NCBI RefSeq assembly: GCF_025822765.1
Contig: NZ_JACKUK010000042.1
Coordinates: 115,769-179,768 of the forward strand
DNA: 64,000 bases
Reading direction: 5' to 3'
Origin: Mycobacterium barrassiae
GTDB lineage: Bacteria > Actinomycetota > Actinomycetes > Mycobacteriales > Mycobacteriaceae
Below the pieces are notes generated by a model. The model saw nothing but the letters and a program-made list of their open reading frames with translations, was not told the DNA's origin and did no database searches. Shown here in pieces: positions 1 through 64,000 of the stretch. The position numbers and the translations under genes were made by a program. Each line of letters starts with the position of its first letter. The first letter of the stretch is position 1.

Positions 1-618
1 GGATCGGATCGCGGCAAGCGCGTCGAGCACCACGCGGATACGGCCCGACACCGAGTCGCCGCGGTAGTCGTCGGTGCGCCGGTTGCGTTGCGGGGCGAGG
101 AACGAGCCGAGGAACATGTAGCCGTGGGCGGCGTGCACTTCGATGCCGTCGTACCCGGCCTCGGCGGCGCGCCGGACTGCCGCCTTGAACAGATCGAAAA
201 CCTCGACCAGCTGTTCGCGCGTGACCTCCGCAGAGGGACGGCCGGTCAGGTACGACGGAATCACCGACGGCCCGATCGACGTCACGCCGTACATCTCCGG
301 CCCGAGCCCGTCGGGTCCGGCATGCACGATCTGCGGCTGGATCTTGGCACCGTGTTCGTGCACCACATCGACCAGTGCGCGATGCGCGTCGACCGCCTCG
401 TCGGTGGCCAGGTGCAGCCCGCCCGGTGTCTCAGGGTGCCGATGATCGATGCCGGTCGCGCCGACGGTGATCAATCCGACGCCGCCCGCAGCCCGCGCGG
501 CGAAGTAGTCGCGGGTGCGCGCCGACGGCAGCCCTTCGGGGGTGCCGTACAGGGTCTCCATCGGCGACATCACCATGCGATTGCGCAGCGACATCGCGCC
601 GATCCTGCCCGGCGCCAA
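1..618 (-). CDS. NADH:flavin oxidoreductase, OYE family (N-terminal part)
   Basis: The gene runs off the left window edge, and about 206 codons are visible. The N-terminal half of an Old Yellow Enzyme-type FMN barrel can be read: an N-terminal LAPGRIG...LRNRMVMSPMET stretch, a QIVHAG strand, and the HAAHGY segment near residue 162 followed by FLAPQRNRR. Family members reduce activated C=C bonds using NAD(P)H; the substrate here is unknown. It follows adhB in the leftward operon. The start is uncertain: family members usually begin one to ten residues before YPNL, but the in-frame codon at 639-637 is ATA, and the reading frame opens at the adhB stop. TTG at 618 is the only start-like codon before the first ATG, which lies at about position 579. 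Confidence 0.8.
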   Translation of the reverse strand, partial: MAPGRIGAMSLRNRMVMSPMETLYGTPEGLPSARTRDYFAARAAGGVGLITVGATGIDHRHPETPGGLHLATDEAVDAHRALVDVVHEHGAKIQPQIVHAGPDGLGPEMYGVTSIGPSVIPSYLTGRPSAEVTREQLVEVFDLFKAAVRRAAEAGYDGIEVHAAHGYMFLGSFLAPQRNRRTDDYRGDSVSGRIRVVLDALAAIRS

Positions 619-645
619 CAGGTTTGGATACCCGCTTATCGCGGG

Positions 646-1776
646 CTACCGATCCTCGTCGGTATAGCGGATGACACCGCGGATGTTGCGGCCCTGCAGC
701 ATGTCCTGGTAGCCGTCGTTGATCTGCTCCAGCTTGTACTGCCGGGTCACCATGTCGTCGAGGTTGAGCTTGCCCGCCTTGTACATCGACAGCAGCTGCG
801 GGATGTCGAAGTGCGGGTTACCGCCACCGAAGATGGTGCCCTGCAGGTTCTTCTGCATCAGGGTCAGCAGCGACAGGTTCAGCTTCACGTCCGTCTCGGC
901 CATGTTGGCGACGGCGGTCACCACGCAGGTGCCGCCCTTGGACGTGCAGTTGAGGTAGTTGTCGATGTCCTCGCCCTTGAGCTCGCCGGTGGTGATGATC
1001 GTCTTCCTCGCCATCAGGCCTGCGGTGACCTCGGCGATGCCGGCCATTGCGGCGAACACGTCGGGATAGACGTGGGTGGCGCCGAACTTCAGCGCCTGAT
1101 CGCGCTTCCACTCGACGGGGTCGATGGCGAAGATGTGGCGGGCGCCCGCGTTCACCGCACCCTGCAGCGCACCCATGCCCACGCCGCCGATGCCGAAGAT
1201 CGCGACGTCCTCACCCGGGCGGATGTCCGCGCTGCGCACGGCCGAGCCGTAGCCGGTGGTCACACCGCAGCCGACGAGGCAGGCCACCTCGAACGGGATG
1301 GACGGGTCGATCTTCACCACCGAGCTCTTGTGCACGACCATGTACGGGCTGAACGTGCCGAGCAGCGTCATCGGAATGACCGGCTTGCCGTCGGCGGTGT
1401 GCACCCGGTTGGTGCCGTCGGACACCGCGGTGCCGGTGAGCAGCAGCGCGCCCAGGTCGCAGAGGTTGCGCTGGCCGCTCTGACAGGTCGGACACTCACC
1501 GCAGGACGGGATGAACGAGAGCACCACGTGATCGCCGGGTGCGACGTTCTCGACGCCGGGGCCGACCTCGAGCACGATGCCCGCGCCCTCGTGTCCGCCC
1601 AGCACCGGGAAGCCGGCCATCGGGATGTCCCCGGTGACCAGGTGATGGTCGGAGTGGCACATGCCAGACGCTTCCATCTGGATCTTGACCTCGTCTTTCA
1701 CGGGGTCGCCGATCTCGATTTCCTCGATTGACCACGGCTGGTTGAAGTCGTAGATCAGAGCGCCTTTTGTCTTCAT
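646..1776 (-). CDS. adhB: Zinc-dependent alcohol dehydrogenase (AdhB type, NDMA-dependent family)
   Basis: This 376-residue medium-chain alcohol dehydrogenase would oxidise a primary alcohol to an aldehyde with a bound nicotinamide cofactor. Visible catalytic zinc ligands are Cys40 (GMCHSDHH), His62-Glu63 (GHEGAG) and the later CLVGCG cysteine. Four structural-zinc cysteines lie at 92, 95, 98 and 106. A GIGGVGMG Rossmann loop is near residue 197. The sequence closely matches what is known of mycobacterial AdhB (Rv0761c). ATG 1776 was preferred to ATG 1782 because GGAAGG lies 9 nt before the former and only 3 nt before the latter. It sits downstream of the cyp51/ferredoxin genes, so an alcohol product of the P450s is a reasonable but unproven substrate. 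Confidence 0.9.
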   Translation of the reverse strand: MKTKGALIYDFNQPWSIEEIEIGDPVKDEVKIQMEASGMCHSDHHLVTGDIPMAGFPVLGGHEGAGIVLEVGPGVENVAPGDHVVLSFIPSCGECPTCQSGQRNLCDLGALLLTGTAVSDGTNRVHTADGKPVIPMTLLGTFSPYMVVHKSSVVKIDPSIPFEVACLVGCGVTTGYGSAVRSADIRPGEDVAIFGIGGVGMGALQGAVNAGARHIFAIDPVEWKRDQALKFGATHVYPDVFAAMAGIAEVTAGLMARKTIITTGELKGEDIDNYLNCTSKGGTCVVTAVANMAETDVKLNLSLLTLMQKNLQGTIFGGGNPHFDIPQLLSMYKAGKLNLDDMVTRQYKLEQINDGYQDMLQGRNIRGVIRYTDEDR

Positions 1777-1872
1777 CCGCATGTGCCTTCCGCTAGAGCT
1801 AGTGAGGCCAGACTAGAGCCATTAGTTAGATAGGTCACGGCCACCCCCAATCAACTGCTTGGTGGCCGCAAA

Positions 1873-2412
1873 TCACCAGATGGGAACGGGTGCCTGTCCC
1901 AGCGGGTAGTAGCCGGGCAGCTTCTCGCCCGACAGGGAACGTTCGATGCGCTTCTGCATGGCAGGGGTCAGGTCGCCGGACTCGATGAGCTTCGCGTAGC
2001 CCTTCGCCACGTGGCCGAAGTCGAAGAAGTCGCGCTGCCACTCGATCAGCAGTTGGTCGTTGAGCCGGAACCAGCTGCCGCCGATCCCGTAGATCTCGGC
2101 GGTGGTGCCGTCGCTCTTGTTGGCGATCTGCTTCCAGAAGCCGACGATCTCGTTCTGTTTCTCGTCGATCAGGGTGCGCTGGTACTCGTAGTACCAGTTC
2201 TCCAAGCCCTGCATCTCCAGCCCGAGGGCGATGTCGCGGATCTCCTGCTTGCCCACGCACATGACGTCTTCCTTGGGGCCGATGTTCCAGCCGTAGGTGG
2301 CGTCGTCGGTGTAGAACTCGGCCAGATTCGTCCAGTCGCCGGCTGCCTCGGAGTCCTTGTTGGCCTGCAGCCAGCGCTGGACCCAATCTTCCAGTTGTTC
2401 TCTTGACGCCAT
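1873..2412 (-). CDS. NTF2/SnoaL-like protein (Rv0762c type)
   Basis: A 179-residue protein with the look of the SnoaL/NTF2-like fold: an N-terminal helical stretch (LEDWVQRWLQANKDS), then FYTDDATYGWNIGP, later strands and the segment WQRDFFDFGH. Members are small isomerase-, hydratase- or binding-type proteins, and no catalytic role can be assigned here. It is the partner of ferredoxin and cyp51 in the same order as in M. tuberculosis. Two starts are possible. ATG 2418 overlaps the ferredoxin TGA as ATGA, and ATG 2412 has AAGGA at proper distance, so 2412 was chosen. Confidence 0.8.
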   Translation of the reverse strand: MASREQLEDWVQRWLQANKDSEAAGDWTNLAEFYTDDATYGWNIGPKEDVMCVGKQEIRDIALGLEMQGLENWYYEYQRTLIDEKQNEIVGFWKQIANKSDGTTAEIYGIGGSWFRLNDQLLIEWQRDFFDFGHVAKGYAKLIESGDLTPAMQKRIERSLSGEKLPGYYPLGQAPVPIW

Positions 2413-2414
2413 TG

Positions 2415-3987
<1,573 letters not shown>

Positions 3988-3991
<4 letters not shown>

Positions 3992-4812
3992 GACGGCATT
4001 CCCTCCTCACCGAGAGCGAGCTTCTGTCGGTCTGTGATTTCGGCCAACGGGGCTTCGGGCTGCAGCTCCATATTCGCGATGAACCCGCCGCGCGGTGTCT
4101 CGGCGACGAATGTGATGGCGCGGGCCAGGTCGTCGGCGCGCAGGAAGTAGTCGTGCCGGGCCTGACCCCACTTCGCCCAGTCCTCCAGCGCCGGGCCGAC
4201 CAGCTCGGCGGGCAGGCTCCATCCCATCGACGTCTTCGTCGGGCCGGGGTGCACGATCGATGCGCGCACGCCGGTGCCCTCGAGCTCCATCTGGTAGTTG
4301 GTGACCATTGCGACCAGGCCCGCCTTGGCGGCGCCGTAGGCGCCCATGTGCGGCCGTTGCCGCAGTGCCACATCGGATCCGACGAAGATCAGATCGCCGC
4401 GCCGGCGTTCGATCATGCCGGGCAGCACCGCGGTGGCCACCCGGTTCGCGCCGATCAGATGGATCTGGATCTGCGACTCGAAATCCTCGGTGCTGATGTC
4501 GGCGAGCTTGCCGAAGTAGGTGTCGCCTGCGCCGGCGACCAGCACCTCGATCTCACCGAGTTCCGAGATGGTCTGTTCGACAGCGGACTTCACGGAGTCC
4601 GGGTCGGTGACGTCGAGGTGTACGGGGATCGCCTCGCCGCCGTCGGCGCGGATCTTGGCGACGATCTCCTCGAGTTTCTCCACCCGGCGGGCGCCGAGCG
4701 CGACGGGGAAGCCATTGCGGGCCAGCCGGATCGCGGTCGCCTCACCGATTCCGGAGGAGGCGCCTGCGACGAGCGCCGGACGACGGTCGGGCAGCGGGTC
4801 AAAGCGTGGCAT
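3988..4812 (-). CDS. Short-chain dehydrogenase/reductase (Rv0765c type)
   Basis: A 274-residue classical SDR. It has a nucleotide-binding GASSGIGEA loop near residue 17, an AGAGD element in place of NNAG, and a catalytic Tyr-Lys pair in AYGAAKAG. It lies between cyp123 and cyp51 and overlaps the cyp51 start by 4 nt. A role in oxidising or reducing an alcohol or ketone made by the neighbouring P450s is inferred from context only. Confidence 0.88.
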
Positions 4813-4846
4813 GCCTAAGCCTTTCGGTTCTCACAGCCTTTCGGTC

Positions 4847-6061
4847 TCACCGGACCTGAACGGAGACGGGGAGGTGAGCGAACCCGCGGACATTGCTCGA
4901 GTGGACGCGGACGGCGCTGGCCTCGTCGACCTCGTATCCGCGGATTCGCTTGAACAACTCGGCCAGTGCCACTCGGGCCTCCATCCGTGCGAGATGGGCA
5001 CCGAGGCAGAAATGGGCACCGCTGCCGAAACTCATGAGCTTCGAACCGATTTCCCGCCCGATGACGAAGTCGTCGGGATTATCGAAGACCCGCTCATCGC
5101 GGTGCGCCGAGCCGGGGAGCAGCAACAGTACGTCACCGTCGGGAATGACGGTGTCGTAAAGCTCCAGCTCGCCGGCGACCGTGCGGGCGAGGATCTGGCT
5201 GGAGGTGTCGAACCGCAGCGTCTCCTCCACCCACAGCGGAATGCGCTCCAGATCCTCGAACACCGGGCCGATCTGGTCGGGGTTACGGTGCCCCCAGAAC
5301 GCGGCATTGGCAAGCAGTTTGGTGGTGGTCTCGTTGCCCGCGATCACCATGAGGAACATGAAGCCGATGATCTCGTCGTCGGTGAGGCGGTCACCGTCGA
5401 TCTCGGCTTCCAGCAACGCTGTCGTCAGGTCGTCGGTCGCCTTCTTCCGGCGTTCCTTGACCATGTCCTGGTAGTAGACGATGAGATTGAGCGACGCCTC
5501 GATCGCCGACTCCGGCACATCGGTGACGCCGTCGTCGCGGTGCATCACCGCGTCGGCCCATGCACGCACCTGCGTCCGATCGGCCTCGGGCACACCCATC
5601 AGCTCCGAGATGACGTCCATCGGCAGCTTTCCCGCGAATTCGTCGACGTAGTCGACGATGCCGCTGTCGCGGGCGATGGCCAGCATGTTGTCGAGGTGCT
5701 GGACTGCGATCTCGGTGACGCGCGGCTCGAGCTCGCGGATGCGTCGCGGCGTGAAACCCTTTGACACCAAGGTCCGCAACCGCAGGTGCGCCGGATCGTC
5801 CATCGCCAGAAACGACATGGTCTTCGACGCGTGCGGACCGCGCGAAGCCGGATCCAGTGACACCCCGAACTTGTTGGACAGAGTGGTGCTGTTGCGGAAT
5901 CCCTGCAGCACGTCCGCATGTCGTGACAACGCCCAGAAGCCGAGCTTCTCGTTGTGGTAGAGCGGAGCCTCGTCACGCAGCCGCTTGTAGTACGGGTACG
6001 GATCCTCGTGGAAGTCGTAGTCGTATGGATCGAGGAGCAGTTCGCCGGTCGCAGCGCTCAT
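4847..6061 (-). CDS. cyp123: Cytochrome P450, CYP123-like
   Basis: This 404-residue bacterial class I P450 has the I-helix AGNETTTK, the ExxR helix in ETLRFD, and the haem-binding loop FGSGAHFCLG followed by AHLARME. Its position between the TetR gene and the SDR/cyp51 genes matches cyp123 (Rv0766c) of M. tuberculosis, which is why the symbol is used. The physiological substrate is not established. It starts 4 nt inside the TetR gene, so the two are probably translationally coupled. Confidence 0.88.
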   Translation of the reverse strand: MSAATGELLLDPYDYDFHEDPYPYYKRLRDEAPLYHNEKLGFWALSRHADVLQGFRNSTTLSNKFGVSLDPASRGPHASKTMSFLAMDDPAHLRLRTLVSKGFTPRRIRELEPRVTEIAVQHLDNMLAIARDSGIVDYVDEFAGKLPMDVISELMGVPEADRTQVRAWADAVMHRDDGVTDVPESAIEASLNLIVYYQDMVKERRKKATDDLTTALLEAEIDGDRLTDDEIIGFMFLMVIAGNETTTKLLANAAFWGHRNPDQIGPVFEDLERIPLWVEETLRFDTSSQILARTVAGELELYDTVIPDGDVLLLLPGSAHRDERVFDNPDDFVIGREIGSKLMSFGSGAHFCLGAHLARMEARVALAELFKRIRGYEVDEASAVRVHSSNVRGFAHLPVSVQVR

Positions 6062-6666
6062 TTGTCCTCTCCGAGGATGAGGCCGACCACATAGCTGAGG
6101 CGATCGGCGATCTGGTGATAGGTGAAGGCACCGCTTCCGGCGTTGACCAATGCGCCGAAGAAGGTCATCTCCAACGCGGCCAGGGTGCGAGGGTCGGCAT
6201 CGGGGCCGAGGGCCGAGCGGATGCGGCGGTGGATCTCCGCGCCGATGCGGTCGCGGACCGCCCGCACCGCGTCGTCGTTCCCACCCAGCAGAGCGGTTGT
6301 GCAGGCCGCGGCCACCTCGGGTTCGTCGGCGACCGTCAGCGCCATGCTGCGCAGTGTCTTCTCGACACGCTCAACTCTGCTGTCGTTGACGTCGGTGAAG
6401 TAGGGCACCCGGCGGATCAGGTTCAGGTAGACCTCGGCGATCAGGTGGTTCTTCGATGAGAAATAGGTGTAGGCGGTGGCCGGTGCGACCTTGGCCCGTG
6501 CCGCAACCGCCCGCACCGTGAGGTCCGCATACGAGGACTCGCGCAGCATCTCCACGCCGGCGGCGAGCACCTTGTTGAAGGTCTCCTCCTGCCGACGGTT
6601 GCGCGGCGTTTCCCCTGGCTGCGGGGAAGGTGGCGAGGTGATCGCGACCACGGGATCACTGGACAC
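6058..6666 (-). CDS. TetR-family regulator of the cyp123/cyp51 operon (Rv0767c type)
   Basis: A 202-residue TetR protein whose helix-turn-helix is VRAVAARAKVAPATAYTYFSS (about residues 47-67), with a divergent ligand-binding C-terminal domain. It is the first gene of the leftward operon and is divergent from aldA. GTG 6666 was taken as start because no ATG precedes the helix-turn-helix in this frame; reading on upstream would give an implausible antisense extension over aldA. The GTG lies inside a GGACA-NN-TGTCC palindrome, so the protein probably represses its own transcription. Confidence 0.85.
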   Translation of the reverse strand: MSSDPVVAITSPPSPQPGETPRNRRQEETFNKVLAAGVEMLRESSYADLTVRAVAARAKVAPATAYTYFSSKNHLIAEVYLNLIRRVPYFTDVNDSRVERVEKTLRSMALTVADEPEVAAACTTALLGGNDDAVRAVRDRIGAEIHRRIRSALGPDADPRTLAALEMTFFGALVNAGSGAFTYHQIADRLSYVVGLILGEDK

Positions 6667-6672
6667 ATGTCC
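6661..6672. promoter_or_regulatory. Candidate TetR operator, copy 1
   Basis: The sequence GGACACATGTCC is an inverted repeat of 5-bp arms GGACA/TGTCC with a 2-nt spacer, placed over the start codon of the TetR gene. A further GGACA half-site follows at 6681-6685. The same arms and spacing recur upstream of aldA, so both sites are read as operators of the TetR protein encoded here (inference). Confidence 0.6.
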
Positions 6673-6772
6673 AACGTATCGGACAAGGGTCTGATGAGGC
6701 AAGTGTGCAGCTAAAACGCCGCATCCTTGCTTAAGGCGGCGAAGTGAGGCTAAGGTTCGACCTAGCAGCATC

Positions 6773-6784
6773 GGACAGTTGTCC
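6773..6784. promoter_or_regulatory. Candidate TetR operator, copy 2, upstream of aldA
   Basis: GGACAGTTGTCC is the second palindrome with arms GGACA/TGTCC and a 2-nt spacer. It ends 24 nt before the aldA start codon, where it would overlap the transcription start or early leader. Together with the copy at 6661 it would let one TetR protein control both divergent operons. Confidence 0.6.
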
Positions 6785-6808
6785 AGCAACGCGAACACAG
6801 GAGTTCGG

Positions 6809-8278
6809 ATGGGAATCCTCGCCGATCGCGAGAGTCGTCTGCTCATCGACGGCGAGCTCGTCGCCGGCAGCGCGGGCACGTTTGAGACGGTCAACCCGGC
6901 TACCGAGGAGGTGCTCGGCGTCGCTGCCGATGCGAGCGCCGACGACATGGGCCGCGCGATCGAGGCGGCGCGACGCGCATTCGACGAGACCGGGTGGTCA
7001 ACCGACACCGAGCTGCGCGTGCGCAGCATCCGCCAACTCCAGCAGGCGATGCGCGACCACATCGAGGAACTGCGCGAGTTGACGATCGCCGAAGTGGGCG
7101 CCCCGCGGATGCTGACCGGCGCCGCACAGCTCGAAGGTCCGGTCGAGGACTTGAGCTTCGGTGCCGAGACGGCCGAGTCATACGCTTGGACAACAGATCT
7201 CGGCGTGGCATCGCCGATGGGTATCAAGACCCACCGCACCATCGCACGCGAGGCGATCGGCGTCGTCGGCGCCATCACGCCGTGGAACTTTCCCCACCAG
7301 ATCAACCTCGCCAAACTGGGTCCCGCGCTGGCGGCGGGCAACACGGTGGTGCTCAAGCCCGCACCCGACACACCCTGGTGCGCAGCGGTTCTGGGTGAAC
7401 TGATTCGCGAGCACACCGACATCCCGCCTGGGGTGGTCAACATCGTCACCTCCAGCGATCACGGTGTCGGTGCGCTGCTGTCGAAAGATCCCCGGGTGGA
7501 CATGGTTTCGTTCACCGGGTCGACGAACACCGGCCGCGCGGTGATGGCCGACGGTGCGCCCACGCTGAAGAAGGTGTTCCTGGAACTCGGCGGCAAGTCC
7601 GCGTTACTGGTGCTCGACGACGCCGACCTGGCGGGTGCCTGTTCGATGTCGGCCTTCACGGCGTCAATGCACGCGGGACAAGGGTGTGCGATCACGACCC
7701 GACTGGTGGTGCCGAGGGCTCGTTACGACGAAGCTGTCGAGGCGGCCGCGGCCACGATGGCAGGGCTGCGGCCGGGGGACCCCAACGATGCGGGAACCAT
7801 CTGCGGGCCGCTGATCTCCGAACGGCAGCGTGAACGCGTACAGGGCTATCTGGACTCGGCCTCCGACGAAGGCGGCAAGTTCGCCTGCGGCGGAGGGCGT
7901 CCCGCCGATCGTGACACCGGCTTCTTCATCGAGCCGACGGTCATCGCGGGTCTGGACAACAACGCCAAGGTGGCCCGCGAGGAGATCTTCGGGCCGGTGC
8001 TGACGGTCATCGCGCACGACGGCGACGACGATGCCGTGCGCATCGCCAACGACTCGCCCTACGGCCTGTCGGGCACGGTGTTCAGCTCCGACCCCGACCG
8101 TGCGGCCGCCATCGCCGCCCGGCTGCGCGTCGGCACCGTCAACGTCAACGGCGGCGTCTGGTATTCGGCAGACATGCCGTTCGGCGGCTACAAGCAGTCC
8201 GGTATCGGCCGGGAGATGGGGCTCGCGGGATTCGAGGAGTACCTCGAGATCAAAGCCATTGCGACAGCGGTCAGTTAG
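6809..8278 (+). CDS. aldA: NAD(P)-dependent aldehyde dehydrogenase AldA (Rv0768 type)
   Basis: A 489-residue aldehyde dehydrogenase that oxidises aldehydes to acids. The family's signature residues are present: TPWNFP at 157-162, Lys183 in VLKPAP, general-base Glu259 in LELGGKS, and the nucleophile Cys293 in GQGCA. The start is ATG 6809, with AGGAG centred 8 nt upstream. It opens a five-gene rightward operon and faces the adhB-containing operon, so an alcohol-to-aldehyde-to-acid relay between AdhB and AldA is plausible. Confidence 0.92.
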   Translation: MGILADRESRLLIDGELVAGSAGTFETVNPATEEVLGVAADASADDMGRAIEAARRAFDETGWSTDTELRVRSIRQLQQAMRDHIEELRELTIAEVGAPRMLTGAAQLEGPVEDLSFGAETAESYAWTTDLGVASPMGIKTHRTIAREAIGVVGAITPWNFPHQINLAKLGPALAAGNTVVLKPAPDTPWCAAVLGELIREHTDIPPGVVNIVTSSDHGVGALLSKDPRVDMVSFTGSTNTGRAVMADGAPTLKKVFLELGGKSALLVLDDADLAGACSMSAFTASMHAGQGCAITTRLVVPRARYDEAVEAAAATMAGLRPGDPNDAGTICGPLISERQRERVQGYLDSASDEGGKFACGGGRPADRDTGFFIEPTVIAGLDNNAKVAREEIFGPVLTVIAHDGDDDAVRIANDSPYGLSGTVFSSDPDRAAAIAARLRVGTVNVNGGVWYSADMPFGGYKQSGIGREMGLAGFEEYLEIKAIATAVS

Positions 8279-8288
8279 GAGACATCGG

Positions 8289-9053
8289 GTGGGACTTTAC
8301 GGAGATCAGTTCACCGACAAGGTGGCGATCGTCACCGGTGCCGGTGGCGGCATCGGGCAGGCGTACGCCGAAGCGCTGGCCCGGGAGGGCGCGGCGGTCG
8401 TGGTCGCCGACATCAACGTCGAAGGCGCGCAGAAGGTCGCCGACGGCATCAAAGGGGAGGGCGGTAACGCGTTGGCAGTGCGCGTCGACGTGTCCGATCC
8501 CGATTCGGCCAAAGAGATGGCGGCGCAGACGCTTTCGGAGTTCGGTGGTATCGACTACCTGGTCAACAACGCCGCGATCTTCGGCGGCATGAAGCTCGAC
8601 TTCCTCATCACTGTCGACTGGGACTACTACAAGAAGTTCATGAGCGTGAACATGGACGGCGCACTGCTGTGCACCCGCGCGGTCTACAAGAAGATGGCCA
8701 AGCGCGGCGGCGGTGCGATCATCAACCAGTCGTCCACCGCGGCGTGGCTCTACTCGAACTTCTACGGGCTGGCCAAGGTCGGCATCAACGGCCTCACACA
8801 GCAGCTCGCGACCGAACTGGGCGGGCAGAACATCCGCGTCAACGCCATCGCGCCGGGGCCAATCGACACCGAGGCCAACCGGACCACCACTCCGCAGGAG
8901 ATGGTCGCCGACATCGTCAAGAACATTCCGCTGTCGCGGATGGGGCAGCCTGAGGATCTGGTCGGCATGTGCCTGTTCCTGCTGTCGGACCAGGCCAAGT
9001 GGATCACCGGGCAGATCTTCAATGTCGACGGCGGACAGATAATTCGGTCATGA
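8289..9053 (+). CDS. Short-chain dehydrogenase/reductase (Rv0769 type)
   Basis: A 254-residue SDR with GAGGGIGQA cofactor loop near residue 16, NNAA, and a catalytic YGLAK near residue 158. The C-terminus ends in NVDGGQIIRS, normal for classical SDRs. The GTG start at 8289 follows the aldA stop by 10 nt with a GGAGA element between. Its stop overlaps the next start (ATGA), indicating coupling with the 3-hydroxyisobutyrate-dehydrogenase-like gene. Confidence 0.88.
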   Translation: MGLYGDQFTDKVAIVTGAGGGIGQAYAEALAREGAAVVVADINVEGAQKVADGIKGEGGNALAVRVDVSDPDSAKEMAAQTLSEFGGIDYLVNNAAIFGGMKLDFLITVDWDYYKKFMSVNMDGALLCTRAVYKKMAKRGGGAIINQSSTAAWLYSNFYGLAKVGINGLTQQLATELGGQNIRVNAIAPGPIDTEANRTTTPQEMVADIVKNIPLSRMGQPEDLVGMCLFLLSDQAKWITGQIFNVDGGQIIRS

Positions 9054-9904
9054 GCACTGACGACATCAAGCTCGGCTATATCGGCCTCGGCAACATGGGG
9101 GCGCCGATGGCCAAGCGACTGGTCGACTGGCCGGGCGGCGTGATCGTGTACGACGTGCGCGCCGAGGCGATGACGCCGCTCGCAGAGGCGGGCGCCACGC
9201 TGGCCGACAGTGTGGCCGATGTCGCCGCCGCCGAAATCATCAGTGTGACGGTGCTGAACGACGCGCAGGTGCGTGAGGTCGTCACCGAGCTCGCAGGCAA
9301 TGCCAAACCCGGCACCGTCATCGCCATCCACTCGACGATCAGCCCCGATACCGCGGTGGAGCTGGCGGAGCAGTTGCGGCCGCAGGGAATTCACATCGTG
9401 GACGCGCCGGTCAGCGGCGGCGGCGGCGCGGCGGAGAAAGGCGAGCTCGCTGTGATGGTGGGCGCCGATCGCGACGTCTACGAGCGGATCAAACCGGCAT
9501 TCAAGCAATGGGCGTCGCTGGTGATCCACGCAGGCGAACCGGGTGCGGGAACCCGAATGAAGTTGGCCCGCAACATGTTGACGTTCACCTCCTACGCCGC
9601 GGCGTGCGAGGCGATGAAACTCGCCGAAGCGGCAGGACTGAATCTGGGTGCGCTCGGCCGGGTGGTACGTCACAGTGACGCGCAGAGCGGCGGTCCCGGC
9701 GCCATCATCGTCCGCGAGGACATGAGAGAGCTGACACCCGACCATTGGTTGTTCGACGCCTTCACCCACACCCGGGGTCTCGGCGAAAAGGATTTGAGCT
9801 TGGCCTTGGAGCTCGGCGATGCCAACAACGTCGAACTCCCGCTGGCCCAGATCGCACTGCAGCGGCTCGCCGAGGGGCTCGGCGTTCCGCACCCGAAGGA
9901 GTGA
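9050..9904 (+). CDS. 3-hydroxyisobutyrate dehydrogenase-like oxidoreductase (Rv0770 type)
   Basis: A 284-residue beta-hydroxyacid dehydrogenase. It has an N-terminal Rossmann motif GYIGLGNMGAPMA near residue 9, the substrate-binding DAPVSGGGGAAEKG near residue 120, and the helix containing the presumed catalytic lysine (TRMKLARNML). Members act on 3-hydroxyisobutyrate, tartronate semialdehyde or related short acids. Which one applies here cannot be read from sequence. Start ATG 9050 overlaps the preceding stop. Confidence 0.88.
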   Translation: MSTDDIKLGYIGLGNMGAPMAKRLVDWPGGVIVYDVRAEAMTPLAEAGATLADSVADVAAAEIISVTVLNDAQVREVVTELAGNAKPGTVIAIHSTISPDTAVELAEQLRPQGIHIVDAPVSGGGGAAEKGELAVMVGADRDVYERIKPAFKQWASLVIHAGEPGAGTRMKLARNMLTFTSYAAACEAMKLAEAAGLNLGALGRVVRHSDAQSGGPGAIIVREDMRELTPDHWLFDAFTHTRGLGEKDLSLALELGDANNVELPLAQIALQRLAEGLGVPHPKE

Positions 9905-9906
9905 GC

Positions 9907-10359
9907 ATGGACGAACAGCGCCGCAAGGGCCTCGAGAAGATGAACGAGGTCTACGGCTGGGAGATGCCCAACATCGAAGGGGACCCCTACTTCGATCTCA
10001 CCGTCGACCATCTGTTCGGCAGCATCTGGACGCGGCCGGGACTGTCGATGCGGGACAAACGGATCATGACGCTCACTGTGGTCACCGCGGTCGGAAACGC
10101 CGACCTCGCCGAGATCCAGGCGAATGCGGCGCTGGCCAACGGCGAGCTGACCGAGACCGAGCTCAAGGAGATGGCGATCTTCCTCACGCACTACCTCGGC
10201 TTCCCGCTCGGGTCCAAGCTCGACGGCGTCGTCTCCTCGGTGATCAAGAAGCGCCAGAAAGCCGCGGAGCGGGGCGAGGGCGAGGACAAGAAGGCGAACG
10301 TCAACGCCGCGGTCCACATGCACTCCGGGGGCAAGGTCCATGACAAGCATGACAAGTAG
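9907..10359 (+). CDS. Carboxymuconolactone decarboxylase-family protein (Rv0771 type)
   Basis: A 150-residue all-helical protein with the CMD-family core: SMRDKRIMTLTVVTAVGN, then ELTETELKEMAIFLTHYLGFP. There is no cysteine, so the CxxC peroxidase chemistry of AhpD relatives is excluded and a decarboxylase- or binding-type role is more likely. The last 40 residues are lysine- and histidine-rich and probably disordered. It starts 2 nt after the preceding stop. Confidence 0.85.
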   Translation: MDEQRRKGLEKMNEVYGWEMPNIEGDPYFDLTVDHLFGSIWTRPGLSMRDKRIMTLTVVTAVGNADLAEIQANAALANGELTETELKEMAIFLTHYLGFPLGSKLDGVVSSVIKKRQKAAERGEGEDKKANVNAAVHMHSGGKVHDKHDK

Positions 10360-11575
10360 GTACGCCGCGCTGTCGCGCGACCAACTCGCGACGCTGGTGC
10401 CGGAGCTGCTGCTCATCGGCCAGTTGATCGACCGGTCCGGAATGGCATGGGTGATCTCGGAATTCGGCCGGGAGGAGATGCTTCAGGTCGCCATCGAGGA
10501 GTGGATGGGTGCGAGCCCGATCTACACCAAGCGCATGCAGAAGGCGTTGAACTACGAGGGTGACGACGTCATCACGATCTTCAAGGGCCTGCAGCTCGAT
10601 ATCGGAGCGCCGCCGCAGTTCATGGACTTCCGCTACACCGTGCACGATCGCTGGCACGGTGAGTTCCATCTCGACCACTGCGGGGCCCTGCTCGATGTCG
10701 AGCCGATGGGCGAGGACTACGTGCGCGGAATGTGCCACGACATCGAGGATCCGACCTTCGACGCCACCGCCGTCGCCACCAACCGCAGGGCGCAGATCCG
10801 CCCGATCCACCGGCCGCCGCGCACACCGGCCGATCGTCATCCCCATTGCGCATGGACGGTGATCATCGACGAGTCCCACCCCGAGGTCGACGACCATCCC
10901 GCGATGGACGTCATCCGCCGCACGCGGGCCGCCCAGACCGAGCTGGACCCGATCGACCCGAATGGCGAAGGACAGTCCGAGTATTCGGGTGAACTGCTGT
11001 CCGACTTCGACTTCGGCGCCTTCTCCCATTCGGCGCTGGTCCGGATGGCCGACGAGGTGTGGCTACAGATGCACCTGCTGAACCTGTCGTATGTGCTTTC
11101 CGTCGGAAAGCGGTGTGGCACGAATGTCGAACTGGCCAAGTCGATTTGCACGAAGCAGCTGATCGGGGTGGCTGGTGTGGCCGCCGAGCGCATCCACCGC
11201 GCTCTCGGTCTTCCCGGCGGGGTCGACGGGGCCGTCGAGACACTCCGCCTGCATCCGCTGTTGAACCCGGCCGCCTATGTCAATGCCGAATTCGGCCCGG
11301 ACGTTGTGCACGTCGGTCGGTCGCCGGCGCACGAGGACGGGGCGTGGGTGTCGCTGGTGACGCCGGACGAGACCCGCCCGCTGCAGGCGATCGTGCGGGC
11401 CATCGACCCGCACCTCGATGTGGAGGTCGGAGGCACGGACGAGGACTGGACGGCACGCATCATCGAAACCGGCACGGCGGCCAAGGAATTCGGCGAGGTT
11501 GCGGTCGTAAAGGTCAGCGGTGGGTCGTCGTGGGTGTTCGAACCTCGGCGCTCGCTGCCGCTGACGGTTGTTTGA
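10340..11575 (+). CDS. Conserved hypothetical protein, unknown function
   Basis: A 411-residue soluble protein that I do not recognise with certainty. It has an N-terminal helical region (residues 1-80), then a central block rich in His, Cys and Asp: WHGEFHLDHCG, MCHDIEDPTFD and PHCAWTVIIDE. This resembles a metal site or a catalytic pocket. The C-terminal 100 residues are predicted beta-rich. No signal peptide or membrane segment is seen. It overlaps the preceding gene by 20 nt (a second ATG lies at 10349), so it belongs to the aldA operon. Its 3' end overlaps the convergent TetR gene by 62 nt. I do not recall a gene at this place in M. tuberculosis. Confidence 0.75.
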   Translation: MTSMTSRYAALSRDQLATLVPELLLIGQLIDRSGMAWVISEFGREEMLQVAIEEWMGASPIYTKRMQKALNYEGDDVITIFKGLQLDIGAPPQFMDFRYTVHDRWHGEFHLDHCGALLDVEPMGEDYVRGMCHDIEDPTFDATAVATNRRAQIRPIHRPPRTPADRHPHCAWTVIIDESHPEVDDHPAMDVIRRTRAAQTELDPIDPNGEGQSEYSGELLSDFDFGAFSHSALVRMADEVWLQMHLLNLSYVLSVGKRCGTNVELAKSICTKQLIGVAGVAAERIHRALGLPGGVDGAVETLRLHPLLNPAAYVNAEFGPDVVHVGRSPAHEDGAWVSLVTPDETRPLQAIVRAIDPHLDVEVGGTDEDWTARIIETGTAAKEFGEVAVVKVSGGSSWVFEPRRSLPLTVV

Positions 11576-12182
11576 TTGTCGGCTCGGCCGACGGCCGTAT
11601 AGCACCGCCCACCCACCTCCGTAGATACGCCCTCAATTCGGCGCCCCGCCGCGGGGGCCGACCAGGGTCGAGAACGAACGACTGGATGGTCCGCAGCAGA
11701 TGCTCGACCAACTCGGTGAGGTCGGCGTCCGTGTAGCCGAGCCCCTCCCAATCGACGTCGAACCTGCGCACCAGCGAGTGACCGAAATCCATCGCCACGT
11801 CCGACGTCACCCCCTCGGTGTGGGGATTCGGCTGGTCGGGGTTGATGAGCAAGCTGATGTGTTTGTCCTCGGGCAACCATTCGAGGGCCGTCGCGACGCC
11901 CTCCGTGATGGCTTCTGCGGGATCGGTGATCCCGCTCAGATGCGCGGCCAGCCGGTCGAGGAAGCCGCTGGCTGCATGCACGGCGGCGGCGATCAACAGC
12001 GCGTCTGTGCTGGGAAAGTAGCGATACACCGTCTGTCGGGTGACGCCCAGCGTGCGGGCGACGTCGCTGATGGAGAAGTCGGCACCGCGCGCGTCGATCA
12101 CCTTGCTTGCCGCCGCGAGGATGCGGCTGATGGCCTCCTCGTCGGATGCGGGCGCGGATCCGGCCCAGCCGTGGGTGCGCAT
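11514..12182 (-). CDS. TetR-family regulator, partner of the CYP125-like gene
   Basis: A 222-residue TetR protein with DNA-binding motif ISDVARTLGVTRQTVYRYFPS near residue 38, followed by a ligand domain. It follows the P450 gene after 13 nt on the same strand and is therefore probably cotranscribed with it. The most likely target is the long palindrome just upstream of that P450. The last 62 nt are antisense to the end of the 411-residue gene. Confidence 0.85.
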   Translation of the reverse strand: MRTHGWAGSAPASDEEAISRILAAASKVIDARGADFSISDVARTLGVTRQTVYRYFPSTDALLIAAAVHAASGFLDRLAAHLSGITDPAEAITEGVATALEWLPEDKHISLLINPDQPNPHTEGVTSDVAMDFGHSLVRRFDVDWEGLGYTDADLTELVEHLLRTIQSFVLDPGRPPRRGAELRAYLRRWVGGAIRPSAEPTIKQPSAAASAEVRTPTTTHR

Positions 12183-12195
12183 CCCCGGATAGTAC

Positions 12196-13425
12196 TCAGC
12201 CCCGGTACGAAACGGGCAGCGACTTGACTCCGTTGAGCCAGCCCGAGCGAAGCCGTTGCGGTTCGGACAGTTTGGCGATGTTCGGGATCTGATCGGCGAT
12301 CTCGTTGAAGATCAGCTTGATCTCCATCCGGGCGAGGTTCGCGCCGATGCAGTAATGCGCGCCGTTGCCGCCGAACCCGAGGTGCGGATTCGGGTTGCGC
12401 AGAATGTTGAACTCGAACGGCCGGTCGAACACGGCCTCGTCGTAATTGGCGGAGCTGTAAAAGAGGCCGACACGCTGTCCTTCGCGGATGGTCACACCGC
12501 CGATCTCGGTGTCGGTGAGCGCGGTTCGCTGGAAGCAGTGCACCGGCGTCGCCCACCGCACGATCTCGTCGGCGGTGGTCTCCGGCCGGTCGCGCTTGAA
12601 AATCTCCCACTGGTCGGGGTTGTCGAAGAAGGCGTTCATACCGTGCGTCATCGCGTTGCGAGTCGTCTCGTTGCCCGCCACCGCGAGCAGGATGACGAAG
12701 AAGGCGAACTCCACGTCGTCGAGTGACTCTCCGTCGATGTCGGCCTCGATGAGGCGCGTCACGATGTCGTCAGCCGGACACCGCCGGCGCTCCTCGGCCA
12801 TGCTGTAGGCGTAGCCCATGAGTTCTGCGTTGGCCGCCGCGTAGTCGGTCTCGAAATCGGGATCGTCGGTGTTCATGATCGAGTTGGTCCAGTGGAACAA
12901 CTTCTCTCGGTCGGCTTCCGGCACGCCGAGCAGGTCGGCGATCGCCAGCAGCGGCAGCGCCATCGCGATGTCGTCGACGAAGTTCCCGGACTCTTTCTCC
13001 GCAGCGGCGCTGACGATTTCGCGGGCGGCGACGGCGAGCTTCTCCTCCAGCGTGGCGACGGCGCGGGGCGTGAAGAGCCGGGAGACAAGCTTGCGCAACC
13101 GGGTGTGCGCGGGGGCGTCGTGGTTGATCAGCAGCGCCTTGGTCAGGTCGAGCTGTTCCGGCGTGGTGCCGTCGGGCATCCGCATGACCGCACCCTTGCG
13201 GTTGGTCGACCACAGGTCGCCGTCGCGGGAGATCGCCTTGATGTCCTCGTGGCGGCTGATCACCCAGTACCCGCCGTCGTCGAAGATCGACTCCTTCTGC
13301 TCGTTCCACCACACCGGCGCCGTCTTGCGCAGTTCGGCGAACTCCCTGACGGGGATGCCCTGAAGCAGGACGTCCGGGTCGGTGAAGTCGAAACCGGTCC
13401 CGAAGGGGCATGTGCTCTGCGTCAT
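12196..13425 (-). CDS. Cytochrome P450, CYP125-like
   Basis: This 409-residue P450 resembles CYP125, the cholesterol C26/C27 hydroxylase, in several diagnostic stretches: CPFGTGFDFTDPD, APVWWNEQ, LLAVAGNETTRNAMTHGM (I helix), RWATPVHCFQRTAL, and haem loop FGGNGAHYCIGANLARM. A sterol or steroid side-chain substrate is therefore likely, but it is not the classical cholesterol-cluster copy, which lies elsewhere in mycobacteria. The start is ATG 13425; the frame stays open upstream but has no further family similarity. Confidence 0.87.
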   Translation of the reverse strand: MTQSTCPFGTGFDFTDPDVLLQGIPVREFAELRKTAPVWWNEQKESIFDDGGYWVISRHEDIKAISRDGDLWSTNRKGAVMRMPDGTTPEQLDLTKALLINHDAPAHTRLRKLVSRLFTPRAVATLEEKLAVAAREIVSAAAEKESGNFVDDIAMALPLLAIADLLGVPEADREKLFHWTNSIMNTDDPDFETDYAAANAELMGYAYSMAEERRRCPADDIVTRLIEADIDGESLDDVEFAFFVILLAVAGNETTRNAMTHGMNAFFDNPDQWEIFKRDRPETTADEIVRWATPVHCFQRTALTDTEIGGVTIREGQRVGLFYSSANYDEAVFDRPFEFNILRNPNPHLGFGGNGAHYCIGANLARMEIKLIFNEIADQIPNIAKLSEPQRLRSGWLNGVKSLPVSYRG

Positions 13426-13432
13426 AGCTCGA

Positions 13433-13459
13433 CCATACACCGTTGAGTCAAGTGTATGG
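13433..13459. promoter_or_regulatory. Long palindrome upstream of the CYP125-like gene
   Basis: Perfect 8-bp arms CCATACAC (13433-13440) and GTGTATGG (13452-13459) enclose an 11-nt spacer containing TTGAGTCAA, itself a near-perfect palindrome. The structure ends 8 nt from the P450 start codon and 52 nt before purD. It is read as the operator of the TetR protein at the end of the P450 operon (inference), and it could also influence purD. Confidence 0.6.
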
Positions 13460-13497
13460 CCGAGGCTGCATAGCGCCTGCGCGTCGAAGCAACCCAT

Positions 13498-13503
13498 TAA
13501 GGT
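13498..13503 (+). promoter_or_regulatory. Predicted -10 box for leaderless purD
   Basis: TAAGGT fits the mycobacterial TANNNT -10 consensus and ends 8 nt before the purD GTG. No ribosome-binding site lies between them, which points to transcription starting at or within two bases of the start codon. Confidence 0.45.
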
Positions 13504-13511
13504 GTGCGGTT

Positions 13512-14780
13512 GTGCGCGTCCTGGTGATCGGATCCGGTGCCCGAGAACATGCGTTGTTGCTTGCACTGCGCCGAGACCCCGACGTCGAGGCACTGGCCGT
13601 CGCGCCGGGCAACGCCGGGACCGCGATCATCGCCGACCAGTACGACGTCGACATCACCTCCGGCGACGCCGTGGTCGACCTCGCTCGGCGCATCGGCGCC
13701 GACCTTGTCGTGGTCGGACCCGAGGTGCCGCTCGTGCTGGGCGTCGCCGATGCGGTGCGCAGCGCGGGAATCGCCTGCTTCGGCCCGACGAAGGACGCCG
13801 CGCGCATCGAAGGGTCGAAGTCGTTCGCCAAGGACGTGATGGCCGCGGCGGGGGTGCGGACGGCGACCAGCGAGATCGTCGACAACCCCGCCAACCTCGA
13901 CGCCGCGCTCGACCGCTTCGGCCCGCCGAGCGGTGACCCGTCGTGGGTGGTCAAGGACGACGGACTGGCCGCCGGCAAGGGCGTGGTGGTGACCGCCGAT
14001 CGCGACACGGCGCGCGCACATGCCGCCAGCCTGCTCGATTCCGGACACCCCGTGCTCCTGGAGTCTTTCCTCGACGGCCCCGAGGTGTCGCTGTTCTGCG
14101 TCGTCGACGGCGAGACCGTCGTACCCCTGTTGGCCGCCCAGGACTTCAAGCGCGTCGGGGATGGTGACACCGGCCCCAACACCGGCGGGATGGGTGCCTA
14201 TGCGCCGCTGCCGTGGCTGCCCGACGAGGTGGTCACGTCGATCGTCGACGATGTCGTGAAACCCGTTGCGGCCGAACTGGTCAAGCGCGGCAGCGCATTC
14301 TCCGGTCTGCTTTACGCGGGACTGGCGATCACCTCGCGGGGTCCCGCGGTGGTCGAATTCAACTGTCGCTTCGGGGATCCGGAGACTCAGGCGGTGCTGG
14401 CGCTGCTGGACAGCCCGCTGGGGCAGCTGCTGTATGCGGCGGCCACCGGAAGTCTCGCCGACCAGCCGCCGCTGCGGTGGCGTGACGAGGCCGCGGTGAC
14501 GGTCGTGGTGGCCGCCGAGAACTATCCCGGGCGACCGCGCGTCGGCGACGTCATCACCGGTGCGGAGGCCGACGGTGTGCTGCACGCCGGTACGGCCCGT
14601 CGCGACGACGGCGCGATCGTGTCATCCGGCGGCAGGGTGCTCTCGGTGGTCGGCACCGGTGCCGACCTGACCGCGGCCCGCGACGCGGCCTACTCGCTGA
14701 TCAAGTCGATTCGCCTGCCGGGCAGCCACTTTCGCAGCGACATCGGGCTGACCGCGGCCGAGGGCCGGATCTCGCTTTAG
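13512..14780 (+). CDS. purD: Phosphoribosylamine-glycine ligase (GAR synthetase)
   Basis: A 422-residue ATP-grasp enzyme for step 2 of purine synthesis, joining glycine to phosphoribosylamine. It has the PurD N-terminal signature [12 protein letters not shown], the ATP-grasp loop [10 protein letters not shown] near residue 152, the [12 protein letters not shown] segment near residue 216, and the metal-binding [12 protein letters not shown] near residue 282. The GTG at 13512 is the start because the conserved protein begins exactly there and no other start fits. It is monocistronic here, with the esterase gene converging 14 nt after it. Confidence 0.96.
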
Positions 14781-14794
14781 CCTCGCCGGAGGGT

Positions 14795-15598
14795 CTAGGC
14801 GGTGAGCAGCGGTGCCATCCACGCCACCTCGGCGGGCAGCTGCGAGCTCCAGTACGCGCCGTCGTGTCCGCCGGGGGAGAAGCCGCCCGCGGGCGGGGTG
14901 GCCAGCTGCGCGACGAACTGCTTCGTCGCCGAGTAGAACGGATCGCTGGTGCCGCAGTCGATCCGGATCGGAATCGAGTTCAGTGCGGGCAGACCCCAGA
15001 CGCTGTTGGCCTCGTAATCTTCGGCGCTGTCGAACGCGCCGGGCGCCGCCGCACCGGGGGACGTCCACAACGCGGGGCTGACCGCGGTGATCGCCGCCGT
15101 GCGGGCCTGCCCGAGACGTGCACCGAGCAACAGCGCGCCGTAGCCGCCCATCGACCACCCCATGAACGCGACCCGCGACGTGTCGAGACCCTGGTCGCCG
15201 AGCATCGGGATGAGCTCGTCGAGAACCATCGCGCCGGAGTCCTCACCGGACGCCCGCTTGTGCCAGTAACCGCCGCCGCCGTCCACCGCCACGACCGCGA
15301 TCGGTGGGATTCCTGCGGCGACCGCTTGCGCCAGACCCTGTTCCACACCGCCGGCCATCACGCCCGCGGCGTCCTGACCCTTGCCGTGCAACGCGATGAT
15401 CGGCCGCAGCGGCGCCGTCTGACCCGGCGGGCGCGCGATCGCCCAGTTGGTCGCCACGCCACCACGGGCCGCCGAGATGAACGAACCATCGACGTAGGTG
15501 GGGGCCGCGGCCGCCGGTGCCGACAGCCGAAGCGCCGCCGCCCCCGCCGCCGCGCCGACACCGAGGCGCAGCAGGGCGCGTCGACTCATTTCAGGCAT
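14795..15598 (-). CDS. Exported esterase, alpha/beta-hydrolase (Rv0774c type)
   Basis: A protein of about 267 residues with a twin-arginine-type signal (MSRRALLRLGVGAAAGAAAL, cleavage near APAAAA). The mature part is an alpha/beta hydrolase of the esterase D/antigen 85 kind: ALHGKGQ oxyanion region, nucleophile serine in GWSMGG, Asp in DCGTSDPFY, and His in GGHDGAYW. It probably hydrolyses a lipid or acyl ester outside the membrane. Three close starts exist (15607, 15598, 15589). All give the same signal peptide. Confidence 0.85.
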   Translation of the reverse strand: MPEMSRRALLRLGVGAAAGAAALRLSAPAAAAPTYVDGSFISAARGGVATNWAIARPPGQTAPLRPIIALHGKGQDAAGVMAGGVEQGLAQAVAAGIPPIAVVAVDGGGGYWHKRASGEDSGAMVLDELIPMLGDQGLDTSRVAFMGWSMGGYGALLLGARLGQARTAAITAVSPALWTSPGAAAPGAFDSAEDYEANSVWGLPALNSIPIRIDCGTSDPFYSATKQFVAQLATPPAGGFSPGGHDGAYWSSQLPAEVAWMAPLLTA

Positions 15599-15666
15599 GG
15601 CGGACATCATGCCATCGCCGCGAGTGGTGGCGCGGAGGTGCCAACTTCCCTGAGTAAAGGCTGATG

Positions 15667-15684
15667 ATTGGGCGAAAGCCCGAT
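15667..15684. promoter_or_regulatory. Hairpin with GAAA tetraloop in divergent intergenic region
   Basis: ATTGGGC-GAAA-GCCCGAT forms a 7-bp stem (one G-T pair) with a GNRA-type loop, 24 nt upstream of the TetR gene and about 70 nt upstream of the esterase. Depending on the transcription start it may be an operator or an mRNA 5' hairpin. Its role is not known. Confidence 0.35.
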
Positions 15685-15707
15685 GCCGCGTCGTCCTGAC
15701 TGGCAGC

Positions 15708-16337
15708 ATGCTATTCGTGACGGCCGCGGTCACTCCAAAGGGGGAACGAAGGCGCTATGCACTGGTCAGCGCCGCCGCCGACCTGCTCTGTGAAGGCGGG
15801 TTCGACGCGGTGCGGCACCGGGCGGTGGCCCGTCGCGCCGGCCTGCCCCTGGCCTCCACGACGTACTATTTCTCCTCGCTCGAGGATCTGATCGCCAAGG
15901 CCGTCGAGTACGCCGGTGCGCGTGAGGCCGAGCAGTTGCGGATGCGGGTGGCGGCGTTGTCGCGGCGGCGCCGAGGCGCGGAGGCGACGGCCGACATCCT
16001 GGTCGACCTTCTGGTCGGTGAGGCGAACGGGCTGCGGGTCACCGAGCAGTTGATCTCGCGCTACGAGCGCTACATCGCGTGTGCGCGCCAGCCCGGCCTC
16101 CGTGACATCGAGCGACGCATCCTGCAGCAGCGCACCGACGCGGTCGTCGAGGTCGTCGAGCGGTCCGGAAGGTCGGTGCGGGTGGAACTGCTCACCGCGT
16201 TGGTGTGCGCGGTCGACGGTGCCGTCGTCGCTGCCCTGGTGGGCGACGGTGACGGCCCGCGTGCGACGGCCCGCGCGACGTTGATCGACGTGATTGATGT
16301 GTTGGCGCCCATCGACGAGCACGTGGCCCAAGTCTGA
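15708..16337 (+). CDS. TetR-family regulator (Rv0775 type)
   Basis: A 209-residue TetR-type protein with the DNA-binding segment HRAVARRAGLPLASTTYYFSS near residue 39 and a helical C-terminal domain containing an SRYERYIACARQPGL stretch. It is divergent from the exported esterase, which is the most obvious target. Start ATG 15708; GTG 15717 is an alternative. A TetR gene holds the same place in M. tuberculosis. Confidence 0.85.
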   Translation: MLFVTAAVTPKGERRRYALVSAAADLLCEGGFDAVRHRAVARRAGLPLASTTYYFSSLEDLIAKAVEYAGAREAEQLRMRVAALSRRRRGAEATADILVDLLVGEANGLRVTEQLISRYERYIACARQPGLRDIERRILQQRTDAVVEVVERSGRSVRVELLTALVCAVDGAVVAALVGDGDGPRATARATLIDVIDVLAPIDEHVAQV

Positions 16338-16379
16338 CGGGACGTTTGCGCGCTTCGCGCCGTGGATAACTAGCTCTGG

Positions 16380-17372
16380 GTGACTGTCACCGAGGTGCTC
16401 GACGCTGCGTTGGACCGCTCGGTCGTTCTTGGCTACACCAAGATCGGCTCGCGGATTCGACGGATGTGGTGGCCCGCCGACCCGGGCCCGAAGGCGATGG
16501 CGGGTAAGCGGGTCGTCGTCACGGGCGCGACCGCGGGAATCGGGGAGGCAATCGCCCGCTCGTTCGCCGAACTCGATGCGACGGTGCACCTGCTCGGTCG
16601 TAACGCGGACAAGGTCAGGCATTCCGCGGGTGCCATCCGTCGCGCCGTTCCCGGCGCGATGGTGGTCGACGAGGTCTGCGACGTCTCCGACCTGGACGCT
16701 GTGCGCGCGTGGTGCGACGACCTGTCCGGACGCATCGAAGAACTGCACGCGGTGGTCCATAACGCGGGTGTGATGCCGAAGCATCGGGCAGTGACGCCGC
16801 AGGGGCACGAGGTTCAACTCGCCTGCCACGTCCTGGGTCCGCATCTGATGACGGATCGACTGTTGCCGTTGCTTCGTGACGCGGACGGTGCGTCGGTGGT
16901 GTTCATGTCGTCGGGCGGTATGTACACCACGCCCTTGTCGGTGGACGACCTGGAGTCGAAATCCGGTGACTACAACGGTGTTCGGGTGTACGCACGGACG
17001 AAACGCATGCAGGTGGTCCTGGCCGATGCGTGGGCGCAGCGACTATCCGGCGACGACATCCGCGTCGAGAGCATGCATCCGGGGTGGGTGGAGACGCCCG
17101 GTGTCGCCGGCGCGTTGCCGCTTTTCCGGAAGGTGACGCGGCCGCTGCTGCGCGATACCGCGGACGGTGCAGACACCGCGGTGTGGCTGGTCGCCACCAG
17201 GCCCGAGTCGGCCTCGAGACACTTCTGGCACGACAGGGCCCAGCGGCCAACGACGTTCGGGTGGCAGCGTTCCGAGGATCCTGAAGTCGTTGGGCGATTC
17301 CTCGACGCGGTGTCGTCGATGACGGGAACAATGCGGTTCATGGCCGATTGGCAGGAGACGCATCGTGACTAA
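16380..17372 (+). CDS. SDR-family oxidoreductase, DHRS12-like
   Basis: A 330-residue SDR with a 40-residue N-terminal extension before the cofactor loop ([10 protein letters not shown] near residue 48), NAGV, and a catalytic YARTK near residue 202. Family relatives with HPGWVETPGV and an FWHDRAQRP tail act on lipophilic ketones or aldehydes, but the substrate here is unknown. The GTG start lies at 16380. Its last 8 nt overlap the amino-acid permease gene, so the two are coupled. Confidence 0.83.
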   Translation: MTVTEVLDAALDRSVVLGYTKIGSRIRRMWWPADPGPKAMAGKRVVVTGATAGIGEAIARSFAELDATVHLLGRNADKVRHSAGAIRRAVPGAMVVDEVCDVSDLDAVRAWCDDLSGRIEELHAVVHNAGVMPKHRAVTPQGHEVQLACHVLGPHLMTDRLLPLLRDADGASVVFMSSGGMYTTPLSVDDLESKSGDYNGVRVYARTKRMQVVLADAWAQRLSGDDIRVESMHPGWVETPGVAGALPLFRKVTRPLLRDTADGADTAVWLVATRPESASRHFWHDRAQRPTTFGWQRSEDPEVVGRFLDAVSSMTGTMRFMADWQETHRD

Positions 17373-18792
17373 CGCGGAGACCTCGGAGCAGCAGCCCGAA
17401 CTCAAGCGGGTGATGGGTCCCGGCCTGCTGCTGTTGTTCGTCGTCGGCGACATTCTCGGAACCGGCGTCTATGCGCTTACCGGACAGGTGGCCGGTGAGG
17501 TCGGTGGTGCGGCGTGGTTGCCGTTCCTGCTGGCGTTCGCCATCGCGACCATCACCGCGTTCTCCTATCTCGAACTGGTCACCAAGTATCCGCAGGCCGC
17601 AGGCGCAGCGCTCTACGCGCACAAAGCATTCGGCATCCACTTCTTCACTTTCCTCGTCGCCTTCGTGGTCATGTGCTCGGGCATCACCTCGGCCTCGACG
17701 GCGTCGCAGGCGTTCGCGTCCAACCTCGTCAAGGGATTCGCGCTGGACTGGGGAAAGATCGGCATCGCGATCACCGCGCTGATCTTCATGGGTGGGCTCG
17801 CGGCGATCAATCTCCGCGGTGTCAGCGAAAGCGTGAAGCTCAACGTCGGTTTGACGATCATCGAGATCACCGGCCTGTTGCTGGTCATCGTGGTCGGCCT
17901 GTGGGCGTTCACCCAAGGCGGCGACAACATCGACTTCTCCCGCGTCATCCTCTTCGAAAACGAAGGCGAACGAAGCACTTTCGTCGCTGTGACGGCGGCG
18001 ACCTCGCTGGCTTTCTTCGCGATGGTCGGCTTCGAGGATTCGGTCAACATGGCCGAAGAGACCAAGGACCCGGTGCGGATCTTTCCGAAGGTTCTCTTGA
18101 GTGGTTTGACCATCGCGGGCATCGTCTATGTGCTGGTGTCCATCATCGCGGTGTCGCTGGTGCCGATCGGCGAGTTGACCGCAAGCAAAACACCGTTGGT
18201 CGACGTGGTCGAAGCCGCGGCCCCCGGTTTGCCGATCGGCACGCTGTTCCCGTTCATCACGATGTTCGCGGTGTCGAACACCGCGCTGATCAACATGCTG
18301 ATGGCGAGCAGGCTGATCTACGGCATGGCCCGCCAGCACGTGCTGCCCCCGGTGCTGGGCTCGGTCCACAAGACCCGGCGCACTCCGTGGGTCGCCATCC
18401 TGTTCACGACGGCTGTCGCATTCGGGTTGATCTTCTACGTCTCCGCATTCGCCAGTGACAAGGCCATTTCGGTGCTCGGCGGCACGACGTCACTGCTGCT
18501 GTTGGCGGTGTTCGCGATGGTCAACGTCGCGGTTCTGGTGCTGCGTCGCGACGTGAAACAGACCGGAGGCCATTTCAAGACCCCGACCGCGCTGCCGATC
18601 ATCGGATTCATCGCGTCGCTCTACCTCGTGACGCCGCTGTCGGGTCGGCCCGGAACGCAATACCTGCTTGCGGGGATCCTGTTACTGATCGGGGTCGTGC
18701 TGTTCGGCATCACCGTGCTGATCAACAAGCAGCTCGGCATCAAGACCAAGGGCATCATCGACCCCACGCACCTGGCCGAGACGCCGGACTAG
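17365..18792 (+). CDS. Amino acid permease, APC superfamily
   Basis: A 475-residue integral membrane protein with about 12 hydrophobic segments. The first helix carries the APC substrate motif FVVGDILGTGVYAL near residue 25, and later AMVGFEDSVNMAEETKDPVR is the typical APC loop. It imports or exchanges amino acids or amines; specificity is not visible. It is coupled to the preceding SDR. Its TAG stop is shared, on the opposite strand, with the stop of relZ (CTAG at 18789-18792). Confidence 0.88.
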   Translation: MTNAETSEQQPELKRVMGPGLLLLFVVGDILGTGVYALTGQVAGEVGGAAWLPFLLAFAIATITAFSYLELVTKYPQAAGAALYAHKAFGIHFFTFLVAFVVMCSGITSASTASQAFASNLVKGFALDWGKIGIAITALIFMGGLAAINLRGVSESVKLNVGLTIIEITGLLLVIVVGLWAFTQGGDNIDFSRVILFENEGERSTFVAVTAATSLAFFAMVGFEDSVNMAEETKDPVRIFPKVLLSGLTIAGIVYVLVSIIAVSLVPIGELTASKTPLVDVVEAAAPGLPIGTLFPFITMFAVSNTALINMLMASRLIYGMARQHVLPPVLGSVHKTRRTPWVAILFTTAVAFGLIFYVSAFASDKAISVLGGTTSLLLLAVFAMVNVAVLVLRRDVKQTGGHFKTPTALPIIGFIASLYLVTPLSGRPGTQYLLAGILLLIGVVLFGITVLINKQLGIKTKGIIDPTHLAETPD

Positions 18793-20534
18793 TTGCGGCT
18801 GTTGAGTTTCTTGAGGCGTTCCTGCAAAAGGCCCACCCGATGGGCGTTGCCGTGCAGGCCTAAATAGCGATCCCCGAAGACCGCCAGCAGCGCGTCGTCG
18901 AGGCGGCGCACCGCGCCTGGCGGATAGCGATATCCCATCGTCTCGTTGACGGCGTCCGCATCGACACCGTCGAGCGCGGCGCTCAATTCGTCGAGTGAGG
19001 TGATGCCCAGTTCCAGCAGAAGCCCTGAGATCCAGGCGTAGTGATCCGTGCGCGACCACCCGGCGTCGGCGTAGCGATTGCCCAGATACGTTGCCAGCAC
19101 CGGGGTTGCGATCCGCGGATCGTCGGACTCCTCGGTCCTGGTGCCCTCGGTCATCTCCTCGCCGGAGACCGTCACCCGCAGCCGCTCACGGATGGCGGTG
19201 AACTCGCGATCGGCGAGTTCGAGCAGGCCCGCCGCGAGCGTGAACCGGCGATCGAGGTCCGGAACGTGTTCGGCGGGAATCGAACCCTTGTAGCGGACGT
19301 CGTGCTCGAACTCCGCCCACGCATGCTGCAGCACCGTGCGCACCTGGATGGACGCGGGTTGCTGTTCACCCTCGACGCCGACGAGCACGTGCCTGCTCGC
19401 GTAGCCCCAGCGGCCCTCGCGCGCAGTCTCAAGACCCATGTCGCGGTCGTCGAGCAGCCGCATCTCGTCGGCGAGCAGCGTGACGACGGCATCGACGTCC
19501 TCACGCAGGTATGTGATGACCCGCAGCCCGATCTGATCGGTGATTTCGACCAGCGGGTCGCTGTACAGGCGTTTGCCGTCGACGATGCGTTCGGCCTTGG
19601 CCGCGAACGACTCCACGCTCTTGGTGCGCGCCGCGATGCTGAGGTAGTTGATGCCGGCGTCGTCCAGCAGTCCCGTCACCAACTTGAGGTAGTTGTCGGT
19701 GGCGGTCAGCAGGGCGGGCCGTCTGGCCTCGTAGTCGGCGACAGCGGCACGGACGGGAGCCGGGATCTGTTCCGGCGGTTGTGCTTTGGCCTCGAAGGGT
19801 GCGGCGGCGCGGCGAGCCTCGGGCAGCGTCGGCGTGACGATGAAGCCCGACTCGTAGTCCCCGTAGGTGGTCACGTCGTCGGGCCGGTGGTAGCGGAAGA
19901 GCGCGACGTAGGCGCACAGCACCGCGTCGACGGGATCCTCGTCCCTGTCGAGCTGTCCCGGCCTGGTCGCCGCCTCGACCCTCTTGCGGAGCTCCACCCA
20001 GGTGACGCTGCGGTTCACCCGCAGCCGAGGTGTGGCGTCGTCAAGCGCTTCGATATGCGTCATCAGCTCGAGCAACGCACGCTTGCGCACGTCGAACTTG
20101 CCGCGTTTGTACTTCAGCGTCTTGGGCAGATTGAACAGCACGACGCTGGCCGGATGGGGAAAGACTTCGATCGCGAGACGCTTGGCGTGCGAGGCGGGAT
20201 TGAGCTCCAGGCCGAGGCGGGCGGCGAGGACCTCGCCGCGGGGCGGGTTGAACTCCGGTCGCCCCCGGAACGCGGGCCGCGCACCCGCCTCGAACCTGGC
20301 GAAGTCGCGATTCAGCGCCAGCTCGCAGGGGCGTGCGCTGTTCTCGGTCTTCACGATCAGGGGCGCGTCGATGGCGACGACGCATTCGTCGCGGGTACAC
20401 GGGGCGATCGCGGCGGCGATGCTCTCGTCGTCCCCGGCCGTGCCGATGTGCAGCAGGCGGCCGTCGGCGTCGACGACCGCGACACCCGTCTGGTTTCTCT
20501 CACCCCAGGCCAGATCGAGCCCAACGAAGTGCAT
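18789..20534 (-). CDS. relZ: Bifunctional RNase HII-like / (p)ppGpp synthetase RelZ
   Basis: A 581-residue two-domain protein. Residues 1-240 form an RNase H-like domain (GLDLAWGERN at 5-14, IDAP at 55-58, Glu123, DPVDAVLCAY at 200-209). Residues about 265-430 form a RelA/SpoT synthetase domain: TDQIGLRVI with Asp333, GYASRH at 377-382, and SIQVRTVLQHAWAEFEHD at 395-412. A C-terminal helical tail follows. This architecture is that of M. smegmatis MS_RHII-RSD/RelZ (MSMEG_5849), reported to cleave RNA in RNA-DNA hybrids and make (p)ppGpp. Many synthetases have Glu before IQ(I/V)RT, where this protein has Ser395. The start ATG 20534 is set by homology. It diverges from purB. Confidence 0.92.
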   Translation of the reverse strand: MHFVGLDLAWGERNQTGVAVVDADGRLLHIGTAGDDESIAAAIAPCTRDECVVAIDAPLIVKTENSARPCELALNRDFARFEAGARPAFRGRPEFNPPRGEVLAARLGLELNPASHAKRLAIEVFPHPASVVLFNLPKTLKYKRGKFDVRKRALLELMTHIEALDDATPRLRVNRSVTWVELRKRVEAATRPGQLDRDEDPVDAVLCAYVALFRYHRPDDVTTYGDYESGFIVTPTLPEARRAAAPFEAKAQPPEQIPAPVRAAVADYEARRPALLTATDNYLKLVTGLLDDAGINYLSIAARTKSVESFAAKAERIVDGKRLYSDPLVEITDQIGLRVITYLREDVDAVVTLLADEMRLLDDRDMGLETAREGRWGYASRHVLVGVEGEQQPASIQVRTVLQHAWAEFEHDVRYKGSIPAEHVPDLDRRFTLAAGLLELADREFTAIRERLRVTVSGEEMTEGTRTEESDDPRIATPVLATYLGNRYADAGWSRTDHYAWISGLLLELGITSLDELSAALDGVDADAVNETMGYRYPPGAVRRLDDALLAVFGDRYLGLHGNAHRVGLLQERLKKLNSRN

Positions 20535-20599
20535 ACCGCTAGCTTTCCCTATTTGGGTCCCTGCTCGTGCTGCCTTGTCTGCGCGCCTGCCCGCCGACG

Positions 20600-20605
20600 T
20601 AAGCT
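20600..20605 (+). promoter_or_regulatory. Predicted -10 box for leaderless purB
   Basis: TAAGCT matches TANNNT and ends 8 nt before the purB GTG. There is no Shine-Dalgarno sequence between. A TTGTCT 19 nt upstream could serve as a weak -35. Confidence 0.45.
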
Positions 20606-20613
20606 CTGTCTTT

Positions 20614-22032
20614 GTGACGATCCCGAATGTGCTGGCCAACCGCTACGCCAGCGATGAAATGGTGGCCATCTGGTCGCCGGAGGCCAAGGTCGTCGCGGAG
20701 CGTCGGCTGTGGCTGGCAGTGTTGCGGGCCCAAGCCGAGCTGGGCGTCGACGTGCCCCCCGGCGTCGTCGAGGACTACGAGCGGGTGCTCGAGGACGTCG
20801 ACCTGTCCTCCATCGCGGCACGTGAGCGGGTGCTGCGCCACGACGTCAAGGCGCGCATCGAGGAGTTCAACGCGCTGGCGGGCCACGAGCACGTGCACAA
20901 GGGCATGACGTCTCGTGACCTGACCGAGAACGTGGAGCAGTTGCAGATCCGCCGGTCGCTGGAGCTGGTCTTCTCGCACGGGGTCGCAGTGGTGGCGCGG
21001 CTGGCCGAGCGGGCTGTCGTGTACCGCGACCTGGTGATGGCCGGGCGTAGCCACAACGTCGCCGCGCAGGCCACCACGTTGGGGAAGCGGTTCGCCTCGG
21101 CAGCCGAAGAGCTTCTGGTCGCGTTGAACCGGCTGCGCTCGTTGATCGATCGCTACCCGTTGCGTGGCATCAAGGGTCCGATGGGCACCGCGCAGGACAT
21201 GCTCGACCTGTTCGACGGCGACACCGCGAAGCTCGCCCAGCTGGAGGCGCGGATCGCCGAATTCCTCGGTTTCACAGAGATTTTCACCAGCGTCGGACAG
21301 GTCTATCCGCGGTCGCTGGACCACGATGTCGTGTCCGCTCTTGTACAGGTCGGTGCGGGACCGTCGTCGATGGCGCACACGATCCGGCTGATGGCGGGTC
21401 ATGAACTGGTGACCGAGGGCTTCGCTCCCGGTCAGGTCGGCTCGTCGGCGATGCCGCACAAGATGAACACCCGGTCGTGCGAGCGGGTCAACGGCCTGCA
21501 GGTGGTGCTCCGCGGGTATGCGTCGATGGCGGCCGAGCTCGCAGGGGCGCAGTGGAACGAGGGCGACGTGTTCTGCTCGGTGGTGCGACGGGTCGCGTTG
21601 CCCGATGCGTTCTTCGCGATCGACGGGCAGACCGAGACTTTCCTGACGGTGCTCGACGAGTTCGGTGCGTATCCAGCTGTGATCCAGCGGGAGCTGGACC
21701 GCTACCTGCCCTTCCTGGCGACGACTCGGATCCTGATCGCCGCGGTGCGTGCCGGCGTGGGTCGGGAGACCGCGCACGAGGTGATCAAGGAACACGCCGT
21801 CGCGGTGGCGCTGGCGATGCGCGAGAAGGGTGCCGAGCCCGATCTGCTGGACCGGTTGGCCGCCGACTCGCGACTGCCGCTGGACCGCGTCGCGCTGGAC
21901 GCGGCGCTTGCCGACAAGCAGGCGTTCACGGGCGCGGCGGGGGACCAGGTTGACCGGGTGGTGGACGCCGTCGAAGAGTTGGTCGGGCGTTATCCGGAGG
22001 CCGCGAAGTACACCTCGGGCGCAATCCTGTGA
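20614..22032 (+). CDS. purB: Adenylosuccinate lyase
   Basis: A 472-residue fumarase/aspartase-superfamily enzyme that splits SAICAR to AICAR and adenylosuccinate to AMP, releasing fumarate. The superfamily signature [17 protein letters not shown] carries the catalytic serine loop (near residue 276), and [17 protein letters not shown] holds the substrate-binding residues (near residue 91). The start is GTG 20614; sequence before it belongs to the divergent relZ promoter. Its stop overlaps the cyp126 start, so cyp126 is cotranscribed with a housekeeping gene. Confidence 0.96.
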
Positions 22033-23264
22033 CCTCGGTGGCGGGAGCACTCGCCGAGATCGACTTCACCGATCTCGACAATTTCGCCAACGGCTTCCCG
22101 CACGAACTGTTCGCGGTCCACCGTCGCAAGGCCCCCGTCTACTGGCACGAGCCGACCGCCAACACCCCCGACGGCGAGGGCTTCTGGTCGGTCGCGACAC
22201 ACGCCGAAACCCTTGCGGTGTTTCGAGATCCGGAGACGTATTCGTCGGTGACGGGCGGTACACGTCCATTCGGCGGCACCCTGCTGCAGGATCTGGCCGT
22301 CGCGGGCCAAGTTCTCAACATGATGGACGACCCGCGGCATTCGCACATCCGCCGGCTCGTCAGTTCCGGGCTGACGCCGCGGATGATCGCGCGCGTCGAA
22401 GACGATCTGCGCACCCGCGCCCGTCGGCTGCTTGATTCTGTGACTCCGGGGGAGCCGTTTGACTTTCTGGTCGACGTGGCCGCCGAGCTGCCGATGCAGA
22501 TGATCTGCATTCTCCTGGGTGTCCCTGAGTCCGAACGACATTGGCTGTTCGAGGCGATCGAGCCGCAGTTCGACTTCGGTGGTTCGCGGAAGGCCTCCGT
22601 AGGGCAGTTGACGCCCGAGGAGGCGGGCTCGCGGATGTACACGTACGGCCAGGAGCTGATCGCGTCGAAACGCGCCGAGCCGACCGACGACATGCTGTCG
22701 GTGGTCGCGAACGCGACGGTGGAGGACGAAAGCCTCTCGGAGATCGAGCTTTATCTGTTCTTCAGTCTGCTGTTCAGCGCGGGCGCGGAGACGACGCGGA
22801 ACTCCGTCGCAGGCGGGCTGTTGGCGCTGATCGAGAACCCGGATCAAATGCACGCGCTGCGCGGTGATCTGGAGCAGCTGCCGACTGCGATCGAGGAGAT
22901 GGTGCGGTGGACGTCGCCGTCACCGTCGAAGCGGCGCACCGCGACACGTGACGTCGAGCTGGCCGGCTGCCAGATCAACGCCGGCGACAAGGTGCAGATC
23001 TGGGAGGGTTCGGCCAATCGGGACCCGGCGACGTTCGAGAATCCGGATACGTTCGACATCACGCGTAAACCGAATCCGCACTTGGGTTTCGGTCATGGCG
23101 TGCACTACTGCCTCGGCGCGAACCTGGCGCGCCTCGAGCTGCGCGTGCTCTACGAGGAGCTGCTGACGCGGTTCGGGTCCGCGCGGTTGGTCAAACCCGT
23201 GGAGTGGACGCGTAGTAACCGGCACACGGGGATGCGTCATCTGGTGGTCGAACTACGGCCGTGA
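22029..23264 (+). CDS. cyp126: Cytochrome P450, CYP126-like
   Basis: A 411-residue P450 with I-helix [10 protein letters not shown], ExxR in EEMVRW, and the haem loop [17 protein letters not shown] near residue 351. Its position directly after purB matches cyp126 (Rv0778) of M. tuberculosis. Substrate unproven. The GTG start overlaps the purB TGA by 4 nt, and its own end overlaps the next gene by 4 nt. Confidence 0.9.
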
Positions 23265-24169
23265 GACCCGACGTATTCGCGGCGGTCATGGCGACCGGAA
23301 TCGTGTCGATCGCGGCCGCGGACCACGGAATCGTCGTCATCAGTGTCATCCTCATCGCCGTTGCGGCGGTGGCACTTCCGGTGTTGATGGTGATGACGGC
23401 CAAGGCGTGGCGGTCATTCGACATGCGCGATCCCAACGTCACATTGCCGCTGTTCAGCTACGTCGCAGCGTGCGCGGTGGTGGGGGCACGGCTGGCCGAG
23501 CATCGCATCGTGCTGTGGGTGTTGGCGGGACTGGCGTTGCAGGCCTGGGTGTCGTTGGTGCCGTTGGCGGTGCGGTCGATGTGGCGGCACCGGTGGACCG
23601 GTCTGCGCGACCGGGCTCACGGGGGGTGGGAGCTCGCGGCGGTCGCGACGTCCGGTTTGGCGATCGTCTCGGCGCAACTCAACGTCTTGTTCTGGGCCGT
23701 GGTGTTCTGGGTGCTCGGGCTGTTCGTGTACTTGGTGATGACGACGCTGGTGCTGTGGCGGGTACGGCACGACGCGTCGTCGCCGGAGCTGGTGCAGCCG
23801 GATGTCTGGATTCTGATGGGTGGCATAGCGATTGCGACGTTGGCCGGTGATCATCTGCATCGCATCCTGATACCTGGGCCGATCGCCGACGGTGTGCGTG
23901 CGGTGACGATAGTGACGTGGATCGTGGCGACGGTGTGGATCCCGGTGCTTCTTGTTGTCGTTGTGCGACGATCGGTGGGTTTGGGTTGGCCCGCGGTCTT
24001 TCCGCTCGGGATGTACTCGTCGGCGACGTATGCGATGGCGGTGGAAACCGGTTGGCGGTGGTTCGTCGCGGTGTCGCTGACGTTCTTCGGGATCGCGTTG
24101 GCGGCGTGGCTCGTCGTCGCCGGGGACGCTTTTTTGCGATTTCGGCGTGCTAGGTCTCGCTCAGCGTGA
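23261..24169 (+). CDS. SLAC1/TehA/Mae1-type transporter
   Basis: A 302-residue membrane protein with about ten hydrophobic helices. It begins with [16 protein letters not shown], and helix 9 has [14 protein letters not shown], both typical of the tellurite-resistance/dicarboxylate transporter family (anion channels or C4-dicarboxylate exporters). The transported anion is unknown. The final 12 residues (from FLRFRR on) are encoded by the first 53-bp inverted repeat, so the C-terminus was probably set by insertion of that repeat. The gene is coupled to cyp126. Confidence 0.82.
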
Positions 24170-24188
24170 CTTAACACGCCGAAATCGC
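24136..24188. repeat. 53-bp inverted repeat, copy 1
   Basis: Perfect 14-bp arms GCGATTTCGGCGTG (24136-24149) and CACGCCGAAATCGC (24175-24188) enclose a partly self-complementary core containing CGCTCAGCG. The element covers the 3' ends of both convergent genes, the transporter and the DUF559 gene. A second copy of equal length lies at 25074. It may act as a bidirectional terminator, though no T-run follows on either strand. Confidence 0.8.
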
Positions 24189-25031
24189 CGTACGAATGAT
24201 GCTGAGCACTCGTTGGGGATGCTCGGTGAGGTCCAGCCAGGTGAACCGCAACACCTGCCAGCCCAGTAGCGCGATGTCGTTCTGCCGCTCGCGGTCGATC
24301 TGAAAGTCGGCGGCCTGGCTGTGATATGCCCACCCATCGACTTCGATCGCGACCCGGTGCGCCGCGAAGGCCACGTCGATCGTGTACCCGCCGACGCGGT
24401 AGTTCGCCTGCCAGCCGTCGATGCGTGCGGCGCGCAGGAGCTTCAGGAGAAGGCGTTCGGCTTGCGACCGGGCGCCGTCGGCGGCGGCCTGAAGCATTCG
24501 TCGTGCTGCCGGTGAGCCGTAGCGGCCCTTGTTGCGGAGATGTGCGCGCCAGAGGTCGCGTAGTTCGGCGTCGCGCTGCAGCGCTGCGTCCATCAGCTTG
24601 GCGCCACCACCCCGTCGGACGGCCGCCTCGACGATCGTCAGTGCCGGTGCGGTCACCCGCAGTCCGTTGTGCACGACGACGTCTGCAGGATTGAGGTCGC
24701 GGCGGCGAACGACCGAGCCGTCGTGGCAGCGGCCGTTGCTATCGCGTGGCACCGTCACCTCGACGATGTCGGGTGCGAACCGGGTGAGGCCGTGCCACCA
24801 CGCTGCGGCCAAGCCGCTGCCTACGGCGCGGTCGCCGTAACCCCAGACGGCTGCGCGTATTCGCGCCGCGTTGGTGAAGTCCCTGTCGTCGGCGAAGTAC
24901 ACCCGGCGAGAGCACCGCACCCACTTACCGGCCGTCACGCGACGGCTCACAGCCTGTTTGGTGAGGCCCGCCGACCTCGCTTGCGCCAGCGTGATGACGC
25001 CGTCGTGGCGGCGTAGGTATTCCTCGAGCAT
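24171..25031 (-). CDS. DUF559 endonuclease-like protein
   Basis: A 286-residue protein. The N-terminal 60 residues form a winged-helix-like region (DGVITLAQARSAGLTKQAVSRRV), as in AbiEi-like antitoxin and DUF559 proteins. The C-terminal 100 residues are a DUF559/Vsr-like nuclease fold: a YTIDVAFAAHRVAIEVDGWAYH core with Asp and Glu residues, then QNDIALLGWQVLRFTW. Substrate unknown. ATG 25031 was chosen because upstream codons run into the second 53-bp repeat. The last residues (ISAC) are encoded by repeat copy 1. The repeats on both sides suggest it may have moved as a unit. Confidence 0.8.
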   Translation of the reverse strand: MLEEYLRRHDGVITLAQARSAGLTKQAVSRRVTAGKWVRCSRRVYFADDRDFTNAARIRAAVWGYGDRAVGSGLAAAWWHGLTRFAPDIVEVTVPRDSNGRCHDGSVVRRRDLNPADVVVHNGLRVTAPALTIVEAAVRRGGGAKLMDAALQRDAELRDLWRAHLRNKGRYGSPAARRMLQAAADGARSQAERLLLKLLRAARIDGWQANYRVGGYTIDVAFAAHRVAIEVDGWAYHSQAADFQIDRERQNDIALLGWQVLRFTWLDLTEHPQRVLSIIRTAISAC

Positions 25032-25073
25032 GCGTAAAGGACGTCGACCGCGGGGTCGTCGGTTCCCTCGATT

Positions 25074-25126
25074 GCGGATTCGGCGTGCAGAGTCACGCTC
25101 AGCGAGACTTAGCACGCCGAAATCGC
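25074..25126. repeat. 53-bp inverted repeat, copy 2
   Basis: Same length, order and core as the copy at 24136. The right arm CACGCCGAAATCGC (25113-25126) is intact and the left arm is altered at two bases (GCGGATTCGGCGTG). It lies 7 nt beyond the stop codon of the membrane-protein gene and 42 nt before the DUF559 start, a position expected for a terminator of the former. Confidence 0.75.
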
Positions 25127-25133
25127 AGAGAAA

Positions 25134-25745
25134 CTAGCGGCGCACCCCCGCCGCGCGTAACTCCAGCGCCGCAAGTCCGCGTATTGCCGTCGCATCGTGA
25201 CCGCGCCACGCGCCGACGGGGTCGGGATGGATCGCCACCAGCTTGCCGAGTGGTCGGTTGGCGAGTGCCCGCATCGCGAGCAGCTGCTCGCCGGCGGGTG
25301 TCCGGGCCAGCGTGATCGCAATCCACTTACGGCGGAAGAACCGGATGCGAAGGAAGAGCCACGGCATCGCGACGAACAGAATCGGCGGCGCGGCCACCGC
25401 CAACGCCAGCACCCACGCCAGCCACGACGCCGTCGAATCCAGGCTCTGCCCGGCGCCGGCGATGTCCAGCGCGGCTTCCGCCGCCGCGCGCAGCGGCCTG
25501 GCCAGCGAGTCGCCGACGAGCGGGAAGTCGTCAGTGCTGTCGCCTGCCGAGTTGAGGTTGTCGGCGACGCCGTTGGCGCCGGTCTGCACCCGACGGCCCA
25601 CTTCGGCGATCGTCGAGACCGCGGCATGCACCGCCATCCCGACCAACACCCAGATCGCCGTCCAGGTGATCACGACGGCATCGCTGATCAACTGGGCCAA
25701 CAGACGGGACGGCGTGGTGGCATAAGGGAGAAACCGCGAACTCAT
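25134..25745 (-). CDS. Membrane protein of unknown function (Rv0779c type)
   Basis: A 203-residue protein with two clear hydrophobic segments: LISDAVVITWTAIWVLVGMAV near residue 18 and WLAWVLALAVAAPPILFVAMPWLFL near residue 114. Between them lies an 80-residue polar loop with an AALDIAGAGQSLDS stretch. No catalytic motif is seen. A similar protein sits between cyp126 and purC in M. tuberculosis. It is divergent from purC with only 30 bp between starts. Confidence 0.78.
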   Translation of the reverse strand: MSSRFLPYATTPSRLLAQLISDAVVITWTAIWVLVGMAVHAAVSTIAEVGRRVQTGANGVADNLNSAGDSTDDFPLVGDSLARPLRAAAEAALDIAGAGQSLDSTASWLAWVLALAVAAPPILFVAMPWLFLRIRFFRRKWIAITLARTPAGEQLLAMRALANRPLGKLVAIHPDPVGAWRGHDATAIRGLAALELRAAGVRR

Positions 25746-25763
25746 GGACCAGATGCTGCCCGA

Positions 25764-25769
25764 TAAGCT
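25764..25769 (+). promoter_or_regulatory. Predicted -10 box for leaderless purC
   Basis: TAAGCT lies 6 nt before the purC ATG, inside the 30-bp gap to the divergent membrane-protein gene. With so little room, transcription must begin at the ATG itself if this is the promoter. Confidence 0.5.
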
Positions 25770-25775
25770 GGCCCG

Positions 25776-26669
25776 ATGCGCCCAGCTCTGTCCGACTACC
25801 AACATCTGGCCAGTGGCAAGGTCCGCGAGCTGTACCGGATCGACGACGGACACCTGCTGTTCGTCGCCACCGATCGCATCTCGGCCTTCGACTACATCCT
25901 CGACAGCCAGATTCCCGACAAGGGTCGCATTCTGACCGCCATGAGCGTGTTCTTCTTCGACTATGTCGAGGCGCCCAACCACCTGGCTGGCCCACCCGAC
26001 GACCCGCGCATCCCCGAGGAAGTGCTGGGTCGCGCGCTGGTGGTGGAGGAACTCGAGATGATGCCCGTCGAGGCGGTCGCGCGCGGCTACCTCACCGGCT
26101 CCGGGCTGATCGACTACCAGAAGACGGGCAAGGTGTGCGGCATCGCGCTGCCGCCCGGCCTGGTCGAGGCCAGCAAGTTCGACGAGCCGTTGTTCACCCC
26201 GGCGACCAAAGCCGAACTAGGCGCCCACGACGAGAACATCTCGTTCGACGACGTGATCGAGATGGTGGGCGCGGTGCGGGCCAACCAACTGCGCGAGCTC
26301 ACCCTGAAGACCTACATCCAGGGCGCCGACCACGCGCTGACCAAAGGCATCATCGTTGCCGACACCAAGTTCGAGTTCGGCGTCGACAAGGACGGCAACC
26401 TTCGACTCGCCGACGAGATCTTCACACCGGACTCCAGCAGGTACTGGCGCGCCGACGACTATCAGGAAGGCGTCGTGCAGAACAGCTTCGACAAACAGTT
26501 CGTCCGCAACTGGTTGATCGGCCAGGAGTCCGGCTGGGACCGCAACGGGGACACCCCGCCACCGCCGCTGCCCGCCGACATCATCGAAGCGACTCGGGCG
26601 CGTTATATCGAGGCCTACGAACGCATCTCGGGCCTGAAGTTCGAGAACTGGATCGGAGCGAGTGCGTGA
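25776..26669 (+). CDS. purC: SAICAR synthetase
   Basis: A 297-residue phosphoribosylaminoimidazole-succinocarboxamide synthase (purine step 8, adding aspartate to CAIR). Conserved stretches are [20 protein letters not shown] near residue 33, [12 protein letters not shown] near residue 97, and the metal/ATP segment [10 protein letters not shown] then [14 protein letters not shown] near residue 210. It starts at ATG 25776 and its stop overlaps the ptrB start by 4 nt, so the peptidase is cotranscribed. Confidence 0.96.
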
Positions 26670-28813
26670 AGTCGCCTGGATCGAATGTCGGCGCAGTGGC
26701 GCCTCCGGTCGCCAAGCGGGTTGACCATCGCCGGGAGTATCACGGCGACGTCTTCGTCGACCCCTACGAATGGCTACGCGACAAATCCGACCCCGACGTG
26801 ATCGCGTACCTCGAGGCCGAGAACGCCTACACCGAGAACGCCACCGCGGCACTTGCACCATTGCGGCAGAAGATCTTCGACGAGATCAAGGCGCGCACCA
26901 AGGAGACCGACCTGTCGGTGCCGACCCGTCGCGGCGACTGGTGGTATTACGGCCGCAGCTTCGAGGGCAAGCAGTACAACGTGCATTGCCGTTGCCCTGT
27001 CGCCGATGTCGGCGATTGGGTGCCACCGAAATTCGACGAGCAGACCGAGATTCCGGGCGAGCAGATCCTCATCGACGAGAACGCCGAGGCCGAGGGCCAC
27101 GACTTCTTCGCGTTGGGCGCCGCGTCGGTGAGTCTGGACGGGAACATCATCGCCTTCTCGGTCGACACCAAGGGTGACGAGCGATACACCCTGCGGTTCA
27201 AGGACTTACGTACCGACCAGATGTACGACGACGAGATCGTCGGCATCGCCGCTGGTGTGACGTGGGCCGCCGACAACCGCACCGTCTACTACACGACGGT
27301 GGACGACGCGTGGCGCCCCGACACCGTCTGGCGGCATCGCATCGGCTCCGGTCTACCCGCCCAGCAGGTGTACCACGAACCCGACGAGAAATTCTGGTTG
27401 GCGGTGGGGCGCACCCGCAGCGACAAGTTCATCCTGATCGCGGCGGGTTCCGCCGTCACCTCCGAGGTCCGCTACGGCGACGCCGCCGACGCGCAAGCGG
27501 AGTTCACCCCGGTGTGGCCACGACGCGAACTCGTCGAGTACTCGGTGGAACACGCCATCGTCGGCGGTGAGGACCGATTCCTGATCCTGCACAACGACGG
27601 CGCCGAGAACTTCACGCTCGTCGAGGCGCCGGTGGCCGACCCGACCTCCTTCCGCACCCTGATCGAGCACCGCGACGACGTGCGGCTCGACTCCGTCGAC
27701 GCATTCGAAGGGCATCTGGTCGTCGGCTATCGCAGTGAGGCGCTGCCCAAGATCCAGCTCTGGCCCGTCGTGAATACGGGGGCCAACGGCACCTACGGCC
27801 ATCCCGAGGACCTCACCTTCGAATCCGAACTGATGTCGGCGGGCCTGGCCGGAAACCCGAACTGGAGCTCACCGAAGCTGCGGATCGGCGCCACCTCGTT
27901 CGTCATTCCGGTGCGGATCTACGACGTCGACCTGGCCTCGGGTGAGCGCACACTGCTGCGCGAACAACCGGTGCTCGGCGACTACCGGCCCGAGGACTAT
28001 GTGGAGCGTCGCGACTGGGCTGTCGCCTCCGACGGCGCCCGCGTGCCGATTTCGATCGTCCACCGCATCGGCCTGCAGTACCCGGCCCCGCTGATGTTGT
28101 ACGGCTACGGGGCCTACGAGTCGTGTGAGGACCCGCGGTTCTCCATCGCGCGGTTGTCGCTGCTCGACCGCGGCGTGGTGTTCGCGGTCGCCCATGTCCG
28201 TGGCGGCGGGGAGCTCGGCAGGCCCTGGTACGAACACGGGAAGCTACTCGAGAAGAAGAACACCTTCACCGACTTCATCGCCGTCGCACAGCATCTCGTC
28301 GACACCGACATCACACGGCCGGAGAACATGGTCGCCTACGGCGGCAGCGCCGGTGGTCTGCTCGTCGGGGCCGTCACCAACATGGCCCCGGAGCTCTTCG
28401 CGGGTGTGCTGGCCCTGGTGCCCTTCGTCGATCCCCTGACCACCATCCTCGACCCGTCATTGCCCCTGACGGTCACCGAGTGGGACGAGTGGGGAAACCC
28501 CCTGCAGGACAAGGACGTCTACGACTACATGAAGTCCTACTCGCCGTACGAGAACGTCGAAGCGAAGAACTACCCGCCGATCCTTGCCATGACGTCGTTG
28601 AACGACACCCGGGTGCTGTACGTCGAACCGGCGAAATGGGTTGCCGCGCTGAGGCACACCACGGGCGGCGCACCCTCGGTGCTGCTCAAGACCGAGATGA
28701 ACGCCGGCCATGGTGGCATCAGCGGACGCTACGAACGGTGGAAAGAGACGGCGTTCCAGTACGCGTGGTTACTGGATGCCGCCAAAGCCGACCACGAGGG
28801 CGGCGGCGCCTAG
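26666..28813 (+). CDS. ptrB: Oligopeptidase B (prolyl oligopeptidase family), intact
   Basis: A 715-residue cytosolic serine peptidase that cuts short peptides after basic residues. The N-terminal half is the seven-bladed propeller (from VDPYEWLRD on). The catalytic domain carries [19 protein letters not shown], nucleophile serine in AYGGSAGG near residue 560, the Asp in MTSLNDTRV and the His in MNAGHGG. In M. tuberculosis the equivalent is split into ptrBa and ptrBb, whereas here it is one open frame. The GTG start overlaps purC, and the last 45 nt are antisense to the DoxX gene. Confidence 0.93.
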
Positions 28814-29221
28814 GTAGACGACCTCCTCGACCGCGCGTCGATCGAGCCGCGTGGTCATGGATTTCGGCGGGTTGGGCATCCGCGCCGCATACACGTTCGC
28901 CGGGAACATGGCGAGCATCAACACGAACAGGTACACCGCCGCGGCGACCCGTGTCGGCGGATAGAGCAGCCCCGCCGCGCCCGCCAGTTCCAGTACGCCG
29001 GTGATGCTGACGAGCAGACCGCGGGCCGGCAGCTGCGGCGGGACGATCGCGATCATGTCGCGTCGCAGCGGATTGACGAAGTGCGCGACACCGGTCAGCA
29101 CGAACATCGCTGCGAGACCGACCGCGATCGCGGACGGCCAGCTGTTGCTGTAGTCCACGCCGAGCCAACCGGCCAGGCGTGCGGCGAGCGTGCCGAGCAC
29201 GAGAGTGACGATGACTGCCAT
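28769..29221 (-). CDS. DoxX-family membrane protein
   Basis: A 150-residue protein with four hydrophobic helices, including AIAVGLAAMFVLTGVAHFV and LLVSITGVLELAGAAGLLYPP, the second of which is the DoxX core. Family members are small membrane proteins linked to oxidative stress or quinone/thiol chemistry; the function is not fixed. It is divergent from a TetR gene, with two operator-like sites between them, so it is probably repressed by that protein. Confidence 0.82.
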   Translation of the reverse strand: MAVIVTLVLGTLAARLAGWLGVDYSNSWPSAIAVGLAAMFVLTGVAHFVNPLRRDMIAIVPPQLPARGLLVSITGVLELAGAAGLLYPPTRVAAAVYLFVLMLAMFPANVYAARMPNPPKSMTTRLDRRAVEEVVYLGAAALVVGFGGIQ

Positions 29222-29231
29222 GACAACTCCA

Positions 29232-29250
29232 ATCTAGACAGTGACAAGAT
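29232..29250. promoter_or_regulatory. Operator-like site 1 between doxX and tetR
   Basis: ATCTAGACAGTGACAAGAT is an imperfect palindrome that matches, as its reverse complement, 16 of 19 bases of the site at 29266. It lies 11 nt upstream of the DoxX start codon, fitting repression of that gene. Confidence 0.55.
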
Positions 29251-29265
29251 GGAACGTAGGTAACA

Positions 29266-29284
29266 ATCTAGCCACTGTCAAGAT
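29266..29284. promoter_or_regulatory. Operator-like site 2 between doxX and tetR
   Basis: ATCTAGCCACTGTCAAGAT is the inverted partner of the site at 29232, with 15 nt between the two. It lies 19 nt upstream of the TetR start, fitting autoregulation. Confidence 0.55.
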
Positions 29285-29303
29285 TCCCGGTTATGATGGC
29301 CAC

Positions 29304-29870
29304 ATGAGCAGGGCTTCCTATCACCACGGCGACCTGAAGGCCGTCATCCTGGCGCAGGCCGCCGAACTCGTGGCCCAGCGCGGCGCCGACGGCATCTCGC
29401 TACGGGAATTGGCCAGGGAAGCCGGGGTGTCTCACGCGGCGCCTGCGCATCACTTCACCGATCGTCGCGGCCTCTTCACCGCGCTGTCGACCCAGGGCTG
29501 GCGACTACTGGCCGAGGCCCTGAAAGGGGCCAGACCGGATTTCGTCGAGGCGGCTCTGGCGTACGTCCGGTTCGCGCTCGACCATCCCGGGCACTACGCC
29601 GTGATGTTCGACCGTTCGCTCGTCGATCCCGACGACCCCGAGCTGATCGCGGCGCAGGAGGCGGCGGGTGCAGAACTGAGACAGGGCGTCGGCACTTTGA
29701 ACGACGCGCGCGCGGAGAAGGATCCTCAAGCCGCGGCGCTGGCGGCGTGGTCTCTGGTGCACGGCTTTTCGCTGCTGTGGCTGAACGGCAACATTCCAGC
29801 GATCGACACCGACGGCGACCCGATGGGGACTGTGCACCGTGTCGCGGGGATGCTGTTCAAGACGCGGTAG
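29304..29870 (+). CDS. TetR-family regulator, divergent from doxX
   Basis: A 188-residue TetR protein starting MSRASYHHGDLKAVIL, with DNA-binding motif SLRELAREAGVSHAAPAHHFTD near residue 33. The C-terminal domain (from WRLLAEALKGA) belongs to the WHG-type TetR subgroup (SLVHGFSLLWLNG). It most likely controls the DoxX gene and itself through the two 19-bp sites. The glutathione-peroxidase-like gene follows after 10 nt and may be cotranscribed. Confidence 0.86.
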   Translation: MSRASYHHGDLKAVILAQAAELVAQRGADGISLRELAREAGVSHAAPAHHFTDRRGLFTALSTQGWRLLAEALKGARPDFVEAALAYVRFALDHPGHYAVMFDRSLVDPDDPELIAAQEAAGAELRQGVGTLNDARAEKDPQAAALAAWSLVHGFSLLWLNGNIPAIDTDGDPMGTVHRVAGMLFKTR

Positions 29871-29880
29871 CGTGCCACCT

Positions 29881-30378
29881 ATGACCGATACTTCCCTCAC
29901 CGATATCCCACTGACCACTCTCGACGGTCAACCGACCACGCTCGGCCAACTCGCCGACGGCGCCGCACTGGTGGTCAACGTCGCCTCGAAATGTGGTCTC
30001 ACGCCGCAGTACACCGCGCTGGAGAAGTTGGCCAAGGACTACCGGGACCGCGGTCTGACGGTCATCGGTGTGCCATGCAATCAGTTCATGGGGCAGGAGC
30101 CGGGTTCGGCCGAGGAGATCGCCGAGTTCTGCTCGACCACGTACGGGGTGACGTTCCCGCTGCTGGAAAAGACCGATGTCAACGGTGAGAACCGGCACCC
30201 CCTCTATGCCGAGTTGACCAAGACGGCCGATGACGCGGGCGAAGCCGGCGACATCCAGTGGAACTTCGAGAAGTTTCTGTTGGCGCCGGGCGGCAAGGTG
30301 GTCAAGCGGATCCGGCCGCGGACCGAGCCGGATGCCCCCGAAATGATCGCGGCCATCGAAGAAGTCCTGCCGCGATAG
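29881..30378 (+). CDS. Glutathione peroxidase-family thiol peroxidase
   Basis: A 165-residue thioredoxin-fold peroxidase. The catalytic cysteine is in NVASKCGLTPQY near residue 38, with Gln/Trp partners in the family's CNQF (VIGVPCNQFMGQEPG, residue about 64) and WNFEKFL stretches. Mycobacteria lack glutathione, so thioredoxin or mycoredoxin is the likely reductant. It detoxifies hydroperoxides. The nearby TetR and DoxX genes fit an oxidative-stress unit. Confidence 0.9.
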   Translation: MTDTSLTDIPLTTLDGQPTTLGQLADGAALVVNVASKCGLTPQYTALEKLAKDYRDRGLTVIGVPCNQFMGQEPGSAEEIAEFCSTTYGVTFPLLEKTDVNGENRHPLYAELTKTADDAGEAGDIQWNFEKFLLAPGGKVVKRIRPRTEPDAPEMIAAIEEVLPR

Positions 30379-30445
30379 CCGAAAAGACAACTGCAGTACC
30401 GGTGTTGGACATCGTCTCGACACCTGACGTTGCCACCATGAGGGT

Positions 30446-31150
30446 GTGGCTGGACAACTGATCGTCTCGGTCTCCGGCATCAGCGACCGCACCATGCCCG
30501 AGGTCGAGGACTTCTGCGGCCAGCTCCGCGTGCGCGGGGTGCCGGTGTCGTTTCTGGTGGCGCCGAGGATCAAGGGCGGGTACCGACTCGACGGGGATGC
30601 CGCGACGGTCGGATGGCTTGCCGCTCGCCGCGACGCGGGCGACGCCATTGTGCTGCACGGTTTCGACGAGGCGGCCACCAAGAAGCGACGTGGCGAGTTC
30701 GCGACTCTGCCTGCGCACGAGGCCAATCTGCGGCTGATGGCCGCGGACCGGGTGATGGAACATGTGGGGCTGCGCACGCGCTTGTTCGCCGCACCGGGGT
30801 GGACGCTGTCGCCGGGAACGGTCACGGCGCTGCCCCGCAACGGCTTTCGGGTAGCGGCGGCACTGACCGAGATCATGGACCTGGTGCGCCATACGGCGGT
30901 CCGCGCCAGGGTGCTCGGCATCGGCGAGGGGTTTCTCAGTGAGCCCTGGTGGTGCCGCACGCTCGTGCTCTCAGCCGAACGAACAGCTCGACGCGGCGGC
31001 ATCGTGCGCGTCGCCGTCGCGGCCCGTCACCTGCGCAGGCCCGGACCCCGCCAGGCGATGCTCGACGCCGTCGACCTTGCGCTGATGCGCCGGTGCACAC
31101 CAGCGGTGTACCGATGGACCCCTTCCAGCGCATTGACAGACGCCGCATAG
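30446..31150 (+). CDS. DUF2334 polysaccharide-deacetylase-like protein (Rv0784 type)
   Basis: A 234-residue protein of the DUF2334 group, distant relatives of NodB deacetylases. It begins with LIVSVSGISDRTMPEVEDF, then VSFLVAPRIKGGY, VLHGFDE and LFAAPGWTLSPG, which are the expected barrel strands. The usual metal-binding HxxxH is not obvious, so activity is uncertain. GTG 30446 is the start; GTG 30444 is out of frame. It precedes the FAD dehydrogenase by 24 nt on the same strand. Confidence 0.78.
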   Translation: MAGQLIVSVSGISDRTMPEVEDFCGQLRVRGVPVSFLVAPRIKGGYRLDGDAATVGWLAARRDAGDAIVLHGFDEAATKKRRGEFATLPAHEANLRLMAADRVMEHVGLRTRLFAAPGWTLSPGTVTALPRNGFRVAAALTEIMDLVRHTAVRARVLGIGEGFLSEPWWCRTLVLSAERTARRGGIVRVAVAARHLRRPGPRQAMLDAVDLALMRRCTPAVYRWTPSSALTDAA

Positions 31151-31174
31151 GCGCCGCCCGCTAACGTGGCGGCC

Positions 31175-32818
31175 ATGGCAGACGCTGATGTCATTGTCGT
31201 GGGGGCGGGTCTGGCCGGACTGGTCGCCGCATGTGAACTCGCCGAACGCGGGCGGAAGGTTCTGATCGTCGACCAGGAGAACGCCAACAACGTCGGAGGC
31301 CAGGCGTACTGGTCGTTCGGGGGGCTGTTCTTCGTCGACAGCCCCGAACAGCGTCGGCTGGGTATCCGCGACAGCCACGAACTGGCGCTGCAGGACTGGC
31401 TCGGCTCGGCGGGATTCGACCGGCCCGAGGACCACTGGCCGAAGCAGTGGGCGCATGCCTACGTCGACTTCGCGGCGGGGGAGAAGCGCGGTTGGCTGCA
31501 CGAGCGGGGGCTCAAGACCTTCCCGGTGGTCGGATGGGCCGAGCGCGGCGGCTACGACGCGCGCGGACACGGCAACTCGGTGCCGCGGTTCCACATCAGT
31601 TGGGGCACCGGCCCCGCGATCGTCGAGGTCTTCGCCCGTCGCCTGCGTGACAACGCCAAGGTCCGGTTCGAACACCGCCGTCGTGTCGACGAGCTGATCG
31701 CCGAGGACGGCGCCGCCGTCGGGGTCCGCGGCGCGGTGCTGGAGCCGTCGAACGAGCCGCGGGGTGTGGCGTCATCGCGAAACACCGTCGGCGAGTTCGA
31801 GTTCCGGGCGCAAGCGGTGATCGTCGCCAGCGGGGGGATCGGTGGTAACCACGACGTCGTCCGGCAGAACTGGCCCAAGCGGATGGGCCGGGTGCCCGAA
31901 CAGCTGCTGAGCGGAGTGCCCGCACACGTCGACGGACGGATGATCGGTATCACCGAGTCGGCGGGGGCGCGGGTGATCAACAGCGACCGGATGTGGCATT
32001 ACACCGAGGGCATCACCAACTACGACCCGATCTGGCCGCTGCATGGCATTCGGATCATTCCGGGCCCGTCGTCGATGTGGCTCGACGCCACCGGAAAACG
32101 CTTGCCGCCACCGCTTTATCCCGGTTTCGACACGCTCGGGACATTGGAGTACATCGCCCAGACAGGTCATGACTACACGTGGTATGTGCTCAACGCGCGC
32201 ATCATCGAGAAGGAGTTCGGCCTTTCGGGGCAGGAGCAGAACCCGGATCTGACGGAGCGCAGCGTGCGTCAGGTGCTGGCCCGCGTCCGGCCGGGCCCGC
32301 CGCCGCCCGTGCAGGCGTTCATCGACAAGGGTGTCGACTTCGTGACGGCGAACTCCTTGCGCGAGTTGGTATCCAAGATGAACGCGGTGCCCGACGTCGA
32401 GCCTCTCGACTACGACCAAGTCGAAGCCGAGGTCACCGCCCGCGACCGTGAGGTCGTCAACAAGTACACCAAGGACAGCCAGATCACCGCCATCCGCGGG
32501 GCGCGGGCATTCCTGTCAGACAGGATCAGCCGCGTCGTGGCTCCGCACCCGATCACCGACCCAAAGGCCGGCCCGCTGATCGCGGTCAAGTTGCACATCC
32601 TCACCCGGAAGTCGTTGGGCGGCTTGGAAACCGACCTCGAGTCGAGAGCGCTGCGGCGTGACGGATCGGTGTTCAGCGGACTGTATGCCGCGGGGGAGGC
32701 CGCCGGGTTCGGCGGCGGCGGCGTGCACGGTTACCGCTCGCTGGAGGGCACATTCCTGGGTGGGTGCGTGTTCTCGGGGCGCGCGGCGGGTCGGGCGGCG
32801 GCACGGGATACCGCATAG
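31175..32818 (+). CDS. FAD-binding dehydrogenase, ketosteroid-dehydrogenase/fumarate-reductase-like (Rv0785 type)
   Basis: A 547-residue flavoprotein. The N-terminal dinucleotide motif VVGAGLAGLVAACELAERG (residues 6-24) binds FAD, and the C-terminal GLYAAGEAAGFGGGGVHGYRSLEGTFLGG is the family's FAD/active-site closure. Relatives include 3-ketosteroid-delta1-dehydrogenase, but the substrate here is not known. ATG 31175 was preferred to GTG 31166 because the Rossmann strand then starts normally. A hairpin at 32836 follows. Confidence 0.85.
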   Translation: MADADVIVVGAGLAGLVAACELAERGRKVLIVDQENANNVGGQAYWSFGGLFFVDSPEQRRLGIRDSHELALQDWLGSAGFDRPEDHWPKQWAHAYVDFAAGEKRGWLHERGLKTFPVVGWAERGGYDARGHGNSVPRFHISWGTGPAIVEVFARRLRDNAKVRFEHRRRVDELIAEDGAAVGVRGAVLEPSNEPRGVASSRNTVGEFEFRAQAVIVASGGIGGNHDVVRQNWPKRMGRVPEQLLSGVPAHVDGRMIGITESAGARVINSDRMWHYTEGITNYDPIWPLHGIRIIPGPSSMWLDATGKRLPPPLYPGFDTLGTLEYIAQTGHDYTWYVLNARIIEKEFGLSGQEQNPDLTERSVRQVLARVRPGPPPPVQAFIDKGVDFVTANSLRELVSKMNAVPDVEPLDYDQVEAEVTARDREVVNKYTKDSQITAIRGARAFLSDRISRVVAPHPITDPKAGPLIAVKLHILTRKSLGGLETDLESRALRRDGSVFSGLYAAGEAAGFGGGGVHGYRSLEGTFLGGCVFSGRAAGRAAARDTA

Positions 32819-32835
32819 GCACGGGGTGGGCTCAA

Positions 32836-32885
32836 CAGACGCAAAGGGTCCCGACACGCCGGAGAAACAAAGAACTTTGCGTCTG
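32836..32885. terminator. Hairpin between convergent genes
   Basis: Perfect 11-bp arms CAGACGCAAAG (32836-32846) and CTTTGCGTCTG (32875-32885) with a 28-nt loop lie between two convergent genes, 17 nt after one stop and 8 nt from the other. Placement fits a bidirectional terminator, although no T-tract follows. Confidence 0.5.
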
Positions 32886-32893
32886 GTCGCGGA

Positions 32894-33547
32894 TTAGAAG
32901 TCCGTGCCGTTCTCTTCCTCGAGCACCTGGAAGTCGGTATCGGTCATCTCTTCCAGTCGGCCGTAGAAGATTCCGCGCGCATCGGGATTGACGAAGCCCT
33001 GATGGATGGGAACCGCATGCGTCGGAGCCACCGCGCGCAGATAGTCCACCGCCTCCGAGACTTTCATCCACGGTGCGGCGGCAGGCGTCGCGAGCACATC
33101 GACCGGCTCGGCGGGAACGAAGAGGGCATCACCGGGATGCATGAGTCGCGCAGCATGGCTGCCGTCGCCGACGAGATACGAAATGTTGTCTATCACAGGG
33201 ATTTCGGGGTGAATCACCGCGTGACGACCGCCCGTTCCCCGCACCGTGAGGTGTCCGACGCTGAATTCGTCGCCGGCGTGCACCGCCTGCCATGAACCGC
33301 CGAGTTGCGCCGCGGTCTGCGGATCGGCATAAAGCGCCGCCTGCGGATTGCCGTCCAGGAGAGCGGGTAGGCGCGACGTATCGGCGTGGTCGGGATGCTG
33401 ATGGGTGATCAGGATGGCGGACAAGCCGGTGATGCCCTCGAATCCGTGGGAGAACACACCAGGATCGAACAGAATCGTGGTCTCGTTGGCGGAATCGTCA
33501 CGAAAGTTCGCGAGTAGGCAGGAATGGCCGAAATGCGTCAATTGCAT
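32894..33547 (-). CDS. Metallo-beta-lactamase-fold hydrolase (Rv0786c type)
   Basis: A 217-residue protein starting MQLTHFGHSCLL. The metal motif THQHPDHAD is near residue 49, with later ligands His in GRHAVIHP or LMHPGD and in PIHQGF. This is the UPF0173-like group of metal-dependent hydrolases, substrate unknown. ATG 33547 was chosen; the longer frame runs over the divergent secreted-protein gene. Confidence 0.83.
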   Translation of the reverse strand: MQLTHFGHSCLLANFRDDSANETTILFDPGVFSHGFEGITGLSAILITHQHPDHADTSRLPALLDGNPQAALYADPQTAAQLGGSWQAVHAGDEFSVGHLTVRGTGGRHAVIHPEIPVIDNISYLVGDGSHAARLMHPGDALFVPAEPVDVLATPAAAPWMKVSEAVDYLRAVAPTHAVPIHQGFVNPDARGIFYGRLEEMTDTDFQVLEEENGTDF

Positions 33548-33591
33548 GCCTATATTGTGCGCGCAGGGATTCCCCAGGGGGTACTTCGGAC

Positions 33592-34257
33592 GTGCGATTG
33601 TTGCTGGCGCTGGCCGTCGCCACATACGGGTTGGTCATCGCCCCAGGCACGTCGGCCACGGCCGTGCCCGGTGTCTGCCCGCCGATCTGCGACGCGGTCC
33701 CCGACGGAGCGTGGATCGAGCCCACCGCGGTGCCGCTCTACGACGTCTACCACTGGCCGGGCCTGGCCGGTCTCGCCGTCAGTGCGCCCGCGCCGCGGTT
33801 CACCTTCGAGGAGATCTGCATATCGCCGCCGATCATCGGCGACGCCAGGAACTATGCCGTCGCCGCGCAGGCGACAGTGCCCAAACCGCCCGGCCAGTGG
33901 CAGCTGCGGGCACAGATCGTGCACTGGCGCGGGGATACGGCGCATTTCGGACCGACCGCAGCGGCGACCGTCGAACAGGCCAGGACCCGGCTGCGGGACT
34001 GCCAGCTCACCGCGCCGCTGGCGTCCCCGTCGATCACCACCAGCGATCCGTTGCGCCTGGCCGCGGTGATCAGCATCCCCGGTCAGCGGGTGATCCACCA
34101 GTACCTGCTGGCCGACCCGTCCAGCAGCACCGTCGTCGAACTGGCGATGTGGTCTACGCTGCCGCCGCTGGTGCCCTGGCCTGCGGTGCCCGACCGGCAG
34201 GTGCTCGACGCGATGGCCGCCCCGCTCTGCGATGTGTATCTCGGTTCGTGCCGGTGA
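33592..34257 (+). CDS. Secreted hypothetical protein (Rv0787 position)
   Basis: A 221-residue protein with a signal peptide (VRLLLALAVATYGLVIAPG, cleavage near ATA). The mature part has five cysteines (two in CPPIC near residue 29, others in EEICIS, LRDCQL and PLCDVYLGSC), suggesting disulfides outside the membrane. No enzyme motif is recognised. GTG 33592 is the assumed start. It lies 35 nt before purS and precedes it on the same strand. Confidence 0.7.
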   Translation: MRLLLALAVATYGLVIAPGTSATAVPGVCPPICDAVPDGAWIEPTAVPLYDVYHWPGLAGLAVSAPAPRFTFEEICISPPIIGDARNYAVAAQATVPKPPGQWQLRAQIVHWRGDTAHFGPTAAATVEQARTRLRDCQLTAPLASPSITTSDPLRLAAVISIPGQRVIHQYLLADPSSSTVVELAMWSTLPPLVPWPAVPDRQVLDAMAAPLCDVYLGSCR

Positions 34258-34280
34258 GGCGTGCCGGTCGAACCCGCAGG

Positions 34281-34286
34281 TAGAGT
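34281..34286 (+). promoter_or_regulatory. Predicted -10 box for leaderless purS
   Basis: TAGAGT lies 6 nt before the purS GTG with no ribosome-binding site between, the standard layout of leaderless mycobacterial transcripts. Confidence 0.5.
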
Positions 34287-34292
34287 GATCGC

Positions 34293-34544
34293 GTGGCAAG
34301 GGTGGTGGTGAATGTAATGCCCAAGGCCGAGATCCTCGATCCGCAGGGGCAGGCGATCGTCGGCGCACTGGGACGTCTCGGCTTCGGAGGCGTCTCAGAT
34401 GTGCGGCAGGGTAAGCGATTTGAGCTCGAGGTCGACGACAGCATCGACGACGACCAGCTCGCCGAAATTGCCGAATCGCTGTTGGCGAACACCGTCATCG
34501 AGGACTGGAGCGTGAGCCGGGAGCCGGCGGAGAACGAGTCATGA
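34293..34544 (+). CDS. purS: FGAM synthase subunit PurS
   Basis: An 83-residue ferredoxin-fold subunit that holds PurL and PurQ together in the FGAM synthetase complex (purine step 4). The core [23 protein letters not shown] and [16 protein letters not shown] are diagnostic. It overlaps purQ by 4 nt. PurL is encoded separately about 6 kb away, as in other mycobacteria. Confidence 0.95.
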
Positions 34545-35215
34545 GCGCCCGAGTGGGCGTCATCACATTTCCTGGCACACTCGACGACGTCGACGCCGCC
34601 AGGGCGGTCCGATTGGCGGGCGGGGAAGCCGTCAGCCTCTGGCACGCCGACGCCGACCTCAAGCGGGTTGACGCGGTCGTGGTGCCCGGCGGGTTCTCCT
34701 ACGGCGATTACCTGCGCACCGGGGCCATCGCGAAATTCGCTCCGGTGATGGGCGAGGTCATCCGCGCCGCCGCACAGGGGCTGCCGGTGTTGGGTATTTG
34801 CAACGGTTTTCAGATCCTGTGTGAGGCGGGCCTGCTGCCGGGCGCGCTGACGCGTAACGCCGGCCTGCACTTCGTCTGCCGGGATCTGTGGCTGGAGGTG
34901 GTGTCGAACTCGAGCGCGTGGACCTCGCGCTACGAGGTGGGTGCCGACCTGCTGGTGCCGTTGAAATCGGGCGAGGGCCGGTACGTCGCCAGCGAGGCCG
35001 TGCTCGACAAGCTCGAGGGTGAGGGCCGGGTGGTCTTCCGGTACCGCGACAACCCCAACGGTTCGATGCGCGACATCGCGGGAATCGCGTCAGCCAACGG
35101 CCGGGTGGTCGGTCTCATGCCACACCCCGAGCACGCCACCGAAGCGCTGACCGGCCCGTCGGACGATGGGCTCGGCCTGTTCTACTCCGCCCTCGACCTG
35201 GTGCTGGCCGCCTAG
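34541..35215 (+). CDS. purQ: FGAM synthase glutaminase subunit PurQ
   Basis: A 224-residue class I glutamine amidotransferase that supplies ammonia to PurL. The catalytic Cys87 is in LGICNGFQ and the His-Glu pair in LMPHPEHA near residue 194. [10 protein letters not shown] is the usual N-terminus. It is translationally coupled to purS. Its TAG stop shares CTAG with the convergent SDR gene. Confidence 0.96.
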
Positions 35216-35958
35216 GCCACGGGTCGGATCGCCGGCGCTCCGCCACCGACCTGCAGCACGGCGCCGTTGATGTAGCTGGCCGCGGGTGAGGCGAGGAACG
35301 CCACGGCTCGCGCGATCTCCTCGGGTTCGCCGAGCCGCTTCATCGCCGTCGTGCGGGCAACACCGTCGATGAAGTCACCGAGCTCCGCCGTCCCTTCCGT
35401 CCGCACCGGCCCCGGAGCAACGGCGTTGACCCGGACCCCGGTTTCGCCGAACTCGTCGGCCCAGTGCTTGGTCAGCAGATCGAGCGACGCCTTGCTGGCG
35501 CCGTAGATGCCCGCGCCGGCGGCGGGGGTGGTGGCGGCCAGGGTGCTGACGTTGACGACCGCACCGTGGCCGCGCTCGATCATGCCCGGAACCAGCTGCT
35601 GAACCAGGATGTACGGGGCACGCACGTTGGTGTCGAAGTGGAAGTCGAAGTCGGTGTCCACCGTCTCGAACGTCGGAGCCATCGTGTACACGCCGGCGTT
35701 GTTGACCAGGACGTCCACCGGCCCGGCCTCGGCCGCCAGCCGCCGGACGTCGCCGGGATCGCCCAGATCCGCGCCGACGAATCGCGCCTTGCCGCCGTTG
35801 TTCTCGATCTCCGTGACGACCTTGGCGCCGCGCTCGGCGTTGCGGCCGTGCACGATCACCTCGGCTCCCTCACGCGCGAGTTCGACCGCGATCGCGCGGC
35901 CGATGCCTGCGGTCGCCCCGGTCACCAGTGCGGTGCTGCCTGTGAAGACGTTGCTCAT
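35212..35958 (-). CDS. Short-chain dehydrogenase/reductase
   Basis: A 248-residue SDR with [10 protein letters not shown] near residue 13, HGRN, NNAGVY near residue 86, and catalytic IYGASK near residue 152. The C-terminus is [18 protein letters not shown] after beta-2 suggests NADP preference (inference). It stands alone, convergent with purQ. ATG 35958 was chosen over the ATG three codons upstream. Substrate unknown. Confidence 0.87.
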
Positions 35959-36003
35959 ACACCGCAAAAGTCCTATTCCAGACTGTTTATTCCATAACGT
36001 GAC

Positions 36004-36801
36004 TTACGGGGTCAGTGCGACCGACGCCTCCGCGGTGTAGCACAGGAACGTCAACGTCTCCTGCAGGTACAGCTGGACGGTTCCGGCGTCGTGGGAGAGA
36101 TAGCCGATCGACACATCGGTGCCCAGCTGCAGGTCGAAATCGCCGCCGCGGGTGGACAACACGAACGCGCCGTCGATGGCGGGCGCCCAGATGATGTCGC
36201 CGTCCACCAGCCGGTTGAGGTGCTCGCGGATCGGATAGCCGTGCTGGGTGGTCTCGCTGACCTTGGTGTACACGTCGGCCGACAGCAGCACCGAATACGG
36301 ACCGGCGACACCGGCGAGCCGCAGCTCCGACAGTGCCTGGGAGATGACGTCGGGGATGTCGCGGGCGTCGTCGGGTAATGCCAGCGAAGGATTGTTGCTG
36401 CAGGCGCGGATGCCCTCGATGGACGCGGCATCGTAGCCCTCGAAGATCGCCCGGTCCTCGACGAACGCCAGCTTCTTGGCGGCATCCTTGACGGGATCCC
36501 AGTCGGAGTCCTGCGAGCCCCGCTCGACGTCGTCGATGTCGGTGCGGTTCAGCGTGAACGGAACCCGCAGCCGGACCAACGGCTTGCTTTCGCGCAGATG
36601 AGCCACGACGCCGTCGGCCGGCGGTGCGGTATCGCGCAGGTGGCCGGTGCTGATGGCCGCGGTCACCGGGCCCCCCGGCTCGCTGACATCGACGACGCGA
36701 CGTCCGGCAATGTGCCGCTTGAACGTGCGCGTCGCCTCCAACTCGATTTCTTCCCAAGCGGATTCGGTGATCGGAGCGAGCTCGCGATACAGGTTGTTCA
36801 T
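36004..36801 (-). CDS. Encapsulin shell protein (Cfp29 type)
   Basis: A 265-residue encapsulin (linocin/Cfp29 family, HK97-type fold) whose subunits assemble into a protein nanocompartment. The N-terminus NNLYRELAPITESAWEEIELEATRTFKRHIAGRR and the FEGYDAASIEGIRACS stretch near residue 121 are typical of mycobacterial Cfp29 (Rv0798c). It is coupled to the DyP gene by an ATGA overlap, and that peroxidase carries the loading peptide. TTG 36804 directly upstream is an alternative start but unlikely. Confidence 0.94.
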   Translation of the reverse strand: MNNLYRELAPITESAWEEIELEATRTFKRHIAGRRVVDVSEPGGPVTAAISTGHLRDTAPPADGVVAHLRESKPLVRLRVPFTLNRTDIDDVERGSQDSDWDPVKDAAKKLAFVEDRAIFEGYDAASIEGIRACSNNPSLALPDDARDIPDVISQALSELRLAGVAGPYSVLLSADVYTKVSETTQHGYPIREHLNRLVDGDIIWAPAIDGAFVLSTRGGDFDLQLGTDVSIGYLSHDAGTVQLYLQETLTFLCYTAEASVALTP

Positions 36802-37829
36802 CAACGGATTCCTTTCAGGCTGCCGATGCGCAACGAACCGTCCCGGATGGGCACGTCGGCGGGCTGGTCATCTTCGTCGTCTGCTGCCGGTTCTGTATCC
36901 GGCAGCGGTGGCGGGTTGTTGAGGAAATCGACGATCGGCGTGAAGAACTTGCCGCCGGTCACCGCGGTGGAGAACTCGAGGATGTGGTCGGTGTTGCCCG
37001 GCGGGTCGCCGATGAACATGTTGGACAGCATCTTCTCGGTGACCGCCGCTGTGCGGGAGTAGCCGATGAAATACGTTCCGTACACGCCCTTTCCGACCTC
37101 GCCGAACGGCATGTTGTGCCGCACGATCTTGAGTTCGGTGCCGTCCTCGTCCTCGATGACGTTCAGCGCGATGTGGGAGTTCGCCGGTTTGACGTCGTCG
37201 GCCATCTCGATGTCCTCGAGCTTGGTTCGGCCGATCACCAGTTCCTGCTCGGTCACCGTCAGCGCGTCCCACGCCGACATGTCATGCAGGTACTTCTGCA
37301 CGTGGACGTAGCAGCCGCCGGCGAAATCGGGGTCCTCGTCGCCGATCTCGGTGGCGGACACCGCAAGTGGGCCGTCGGGGTTCTCCGTACCGTCGACGAA
37401 GCCGAGCAGGTCGCGGTTGTCGAAGAAGCGGAAGCCGTGGGTTTCGTCGACGACGGTGACCGCGCCGAGCGCCTTGACGATGCGGCCCGCCAATTCGAAG
37501 CACATGTCCAGCGAGTTGGCCTTGATGTGGAACAACAAATCGCCGGGGGTCGACGGCGCGTGATGACGTCCGCCCTTCAACTCGATGAAAGGCGTCAGCT
37601 CTGCAGGCTTCGGGCCTGAGAACAGCCGGTCCCAGGCGTCGGAGCCGATCGACGTCACTACCGACAGCTTCTTGTCGGGGTCGCGAAACCCGACCGCGCG
37701 CACCAGGCCGGCGATGTCGGGCAGCCCGTCGTGCACGGCCGCATCGCCGCCCTCGTCGATGGTCACCACCAGGAAGATGGCTGCAGGTGTGAGCGGCGCT
37801 GTCACCGGCTGTGGCAGTGGGGCGGGCAC
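36801..37829 (-). CDS. Dye-decolorizing peroxidase, encapsulin cargo
   Basis: A 342-residue haem peroxidase of the DyP family. The family motif GFVDGTENP is near residue 153, and the haem-ligand His is expected in KIVRHNMPFGE near residue 233. The last 13 residues, DGSLRIGSLKGIR (330-342), follow an acidic linker and match the encapsulin cargo-loading signal. It oxidises small substrates with H2O2 inside the shell. GTG 37829 is the start. Order and overlap with encapsulin fit one operon (Rv0799c-Rv0798c). Confidence 0.94.
   Translation of the reverse strand: MPAPLPQPVTAPLTPAAIFLVVTIDEGGDAAVHDGLPDIAGLVRAVGFRDPDKKLSVVTSIGSDAWDRLFSGPKPAELTPFIELKGGRHHAPSTPGDLLFHIKANSLDMCFELAGRIVKALGAVTVVDETHGFRFFDNRDLLGFVDGTENPDGPLAVSATEIGDEDPDFAGGCYVHVQKYLHDMSAWDALTVTEQELVIGRTKLEDIEMADDVKPANSHIALNVIEDEDGTELKIVRHNMPFGEVGKGVYGTYFIGYSRTAAVTEKMLSNMFIGDPPGNTDHILEFSTAVTGGKFFTPIVDFLNNPPPLPDTEPAADDEDDQPADVPIRDGSLRIGSLKGIR
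36804..36842 (-). other. Encapsulin cargo-loading peptide of DyP
   Basis: The last 13 codons of the DyP gene encode DGSLRIGSLKGIR after the linker PADVPIR. Known cargo peptides of this system have the core SLxIGSLK, which would dock into the inner wall of the encapsulin shell. Confidence 0.8.
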
Positions 37830-37881
37830 CGTTCGACCCTAATTCAAGATCCTGGGCGATGATCGGAGAAGATGAAGAACC

Positions 37882-39136
37882 ATGTCGGCAAGTCCAGCGG
37901 GCCTGTGTGAGTTCATCGATGCGTCGCCGTCGCCGTTTCACGTCTGCGAGACCGCGTCAGACCGGTTGCGCGCGGTGGGTTTCACGGAGCTCTCGGAGGG
38001 CGAGGCGTGGCCCGGTCAGGGTCGGTTCTTCACCGTGCGCGCGGGCTCGCTGGTCGCCTGGCAGTCCGCCGACCCCGACAGTCCGTTCCGGATCGTCGGT
38101 GCCCACACCGACAGTCCGAACCTGCGCGTCAAACAACACCCGGACCGGTTCGTGTCGGGCTGGCAGGTGGTCGCGCTGCAGCCCTACGGCGGGGCTTGGC
38201 TCAACTCGTGGCTGGACCGCGACCTCGGCATCAGCGGACGGCTGTCCGTCAGGACGGGGAACGCGATCGACCACCGGCTGATCCGCATCGACGACCCGAT
38301 CCTGCGTGTGCCGCAGCTGGCGATCCATCTCGCCGAGGACCGCAAGTCGGTGTCGCTGGACCCGCAGCGCCACGTCAACGCCGTGTGGGGCGTCGGCAGC
38401 GGGACCCGGTCCTTCCTCGGCTACGTGGCCGAGCGGGCCGGGGTGGACGTCGCCGATGTGCTCGGCGCGGACCTGATGACCCACGACCTCGCGCCGTCGC
38501 GGCTCACGGGGGCCGGACAGGAACTGCTCAGTGCGCCGCGGTTGGACAACCAGGCGACCTGCTACGCAGGTCTGGAGGGTTTCCTGGCGGCCGAGCCGGG
38601 TCGCTATACCCCGGTGCTGGCGTTGTTCGATCACGAGGAGGTCGGTTCGCAGTCCGATCACGGTGCGCAGTCCGAACTGTTGCTCACTGTGCTGGAGCGC
38701 ATCACGCTGGCCGCGGGGGGCGGCCGGGAGGAGTTTCTGCGACGGCTTCCCGGATCGATGGTGGCGTCGGGAGATATGGCCCATGCCACGCACCCGAACT
38801 TACCCCGAGCGCCACGAACCGGGCCACCTCATCGAGGTGAACGCCGGCCCGGTGCTGAAGGTGCAGCCGAACCTGCGCTACGCCACCGACGGCCGGACCG
38901 CGGCCGCGTTCGCGCTGGCGTGCGACCAGGCGGGTGTCGCGCTGCAGCGCTACGAGCACCGGGCCGATCTGCCGTGCGGGTCCACCATCGGCCCGATGAC
39001 CTCGGCGCGCACCGGCATTCCGACAGTCGATGTCGGTGCGGCCCAACTGGCCATGCATTCGGCGCGTGAGGTCATGGGTGCCGACGACGTCGCGGCCTAC
39101 TCGGCAGCGTTGGGCGCGTTCCTGGCGCCGGCCTGA
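37882..39136 (+). pseudogene. pepC: M18 aminopeptidase with a single-base frameshift
   Basis: This metal-dependent aminopeptidase of about 417 residues (Rv0800 type) is split over two frames. Frame one runs from ATG 37882 and carries [31 protein letters not shown] and [11 protein letters not shown]. Directly after the codon for that Asn an extra T (TT at 38800-38801) shifts the frame. The protein then continues, without any gap, in the next frame: [28 protein letters not shown], and the metal/active-site segment [16 protein letters not shown], to stop 39136. Unshifted, translation would end at 39069 with unrelated sequence lacking the last metal ligand. It is either a sequencing error or a recent inactivation, since no other damage is visible. 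Confidence 0.85.
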
Positions 39137-39540
39137 TTCACTCCAGGGTCGACTCCTGAATCGACACGGTCGTAACGGATGACGTTCTCCACGACGATGC
39201 CGTCGCGGCTGCGCACCCGGTCGAGACCACGGATCGCAATCGGACCGTCCGGTCCGGTGCCGCGGCCGACGTAGTGCAGGTACACGAGCTGTTCGCCGGG
39301 GGTTTGGCCGTCGACGGTGGCGCTGTCGACGAGCTGCAGCCGCAGGTCGGGTACCTTGGTGATGAGTTCGACGATCTTCGCGGTGTACGCGTCGCGGCCG
39401 CGCACCGGCGTCGGCTCGCCCTGCCAGTAGCCGACGATGTCGTCGGCCAGGATGTCGCCGATACGTGACTCGGCGGGCGCGGCCCAGAAGGCCGCCCACA
39501 TCTCGGCGCTGAACTTGAGTGGGGTTTGGGTTTCGGTCAT
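39097..39540 (-). CDS. SnoaL/NTF2-like protein
   Basis: A 147-residue protein with NTF2-like features: [43 protein letters not shown], then alternating strands ending in [13 protein letters not shown]. Such proteins are isomerases, hydratases or binding domains, and no specific role can be given. It starts at ATG 39540, and its last 40 nt overlap the 3' end of pepC on the opposite strand. Confidence 0.76.
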
Positions 39541-39626
39541 GGCCCAAGCCTGCGGGCGATTGCGGGGCCGCTCAATTACGTGCGACGTAAGCGCATTTGT
39601 CACCGGACCGGCCTAGGGTCAGCGGC

Positions 39627-39974
39627 ATGGCACTCAAGGTGGAGATGATCACGTTCGATTGCGTCGACCCTGACGCCCTCGCCGACTGGTGGGCGCGCGC
39701 CGCGGGTGGCGACGTGAATGCCGTCGCACCAGGCGAATTCGTCATGGTCTCCAGTGAAGGGCGACCCGCGCTGGGCTTCCAGCGGGTACCCGATCCGACG
39801 CCGGGGAAGAACAAGGTCCATCTGGACTTCCACGCCGCCGACAAGGAGGCGGAAGTGGCCCGGCTGGTCGGCCTCGGTGCACGGGAGACCGGGCGGAACA
39901 GTTTCGGAGAGGACTTCGAGTGGGTCGTGATGGCCGACCCCGAGGGCAACGCGTTCTGCGTCGCAGGGGGCTGA
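39627..39974 (+). CDS. Glyoxalase/VOC-fold protein (Rv0801 type)
   Basis: A 115-residue vicinal-oxygen-chelate fold protein: MALKVEMITFDCVDPDALADWWARAAGG, then LGFQRVPDPTPGKNKVHLDFHA, ending MADPEGNAFCVAGG. Metal-site histidine (HLDFHA) and glutamate are partly present. Members are lyases, dioxygenases or resistance proteins; function unknown here. It is a single gene between pepC and the antiporter operon. Confidence 0.82.
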   Translation: MALKVEMITFDCVDPDALADWWARAAGGDVNAVAPGEFVMVSSEGRPALGFQRVPDPTPGKNKVHLDFHAADKEAEVARLVGLGARETGRNSFGEDFEWVVMADPEGNAFCVAGG

Positions 39975-40037
39975 CCTCGACGGCGAGAAACGTGCTTCGG
40001 CCCGAGTGAGGGCTGTTTCGCTGGAAAGATCGCTCGC

Positions 40038-41246
40038 GTGCTGGTCTCGCTGATCGCCGTGTCGGTCGTGGTGGCCGCCTGGGCGCTCGGCGCCAAGCGA
40101 CTGGAGCGGTGGCGGGTGACCGCGCCGATGATTCTGGTGCTCGCGGGCGTGGCCGTCGGCTTCCCCCTCCGCGACGGGCTGGAGTCCTCACTCGATGCCG
40201 AAGTCGCCGAGCACATTGCCGAAATCATTCTCGCGGTGCTGCTGTTCCTCGATGCCACCGATGTCCGGGGCGGCCTCTTCGGCACCGAACGGCGCGGCGC
40301 GGTGCGGCTGCTGTTCGTCGCGATGCCGCTGAGCCTCGTGGCGTCGGTCCTGCTGGGCGAATGGTTGCTGCCGGGCCTGGACTGGGCGGTGCTGCTCGTC
40401 ATCGCCTGTGTCGTGGTGCCCATCGATTTCGCGCCGGCGGCGTCCATCCTGCGCGACGGCCGGGTACCCGAGCGGATCCGCAGCGTCCTGAAGGTCGAGA
40501 GCGGCTACAACGACGGAATCGTCTCGCCGGTGTTCATCTTCGCGCTCGTGCTCGCCGGCGACGACTCGCGCGGTGTGACGCCACTGCAAGCGCTGAGTTC
40601 GGCGCTGCCGCAAGCGATCAAGGCCATCATCGTCGGTCTCGTGGTCGGCGCGGTGCTGGCTGTCGTGGCCAACGCCGCCGAGCGGCGCGATCTGATGACC
40701 GACCAGTCGAAGCGGCTCATCCTGGTCACCGCACCGCTGATGTCGTACGGGCTGAGCGTGGCGGTGTCCGGCAGCGGGTTCGTCTCCGCGTTCGTCTGCG
40801 GTATCGCGCTCAACTATCTGCGGCGCTCGCCGAGCTTCCGCCGCGACCTCGAACTCGTCGACGACGTCGGTGCGCTGCTCACCGCGGCGATGTGGTTCGT
40901 CTTCGGCGGCGTGACCGTCCTGGCGCTGTCGTCCGGCGTCCCGGTCGGCATGCTGGTCTTCTGCCTGATGGCCCTGACACTGGTTCGGATGGTGCCGATC
41001 CTGGTGGCGCTGATCGGTACGGGATTCTCCTGGCGCGACCGGCTGCTGATCGGCTGGCTGGGCCCGCGCGGCACGACCTCGATCGTGTTCGGTCTGTTGG
41101 CGTTCAACGTGCTGGCGGGCGATGCCGCCGACCAAGCGCTTCTGGCCACCGTGGTCGTGGTTCTGGGCAGCGTGGTGCTGCATGGAATCGGCGCGCCCGC
41201 GGCTGCGCACGCCCGCGGCGACTCGCAAACTAGACTGACCGCGTGA
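40038..41246 (+). CDS. Cation:proton antiporter, CPA1/NhaP-like
   Basis: A 402-residue membrane protein of about 12 helices. The ion-site stretch [16 protein letters not shown] near residue 123, followed by [14 protein letters not shown] near residue 152, is the CPA1 pattern. It exchanges Na+ or K+ for protons across the inner membrane. GTG 40038 is the start. Its stop overlaps the purL start by 4 nt, so it leads the purL operon. Confidence 0.87.
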
Positions 41247-43561
41247 CGTCGGAGCTAACCCACGGCTTGAATGTTCCTGACACCGTCGAACGAGCCGCTG
41301 CCACTCCGGACCAACCGCAGCCGCACCGCGAACTGGGCCTCAAGGACGACGAGTACCAGCGCATCCGCGAGATCCTCGGCCGCAGGCCCACCGACGCCGA
41401 ACTGGCGATGTATTCGGTGATGTGGAGTGAGCACTGCTCTTACAAGTCCTCGAAGGTGCACCTGCGGTACTTCGGTGAGACCACCACCGAGGCGATGCGC
41501 GCGGGGATGCTCGCCGGTATCGGTGAGAACGCCGGCGTGGTGGACATCGGCGACGGGTGGGCGGCCACCTTCAAGGTCGAGTCCCACAACCACCCGTCCT
41601 ACATCGAGCCCTACCAGGGCGCGGCCACCGGTGTCGGCGGCATCGTGCGCGACATCATGGCCATGGGCGCCCGCCCGGTGGCGGTGATGGACCAGCTGCG
41701 CTTCGGTGCGGCGGACGCACCCGACACCCGCCGCGTCGTCGACGGCGTCGTGCGCGGCATCGGCGGCTACGGCAACTCGCTCGGGCTGCCCAACATCGGC
41801 GGTGAGACGGTGTTCGACGCCTCCTATGCCGGCAATCCGTTGGTCAACGCACTCTGCGTCGGGGTGCTGCGCAGAGAGGATCTGCACCTGGCGTTCGCGT
41901 CGGGCACCGGCAACAAGATCATCCTGTTCGGGGCGCGTACCGGGCTCGACGGCATCGGCGGCGTGTCGGTGCTGGCGTCGGACACCTTCGGGGGCGACGA
42001 GAGCGGGGCCCCGGGGCGCAAGAAGCTGCCTTCGGTGCAGGTCGGTGACCCGTTCATGGAGAAGGTGCTCATCGAGTGCTGCCTCGAGCTGTACGCCAAG
42101 AAGCTGGTCGTCGGCATCCAGGACCTCGGCGGTGCCGGATTGTCCTGCGCCACATCCGAACTCGCATCGGCGGGCGACGGCGGTATGCGGATCGAGCTGG
42201 ATGCCGTGCCGCTGCGTGCGGAGAACATGACGCCGGCGGAGATCCTGTCGAGCGAATCGCAGGAACGCATGTGCGCCGTCGTCACACCGGAGAACGTCGA
42301 AGCGTTCATGGAGGTGTGCCGCAAGTGGGACGTGCTGGCCACCGTCATCGGTGAGGTCACCGACGGCGACCGACTCGAAATCACCTGGCACGGCGAAACG
42401 GTCGTCGACGTACCGCCGCGCACCGTCGCGCACGAGGGCCCCGTTTACGAGCGCCCCGTGGAGCGGCCAGACACCCAGGACGCGCTGAACGCCGACACCT
42501 CCGCGAAGCTACCGCGGCCCTCGACCGGCGACGAACTGCGCGCGACTTTGTTTGCGATGCTTGGCAGTCCGCATCTGTGCAGCCGCGCGTTCATCACCGA
42601 GCAGTACGACCGCTACGTCCGCGGCAACACGGTCCTGGCCGAGCATGCCGACGGCGGCGTGCTGCGCGTGGACGAGGAAACCGGGCGGGGCATCGCGATC
42701 TCGACCGATGCGTCCGGCCGCTACACCGCACTCGACCCGTATGCGGGTGCGCAGCTGGCACTGGCCGAGGCGTACCGAAACGTCGCCGTCACCGGCGCCA
42801 CCCCGGTCGCGGTCACCAACTGCCTCAACTTCGGCTCGCCGGAGGACCCCGGTGTGATGTGGCAGTTCAGCCAGGCGGTGCGCGGGCTCGCCGATGGTTG
42901 TGCCGCACTTGGCATTCCGGTCACCGGCGGCAACGTCAGCTTCTATAACCAGACCGGGACCACGCCGATTCTCCCGACGCCGGTCGTCGGTGTGCTGGGT
43001 GTCATCGACGACGTGCGACGCCGCATCCCGACCGGACTGGGCACCGAAGCGGGGGAGACGCTGATCCTGCTCGGGGACACGTATGACGAGTTCGACGGTT
43101 CGATCTGGGCGCAGGTCACCGCAGACCACCTGGGCGGACTCCCGCCGAAGGTCGATCTGGAACGGGAGAAGCTGCTCGCCGAGGTGTTGACGGCCGCATC
43201 GCGGGACGGGTTGGTTTCGGCCGCACACGATCTGTCCGAGGGCGGGCTCATCCAGGCGGTCGTCGAGGCCGCGTTGGCCGGCGAAACCGGTTGCCGCATC
43301 GTCATTCCCGAGAACGCCGATCCCTTTGTCACGTTGTTCTCGGAGTCGACGGGCCGCGTTCTGGTCGCGGTGCCGCGGACGGAGGAGAGCCGGTTCGTGG
43401 CGATGTGTGAGGCGCGCGGTCTGCCCGCGACCCGCATCGGTGTGGTCGATCCCGGGCCGGAGGCGGGGCAGGCGGCCGTCGAGGTGCAGGGTCTGTTCAC
43501 CGCCAGTCTGGAGGACCTGCGAAGCACGTCGGAGGGCGTGCTTCCCGGGTTGTTCGGGTGA
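41243..43561 (+). CDS. purL: FGAM synthase large subunit PurL
   Basis: A 772-residue small-type PurL, the ATP-dependent amidotransferase catalysing FGAR to FGAM with PurQ and PurS. The N-terminal [44 protein letters not shown], and the second half's [14 protein letters not shown] and [16 protein letters not shown] are all present. Length is normal. The GTG start overlaps the antiporter stop, and the hydrolase gene follows with another 4-nt overlap. Confidence 0.97.
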
Positions 43562-45282
43562 GTGCGCAGACTCGCAAACGACACCCGCTTTATGTCTGGG
43601 CATGGAGCCTGGTCCGCCTCGATTTCGTCGGCGTCGCGTTCGGCGCGCTGTTCTTCTGCCTGTCGCTGACGCCGTCCCTGTTGCCGAGGGACTGGCTGTT
43701 CCAGGGGCTCATCGGCGGGCTGAACGCCGCGATCGGCTACGGCATCGGCGTGTTCTCCTGGCGGATGTTCCGCCGCTTCGTGATTGGCCGACGTCGCTGG
43801 TGGCCGCCGTCGAAGCGGGTGCAGTACGCGATGAAGACCGTGACGGTGGTGCTGGCGGTCGGGGCATGTGTGCTGATGCTGATCCCCGCCGCCGGATGGC
43901 AGCGCCAGGTGTCGGCGGTGGTGGGTATCGAAGGACCGACCACCCTCGGATACCTGCGGACGCTGATCATCGCGGCACTCGTCGGCGCGGCGTGCGTGGG
44001 CACCACCCGGGTGCTGATCGACCTGATCAAGCTGATGGCCCGGTACTTGATCCGACGCTGGCGGCTGAACGACGAGGTGGCCCTGTTCATCGGCACGGCG
44101 ATCGTCGTGGTGCTGGCCATCACGCTGATCAACGGCGTCCTGGTGCGTGGCTTCCTCGCCGGCGCGAACCGAGTGTTCCAGCCGCAGAACTTCACCACGC
44201 GGCCCGGCATCGTTCAGCCGCTCGCGCCCGAAAGATCGGGCAGCCCAATGTCTTTCGCACCATGGGACACCCTGGGATATCAAGGCCGCAATTTCGTCGC
44301 GACCGGCCCGGACGCCGAGGAGCTGACGCGCATCAACGGCAGGCCCGCCAAGGAGCCCATCCGCGCGTACGTCGGACTGCAGACCGCGGACACCGACGAA
44401 CAGCGGATGGCGGTGCTGCTCAGCGAACTCGAGCGCACCGGGGCCTTCGACCGCAAGCTGCTGGTGATCATCCCGACCACCGGCACCGGGTGGATCAACC
44501 CGGTGGCGGCGCGGTCGCTGGAGATGATGTACAACGGCGACACCGCGCTGGTCGGCTCGCAGTATTCGTATCTGCCGAGTTGGATCTCGTTCCTGGGTGA
44601 TCAGGAGAAGTCGATGCAGTCCGGCCGGATGATGATCGACGCGATCCACGAACGGTGGGCGAAGCTGCCTCCGGACAAGCGGCCGAAGCTGGTGCTCTAC
44701 GGCGAGAGTCTCGGGTCGATGGCCGGCCAGGGGGCGTTCGCGTGGCTGCCCGACATCTCCGAGATGGGCTTCTCGTCGGTGCTGTGGGTGGGCCCGCCGA
44801 ACGCGAGTCCGTTGTGGCGGGCCATCACGGCGCGCCGCGACCCCGGCACCCCGGAGGTCAGGCCGCGCTACGACAACGGCCGGACCGTGCGCTTCTCCGA
44901 GGCGACCGACGCGGATGAGATCGAGGCCGCGGCGGCACCACCGTGGGAGGGCACCCGCGTGATGTTCCTGCAGCATCCTTCCGATCCGGTGGTGTGGTGG
45001 TCGCCGGACCTGCTGTTCACCAGACCCGACTGGCTGAAGGAACCGCCCGGACGCGACCGCACCGCGACGATGCGGTGGTATCCGATCATCACGTTCTGGC
45101 AGGTCGCCGTCGACATGACCAACGCCAGCTCCGTACCGGCTGGGCACGGCCACAACTACGGCGACTACATTCTCGACGGCTGGGTCGCCGTCGCACCGCC
45201 CGACGGCTGGACGCGCGAGGACACCGAGCGGATCCGCATTGCGATGCAGAAGACGGAATCCGAAGACGGTCCCGAATACTAG
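43558..45282 (+). CDS. Membrane-anchored alpha/beta-hydrolase (PF10081-like)
   Basis: A 574-residue protein. The first 200 residues contain four to five membrane helices (for example [19 protein letters not shown] and [22 protein letters not shown]). The C-terminal domain is an alpha/beta hydrolase with nucleophile serine in [13 protein letters not shown] near residue 386 and a C-terminal His in GHGHNYG. The catalytic domain probably faces the membrane or outside; the substrate may be a lipid or lysophospholipid (inference). It is coupled to purL by a GTGA overlap. Confidence 0.85.
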
Positions 45283-45911
45283 TGAACGCCAGGAGGATTC
45301 GGGCTCTCGGTCTGGCAGCGGCGCTCGTCGCGTGGAGTCTGGTCGTGCCCCGGTTGCCGTCGCGGTGGCACCCGGTCCCGCACGCCGTCGTCGGCACCGC
45401 GCTGGCCGCGCTCACCCGTGGTCCCCTCGGAATTCGGCACCCGGCAGCAGGCGCCCGAATCGGGCTTGTCGCTGCCATCCCTATCGTGCTGGTCGTCGCA
45501 CTCAGCGCGGCGTTGCCGCGGGTGCGTACGGAGATGGCCGGCCGCGAGTTGCCCGATGGTGCGCTGCAGTGGCTGCTGCTCGGCATCCCGCTCGGAACCG
45601 TCTGGTCGGAGGAGGCGGCCTTCCGCGGTGCGCTGGGCACCGTCGCCGCCGACGCGTTCGGGCCGACGGGTGGCCGGTTGGTGCAGGCGGCGGCGTTCGG
45701 GTTGTCGCACATCGCCGATGCGCGCAGCACCGGCGAGCCCGTCGTGCCGACGGTGCTCGTCACCGGGCTCGCAGGGTGGGCGTTCGGCTGGCTCTACGAC
45801 CGTTCGGGAGGTCTGATCGCCCCGATGCTGGCGCATCTGGCCGTCAATGAGTCGGGCGCAGTCGCGGCACTTGCCGTGCAACGCATAAGGTCTGCCCATG
45901 GTCAGCGCTGA
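45282..45911 (+). CDS. CAAX-type membrane protease (CPBP family, Rv0804 type)
   Basis: A 209-residue polytopic protein with the Rce1/CPBP motifs in order: EEAAFRG near residue 110, AFGLSHIAD near residue 143 and [10 protein letters not shown] near residue 187. These supply the glutamates and histidines of the intramembrane metalloprotease site. The substrate is unknown. GTG 45282 overlaps the preceding TAG by one base. Confidence 0.83.
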
Positions 45912-46689
45912 CAGAGCCACGTCCCGAACCTTCGTCGTCACCGGTGCGTCGTCAGGCATCGGCCTGGCCACCGCACGGCGGTTGCTGGCCGAGGGCGGTG
46001 AGGTGGTCGGCACGGACCTGGCCGCCCCCGCAGAGGATCTCGGCGCGCGGTTCCGATTCGTCGCGGCCGATGTCGCCGACGAAGACGCGGTCGCCGCTGT
46101 TTTCGCCGCGGCGCCGGGTCGCGTCGACGGCGTAGTGCACTCGGCAGGCGTCGCCGGTGGTGGGCCGGTTCACCTGCTCCCCAAGGAGGAGTGGGAGCGG
46201 GTCATCTCGATCAACCTCACCGGCACGTTCGTCGTCGCGAAGGCGGCGCTGGCCAGGATGATCGAACAGCCGCGGATCGACGGAGAGCGCGGCTCGATCG
46301 TGACCCTCGCCAGCGTCGAAGGCCTCGAAGGCACGGCGGGCGGCAGCGCGTACAACGCGTCGAAGGGCGGCGTCGTGCTACTCACCAAGAACATCGCGCT
46401 GGACTACGGTCCGAGCGGTATCCGCGCCAACGCCATCTGCCCCGGTTTCATCGACACCCCGATGCTGGAGAGCGTCATGGGGTTCGAGGGAATGGCGGAA
46501 CCGTTGCAGTCGATCACTGAAGAGCATGCGCTGCACCGCAGAGGCCGGCCCGATGAGATCGCTGCGATGGCAGCGTTTTTGGTATCGCCGGATGCGTCGT
46601 TCGTCACCGGGCAGGCGATCGCGGTCGACGGCGGTTACACCGCGGGCCGCGATCACGGCGTCGTCAAGATGTTCGGTTTCCCCGACTGA
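45898..46689 (+). CDS. Short-chain dehydrogenase/reductase
   Basis: A 263-residue SDR with [10 protein letters not shown] near residue 15, HSAGVAGG near residue 82, the catalytic AYNASKGG near residue 149, and a normal VDGGYTAG tail. Asp near residue 42 after beta-2 suggests NAD preference (inference). It overlaps the protease gene by 14 nt at its start and the convergent permease-like gene by 26 nt at its end. Confidence 0.87.
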
Positions 46690-47995
46690 GACGCTCGGAC
46701 TTCGATTGGGGCCTGGCCTTCGCGGCGGGCGGTGTCGTTCCCGGTGTCTTCCCGGATTGAATGGCCCACGCCGACGCGGCCGCGACGACGACGATGGCGA
46801 CCAGGACGGGCCACCAACCCCGGCTGGCCCCCGTCAGGACGGCGGCCACCGCCAATACGATCGTCGTCAGTACCAGCCACGCCCACGCGGTGGTGCTGGA
46901 GTCGTCCAGACGTGAATTCGCATGAGCTGCAGCGACATAGAGGACCAGCAGTAGCAGGCCCGCGACTGCCCACAGGTCGACCTCCGCGTCGCCGAATCCG
47001 ATCGCCAGTGTGCACGCCAACACGCCGGTGACCACCGCCGTCGTCACCAGCGGCACGGGAGTGCCTCCGGTGGCGGGGCGGATGACACGCGCGGCACCCC
47101 ACATCAACACGAGTATTGCGGCCACCGTCAGCGCGACCGTCGCAATCAACAACGGCAACGTTATCGACTGGCCGAACATGTCCGCGGCGATGATGACGAG
47201 ATCGGTTGCCTCGTACCGGAAATCACCCGCGGTGGCCATATTGGAGGCCACCCAAGCCGTCGTTGCGCAGACCGCGACGAGCGCGATCGCCAGTCCTAAG
47301 GGACGGCGCACCGACGTCAGCCGGTGATTGGCCGTCGTCGGGATCTCGAACCCGGCGAACACGATGGCGAGCGCGACCAGGGTGGCGGCAGGGCCCCACC
47401 CGCTCAACCCAGAGGACGCCTCGACGTCCATGGTCGGTGCCGCGAGCGCAGCCCCCGACGCGGTCTTGGCGACCACGGCCAGTGCGACATAGAAGTACGA
47501 CAGCAGGGCGATTGCCGCCAGCACCGTCGCCACCAGTGCGAGAAGCCTGGTCGGCAGCGTCGCCACCACCGCGGCGGCCAATCCGACGACGAGGATGCAC
47601 AGGACCGGCACGGACCAGTCAGGGATTGTCGCGGCCGGATCGGCGGACCAGTTCAGCGCCAGCCTCACGATGTCGGTCGTGCTGTACGCCGTGATCAGCG
47701 CATAGGCGCTGAACTGAACGATTTGGACGGCGCGCGCGGGCACCGCCCCCGGTGCCGACGAGATGAGGTCCGCCGTCGTCCGCGCGCCTGGTGCGTTCCC
47801 ACGCAACCGGTGCAGCGTCCAGATCACTCCGACCGACAGCAGCCCGAACACCAACGCTCCGGCTCCGTTCAACACGTGGCCGACCAGGACCGCTAGCGAT
47901 AGTCCCGTCACTTGCCACGTAGCCAGTGTGCTTTCAGTGACTGTGCTTTTACCTGTGCCTGTGCCGACCTGACCGCCGGCCGTATTCCTGGGCAT
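46664..47995 (-). CDS. APC-like membrane transporter, unknown substrate
   Basis: A 443-residue protein with 11 to 12 hydrophobic helices and a lysine/arginine-rich C-terminal tail. It resembles APC-superfamily amino acid or amine transporters in layout (for example [21 protein letters not shown] near residue 207, the place of the helix-6 GFE motif), but the usual N-terminal GxG motif is weak. Start ATG 47995. It converges on the SDR with a 26-nt overlap. Specificity cannot be read. Confidence 0.7.
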
Positions 47996-48024
47996 CTAAC
48001 CCAGTGTGCCCCAATTCGAAGTGA

Positions 48025-48447
48025 CTACACGTCACGAATATCGGGCACCAGCTCATGGGGTGCGATGTCCGGATCGTCGATGCCGAAACTGATGATGCGC
48101 CGCGGAGTGATGCGGATGATCGCGGTGTCCATCGCATCGCCCGACGGCCCCTGCGATGGTGCGCTCTCGGCCTGCTCTGCGGTGCCGCGGATCTCGAGGC
48201 AGCGCACCCGCCAGGGATCGCGAGATGCGATGTCGTCCACCACGAATGCGACGCGAGGGTGGTGCGCGATGTTGCGGAACTTCTGGCTCTTCGACATCCG
48301 ATAGCCCGCAATGTCGATGGTGCCCAGCTGCTCGTTGTAGGTGAATCCCACGGGACTGTTCTGCGGCGTGCCGTCGCGCTGAACGGTGGCCAGGCGCCCG
48401 AGATCGGCCTTACGCAGATATTCGATTTCGTGCGGTTTGAAGGTCAT
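48025..48447 (-). CDS. PPOX-class F420-dependent enzyme (MSMEG_5819-like)
   Basis: A 140-residue split-barrel flavin/deazaflavin protein. The segment LATVQRDGTPQNSPVGF near residue 19 and the later AHHPRVAFVVDD are the family pattern, and the whole matches the MSMEG_5819/OxyR group of F420-dependent PPOX proteins. It would use reduced F420 for a small-molecule reduction that is not known. ATG 48447 was selected; a longer frame begins at 48471. Confidence 0.83.
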   Translation of the reverse strand: MTFKPHEIEYLRKADLGRLATVQRDGTPQNSPVGFTYNEQLGTIDIAGYRMSKSQKFRNIAHHPRVAFVVDDIASRDPWRVRCLEIRGTAEQAESAPSQGPSGDAMDTAIIRITPRRIISFGIDDPDIAPHELVPDIRDV

Positions 48448-48487
48448 ACCGCCAACGTAGAACCTCAACAATTGTTGATGTCAACGC

Positions 48488-49693
48488 TCAGGGGTTGATG
48501 GTCAACTCGCCGACCTGGCGACCCCACACGTACTCGATGAGGATCGGCTGACCGAGTTCGGCGTGGTTGTAGGGCGCGATGCTGGCGCCGGTGTCCATCA
48601 CCAGGTACGGCGCGGGCCACAACTCGCGTGAGATCTTCTGCCAGCAACCCGGACGGCCCTCGGGACCGCCCCGGGCGTTCACCCGCGGCAGGTTATCGGG
48701 GTAGATGTACGGGTTGCCGGCGCCCGCGAACGTGCCCGACGACGTGGCCAGCGAGTAGCCGTTGCCGCCCAGCGTCCTGGCGACCCGCTCCTCGATCTCG
48801 GCGTAGTTGCGAAGCGTGCAGAACAGTTGCGGGCTGTAGTAGTCGAACAGCTTGGACGTCGGCACCAGATCCGCCGCGGCGCGGACGAAGTACGGTCCGC
48901 CGCGATTGAACGTGTCAGCTGCCGAGTCGGCGAAGCCCAATGCGCTCATCAGCGCGGCGTCGATGTCAGCTCGGTGTGCGTTGAGCGTGTGCGCCGTGGT
49001 CACCGCGTTGGTGAGGCCGTCCCACAGATTCGGTGACGCATCGGCGTACACGTCGACGAGGTCCGCGAGCAGTCGGGTGTCCTCGCGGATCTGCGGCATC
49101 CGCGCGTTGAGGTCGTCGATGATGGCGTTGCCGTTGATCAAGGATTCACCGAACCGATCGCCAAGACCCGTCAACGCGTCGGCTGTCGCGGTCAGCGTCT
49201 GGTTCAACTTGATGGGGTCGACCTGCTCAGCCAGTGCCAGCACGGTCTCGAACAGCGTGTTGAACTCCGTGCTCACCGAGCTCACATCGATCACCTGCTC
49301 GGCCGAAATGTGTTGTGGTGACGGTTTATCCGGTGAGCTCAGCGATATGTACTTGTTGCCGAACACGGTCGTGGCCTGGATATCGGCGATCACATTGGCC
49401 GGAATGATCCTGAGGTAGTCCGGGTCGACGTCGAGCGACAGTCGCGCCTTCGCGGTGCCGTTCACGTCGACGACACCGATCCGGCCGACGCGGCCGATCT
49501 CCACCCCGTTGTAGGTCACCTTGGCGCCCGACTCCACGACCAGACCGGCGCGCGGCGACAGGATGGTGAGTTCGGTGGACCGGATGAAGTCGCCGCGGAA
49601 CTGCAGGTAGAGCAGCCCCGCCAGCACCGCGGCGATCACCAGCAGTACCGCACCCGCCGTCCGGTAGGGCGGATTGTGGCGGTCGACAGACAC
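48488..49693 (-). CDS. Mce-family (MlaD-domain) protein, orphan
   Basis: A 401-residue Mce protein. An N-terminal membrane anchor (TAGAVLLVIAAVLAGLLYLQF) is followed by the MlaD domain (ILSPRAGLVVESGAKVTYNGVEIGRVG) and a helical Mce tail with TEFNTLFETVLALAEQ. It is closest to MceA-type subunits. Complete mce operons carry two yrbE and six mce genes; none are here, so it is an orphan that may join a lipid-import complex encoded elsewhere. GTG 49693 is the start, leaving 16 bp to the divergent SCP-like gene. Confidence 0.88.
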   Translation of the reverse strand: MSVDRHNPPYRTAGAVLLVIAAVLAGLLYLQFRGDFIRSTELTILSPRAGLVVESGAKVTYNGVEIGRVGRIGVVDVNGTAKARLSLDVDPDYLRIIPANVIADIQATTVFGNKYISLSSPDKPSPQHISAEQVIDVSSVSTEFNTLFETVLALAEQVDPIKLNQTLTATADALTGLGDRFGESLINGNAIIDDLNARMPQIREDTRLLADLVDVYADASPNLWDGLTNAVTTAHTLNAHRADIDAALMSALGFADSAADTFNRGGPYFVRAAADLVPTSKLFDYYSPQLFCTLRNYAEIEERVARTLGGNGYSLATSSGTFAGAGNPYIYPDNLPRVNARGGPEGRPGCWQKISRELWPAPYLVMDTGASIAPYNHAELGQPILIEYVWGRQVGELTINP

Positions 49694-49709
49694 TTTCAGA
49701 ATCTAAGGT

Positions 49710-50102
49710 ATGGCCACGTCTCGTAGGGCAGATCCGGCAAGGACGCGTGCGGCGGTTTCGGCGATCGCCGACTGGTTGCGCGACGACAGTGCTCCCGCAC
49801 CCGCGCGTGCCGAACTCGCAGAGGCGGTGAGGTTGACCGCACGCACGCTCGCTGCTGTCGCACCGGGTTCATCCGTCGAGGTCCGCGTCCCACCGTTTGT
49901 TGCGGTGCAATGTATTTCGGGACCCGCGCACCGGCGCGGCAACCCGCCCAACGTGGTGGAGACCGACCCGCGCACCTGGCTGCTGCTCGTGACCGGCCTG
50001 CTCGAAGTGGCCGATGCGGCGGCGGGCGGTGCGCTGCAGCTGTCGGGCTCACGCGCCGACGAGGTGGCCGCGTGGCTGCCGCTGGTCCGCCTCGACGGTT
50101 AA
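49710..50102 (+). CDS. Sterol carrier protein-like (Rv0807 type)
   Basis: A 130-residue protein with the look of the SCP-like actinobacterial group: an N-terminal helix (ARTRAAVSAIADWLRD) then RVPPFVAVQCISGPAHRRGNPPNVVETDPRTWLLLVTG and GALQLSGSRADEVAAWLPL. It may bind a lipid or act as a regulator; no evidence decides. A homologue precedes purF in M. tuberculosis too. Confidence 0.78.
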   Translation: MATSRRADPARTRAAVSAIADWLRDDSAPAPARAELAEAVRLTARTLAAVAPGSSVEVRVPPFVAVQCISGPAHRRGNPPNVVETDPRTWLLLVTGLLEVADAAAGGALQLSGSRADEVAAWLPLVRLDG

Positions 50103-50321
50103 CTTCGCCACACCTGCGTCGGCTCAGTGAACGAGAGCACTCGCCTCGCGCGGCACCCGTGACCTGGAAAATCGCCGACGATGCCCTTGCGAGCTGGGAA
50201 TTGCGGGCGCCGCAAACGGTGTTGTTTTCGTCGCAAGACACCCGCGGTCTATTCCGTGTTTGACCAGTGTTGACCGTAGACTGAGCACGTCTACCCACCC
50301 CGCCCTGGGAGCAGCCATATC
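50103..50321 (+). promoter_or_regulatory. purF upstream region
   Basis: 219 nt without a gene. TAGACT at 50277-50282 fits a -10 box, placing the transcript start about 33 nt before purF, so purF has a short leader with a GGGAG ribosome-binding site, unlike the other purine genes. No palindrome stands out. Confidence 0.4.
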
Positions 50322-51854
50322 GTGACCGGCCCGCAGCCCGATCCAGAACCCCGCGAAGAGTGTGGCGTATTCGGCGTTTGGGCGCCGGGCGAAGAAGTCG
50401 CCAAGCTCACCTACTACGGCCTCTACGCGCTACAGCACCGCGGCCAGGAAGCGGCGGGCATGGCCGTCGCCGACGGTTCGCAGGTGTTGGTCTTCAAGGA
50501 TCTAGGCCTGGTCAGCCAGGTCTTCGACGAGCAGACCCTGGCGGCCATGGAAGGCCACGTCGCCATCGGGCACTGCCGCTACTCGACCAGCGGATCCACC
50601 ACCTGGGAGAACGCGCAGCCGGTATTCCGTAACACCGCCGCAGGCACCGGCGTCGCGCTGGGGCACAACGGCAACCTGGTCAACGCCGCCGACCTCGCCA
50701 CCCGTGCGCGCGAGGCGGGTCTGCTCGACACCCGTGGCGGGCCAACGGCCACCACCGACTCCGACATCCTGGGCGCGCTGCTGGCCCACGGTGCCGCCGA
50801 CTCGACGTTGGAGCAGGCCGCACTCGAACTGCTGCCGACCGTGCGCGGCGCGTTCTGCCTGACCTTCATGGACGAGACCACCCTCTATGCGGCCCGCGAC
50901 CCCTATGGCGTGCGGCCGCTTTCGTTGGGGCGGCTGGACCGCGGCTGGGTCGTCGCCTCGGAGACCGCCGCGCTCGACATCGTCGGCGCCTCGTTCGTGC
51001 GCGATATCGAGCCCGGTGAGCTGTTGGCCATCGACGCCGATGGCGTCCGCTCCACCCGCTTCGCCAATCCCGAGCCCAAGGGCTGCGTCTTCGAGTACGT
51101 GTACCTGGCACGGCCCGACAGCACCATCGCGGGCCGTTCCGTCCACGCCGCCCGCGTGGACATCGGCCGTCGGCTGGCCCGCGAGAAGCCCGTCGAGGCC
51201 GATCTCGTGATCGGTGTGCCGGAGTCGGGGACACCCGCCGCCGTCGGCTACGCCCAGGAGTCCGGTATCCCCTACGGGCAGGGCCTGATGAAGAACGCCT
51301 ATGTCGGGCGGACGTTCATCCAGCCGTCGCAGACGATCCGCCAACTCGGTATCCGGCTCAAGCTCAATCCACTCAAGGAAGTGATCCGCGGTAAGCGGCT
51401 GATCGTCGTCGACGACTCCATCGTGCGCGGTAATACGCAGCGGGCGCTGGTGCGGATGCTGCGGGAGGCCGGCGCCGTCGAGGTGCACGTGCGCATCGCA
51501 TCGCCACCGGTGAAGTGGCCGTGCTTCTACGGCATCGACTTCGCCACTCCTGCCGAGCTGATCGCCAACGCCGCCAGCACCGAAGACGATCCCAGCGAGA
51601 TGCTCGAGGGTGTGCGGCACGCCATCGGCGCCGACACGCTGGGCTATATCTCGCAGCGGGGCATGATCGCGGCCACCGAGCAGCCCGCGTCGCGGCTGTG
51701 CTCGGCGTGCTTCGACGGCAACTATCCGATCGAGCTGCCGGGCGAAACGGCGTTGGGCAAGAACGTGATCGAGCACATGTTGGCCACCGCGGCCCGTACC
51801 GGGGTCCCGATTCAGGCCGACAACGACAACGTCTCGGCGTTGCGCAGGCCCTAG
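50322..51854 (+). CDS. purF: Amidophosphoribosyltransferase
   Basis: A 510-residue glutamine-PRPP amidotransferase, the first committed step of purine synthesis. A 13-residue propeptide precedes the catalytic Cys14 (EECGVFGVW). The PRPP-binding loop RLIVVDDSIVRGNT is near residue 363. Four cysteines for the 4Fe-4S cluster are suggested by GCVFEY, WPCFYGID and LCSACFDGN. The GTG start gives the correct propeptide. Its TAG stop shares CTAG with the convergent quinone-reductase-like gene. Confidence 0.96.
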   Translation: MTGPQPDPEPREECGVFGVWAPGEEVAKLTYYGLYALQHRGQEAAGMAVADGSQVLVFKDLGLVSQVFDEQTLAAMEGHVAIGHCRYSTSGSTTWENAQPVFRNTAAGTGVALGHNGNLVNAADLATRAREAGLLDTRGGPTATTDSDILGALLAHGAADSTLEQAALELLPTVRGAFCLTFMDETTLYAARDPYGVRPLSLGRLDRGWVVASETAALDIVGASFVRDIEPGELLAIDADGVRSTRFANPEPKGCVFEYVYLARPDSTIAGRSVHAARVDIGRRLAREKPVEADLVIGVPESGTPAAVGYAQESGIPYGQGLMKNAYVGRTFIQPSQTIRQLGIRLKLNPLKEVIRGKRLIVVDDSIVRGNTQRALVRMLREAGAVEVHVRIASPPVKWPCFYGIDFATPAELIANAASTEDDPSEMLEGVRHAIGADTLGYISQRGMIAATEQPASRLCSACFDGNYPIELPGETALGKNVIEHMLATAARTGVPIQADNDNVSALRRP

Positions 51855-52834
51855 CAGGGCGCGTCCAGCACCAGCTTTCCGATCACCTCGCGGTTGGCCA
51901 ACCGCTGCAGTGCCTTGGGCAATTCGTCGAACGCGACTCGCTCGGTGACTGCGCACCGTAGCCGCCCCGCGGTCACGAGTTCGGACAGTTTGGCGTGCAC
52001 CGCCTCGAGTTCGTGGCGGGCGTAGCCGCCTGCGAACACACCGACCACCGACGTGCCGGTCATGACGAGCAGTTGAGTGTCGACGGCGGGCCAGCGGCCG
52101 CTGGCGAATCCGACGGCGAGCAGTCGCCCGCCCCGTGCCAGCGCACCGTGTGCCTGCTCGGCGGGCTCGCCGCCGACGGGGTCGTAGATGAGGTCGACGC
52201 CACGCCCGCCGGTCGCGGCACGCAGGTCTTCCGCGAGTCCACCGCCGCGGTTCACGATGACCGCCTCGGCGCCCAGACCGCGACAGAACTCCACCTTCTG
52301 CTCATCGCCGACGACGGCGATCACCCTGGCCCCCAGCGCGTTGCCGAGCTGGACGGCCGCGATGCCGCTGCCGCCTGCCGCGCCGAGCACTGCCAGCCAA
52401 TCGCCGGCCGCGATCTGACCCCGATCCACCAGCGCCAGCCAGCCGGTCATGTGCGGAATCCAGAATCCCGCGGCGGCCGCGTCATCGAGCGCGTCGGGCA
52501 CCGGGAACGCCTGTTCCGCGGCCACGACGGTGTATTCGGCGAATGAACCATGGCCCTCGATGAATCCGCTGGTGGACATCACCCGGGTGCCGATCGGGGT
52601 TGCGACACCGTCGCCGACGGCCGTCACGACTCCGGCGAGTTCCTGTCCGGGTGTGAACGGCAGCGGCGGGGTCAGCGGGTACGTGCCGCGCGCCATCAGG
52701 ACGTCGGGCAACCCGATGCCCGCGGCGGTGACCCGCACCTGCAACTGGCCGGGACCGGGCGGCGGGGTCGGTACCTCGGTCAGCCGCAGGACGTCGACCG
52801 GATCGCCCTTGCCGTGCACCTGCCAGGCGCGCAT
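51851..52834 (-). CDS. NADPH:quinone reductase-like medium-chain dehydrogenase
   Basis: A 327-residue MDR protein without zinc ligands. It has GAAGGSGIAAVQLGNALGARVIAV near residue 150 (nucleotide-binding), then DLIYDPVGGEPAEQ and a LGKLVLDAP-like tail (VIGKLVLDAPC). Relatives reduce quinones or enoyl compounds with NADPH. It is divergent from the FadE operon with an operator-like site between, so it may belong to the same regulon. Confidence 0.86.
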   Translation of the reverse strand: MRAWQVHGKGDPVDVLRLTEVPTPPPGPGQLQVRVTAAGIGLPDVLMARGTYPLTPPLPFTPGQELAGVVTAVGDGVATPIGTRVMSTSGFIEGHGSFAEYTVVAAEQAFPVPDALDDAAAAGFWIPHMTGWLALVDRGQIAAGDWLAVLGAAGGSGIAAVQLGNALGARVIAVVGDEQKVEFCRGLGAEAVIVNRGGGLAEDLRAATGGRGVDLIYDPVGGEPAEQAHGALARGGRLLAVGFASGRWPAVDTQLLVMTGTSVVGVFAGGYARHELEAVHAKLSELVTAGRLRCAVTERVAFDELPKALQRLANREVIGKLVLDAPC

Positions 52835-52884
52835 CTGACACCTCCAGACTGTGCGCCGGGTGCCCTCGACAGTCGGCGAACGAT

Positions 52885-52904
52885 GTGATTACAGTGTAAT
52901 TCAC
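52885..52904. promoter_or_regulatory. Operator-like palindrome upstream of the FadE operon
   Basis: GTGATTACAGTGTAATTCAC contains perfect ATTACA/TGTAAT arms around a central G, extended by GTG/CAC. It lies 23 nt before the fadE start and 50 nt before the divergent MDR start. The TetR gene inside the operon is the likely binder (inference). Confidence 0.6.
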
Positions 52905-52927
52905 ACGATACCCGGGACGGTGACCGA

Positions 52928-54226
52928 GTGGCATGGGATTTCGAAACAGATCCTGAGTTCGAGCGGCAACTGGCGTGGATGCGCGAGTTCATCGACACGC
53001 AGATCGTGCCGCTGGAGCCCATCCTCGACGAGAAGATGGCGACCGACGAATGGGTCGCGATCAAACGGCACCTGCAGGATCAGGTGAAGGCGCGCGGGCT
53101 GTGGGCGGCGTTCCTCGACCCGGAACTCGGCGGGACCGGCTTCGGTCAGCTGAAGCTCGCGCTGATGTCGGAGATCATCGGCCGCAGCATGGTCTCGATG
53201 GTGGTGTTCGGGGTGCAGGCGCCCGACAGCGGCAACATGGAACTGCTGGCGCACGGCGCCACCGAGGAGCAGAAGCAGCGCTGGCTGTGGCCCAACCTCC
53301 GCGGCGATATCACCAGTGCATTCGCGCTTACCGAGCCGTTCCTCGCGGGTGCCGACCCGACGGTGATCGGTACCACCGCCACCCTCGACGACGGACACTG
53401 GATCATCAACGGCCACAAGTGGTTCACCACCAACGCGTCCACCGCGGACATCATCCTCGTGGTAGCCGAGACCAACCCGGAAGGCCGGCCACATCGGCAC
53501 GCATCGATCTTCGTCGTGCCCACAGGCACCCCGGGGATGACGATCGTGCGCGACATTCCGACAATGGCTCACCCCGACACCGAATACGGGAGGGTAGGCA
53601 ACCATGCGGAGATCGTGTTCACCGACTGCCGGGTGCCGGCCGATCACCTGATCGGCGCACCGGGTGAGGGCTTCCAGCTGGCGCAGCAGCGGCTCGGCGG
53701 CGGACGCATCCACCACTCGATGCGCTGGCTCGGGCAGGCTCAGCGCTCGCTCGACATCATGTGTGAGAGGGCCGTTTCTCGATCGTCACACGGCAGGCGC
53801 CTGGCTGATCACCAGATGATCCAGGACTATATTGCGCTGTCGCACATGGAAATCCAGGCGGCGCGCCTGCTCACATTCCAGACCGCCTGGAAGATGGACA
53901 AGTTCGGTGCGGCGGCTGTTCGTGCCGAACTCGGGATGATCAAGGCGCACGTGTCCAAGGTCGTGCTCGGTGTGCTCGACCGGACCATTCAGGTGTGTGG
54001 CGCGCTCGGCTACTCCGCCGACCTTCCAGTCGAATCCTGGTATCGCACCACCAGGTTCGGACCGATCGGCGACGGTCCCGACGAACTGCACAAGTCGGTG
54101 CTGGCGCGCACGATCCTGCGGACCTACCAACCGGTGGAAGGCTGGCCGACCGAACACATCCCCAGCCGCCGGCCCGCCGCCGAGAAGAAGTGGGCGTCGT
54201 TGTGTGCGGAGGCCGGGCTCGCATGA
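52928..54226 (+). CDS. Acyl-CoA dehydrogenase, ACAD10/11-like
   Basis: A 432-residue flavoprotein. The FAD-binding FALTEPFLAGADPTVIGT near residue 136 and the HKWFTTNASTADIILVV strand show the ACAD fold. The C-terminal helix reads RTTRFGPIGDGPDELHKSVLA: the DGPDE-(L/V)-H element is that of ACAD10/11-type and related bacterial enzymes, not the GGTSEIQR of beta-oxidation FadE proteins. The adjacent phosphotransferase gene overlaps it by 4 nt. The pair may remove a 4-hydroxy group from an acyl-CoA via a phospho-intermediate (inference; see findings). Confidence 0.9.
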   Translation: MAWDFETDPEFERQLAWMREFIDTQIVPLEPILDEKMATDEWVAIKRHLQDQVKARGLWAAFLDPELGGTGFGQLKLALMSEIIGRSMVSMVVFGVQAPDSGNMELLAHGATEEQKQRWLWPNLRGDITSAFALTEPFLAGADPTVIGTTATLDDGHWIINGHKWFTTNASTADIILVVAETNPEGRPHRHASIFVVPTGTPGMTIVRDIPTMAHPDTEYGRVGNHAEIVFTDCRVPADHLIGAPGEGFQLAQQRLGGGRIHHSMRWLGQAQRSLDIMCERAVSRSSHGRRLADHQMIQDYIALSHMEIQAARLLTFQTAWKMDKFGAAAVRAELGMIKAHVSKVVLGVLDRTIQVCGALGYSADLPVESWYRTTRFGPIGDGPDELHKSVLARTILRTYQPVEGWPTEHIPSRRPAAEKKWASLCAEAGLA

Positions 54227-55242
54227 GCGAGCTTGCGGCCCTTCAGCATTACCTCGACGAGGCACTTGGAGATCGTGTGCCGCTGACCGTCACACCGATG
54301 CCCGGTGGCGGTTCGTGCGAGATCTTCGCCGTCGACCGCGGTAACGACTGCTGGGTGCTGCGCCGGGCGCCGCGCCACGCCAGTTCCTCGACCGCGCACG
54401 ACGTGCTGCGGGAGTTCCGCATCCTCGACGCCATCAGGGACGAGCCCGTGCGCATCGCGCGGCCGGTGCTCAGCTGCGATGACCCCGCCGTGTTCGGCTC
54501 CCCGTTTTACTTGATGGCTCGCGTCGACGGGGTTCCGGTGCGCAAAGTCATCCCGTCGGCGTGGGCATCCGCACCGGACACTCACGGCCAGGCCCTCGAA
54601 CAGCTGATCGACGCTTTGGTGGAAATCCATTCGGTCGACTGGAAGCGTTGCGGGCTCGGCGATTTCGCACACTCGGGCCAGTATTTGTCGCGCCAGGTCG
54701 CACGGTGGCTGGCTCAGCTGGACTCGTACAGAGGCCGGGAACTGCCTGCGGCGCGGCGCATCGGCGAATGGCTGGATTCCCGGCGTCCCTCCGATCAACC
54801 GCCGGCGCTCGCGCACGGGGACTACAAGCTGGACAACGTGTTGTTCGCAGCGGATGCGCCGCCGCGGCTGCTGGCCGTCGTCGACTGGGAGATGGCCTCG
54901 ATCGGCGATCCGCTGGTCGACCTCGCATGGGCGTTGATCTTTCACCCCGGTCCCGGCGGCACCATGCCTCTCGGCATGGCCGGCGAGCCGCGGTTTGCGC
55001 TCGACCATCTGCCCGACGTGCCCGCGCTCGTCGACCGTTACGCGCGGCGATCGGGCCGCGATGTGTCCGAATTCGTTTGGTACGAAGTGTTTTCGCGCTG
55101 GAAGTTGGCGATCGTCCTCGAGGGAAGTTACGCGAAGTTCGTGCGGGGGCAGTCGGACAAGCCGGTGCACGAATTGTTCGGCGCCCAGGCCGACCTGCTG
55201 TTGGAGGGCGCGGCTGCTCTGATCGAACGAGAGGACGCGTGA
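54223..55242 (+). CDS. APH-family phosphotransferase, paired with FadE
   Basis: A 339-residue kinase of the aminoglycoside/choline-kinase fold. It has the nucleotide loop PMPGGGSCEIFAV near residue 26, the VLRRAP lysine-position strand, the catalytic loop LAHGDYKLDNVLF near residue 200, and the metal-binding VVDWEMASIGDPLVDLAW near residue 219. Together with an ACAD10/11-like partner it is best read as an acyl-CoA (hydroxyacyl) kinase rather than an antibiotic-resistance enzyme. The ATGA overlap with fadE indicates tight coupling. Confidence 0.87.
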   Translation: MSELAALQHYLDEALGDRVPLTVTPMPGGGSCEIFAVDRGNDCWVLRRAPRHASSSTAHDVLREFRILDAIRDEPVRIARPVLSCDDPAVFGSPFYLMARVDGVPVRKVIPSAWASAPDTHGQALEQLIDALVEIHSVDWKRCGLGDFAHSGQYLSRQVARWLAQLDSYRGRELPAARRIGEWLDSRRPSDQPPALAHGDYKLDNVLFAADAPPRLLAVVDWEMASIGDPLVDLAWALIFHPGPGGTMPLGMAGEPRFALDHLPDVPALVDRYARRSGRDVSEFVWYEVFSRWKLAIVLEGSYAKFVRGQSDKPVHELFGAQADLLLEGAAALIEREDA

Positions 55243-55243
55243 C

Positions 55244-56098
55244 ATGACGCGAGGCATCGCACCGCCCGTGCTGTCGCTGGCGGGACGCAGCGCGCTGGTG
55301 ACCGGTGGTGGCACCGGAATCGGCAAGGCGTGCGCGACGGCGTTGGCCGAAGCCGGCGCCACGGTTGTGATCTGCGGACCCGACCGTGCCGTCCTCGACG
55401 CGGCGGCCGGACAGATGCCCGGCACCGTGCGCAGCATCGTCGCCGACGTCACCGATGAGGCACAGGTGCAGGCGGCGGTCGACGCGGCGTGCGTCGACGG
55501 GGCACTGGACATCGCCGTCGCGAACGCGGGCATCCCGATGCCGGGTTCGGTGTTGCACATGACCGACGAACACTGGATGGGGCCCGTCGGGGTGAACCTT
55601 CTCGGTACCGCGCACACCATCAAGCACGCAGCGAGGCGGATGATGCCCAAGGGCGGTTCGATCGTCGCGATCTCGTCGATCGCCAGCCTGCGGCCCGCGT
55701 CGTTCATGGCCACCTACAACGTCACCAAGGCCGCCGTCGATGAGTTGGTCCGCACGTGCGCCGCCGAGCTCGGCCGCTTCGGGATCCGGGTCAACGGGGT
55801 GCGGCCAGGTTGGGTCGCCACCGAAACCGTCGCCACGACAACCACTCCGGAGAACATGGCGATCATCCGTGACGGCACACCGCTGGCGGGCCCGAGTGCG
55901 CACGACGGCCTCGGGCGCCCGGAAGACGTCGCCCGAGCGGTCGTGTACTTCGCATCCGACTACTCCGGATGGGTCACCGGCCAGCTGCTCGGCGTGTGCG
56001 GCGGATCGTCACTGCCGCCGCCCTCGGGCGACTTCTCCTACGTCGCGAGGATGCTGTTCCCCGACGATATGGGACGCGATTTCGGCGAGGTGGGCTGA
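55244..56098 (+). CDS. Short-chain dehydrogenase/reductase
   Basis: A 284-residue SDR with TGGGTGIGKA near residue 20, ANAGIPM near residue 92, the catalytic TYNVTKAAVD near residue 158, and a longer C-terminal tail (from CGGSSLPPPSG) than classical members. It starts 1 nt after the kinase stop and overlaps the TetR gene by one base. Within this operon it may interconvert a hydroxy- and keto-acyl-CoA (inference). Confidence 0.86.
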   Translation: MTRGIAPPVLSLAGRSALVTGGGTGIGKACATALAEAGATVVICGPDRAVLDAAAGQMPGTVRSIVADVTDEAQVQAAVDAACVDGALDIAVANAGIPMPGSVLHMTDEHWMGPVGVNLLGTAHTIKHAARRMMPKGGSIVAISSIASLRPASFMATYNVTKAAVDELVRTCAAELGRFGIRVNGVRPGWVATETVATTTTPENMAIIRDGTPLAGPSAHDGLGRPEDVARAVVYFASDYSGWVTGQLLGVCGGSSLPPPSGDFSYVARMLFPDDMGRDFGEVG

Positions 56099-56706
56099 TG
56101 CCGAAGGCCAACGACTTCGAGCTGGCCCCCGACGAGATCGTCGCGGCCGCGGTGGAGATCTTCCTCGAACAGGGACTCGATGCGGTGAGCATGCGCAGCG
56201 TGGCGGCGCGTCTCGGAGTGTCGCCTGCGCCGCTGTACAGCCGCGTCGGCAACAAGGACGCGTTGGTCGATGCGATCGCCGACCACCTGCTGTCGGATCT
56301 GGCCCCGCCCCACGCCGATGACGAGCCGTGGACCGACTACGCAATGCGCTGGGCACTCGAGCTGCGTACCCGGCTGCGACGCGCTCACGACAGCCGCCTG
56401 ATTCTCGTCACGGATCGCGACGCCTACGTCGAGGCGTCGCGCCCCCTGGTGTCGGTGATGCGCGCCAGTGGTTTTGCCGCCGACGCGGCGGTGCAGGCCT
56501 GCCGTCTGGTGATGTGGGCGACCGTCGGGTTCGTGGCGATGGAGACCGCCGCAAAAGCGCCGCCTGCCCGCGCGACCAGACGCGGCCGTTCCGGCAGCAA
56601 CCCGCACGGCGTGACACCCGAAGACGCCGACGAGCTGTTCAGCCTGCAGATTCGATATGTGATCGACGGCATCGCGCGCGATGCACAAGGGGCACAAGGA
56701 GATTGA
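56098..56706 (+). CDS. TetR-family regulator in the FadE operon
   Basis: A 202-residue TetR protein starting MPKANDFELAPDEIVAAA. The DNA-binding motif SMRSVAARLGVSPAPLYSRVGN is near residue 38, and the C-terminal half is of the TetR_C group (MWATVGFVAMETAAK). It sits in the middle of the FadE operon, so it is probably an autoregulatory repressor that binds the palindrome at 52885. A start-stop overlap TGATG joins it to the preceding SDR. Confidence 0.85.
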   Translation: MPKANDFELAPDEIVAAAVEIFLEQGLDAVSMRSVAARLGVSPAPLYSRVGNKDALVDAIADHLLSDLAPPHADDEPWTDYAMRWALELRTRLRRAHDSRLILVTDRDAYVEASRPLVSVMRASGFAADAAVQACRLVMWATVGFVAMETAAKAPPARATRRGRSGSNPHGVTPEDADELFSLQIRYVIDGIARDAQGAQGD

Positions 56707-56710
56707 GCCG

Positions 56711-57460
56711 ATGACGATTCCGGATCTGCGTGCCGACGGCAAGGTGGTCGTCATCACCGGAGCCAGCAAGGGGCTCGGCCGCGCGATGGCTCTCGGGTTC
56801 GCCGAGGCAGGCGCCGACATCGTGGTGGCCAGCCGCAAGCTGGACGGCTGCCGGCGGGTGGCCGACGAGGTGCGCGCGGCCGGCCGCAGGGCGCTGCCCG
56901 TCAGCTGTCACGTCGGCGACTGGGATCAGTGCCAACGCCTCGTCGACGACACCGTTGCCGAGTTCGGTCGCATCGACGTCCTGATCAACAACGCGGGCAT
57001 CGCTCCCGTGCCGCCCGCGCTCAAAGACGTCACCGCGGACCTCTTCGACAAGACACTTGGTGTGAACTTGAAGGGCCCGCTGCGCTTGACGGCCCTTGCC
57101 GCCGAGCACATGCATGCCGGGGGTGCGGTGATCAACATCAGCTCGAAGGCGTCGCACTATCCGAGTCCGACCACGGTCGTGTACGCGGCAGCGAAGGCCG
57201 GGCTGAACGTGCTGACGAAGGCGGCGGGGCAGGAGTTCGGGCCGCGCGGCATCCGGGTCAACGCCATCGTGTGCGGCACGTTCCACACCGACAGCCTGCA
57301 CAAGTCGATGCCGACCGAGGAAGCCAGAGACTTCATGGCGTCGAATGTGAGCCTCGGCCGTATCGCGTCAGCCGACGAGATCGTCGGCACCGCATTGTAT
57401 TTGGCCAGTGATGCCAGCTCGTACCTCAACGGCGCGCTCATCGAGCTCGACGGCGGCTAG
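56711..57460 (+). CDS. Short-chain dehydrogenase/reductase
   Basis: A 249-residue SDR with TGASKGLGRA near residue 17, NNAGIAPVPP near residue 94, and catalytic VYAAAKAG near residue 157. The tail is NGALIELDGG. It ends the FadE operon (4 nt after the TetR stop). The NmrA-type pseudogene converges 2 nt after its stop. Substrate unknown; a hydroxyacyl-CoA or small alcohol is plausible given its neighbours. Confidence 0.87.
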   Translation: MTIPDLRADGKVVVITGASKGLGRAMALGFAEAGADIVVASRKLDGCRRVADEVRAAGRRALPVSCHVGDWDQCQRLVDDTVAEFGRIDVLINNAGIAPVPPALKDVTADLFDKTLGVNLKGPLRLTALAAEHMHAGGAVINISSKASHYPSPTTVVYAAAKAGLNVLTKAAGQEFGPRGIRVNAIVCGTFHTDSLHKSMPTEEARDFMASNVSLGRIASADEIVGTALYLASDASSYLNGALIELDGG

Positions 57461-57462
57461 GG

Positions 57463-58446
57463 TCACCGACCGGCCTTGGCCCACTGTGGATCGCTGGGCA
57501 GCGGCCCGTTCTTCAGTGCGTCGGCGATCGCGTCGCGGTAACCGGTGGCACCGCGAGGCGGCGGTCCGATCACGGTGTCGATGTCGTGCTCGTTGCGCAC
57601 CGCGTCGACCTCCAACGATTCGATCAGCGGCCGGGCGAGACCTGGGGGCATCGGCGTGACGAGACCGATCCACAGGCTGGCGATCGTCGGCGTCAGAAAT
57701 GGGATCGCGACGATCAGCCGCCTGCGCAGGCCGGCCACCTGCGCGTAGACCTGCATCGCGTCGCCGTATTCGAGCACGTCGGGGCCGCCGATGTCCCAGG
57801 TGCGCGACGCGGGCATCTCCGCCGTGGCGGCTTCGGCGAGGTAGTGCAGCACGTCGTGGATCGCGATCGGCTGGATCTTGTTGTGCACCCACTTCGGCGT
57901 CGTCATCGCAGGGAGCCGGTTGGTGAGGTGGCGCATCATCTCGAATGATGCTGAGCCGGAACCGATCACGATCCCCGCCTGCAGCACGACCGTCTCGATG
58001 CCGGAGTCCAGCAGGATCTCACCGACCGCGACCCGCGACCGCAGATGCGGCGACAACTCCACCCCCGACGGGTGCAGCCCACCGAGATACACCAGCCGTT
58101 TCACGCCCGCGCGGTTGGCCGCGGCGACGACGTTGCGGGCCGACTCCGCCTCCGCGGCGACGAAATCCGCCGAACTGCCCATCGAGTGCACCAGGTAGTA
58201 CACGACGTCGGTGCCCTCGAACGCCGCGCTCAGCGAATCGGGATCGGCGAGGTCGCCGCGGGCGACCTCGACGCCGTCACGCCACGGCACGTCCGCGAGT
58301 TTGTCGGGGTTGCGCGCCAATGCCCGCACCGAATAGCCGCGATCGAGCAGTCACGGCACCAACCGGCCACCGATGTAGCCGGTCGCGCCGGTCACCAGGC
58401 AACGGTTTCGGGCGGGGCTCCGGTCAGGGGTCCTGTCAGCCGACAT
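57463..58446 (-). pseudogene. NmrA-like NAD(P)-binding protein gene with an in-frame stop
   Basis: Reading from ATG 58446 gives MSADRTPDRSPARNRCLVTG, then the nucleotide-binding loop TGATGYIGGRLVP, then TGA (58353-58351), and then LLDRGYSVRALARNPDKL. The rest of the protein follows, including YYLVHSMGSS, LVYLGGLHP and VIGSGSASFEMMRHL, to the stop at 57463. The TGA stands where an Arg codon (CGA) is expected, so a single C-to-T change would restore a 327-residue protein. A restart at GTG 58329 would lack the cofactor loop. The protein would be an atypical SDR that oxidises or binds an unknown substrate. A sequencing error is possible. Confidence 0.82.
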
Positions 58447-58481
58447 TCACCCTTGATCGCCGTTCTGGGCGTCAGGCAAAC

Positions 58482-58919
58482 CTAGACCGGGCAACCAGGC
58501 GGCGGCGGGACGTCAAAGGTGGTGGGCGTTCCGGCAGGCAGGATGTAGTCCACCCACAGCACCACCGGAACGGTGCCGAGGTTGCGGCCGTTGTGCGGAT
58601 GGTCGGGCCCACTGCCCTCGGTGACCGCAGCTCCCGTCGGGTCGACGATCTCCGTGCAGTCGGGCATGGTGCGGGTCAGCGTGCCTTCGCGGACGACGCC
58701 GAACGTCCGTCCTTCGTGGTAGTGCCAGCCCGTGCTGCCGCCGGGCTGGATCGTGATCCTCTTGGTGATGTAGTCGATGCCGTCGACGGTGGACTGATTG
58801 ATGACCACCGCGTCGACGTTGACCGGCGGGGTCGCGACCGCGCTGGTGGGTGCCAGCACGGCCGAGGCGGCGGTCAGGGCGACGGGCAGGACGGGTGCGA
58901 ACCAGCGAACAAGTTTCAT
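58482..58919 (-). CDS. Secreted cupin-domain protein
   Basis: A 145-residue protein with a signal peptide (MKLVRWFAPVLPVALTAASAVLA, cleavage near AVATPP). The mature part is a cupin barrel: ITIQPGGSTGWHYHEGRTFGVVREGTLT carries the H-x-H and E metal ligands, and HPHNGRNLG the last His. It likely binds a metal and a small ligand outside the membrane, with unknown enzymology. It is preceded by a gap to purM, which is divergent. Confidence 0.82.
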   Translation of the reverse strand: MKLVRWFAPVLPVALTAASAVLAPTSAVATPPVNVDAVVINQSTVDGIDYITKRITIQPGGSTGWHYHEGRTFGVVREGTLTRTMPDCTEIVDPTGAAVTEGSGPDHPHNGRNLGTVPVVLWVDYILPAGTPTTFDVPPPPGCPV

Positions 58920-59013
58920 GGTCGGTCACGTTCCCATACCTGGCAGGCCCTTGGCGAGTGATCGGACTCAATACGATCCGGGAGGAGCGATTACCTCACG
59001 CCGCGTTCACCGG

Positions 59014-59019
59014 TAGCCT
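59014..59019 (+). promoter_or_regulatory. Predicted -10 box for leaderless purM
   Basis: TAGCCT matches TANNNT and ends 8 nt before the purM ATG with no Shine-Dalgarno sequence between. Confidence 0.4.
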
Positions 59020-59027
59020 TGTGCCCG

Positions 59028-60098
59028 ATGACCGAACGCGCCGAACCTTCCGGCATCTCCTACGCCTCGGCCGGGGTCGACATCGAAGCCGGAGACCGTG
59101 CCGTCGAACTCCTGAAGCCGCTGGCCAAGAAGGCCACCCGTCCCGAAGTGCGGGGAGGTCTCGGCGGATTCGCCGGGCTGTTCGCGCTGCGCAGCTACCG
59201 GGAACCGGTGCTGGCGTCCTCGACCGACGGCGTCGGCACGAAACTGGCCGTCGCCCAGGCGATGGACAAGCACGACACCGTCGGCATCGACCTCGTCGCG
59301 ATGGTCGTCGACGACCTGGTGGTGTGCGGTGCCGAACCGCTGTTCCTGCAGGACTACATCGCCGTGGGGCGCACCGTGCCCGAGCGGATCTCCGAGCTGG
59401 TGGCGGGTATCGCCAACGGGTGCGTGATGGCCGGCTGTGCGCTGTTGGGCGGGGAGACCGCCGAGCACCCCGGCCTGATGGCGCCCGATCACTACGACAT
59501 CTCGGCCACCGGGGTCGGCGTCGTGGAAGCCGACGACGTGCTCGGTCCGGACCGGGTGAAGCCCGGTGACGTGCTCATCGGAATGGCCTCGACGGGTCTG
59601 CACTCCAACGGATACTCGCTGGCCCGCAAGGTGCTGCTGGAGATCGACCGGATGAACCTCGCCGGCCACGTCGAGGAGTTCGGCCGCACCCTCGGCGAAG
59701 AGCTGCTCGAGCCCACCCGTATCTACGCCAAGGACTGCCTGGCGTTGATCGCCGAAACCCAGGTCCGCACCTTCTGCCACGTCACCGGCGGTGGTTTGGC
59801 GGGCAATCTCGAGCGGGTCGTCCCGCCCGGCCTGACTGCCGAAATCGACCGTGGAACCTGGACCCCTGCGCCGGTGTTCGCGATGATCGCGCAGCGTGGC
59901 CGTGTCGAGCGCGCCGAGATGGAGAAGACCTTCAACCTAGGTGTCGGAATGGTCGCCGTCGTCGCACCGGAGGACACCGATCGCGCACTGGCCGTCCTCA
60001 CGGCACGTCATCTGGACTGCTGGACCCTGGGGACCGTCACCAAGGGCGGTAAGGACAGCCCACGAGCCAAACTCGTGGGCCAGCACCCGCGCTTCTAG
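59028..60098 (+). CDS. purM: AIR synthetase
   Basis: A 356-residue phosphoribosylformylglycinamidine cyclo-ligase (purine step 5, FGAM to AIR). Conserved stretches are SYASAGVDIEAG at the N-terminus, STDGVGTKLAVA near residue 66, GGETAEHPGLM near residue 143 and HVTGGGLAGNLERVVP near residue 251. ATG 59028 is the start. DUF3073 converges after 3 nt. Confidence 0.96.
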   Translation: MTERAEPSGISYASAGVDIEAGDRAVELLKPLAKKATRPEVRGGLGGFAGLFALRSYREPVLASSTDGVGTKLAVAQAMDKHDTVGIDLVAMVVDDLVVCGAEPLFLQDYIAVGRTVPERISELVAGIANGCVMAGCALLGGETAEHPGLMAPDHYDISATGVGVVEADDVLGPDRVKPGDVLIGMASTGLHSNGYSLARKVLLEIDRMNLAGHVEEFGRTLGEELLEPTRIYAKDCLALIAETQVRTFCHVTGGGLAGNLERVVPPGLTAEIDRGTWTPAPVFAMIAQRGRVERAEMEKTFNLGVGMVAVVAPEDTDRALAVLTARHLDCWTLGTVTKGGKDSPRAKLVGQHPRF

Positions 60099-60101
60099 GG
60101 G

Positions 60102-60278
60102 TTAACGACGCCAGTCGTCGTCGTCGGCCAGGTCGTCGTCGGCCAACCTGTCGGTGCCGTTGAGACCGTCAGCGCCCGCCAGTTCGCGCTGAAGCCGCTC
60201 GAAATCGGTCTGCGGTGAGCTGTACTTGAGCTCACGCGCAACCTTGGTCTGCTTTGCCTTTGCCCGGCCGCGGCCCAT
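60102..60278 (-). CDS. DUF3073 small basic/acidic protein (Rv0810c type)
   Basis: A 58-residue protein: a basic N-terminus MGRGRAKAKQTKVARELKYSS, a short QTDFERLQREL helix, and an aspartate-rich tail. DUF3073 proteins are conserved next to purM in actinobacteria; function unknown. ATG 60278 is preceded immediately by the palindrome GGGGGTACCCCC (60280-60291), which could hide the ribosome-binding site. Confidence 0.85.
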   Translation of the reverse strand: MGRGRAKAKQTKVARELKYSSPQTDFERLQRELAGADGLNGTDRLADDDLADDDDWRR

Positions 60279-60279
60279 T

Positions 60280-60291
60280 GGGGGTACCCCC
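60280..60291 (-). promoter_or_regulatory. Palindrome abutting the DUF3073 start codon
   Basis: GGGGGTACCCCC is a perfect 12-bp palindrome one nt upstream of the DUF3073 ATG. In RNA it can only form a tight stem or an intermolecular duplex, and it overlaps the expected ribosome-binding position. Its significance is unclear. Confidence 0.3.
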
Positions 60292-60385
60292 TCGCGCAAT
60301 AACGGAGCGGCCCAAATTTCAGGCGGCTCCGATCTGAGTGTCATTTATCGTCCTGCCAACACTTTACCGTGCCTCGGGGCGGCGT

Positions 60386-60417
60386 GCTGGCAGGCCCGTC
60401 CCGGAGGGCCCGCTAGC
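60386..60417. terminator. Hairpin downstream of ygfZ
   Basis: GCTGGCAGGCCC (60386-60397) and GGGCCCGCTAGC (60406-60417) pair at 10 of 12 positions with an 8-nt loop. It lies 25 nt beyond the ygfZ stop (read leftward). No T-run follows. Confidence 0.4.
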
Positions 60418-60442
60418 CCGGAGCCCGGCGGGATGTCGCGTC

Positions 60443-61516
60443 CTAGCGCGCGCCGCCGCGCAGCCGCTCCACCGCGAGGCGTCCGGCGCCCGTGGCGTCG
60501 GGTGGTGGCATCGAGTCGACGTCGATCACGGCGGCCACCGCCGATTCCCCGCCGGTGGTCAGTTCGGTGTCCGCGGGCAGGCCCCGCTTGAGCAGCGCCA
60601 GCGCGATCGGCCCCTCGTCGACGTGGTCGATGACGGTACCGAGACGACCGACGGCGCGTCCGCCCGCCAGTACGGGATCACCGGTCGCGGGCCGATCCAC
60701 CGACCCGTCGAGATGCAGAAGAACCAGCATGCGCGGTGGTTTGCCCAGGTTATGGACGCGCGCGACGGTCTCCTGGCCGCGATAGCAGCCCTTGTCCAGG
60801 TGCACGGCGGGGCCGATCCAGCCGACCTCGTGCGGGATCGTGCGCTCGTCTGTGTCGACCCCGAGCCGGGGCCGCAACCTGCTCACCCGGTGCGCCTCGT
60901 AGGCCCAGATGCCGGCCGGGCGTACGCCGGCCGCGGTGAGGCGATCGCGCCACGAGGCGAGCTGATCGCGGGGAACGACCAGGTCGAACTCGACATCGGG
61001 ACCGCTCATCCTGCGTACGAAGCCACCGTCGGGAAGCGGGACGGCGGTCAGTTCAGCCGGTGGCGAAGCAACCCCGAACGCCTCACGCACGGATGGGTCG
61101 AGCAGTCTCGGGCCGAGCAGCGATACGACCGCCAGATCGACGGGTTCGACCACCACGTCCGCCCAGAACACCATCTTGCGCAGATATGCCAGCAGCGGTT
61201 CCCCGCGCGCGGCTTCCGTGTCGAGATACGTGACGTTGTCAAGGTGCGTCTCGATCCAGTGATCTTCCACACGACCCTGGCCGTCGAGGCTCAGATTCTC
61301 GGTCACGGCGCCGTCGGGAAGGTCGCTCACGTGCTGGCTGGAGATGCTGTGCAGCCAGGTGTTGCGCTCACCGCCGGTAAGAGAGATCACGGCTCGATGC
61401 GAACGGTCCACCATGACGGCGCCACCGGCTGCTGCGCGCTGTTCTCCCAGCGGATCGCCGTGATGCCAGACCGCGCCGGCGTCGGGTCCGGTATCGGGGG
61501 CGGGCACTGCTGACAT
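60443..61516 (-). CDS. ygfZ: YgfZ/GcvT-family folate-binding protein
   Basis: A 357-residue protein of the tetrahydrofolate-binding GcvT fold that supports iron-sulfur enzyme repair. The signature LDKGCYRGQETVARVHNLGKP near residue 242 contains the essential KGCYxGQE cysteine motif. The N-terminal half has the barrel strands (VISLTGGERNTWLHSISSQ). It is divergent from pabC, 32 nt away. A paralogue of this protein lies next to pabC in M. tuberculosis as well. Confidence 0.87.
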   Translation of the reverse strand: MSAVPAPDTGPDAGAVWHHGDPLGEQRAAAGGAVMVDRSHRAVISLTGGERNTWLHSISSQHVSDLPDGAVTENLSLDGQGRVEDHWIETHLDNVTYLDTEAARGEPLLAYLRKMVFWADVVVEPVDLAVVSLLGPRLLDPSVREAFGVASPPAELTAVPLPDGGFVRRMSGPDVEFDLVVPRDQLASWRDRLTAAGVRPAGIWAYEAHRVSRLRPRLGVDTDERTIPHEVGWIGPAVHLDKGCYRGQETVARVHNLGKPPRMLVLLHLDGSVDRPATGDPVLAGGRAVGRLGTVIDHVDEGPIALALLKRGLPADTELTTGGESAVAAVIDVDSMPPPDATGAGRLAVERLRGGAR

Positions 61517-61548
61517 GCCTCAACTCTACGGCGCTACGCTTCTTGCCC

Positions 61549-62439
61549 ATGGTGAGTCGGGCCGGGGGCCAAAACGGTGTGGTGGTCACGCTCGACGGTG
61601 AACTCCACGATCCGGCGGTTCCCCTGCTGTACGCGGACGACCTTGCCGCCGTCCGCGGCGACGGCATCTTCGAGACACTGCTGATTCGCGAGGCGCGGCC
61701 GTGTCTGCTGGAAGCCCATCTGGACCGGCTGACGCAGTCGGCTTCGATGATGGACCTCCCCGCACCGGATCTGCCCCGGTGGCGTGCGGCCATCGGGGTG
61801 GCGGTCGACCGCTGGTGCGCCGACGGCGGGGGAGAGGGCGTTCTGCGCCTGGTGTACAGCCGGGGCCGCGAGAGCGGTTCACCGCCGACAGCGTTCGCGA
61901 CGATCGGCGCGGTGCCTGCCAGGGTGGCCGACGCGCGCAGGGCTGGGGTCGCCGCGGTGACACTGGCCCGCGGGCTGTCGGCCGAAGGCACCACCGAGAT
62001 GCCGTGGCTCCTCGCGGGTGCCAAGACGCTGTCCTACGCGGTGAACATGGCCGCGCTGCGGCATGCGGACCGCCAAGGGGCCGGCGACGTGATCTTCGTC
62101 GGCTCCGACGGTCTGATCTTGGAAGGGCCGCGTTCGACAGTGGTGATCGCCACCGAGGTCGACGGCGCCCCAACGTTGTTGACGCCACCGCCGTGGTATC
62201 CGATCCTGCGCGGAACCACGCAACAGGCGCTGTTCGAAGTGGCGCGCAACAACGGCTACAAGTGCGACTATCAAGCGCTGCGACCCGCTGATTTGTTTGC
62301 GGCACAAGGGGTTTGGCTTGTGTCGAGTATCACACTCGCGGCACGGGTGCACACCTTGGACGGGAAGCCGTTGCAAAAGTCGCCGTCGGCGGCGAGCATC
62401 GCCGAACTCGTCGACGCCGCGATCGTCAGCGATCGCTGA
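61549..62439 (+). CDS. pabC: Aminodeoxychorismate lyase
   Basis: A 296-residue fold-type IV PLP enzyme converting 4-amino-4-deoxychorismate to p-aminobenzoate and pyruvate, for folate synthesis. The catalytic lysine is in LLAGAKTLSYAVNMAAL near residue 160, and the PLP phosphate-binding IFVGSDGLILEGPRSTVV and ILRGTTQQAL follow in order. ATG 61549 was taken; TTG 61543 and GTG 61552 are alternatives. Divergent from ygfZ. Confidence 0.92.
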   Translation: MVSRAGGQNGVVVTLDGELHDPAVPLLYADDLAAVRGDGIFETLLIREARPCLLEAHLDRLTQSASMMDLPAPDLPRWRAAIGVAVDRWCADGGGEGVLRLVYSRGRESGSPPTAFATIGAVPARVADARRAGVAAVTLARGLSAEGTTEMPWLLAGAKTLSYAVNMAALRHADRQGAGDVIFVGSDGLILEGPRSTVVIATEVDGAPTLLTPPPWYPILRGTTQQALFEVARNNGYKCDYQALRPADLFAAQGVWLVSSITLAARVHTLDGKPLQKSPSAASIAELVDAAIVSDR

Positions 62440-62524
62440 GCGCTGAACCGGCGAAAATTGGTTGTCGCCTTCTTGGTGCGCGGGTAGCGTCGCTTGTACA
62501 CAGGGAAGGAGGTGGTCCGACAAA

Positions 62525-62563
62525 TTGATTGACTTATGGACTTGTGAGGTGGCTGCGAGCTAG
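62525..62563 (+). CDS. Candidate 12-residue leader peptide
   Basis: TTG 62525 starts LIDLWTCEVAAS and stops at TAG 62561-62563. AGGAGG is 12 nt upstream, a little far but within a strong, extended complement to the 16S 3' end. It contains one Trp and one Cys codon. A GTG at 62544 opens a second overlapping frame (VRWLRASSARG). Only comparison with other species could show which is translated. Confidence 0.4.
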   Translation: MIDLWTCEVAAS

Positions 62564-62625
62564 CAGCGCCAGGGGTTGAGCTGACGCTTCGAACTGTGCG
62601 CGCCGGCGAATTCCCCGCAGTCACC

Positions 62626-62679
62626 CGGCCCCCGAGCCTCTTGGTTTTGTCCGACCAGATACACCCGGCTCGGGGGCCG
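62626..62679 (+). terminator. Strong hairpin before the lipoprotein gene
   Basis: Perfect 13-bp arms CGGCCCCCGAGCC (62626-62638) and GGCTCGGGGGCCG (62667-62679) with a 28-nt loop. It lies 78 nt before the lipoprotein start. A terminator or attenuator is likely; only a weak T-tract follows. Confidence 0.6.
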
Positions 62680-62756
62680 CTTCATGTCTGGGGATGTCTG
62701 GGTCCCTCTCGCGTTAGCTGTGGCGCATACCCGAAGGAATGCGCGATGATCCGGCT

Positions 62757-63608
62757 ATGGGGAATGCGTGGCGGCGTGCAGCGATGACCGCCATTGCCTT
62801 CGCGGTTACCTTTGCGACGGCGTGCGCGCCGATCGTCGCCAACGACGCGGCTGCGCCGCAGAACTGCAACAAGCAATCGCTGGCGACGTTGTATCCGGGC
62901 ATCTTCACCATCGGCACCGACCAACCCGCCTACCCGCCCTGGTACATGGGTGACGATCCGACCAACGGCGAGGGTTTCGAGAGTGCGCTCGCCTACACCG
63001 TCGCCGACCACCTCGGCTACAGCCGCGAGGAGGTGCGCTGGGTGCGCGTGCCGTTCAACGGTGCGCTGGAGCCGGGCCCGAAGACGTTCGACGCCAACCT
63101 TTCTCAGTTCTCGATCACGGATCAGCGCAAGGCCGCCGTCGACTTCTCCTCCCCGTACTTCGACGTCACGCAGGTCGTCGTCACGACGAAGACGTCTCCG
63201 GCGGCACGGGTGCGAAGCATGGTCGATCTCAAGAACGCGCAACTCGGAGTGCAGGTCGGCACGACCAGTCACACCGCGGCGATCGAGATCGTGGGCGAGG
63301 ATCCCATCGAGGTGTACAGGACCACCGCCGACGCGAAGGTGGCGTTGACCACAGGTGAGGTCGAAGCGTTGGTCGCAGACCTGCCGACGGCGTTCGCGGT
63401 GGCCGGCGAGTTGCGCGGCGGGATGATCGTCGGGCAGCTGCCCGTCCGTTCGGAGGAGGTCGAGCAGTTCGGGATCGTGCTGGACAAGAACAGCCCGCTG
63501 ACCCGCTGTGTGTCGGCGGTCGTCGACGCGTTGCGTGCGGACGGGACGCTGGCGCGCCTGGAACGTGAATGGCTGGCCGACGCCGGTGAGGCGCGGGTGC
63601 TGAACTAG
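62757..63608 (+). CDS. Extracellular solute-binding protein, family 3 (lipoprotein-like)
   Basis: A 283-residue periplasmic-binding-type protein. The signal region RRAAMTAIAFAVTFATAC ends at a cysteine that would be lipidated if the slightly unusual FATAC is a true lipobox. The domain then reads PGIFTIGTDQPAYPPWYMGD, EGFESALAYTVADHLGY, LSQFSITDQRKAAVDFSSPYF and LGVQVGTTSHTAAIEIVG, the polar amino-acid binding fold (SBP_bac_3). It would deliver an amino acid to an ABC transporter not encoded in this window. ATG 62739 and ATG 62784 are alternative starts. Confidence 0.85.
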   Translation: MGNAWRRAAMTAIAFAVTFATACAPIVANDAAAPQNCNKQSLATLYPGIFTIGTDQPAYPPWYMGDDPTNGEGFESALAYTVADHLGYSREEVRWVRVPFNGALEPGPKTFDANLSQFSITDQRKAAVDFSSPYFDVTQVVVTTKTSPAARVRSMVDLKNAQLGVQVGTTSHTAAIEIVGEDPIEVYRTTADAKVALTTGEVEALVADLPTAFAVAGELRGGMIVGQLPVRSEEVEQFGIVLDKNSPLTRCVSAVVDALRADGTLARLEREWLADAGEARVLN

Positions 63609-63877
63609 CCCGCGGGTCCTGGCGCCAGCGACGCGCAGGACTGCATGGCCTGCTGCCAGGTGTTGGCGTCCACTCCGGGTGGCGGACCCCCGCCGGGGCC
63701 GGGTGCTGCGGGCACCCCGTGGTCACTCAGGCACTGCGCCAACGAGCCGTGGCCCGTCGGCGCATCGGTTTCAGCGGTCGTTTCAGCGGTGCTGGGCTTT
63801 TCGGCGGGGGGCTGCGACGAACACCCGGCCAGAATTCCCGCCGTGGCGACGCCCGCGGCCAACCATGACAGGCGCAC
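63605..63877 (-). CDS. Small lipoprotein, unknown function
   Basis: A 90-residue protein with signal VRLSWLAAGVATAGILAGC; the LAGC lipobox predicts lipidation. The mature part has a Pro/Gly-rich stretch and two cysteines (QCLSDHG, MQSCASLAPG). It converges on the solute-binding protein, sharing the CTAG at 63605-63608. The GTG start lies only 22 nt from the IS481-like element, so its original promoter may have been cut off. No family recognised. Confidence 0.72.
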   Translation of the reverse strand: MRLSWLAAGVATAGILAGCSSQPPAEKPSTAETTAETDAPTGHGSLAQCLSDHGVPAAPGPGGGPPPGVDANTWQQAMQSCASLAPGPAG

Positions 63878-63899
63878 TAGCTGTAGCTCTTTGACAGGT

Positions 63900-64000
63900 T
63901 GTGAACGGCGTGGTGAGCGCGAATAGGTGAGGACCTCCGGTATCGGTGTGGTTACCACACGCACATCGATTACCGAGAGGTCCTCATGGTCCACGCTAAT
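63900..64000 (+). mobile_element. IS481-like element, left end (truncated by window)
   Basis: From about TGTGAACGG at 63900 to the window end. It has a long inverted structure (GAGGACCTC-CGGTA at 63929-63942 with TACCG-A-GAGGTCCTC at 63971-63985, enclosing GTGTGGTTACCACAC at 63946-63960) directly before a transposase start. The element start is approximate because its right end and target duplication lie outside. Confidence 0.55.
63986..64000 (+). CDS. Transposase, IS481 family (first five codons)
   Basis: ATG at 63986 begins MVHAN, matching the usual N-terminus of IS481-type transposases (MVHAN followed by RLTP or similar). The window ends here, so identity rests on these residues and the inverted structure upstream. 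Confidence 0.5.

Follow-up and report, generated by a model that had tools for sequence, protein, structure and literature searches.

A probably TetR-controlled mycobacterial cassette pairing an ACAD10/11-like dehydrogenase with an APH-fold kinase, predicted to remove hydroxyl groups from hydroxyacyl-CoAs

The window (the whole 64-kb stretch of DNA analysed here, lying in a 5.9-Mb genome) harbours a catabolic cassette, likely under TetR control and probably gained by horizontal transfer, by which a hydroxyl group would be removed from a hydroxyacyl-CoA through phosphorylation. The cassette consisted only of the genes encoding an MDR, FadE, an APH-fold kinase, a first short-chain dehydrogenase (SDR1), a TetR-family regulator and a second short-chain dehydrogenase (SDR2), with short or overlapping junctions along the plus-strand genes. 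FadE (52928..54226, + strand, GTG start, 432 aa) is predicted to be an ACAD10/11-like, probably phosphate-eliminating acyl-CoA dehydrogenase. The kinase gene (54223..55242, + strand, ATG start at 54223, 339 aa) forms a separate ORF and shares with the FadE stop the 4-nt ATGA overlap (54223-54226) that an earlier note on this DNA had described. That note had also placed two SDRs and a TetR in the operon, as found here (55244-56098, ~56711-57460 and 56098-56706, respectively), and had proposed the degradation of 4-hydroxy acids or of a lactone or terpenoid yielding them. The cassette may indeed degrade 4-hydroxy acids, lactones or terpenoids, and the proposal is partly supported, being apparently right in kind with a putative substrate. 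Added to it below are the divergent MDR, an operator, the insertion as an island and the placement of FadE in a sister branch.

FadE possessed three acyl-CoA dehydrogenase (ACAD) domains according to Pfam, and its C-terminal element, GDGPDELH, contained the ACAD10/11-like DGPDELH that the note had reported. As the first Asp was invariant across 40 aligned sequences, the likeness in DGPDE is not due to chance. Among solved structures, the ACAD11 chains 8v3u and 2wbi were the top matches (E ~6e-80), ahead of 4hr3 (6e-76), SCAD (7e-50) and MCAD (~5e-32). In the alignment, FadE residues R255, R260, H263 and R266 corresponded to ACAD11 R626, R631, H634 and R637, and D382, within DGPDELH, to the catalytic D753, an Asp and not a Glu in both proteins and invariant in 40/40 aligned sequences. 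R260, H263 and R266 were likewise invariant across the 40 sequences, and R255 was nearly so (90% or more). The geometry of the FadE pocket is predicted here from this alignment. In the published modelling of ACAD11, as excerpted here, the 4-phosphate lies against R626, H634 and R637 with D753 as the base; nonconservative changes of these three residues in ACAD10/11 impaired the dehydrogenase step most and let the phospho-intermediate accumulate, and R637K caused only partial impairment (PMC12440821).

The complete RRHRD pocket signature was present in 105 of the 135 ACADs aligned after removal of identical proteins and of those under 330 aa, among them FadE, ACAD11 and all those whose identity to FadE exceeded 40%. 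The remaining 30 had R631 in common and none carried the full set. In a quick tree of the 135 rows, built with long-branch warnings, the 105 formed one clade with ACAD11 (SH-aLRT 99); FadE thus did not fall in a classical beta-oxidation clade, the outcome that would have refuted the earlier note. The 105-row clade was divided into a 6-row branch containing ACAD11 and a paralogue from the same genome (L005), and a 99-row bacterial sister branch (support 99) in which FadE was placed, outside the ACAD11 branch proper. Eleven positions consistently distinguished the two branches, the ACAD11 side comprising six sequences only. ACAD11 was 58% identical to the paralogue and 41% to FadE, which makes L005 the nearer ACAD11 counterpart in the genome and FadE a more diverged relation. 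The ACAD10/11-like assignment thus held for clade and pocket and not for the branch. Judged by these residues and its phylogeny, FadE is not a classical acyl-CoA dehydrogenase. That it is nevertheless an ordinary enzyme of this kind, using an Asp base on bulky acyl-CoAs while the kinase serves an unrelated step, is very unlikely. Its domains are those of an ACAD, bulky or sterol substrates were proposed for ACAD10/11 from cavity shape in 2024 (PMC11153573, consulted in part), and older work on truncated ACAD11, mentioned in PMC12440821, suggested long-chain activity; however, the pocket His, two Arg and Asp occurred together in 0/30 non-clade ACADs, and in the assay conditions of the excerpted study (PMC12440821) full-length ACAD10/11 did not act on acyl-CoAs of C6-C22.

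The kinase possessed the Pfam domain APH (PF01636, E 1.2e-40), with H198, D200, N205 and D221 resembling the ACAD11 kinase, and with R63 and R157 at the aligned ACAD11 CoA-contact positions. Across 47 aligned kinases, including those of the window and ACAD11 and leaving aside L028 (a 668-aa, frameshift-like ORF spanning APH and MDR) and L032 (276 aa), D220, N225, the DW-Asp and the Arg next to the alphaC Glu were kept in 47/47 and R176 in 46/47. The Arg next to that Glu is numbered R86 in PMC12440821 and is residue 84 by the present count. By alignment, the window kinase has the ACAD11 residues expected of a 4-hydroxyacyl-CoA kinase of the LvaA or ACAD11 type, namely the catalytic Asp and Asn, the DW-Asp and the Arg residues that contact CoA. 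Its family profile matched ACAD11 at 3e-68, and the nearest solved group was 9o56/3dxp/ACAD11, with characterised resistance kinases far off. ACAD11 was absent from the 50 PDB matches listed for the kinase model, which is no argument against the likeness. An antibiotic-modifying kinase in an incidental neighbourhood would account for the APH fold and for the weak hits (E 1e-5 to 1e-3) that a search with the single sequence gave among viomycin, macrolide, capreomycin and aminoglycoside kinases, yet none of these was listed at E 1e-10 with the family profile, all seven NCBIfam models matched fell far below their cut-offs (the best reached 43.4 bits where 205 were required), and the gene is linked to an ACAD, making this explanation improbable in the extreme. 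As FadE fell outside a classical clade and the kinase was nearest to the 9o56/3dxp/ACAD11 group, a kinase/dehydrogenase module of the proposed type is supported.

The MDR (51851..52834, - strand; Pfam ADH_N/ADH_zinc_N) belonged to the PIG3-like quinone-oxidoreductase/enone-reductase family, with an NCBIfam TIGR02824 match below the cut-off and 4eye as best solved relative, and is divergent from FadE, the two genes facing apart across 93 nt. On the other side of the kinase, SDR1 (55244..56098, + strand, assigned by Pfam) appeared to be an optional member, with counterparts above 60% identity in only two of the close-orthologue loci (L108 and L021). Its stop overlaps the start of the TetR-family regulator (56098..56706, + strand; Pfam TetR_N), followed by SDR2 (56711..57460, + strand; alternative start upstream at 56681). 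SDR2, a candidate 4-oxoacyl-CoA reductase, shared 36% identity with an LvaD-like SDR from a Caballeronia locus (L147).

The company of these genes was examined around the best 80 of at least 587 confirmed relatives of FadE, among which a gap divided the close orthologues (68-85% identity) from the rest (at most 56%). Across the 25 close-orthologue loci, some on short contigs, a kinase was found in 23, an SDR in all 25, a TetR above 50% identity in 22 (54-93%) and an MDR-family gene in 22, the MDR counts including both the type of the window (57-92%) and a second type (25-30%). These figures include L018, whose contig stops 82 nt past the FadE match. The true exception was L030 (68%, a Deltaproteobacteria MAG), with an SDR and without kinase, MDR and TetR in the flanks covered there (2.9 kb on the upstream and 7 kb on the downstream side). 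As an MDR-family gene accompanied 22 of the 25 orthologues, the divergent MDR is a member of the module; and the overlap of the kinase gene with FadE here, together with its proximity in 23/25 loci, speaks against a kinase acting in a step unrelated to an ordinary dehydrogenase. When 3 kb was required on both sides, which dropped nine of the 25 loci (L030 and L018 included), a kinase lay within 5 kb of 16/16 close orthologues, 11/18 relatives at 48-60% and 29/42 at 35-48% (56/76 clade members), and an MDR within 5 kb of 16/16, 2/18 and 19/42, respectively. Three of seven non-clade ACADs also had an APH nearby (L109, L110, L111), all beside orthologues of this cassette. Within the genome itself, an APH match scoring 50 bits or more lay within 5 kb of 2/5 ACADs at 40% identity or more versus 1/64 others (2/5 versus 3/64 with no bit limit). 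Gene order and strand differed between loci, so this company goes beyond mere synteny, although many of the loci come from related mycobacteria.

The pairing of an APH-type kinase with an ACAD is shared with mammalian ACAD10 and ACAD11, whose action on 4-hydroxy acids was reported in 2024-2025 (PMC11342911, PMC12440821; cited from excerpts), and the five FadE pocket and catalytic residues and the catalytic and CoA-contact residues of the kinase are those of ACAD11. In contrast to the fused mammalian polypeptides, the window has two overlapping genes, with FadE in the sister branch at 41% identity, and a cassette that is without a HAD gene and has its own MDR, SDRs and TetR. The Pseudomonas lva operon likewise clusters separate genes for a kinase (LvaA), an ACAD (LvaC) and an SDR (LvaD) in its partly consulted descriptions (PMC6692424, PMC11342911); published identities of LvaC were 62% to ACAD10 and 56% to ACAD11 (PMC11342911). 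The likeness to the lva system drawn in the earlier note stood for the kinase/ACAD/SDR set, whereas LvaB, the CoA ligase LvaE and a sigma54-type LvaR have no counterpart in the cassette, and an MDR and a TetR are added. In the portions consulted of PMC6692424, the P. citronellolis levulinate cluster is also described without LvaB, and a P. putida lvaE deletion mutant grows on levulinate. The four gene types of that P. citronellolis cluster (PMC6692424) are those of the cluster on pNK84 of Caballeronia sp. NK8 (L147; histidine phosphatase-APH-SDR-ACAD), which stands in here for the lva proteins themselves. It has the kinase, SDR and ACAD in common with the window, and its LvaC-like protein was 44% identical to FadE; unlike FadE, this ACAD falls in the ACAD11 branch, and no MDR was annotated in 15 kb.

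In the proposed mechanism, the most economical one, the MDR would probably first reduce a 4-oxo-2-enoyl (enone) precursor, and SDR2 (and SDR1) would probably reduce the 4-oxoacyl-CoA to the hydroxyacyl-CoA in the manner of LvaD, as enzyme class and linkage suggest. The acyl-CoA must come from elsewhere, since the cassette has no CoA ligase. The kinase would then transfer a phosphate from ATP to the hydroxyl of the acyl-CoA, most likely at the 4-position, and FadE would strip it off again, with D382 taking the alpha proton, FAD accepting and returning a hydride, and R255, H263 and R266 holding the leaving phosphate. Ordinary beta-oxidation would receive the predicted product, a 2-enoyl-CoA, whose formation leaves the oxidation state unchanged overall. 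Because their catalytic residues are conserved and the chemistry is published, the kinase and FadE steps, and with them a phosphorylation/elimination mechanism, appear well supported; a 4-hydroxyacyl-CoA is our best guess for the substrate. What the sequences show directly is the gene content, the conservation of pocket residues, catalytic residues and operator, the clade of FadE, the linkage and the island; all of the reactions, the position of the hydroxyl, the parts played by the MDR and the SDRs and the binding of TetR are inferred.

The settings of more distant relatives are relevant to the substrate. Two Rhodococcus plasmid relatives (50%) had a CoA ligase, an alpha/beta hydrolase, an SDR, an LLM flavin monooxygenase, a flavin reductase and an APH nearby, a gene set that could make hydroxy acids. 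A Massilia relative, which an APH overlaps, lay between P450s, SDRs and a CoA transferase; Methylobacterium had the order CoA ligase-MDR-ACAD-APH-crotonase, with the ACAD in the ACAD11 branch; and other mycobacteria possessed a FadE-APH-MDR operon, the MDR again being adjacent. No kinase was annotated in 21 kb around the R. gordoniae relative (52%), which has a CoA ligase beside it, nor in 19 kb around that of Rhodococcus sp. BH4 (46%). These settings suit oxygenated or ring-opened acids made into hydroxyacyl-CoAs, without fixing the substrate of the window cassette. Alternatively, the same kinase/elimination chemistry may act on another hydroxyl or skeleton (an alicyclic, branched, steroid or terpenoid side-chain acyl-CoA), the sister branch having a substrate range of its own. 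This is unlikely, although the distinct branch with its 11 consistent differences from the six sequences of the ACAD11 side, the P450, CoA-transferase and monooxygenase neighbours of the Massilia and Rhodococcus relatives, and the 7-alpha-hydroxysteroid dehydrogenases as best solved relatives of SDR2 would fit it, as would the separate ACAD11-like gene in the genome, owing to which the island may do something else. The second-best structural match of the kinase model to PDB chains was, moreover, the Sterolibacterium 25-hydroxysteroid kinase (25-HSK; 9fsg), also an APH-like kinase, from whose phosphoester an alkene is subsequently formed by elimination. That enzyme differs in acting on a free steroid, with a lyase described in 2021 as unknown (PMC8449060, in the part consulted), and its sequence similarity to the window kinase was weak: the family profile reached it at 7.5e-27, far behind the ACAD11 kinase, and all phosphate-pocket residues of FadE agree with ACAD11.

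The divergent promoter region between MDR and FadE contained a perfect palindrome, TTACAGTGTAA (52889..52899; extended form GATTACAGTGTAATTC), for which 0.04 matches were expected in the window at up to one mismatch. Upstream sequence was available for 22 of the 25 close-orthologue loci (L028, L029 and L055, whose contigs begin in or at the gene, were set aside), and 19 of these had the pattern GATTACNNTGTNAT 5' of FadE, in exactly one place each and with its start 15-68 nt before the start of the FadE match. It was absent from L020, which has a TetR, and from L025 and L030, both without a TetR match; the pattern minus its first G had 2 matches in 1.12 Mb of 81 other loci. The palindrome is thus likely the operator of the cassette's TetR. 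Lying alone between MDR and FadE, it would serve both promoters, which TetR would free once the substrate is present. Elsewhere in the genome, the pattern occurred exactly in one place, just upstream of a gene resembling a helix-turn-helix regulator by eye, which was taken as chance and not as a regulon member, and with one mismatch in two further places; no regulon was found in this own-genome search.

The cassette forms an island between the native genes purF (50322..51854, + strand) at its left edge and an NmrA-like gene (57463..58329, - strand) at its right edge. Of 198 genomes sampled in the genus, 11 had a FadE orthologue (E up to 1e-150), counting the genome of the window, and among the ten others only G039 (97%) had the gene in the same place and order. 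In all seven genomes fetched without the orthologue, purF was followed by the native nmrA or purM and the cassette was missing. The kinase, SDR2 and MDR were 70-75%, 75-80% and 67-68% identical, respectively, to those of an Acidimicrobiales MAG (L017), a Streptacidiphilus (L021) and an Actinomycetes MAG (L027), but only 46-49%, 45-50% and 57-60% (same-type MDR) to those of most other mycobacterial loci, the exceptions with the closer gene type inside the genus being G039 and a MAG labelled Mycobacterium (L028). The closer likeness to loci outside the genus suggests that the cassette was acquired from there. As a counterpoint, the FadE tree, where genomes of the same genus lie among named Mycobacterium loci, grouped the window with mycobacteria (support 89). 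At 67.9% in the island, 66.8% to its left and 67.9% to its right, GC content was neutral as to a foreign origin, and the island showed no target-site repeat.

No study of this actinobacterial branch was among the literature matches listed, subscription literature lying mostly outside their scope. The branch is a separate bacterial one with the same active-site residues as the mammalian enzymes, and its compact cassette allows kinase, dehydrogenase, reductases, regulator and operator to be tested together. If the phosphorylation/elimination reading is right, many bacterial annotations as 'acyl-CoA dehydrogenase' or 'phosphotransferase' would hide hydroxyl removal. A broader reading, tentative and on balance doubtful, is that the 99-row sister branch represents a general 'phospho-dehydroxylase' system, in which kinase/ACAD pairs would act on many hydroxyacyl-CoAs beyond straight-chain 4-hydroxy ones, possibly including ring-opened lactones and terpenoid or sterol side chains, in regulated cassettes moving between actinobacteria. 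Directly before the kinase gene, three orthologous cassettes (L017, L027 and L029) possessed a separate HAD gene whose DxD motif has a single Asp; under the same doubtful reading, the HAD, kinase and ACAD genes would correspond, unfused, to the three ACAD10 domains. This HAD-kinase gene order bears on the origin of the ACAD10 domain set.

The genome of M. barrassiae (G000) encodes, in addition to the window cassette, a FadE-APH-MDR operon (G000:C16:124835-126933; loci L002 and L016), which is by its gene content a second predicted kinase/ACAD module. Its FadE shares ~45% identity with the window FadE, and the operon is kept across many Mycolicibacterium/Mycobacterium loci, including most of L062-L083.

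Two further ACADs of this genome (G000:C16:166652-167926 and G000:C35:64856-66061) possessed the full pocket signature (RRHRD), and no kinase match was found within 5 kb of either; a kinase from another locus may serve them instead. Likewise, no kinase match was found in this genome within 5 kb of the paralogue L005 (G000:C29:215004-216158), which has 58% identity to the ACAD11 dehydrogenase domain. The gene following L005 appeared by eye to be protein tyrosine phosphatase-like, an arrangement similar to the mycobacterial fadE2-ptbB pair. A signature-bearing ACAD (44% identical) was also present on a MAG contig labelled Klebsiella pneumoniae (L088), probably a mislabelled bin.

Three orthologous cassettes carried a HAD-family gene directly ahead of the kinase gene (L017:2674-3423, L027:9396-10139 and L029:2105-2869), and a fragment of it was present at L018:7148-7216. 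The motif in all three reads DFAGT, i.e. one Asp of DxD. As DxAGT is also found in phosphonatase-type HADs, these proteins may, judging from this motif, be catalytically active. The HAD domain of ACAD10, which restrains that protein's kinase, is described as having just the first Asp (PMC11342911).

At the right flank of the island, a small cupin gene (58482-58919, minus strand), whose start resembles a signal peptide by eye, lies between nmrA and purM, and occupied the same place in five of the eight fetched relatives.
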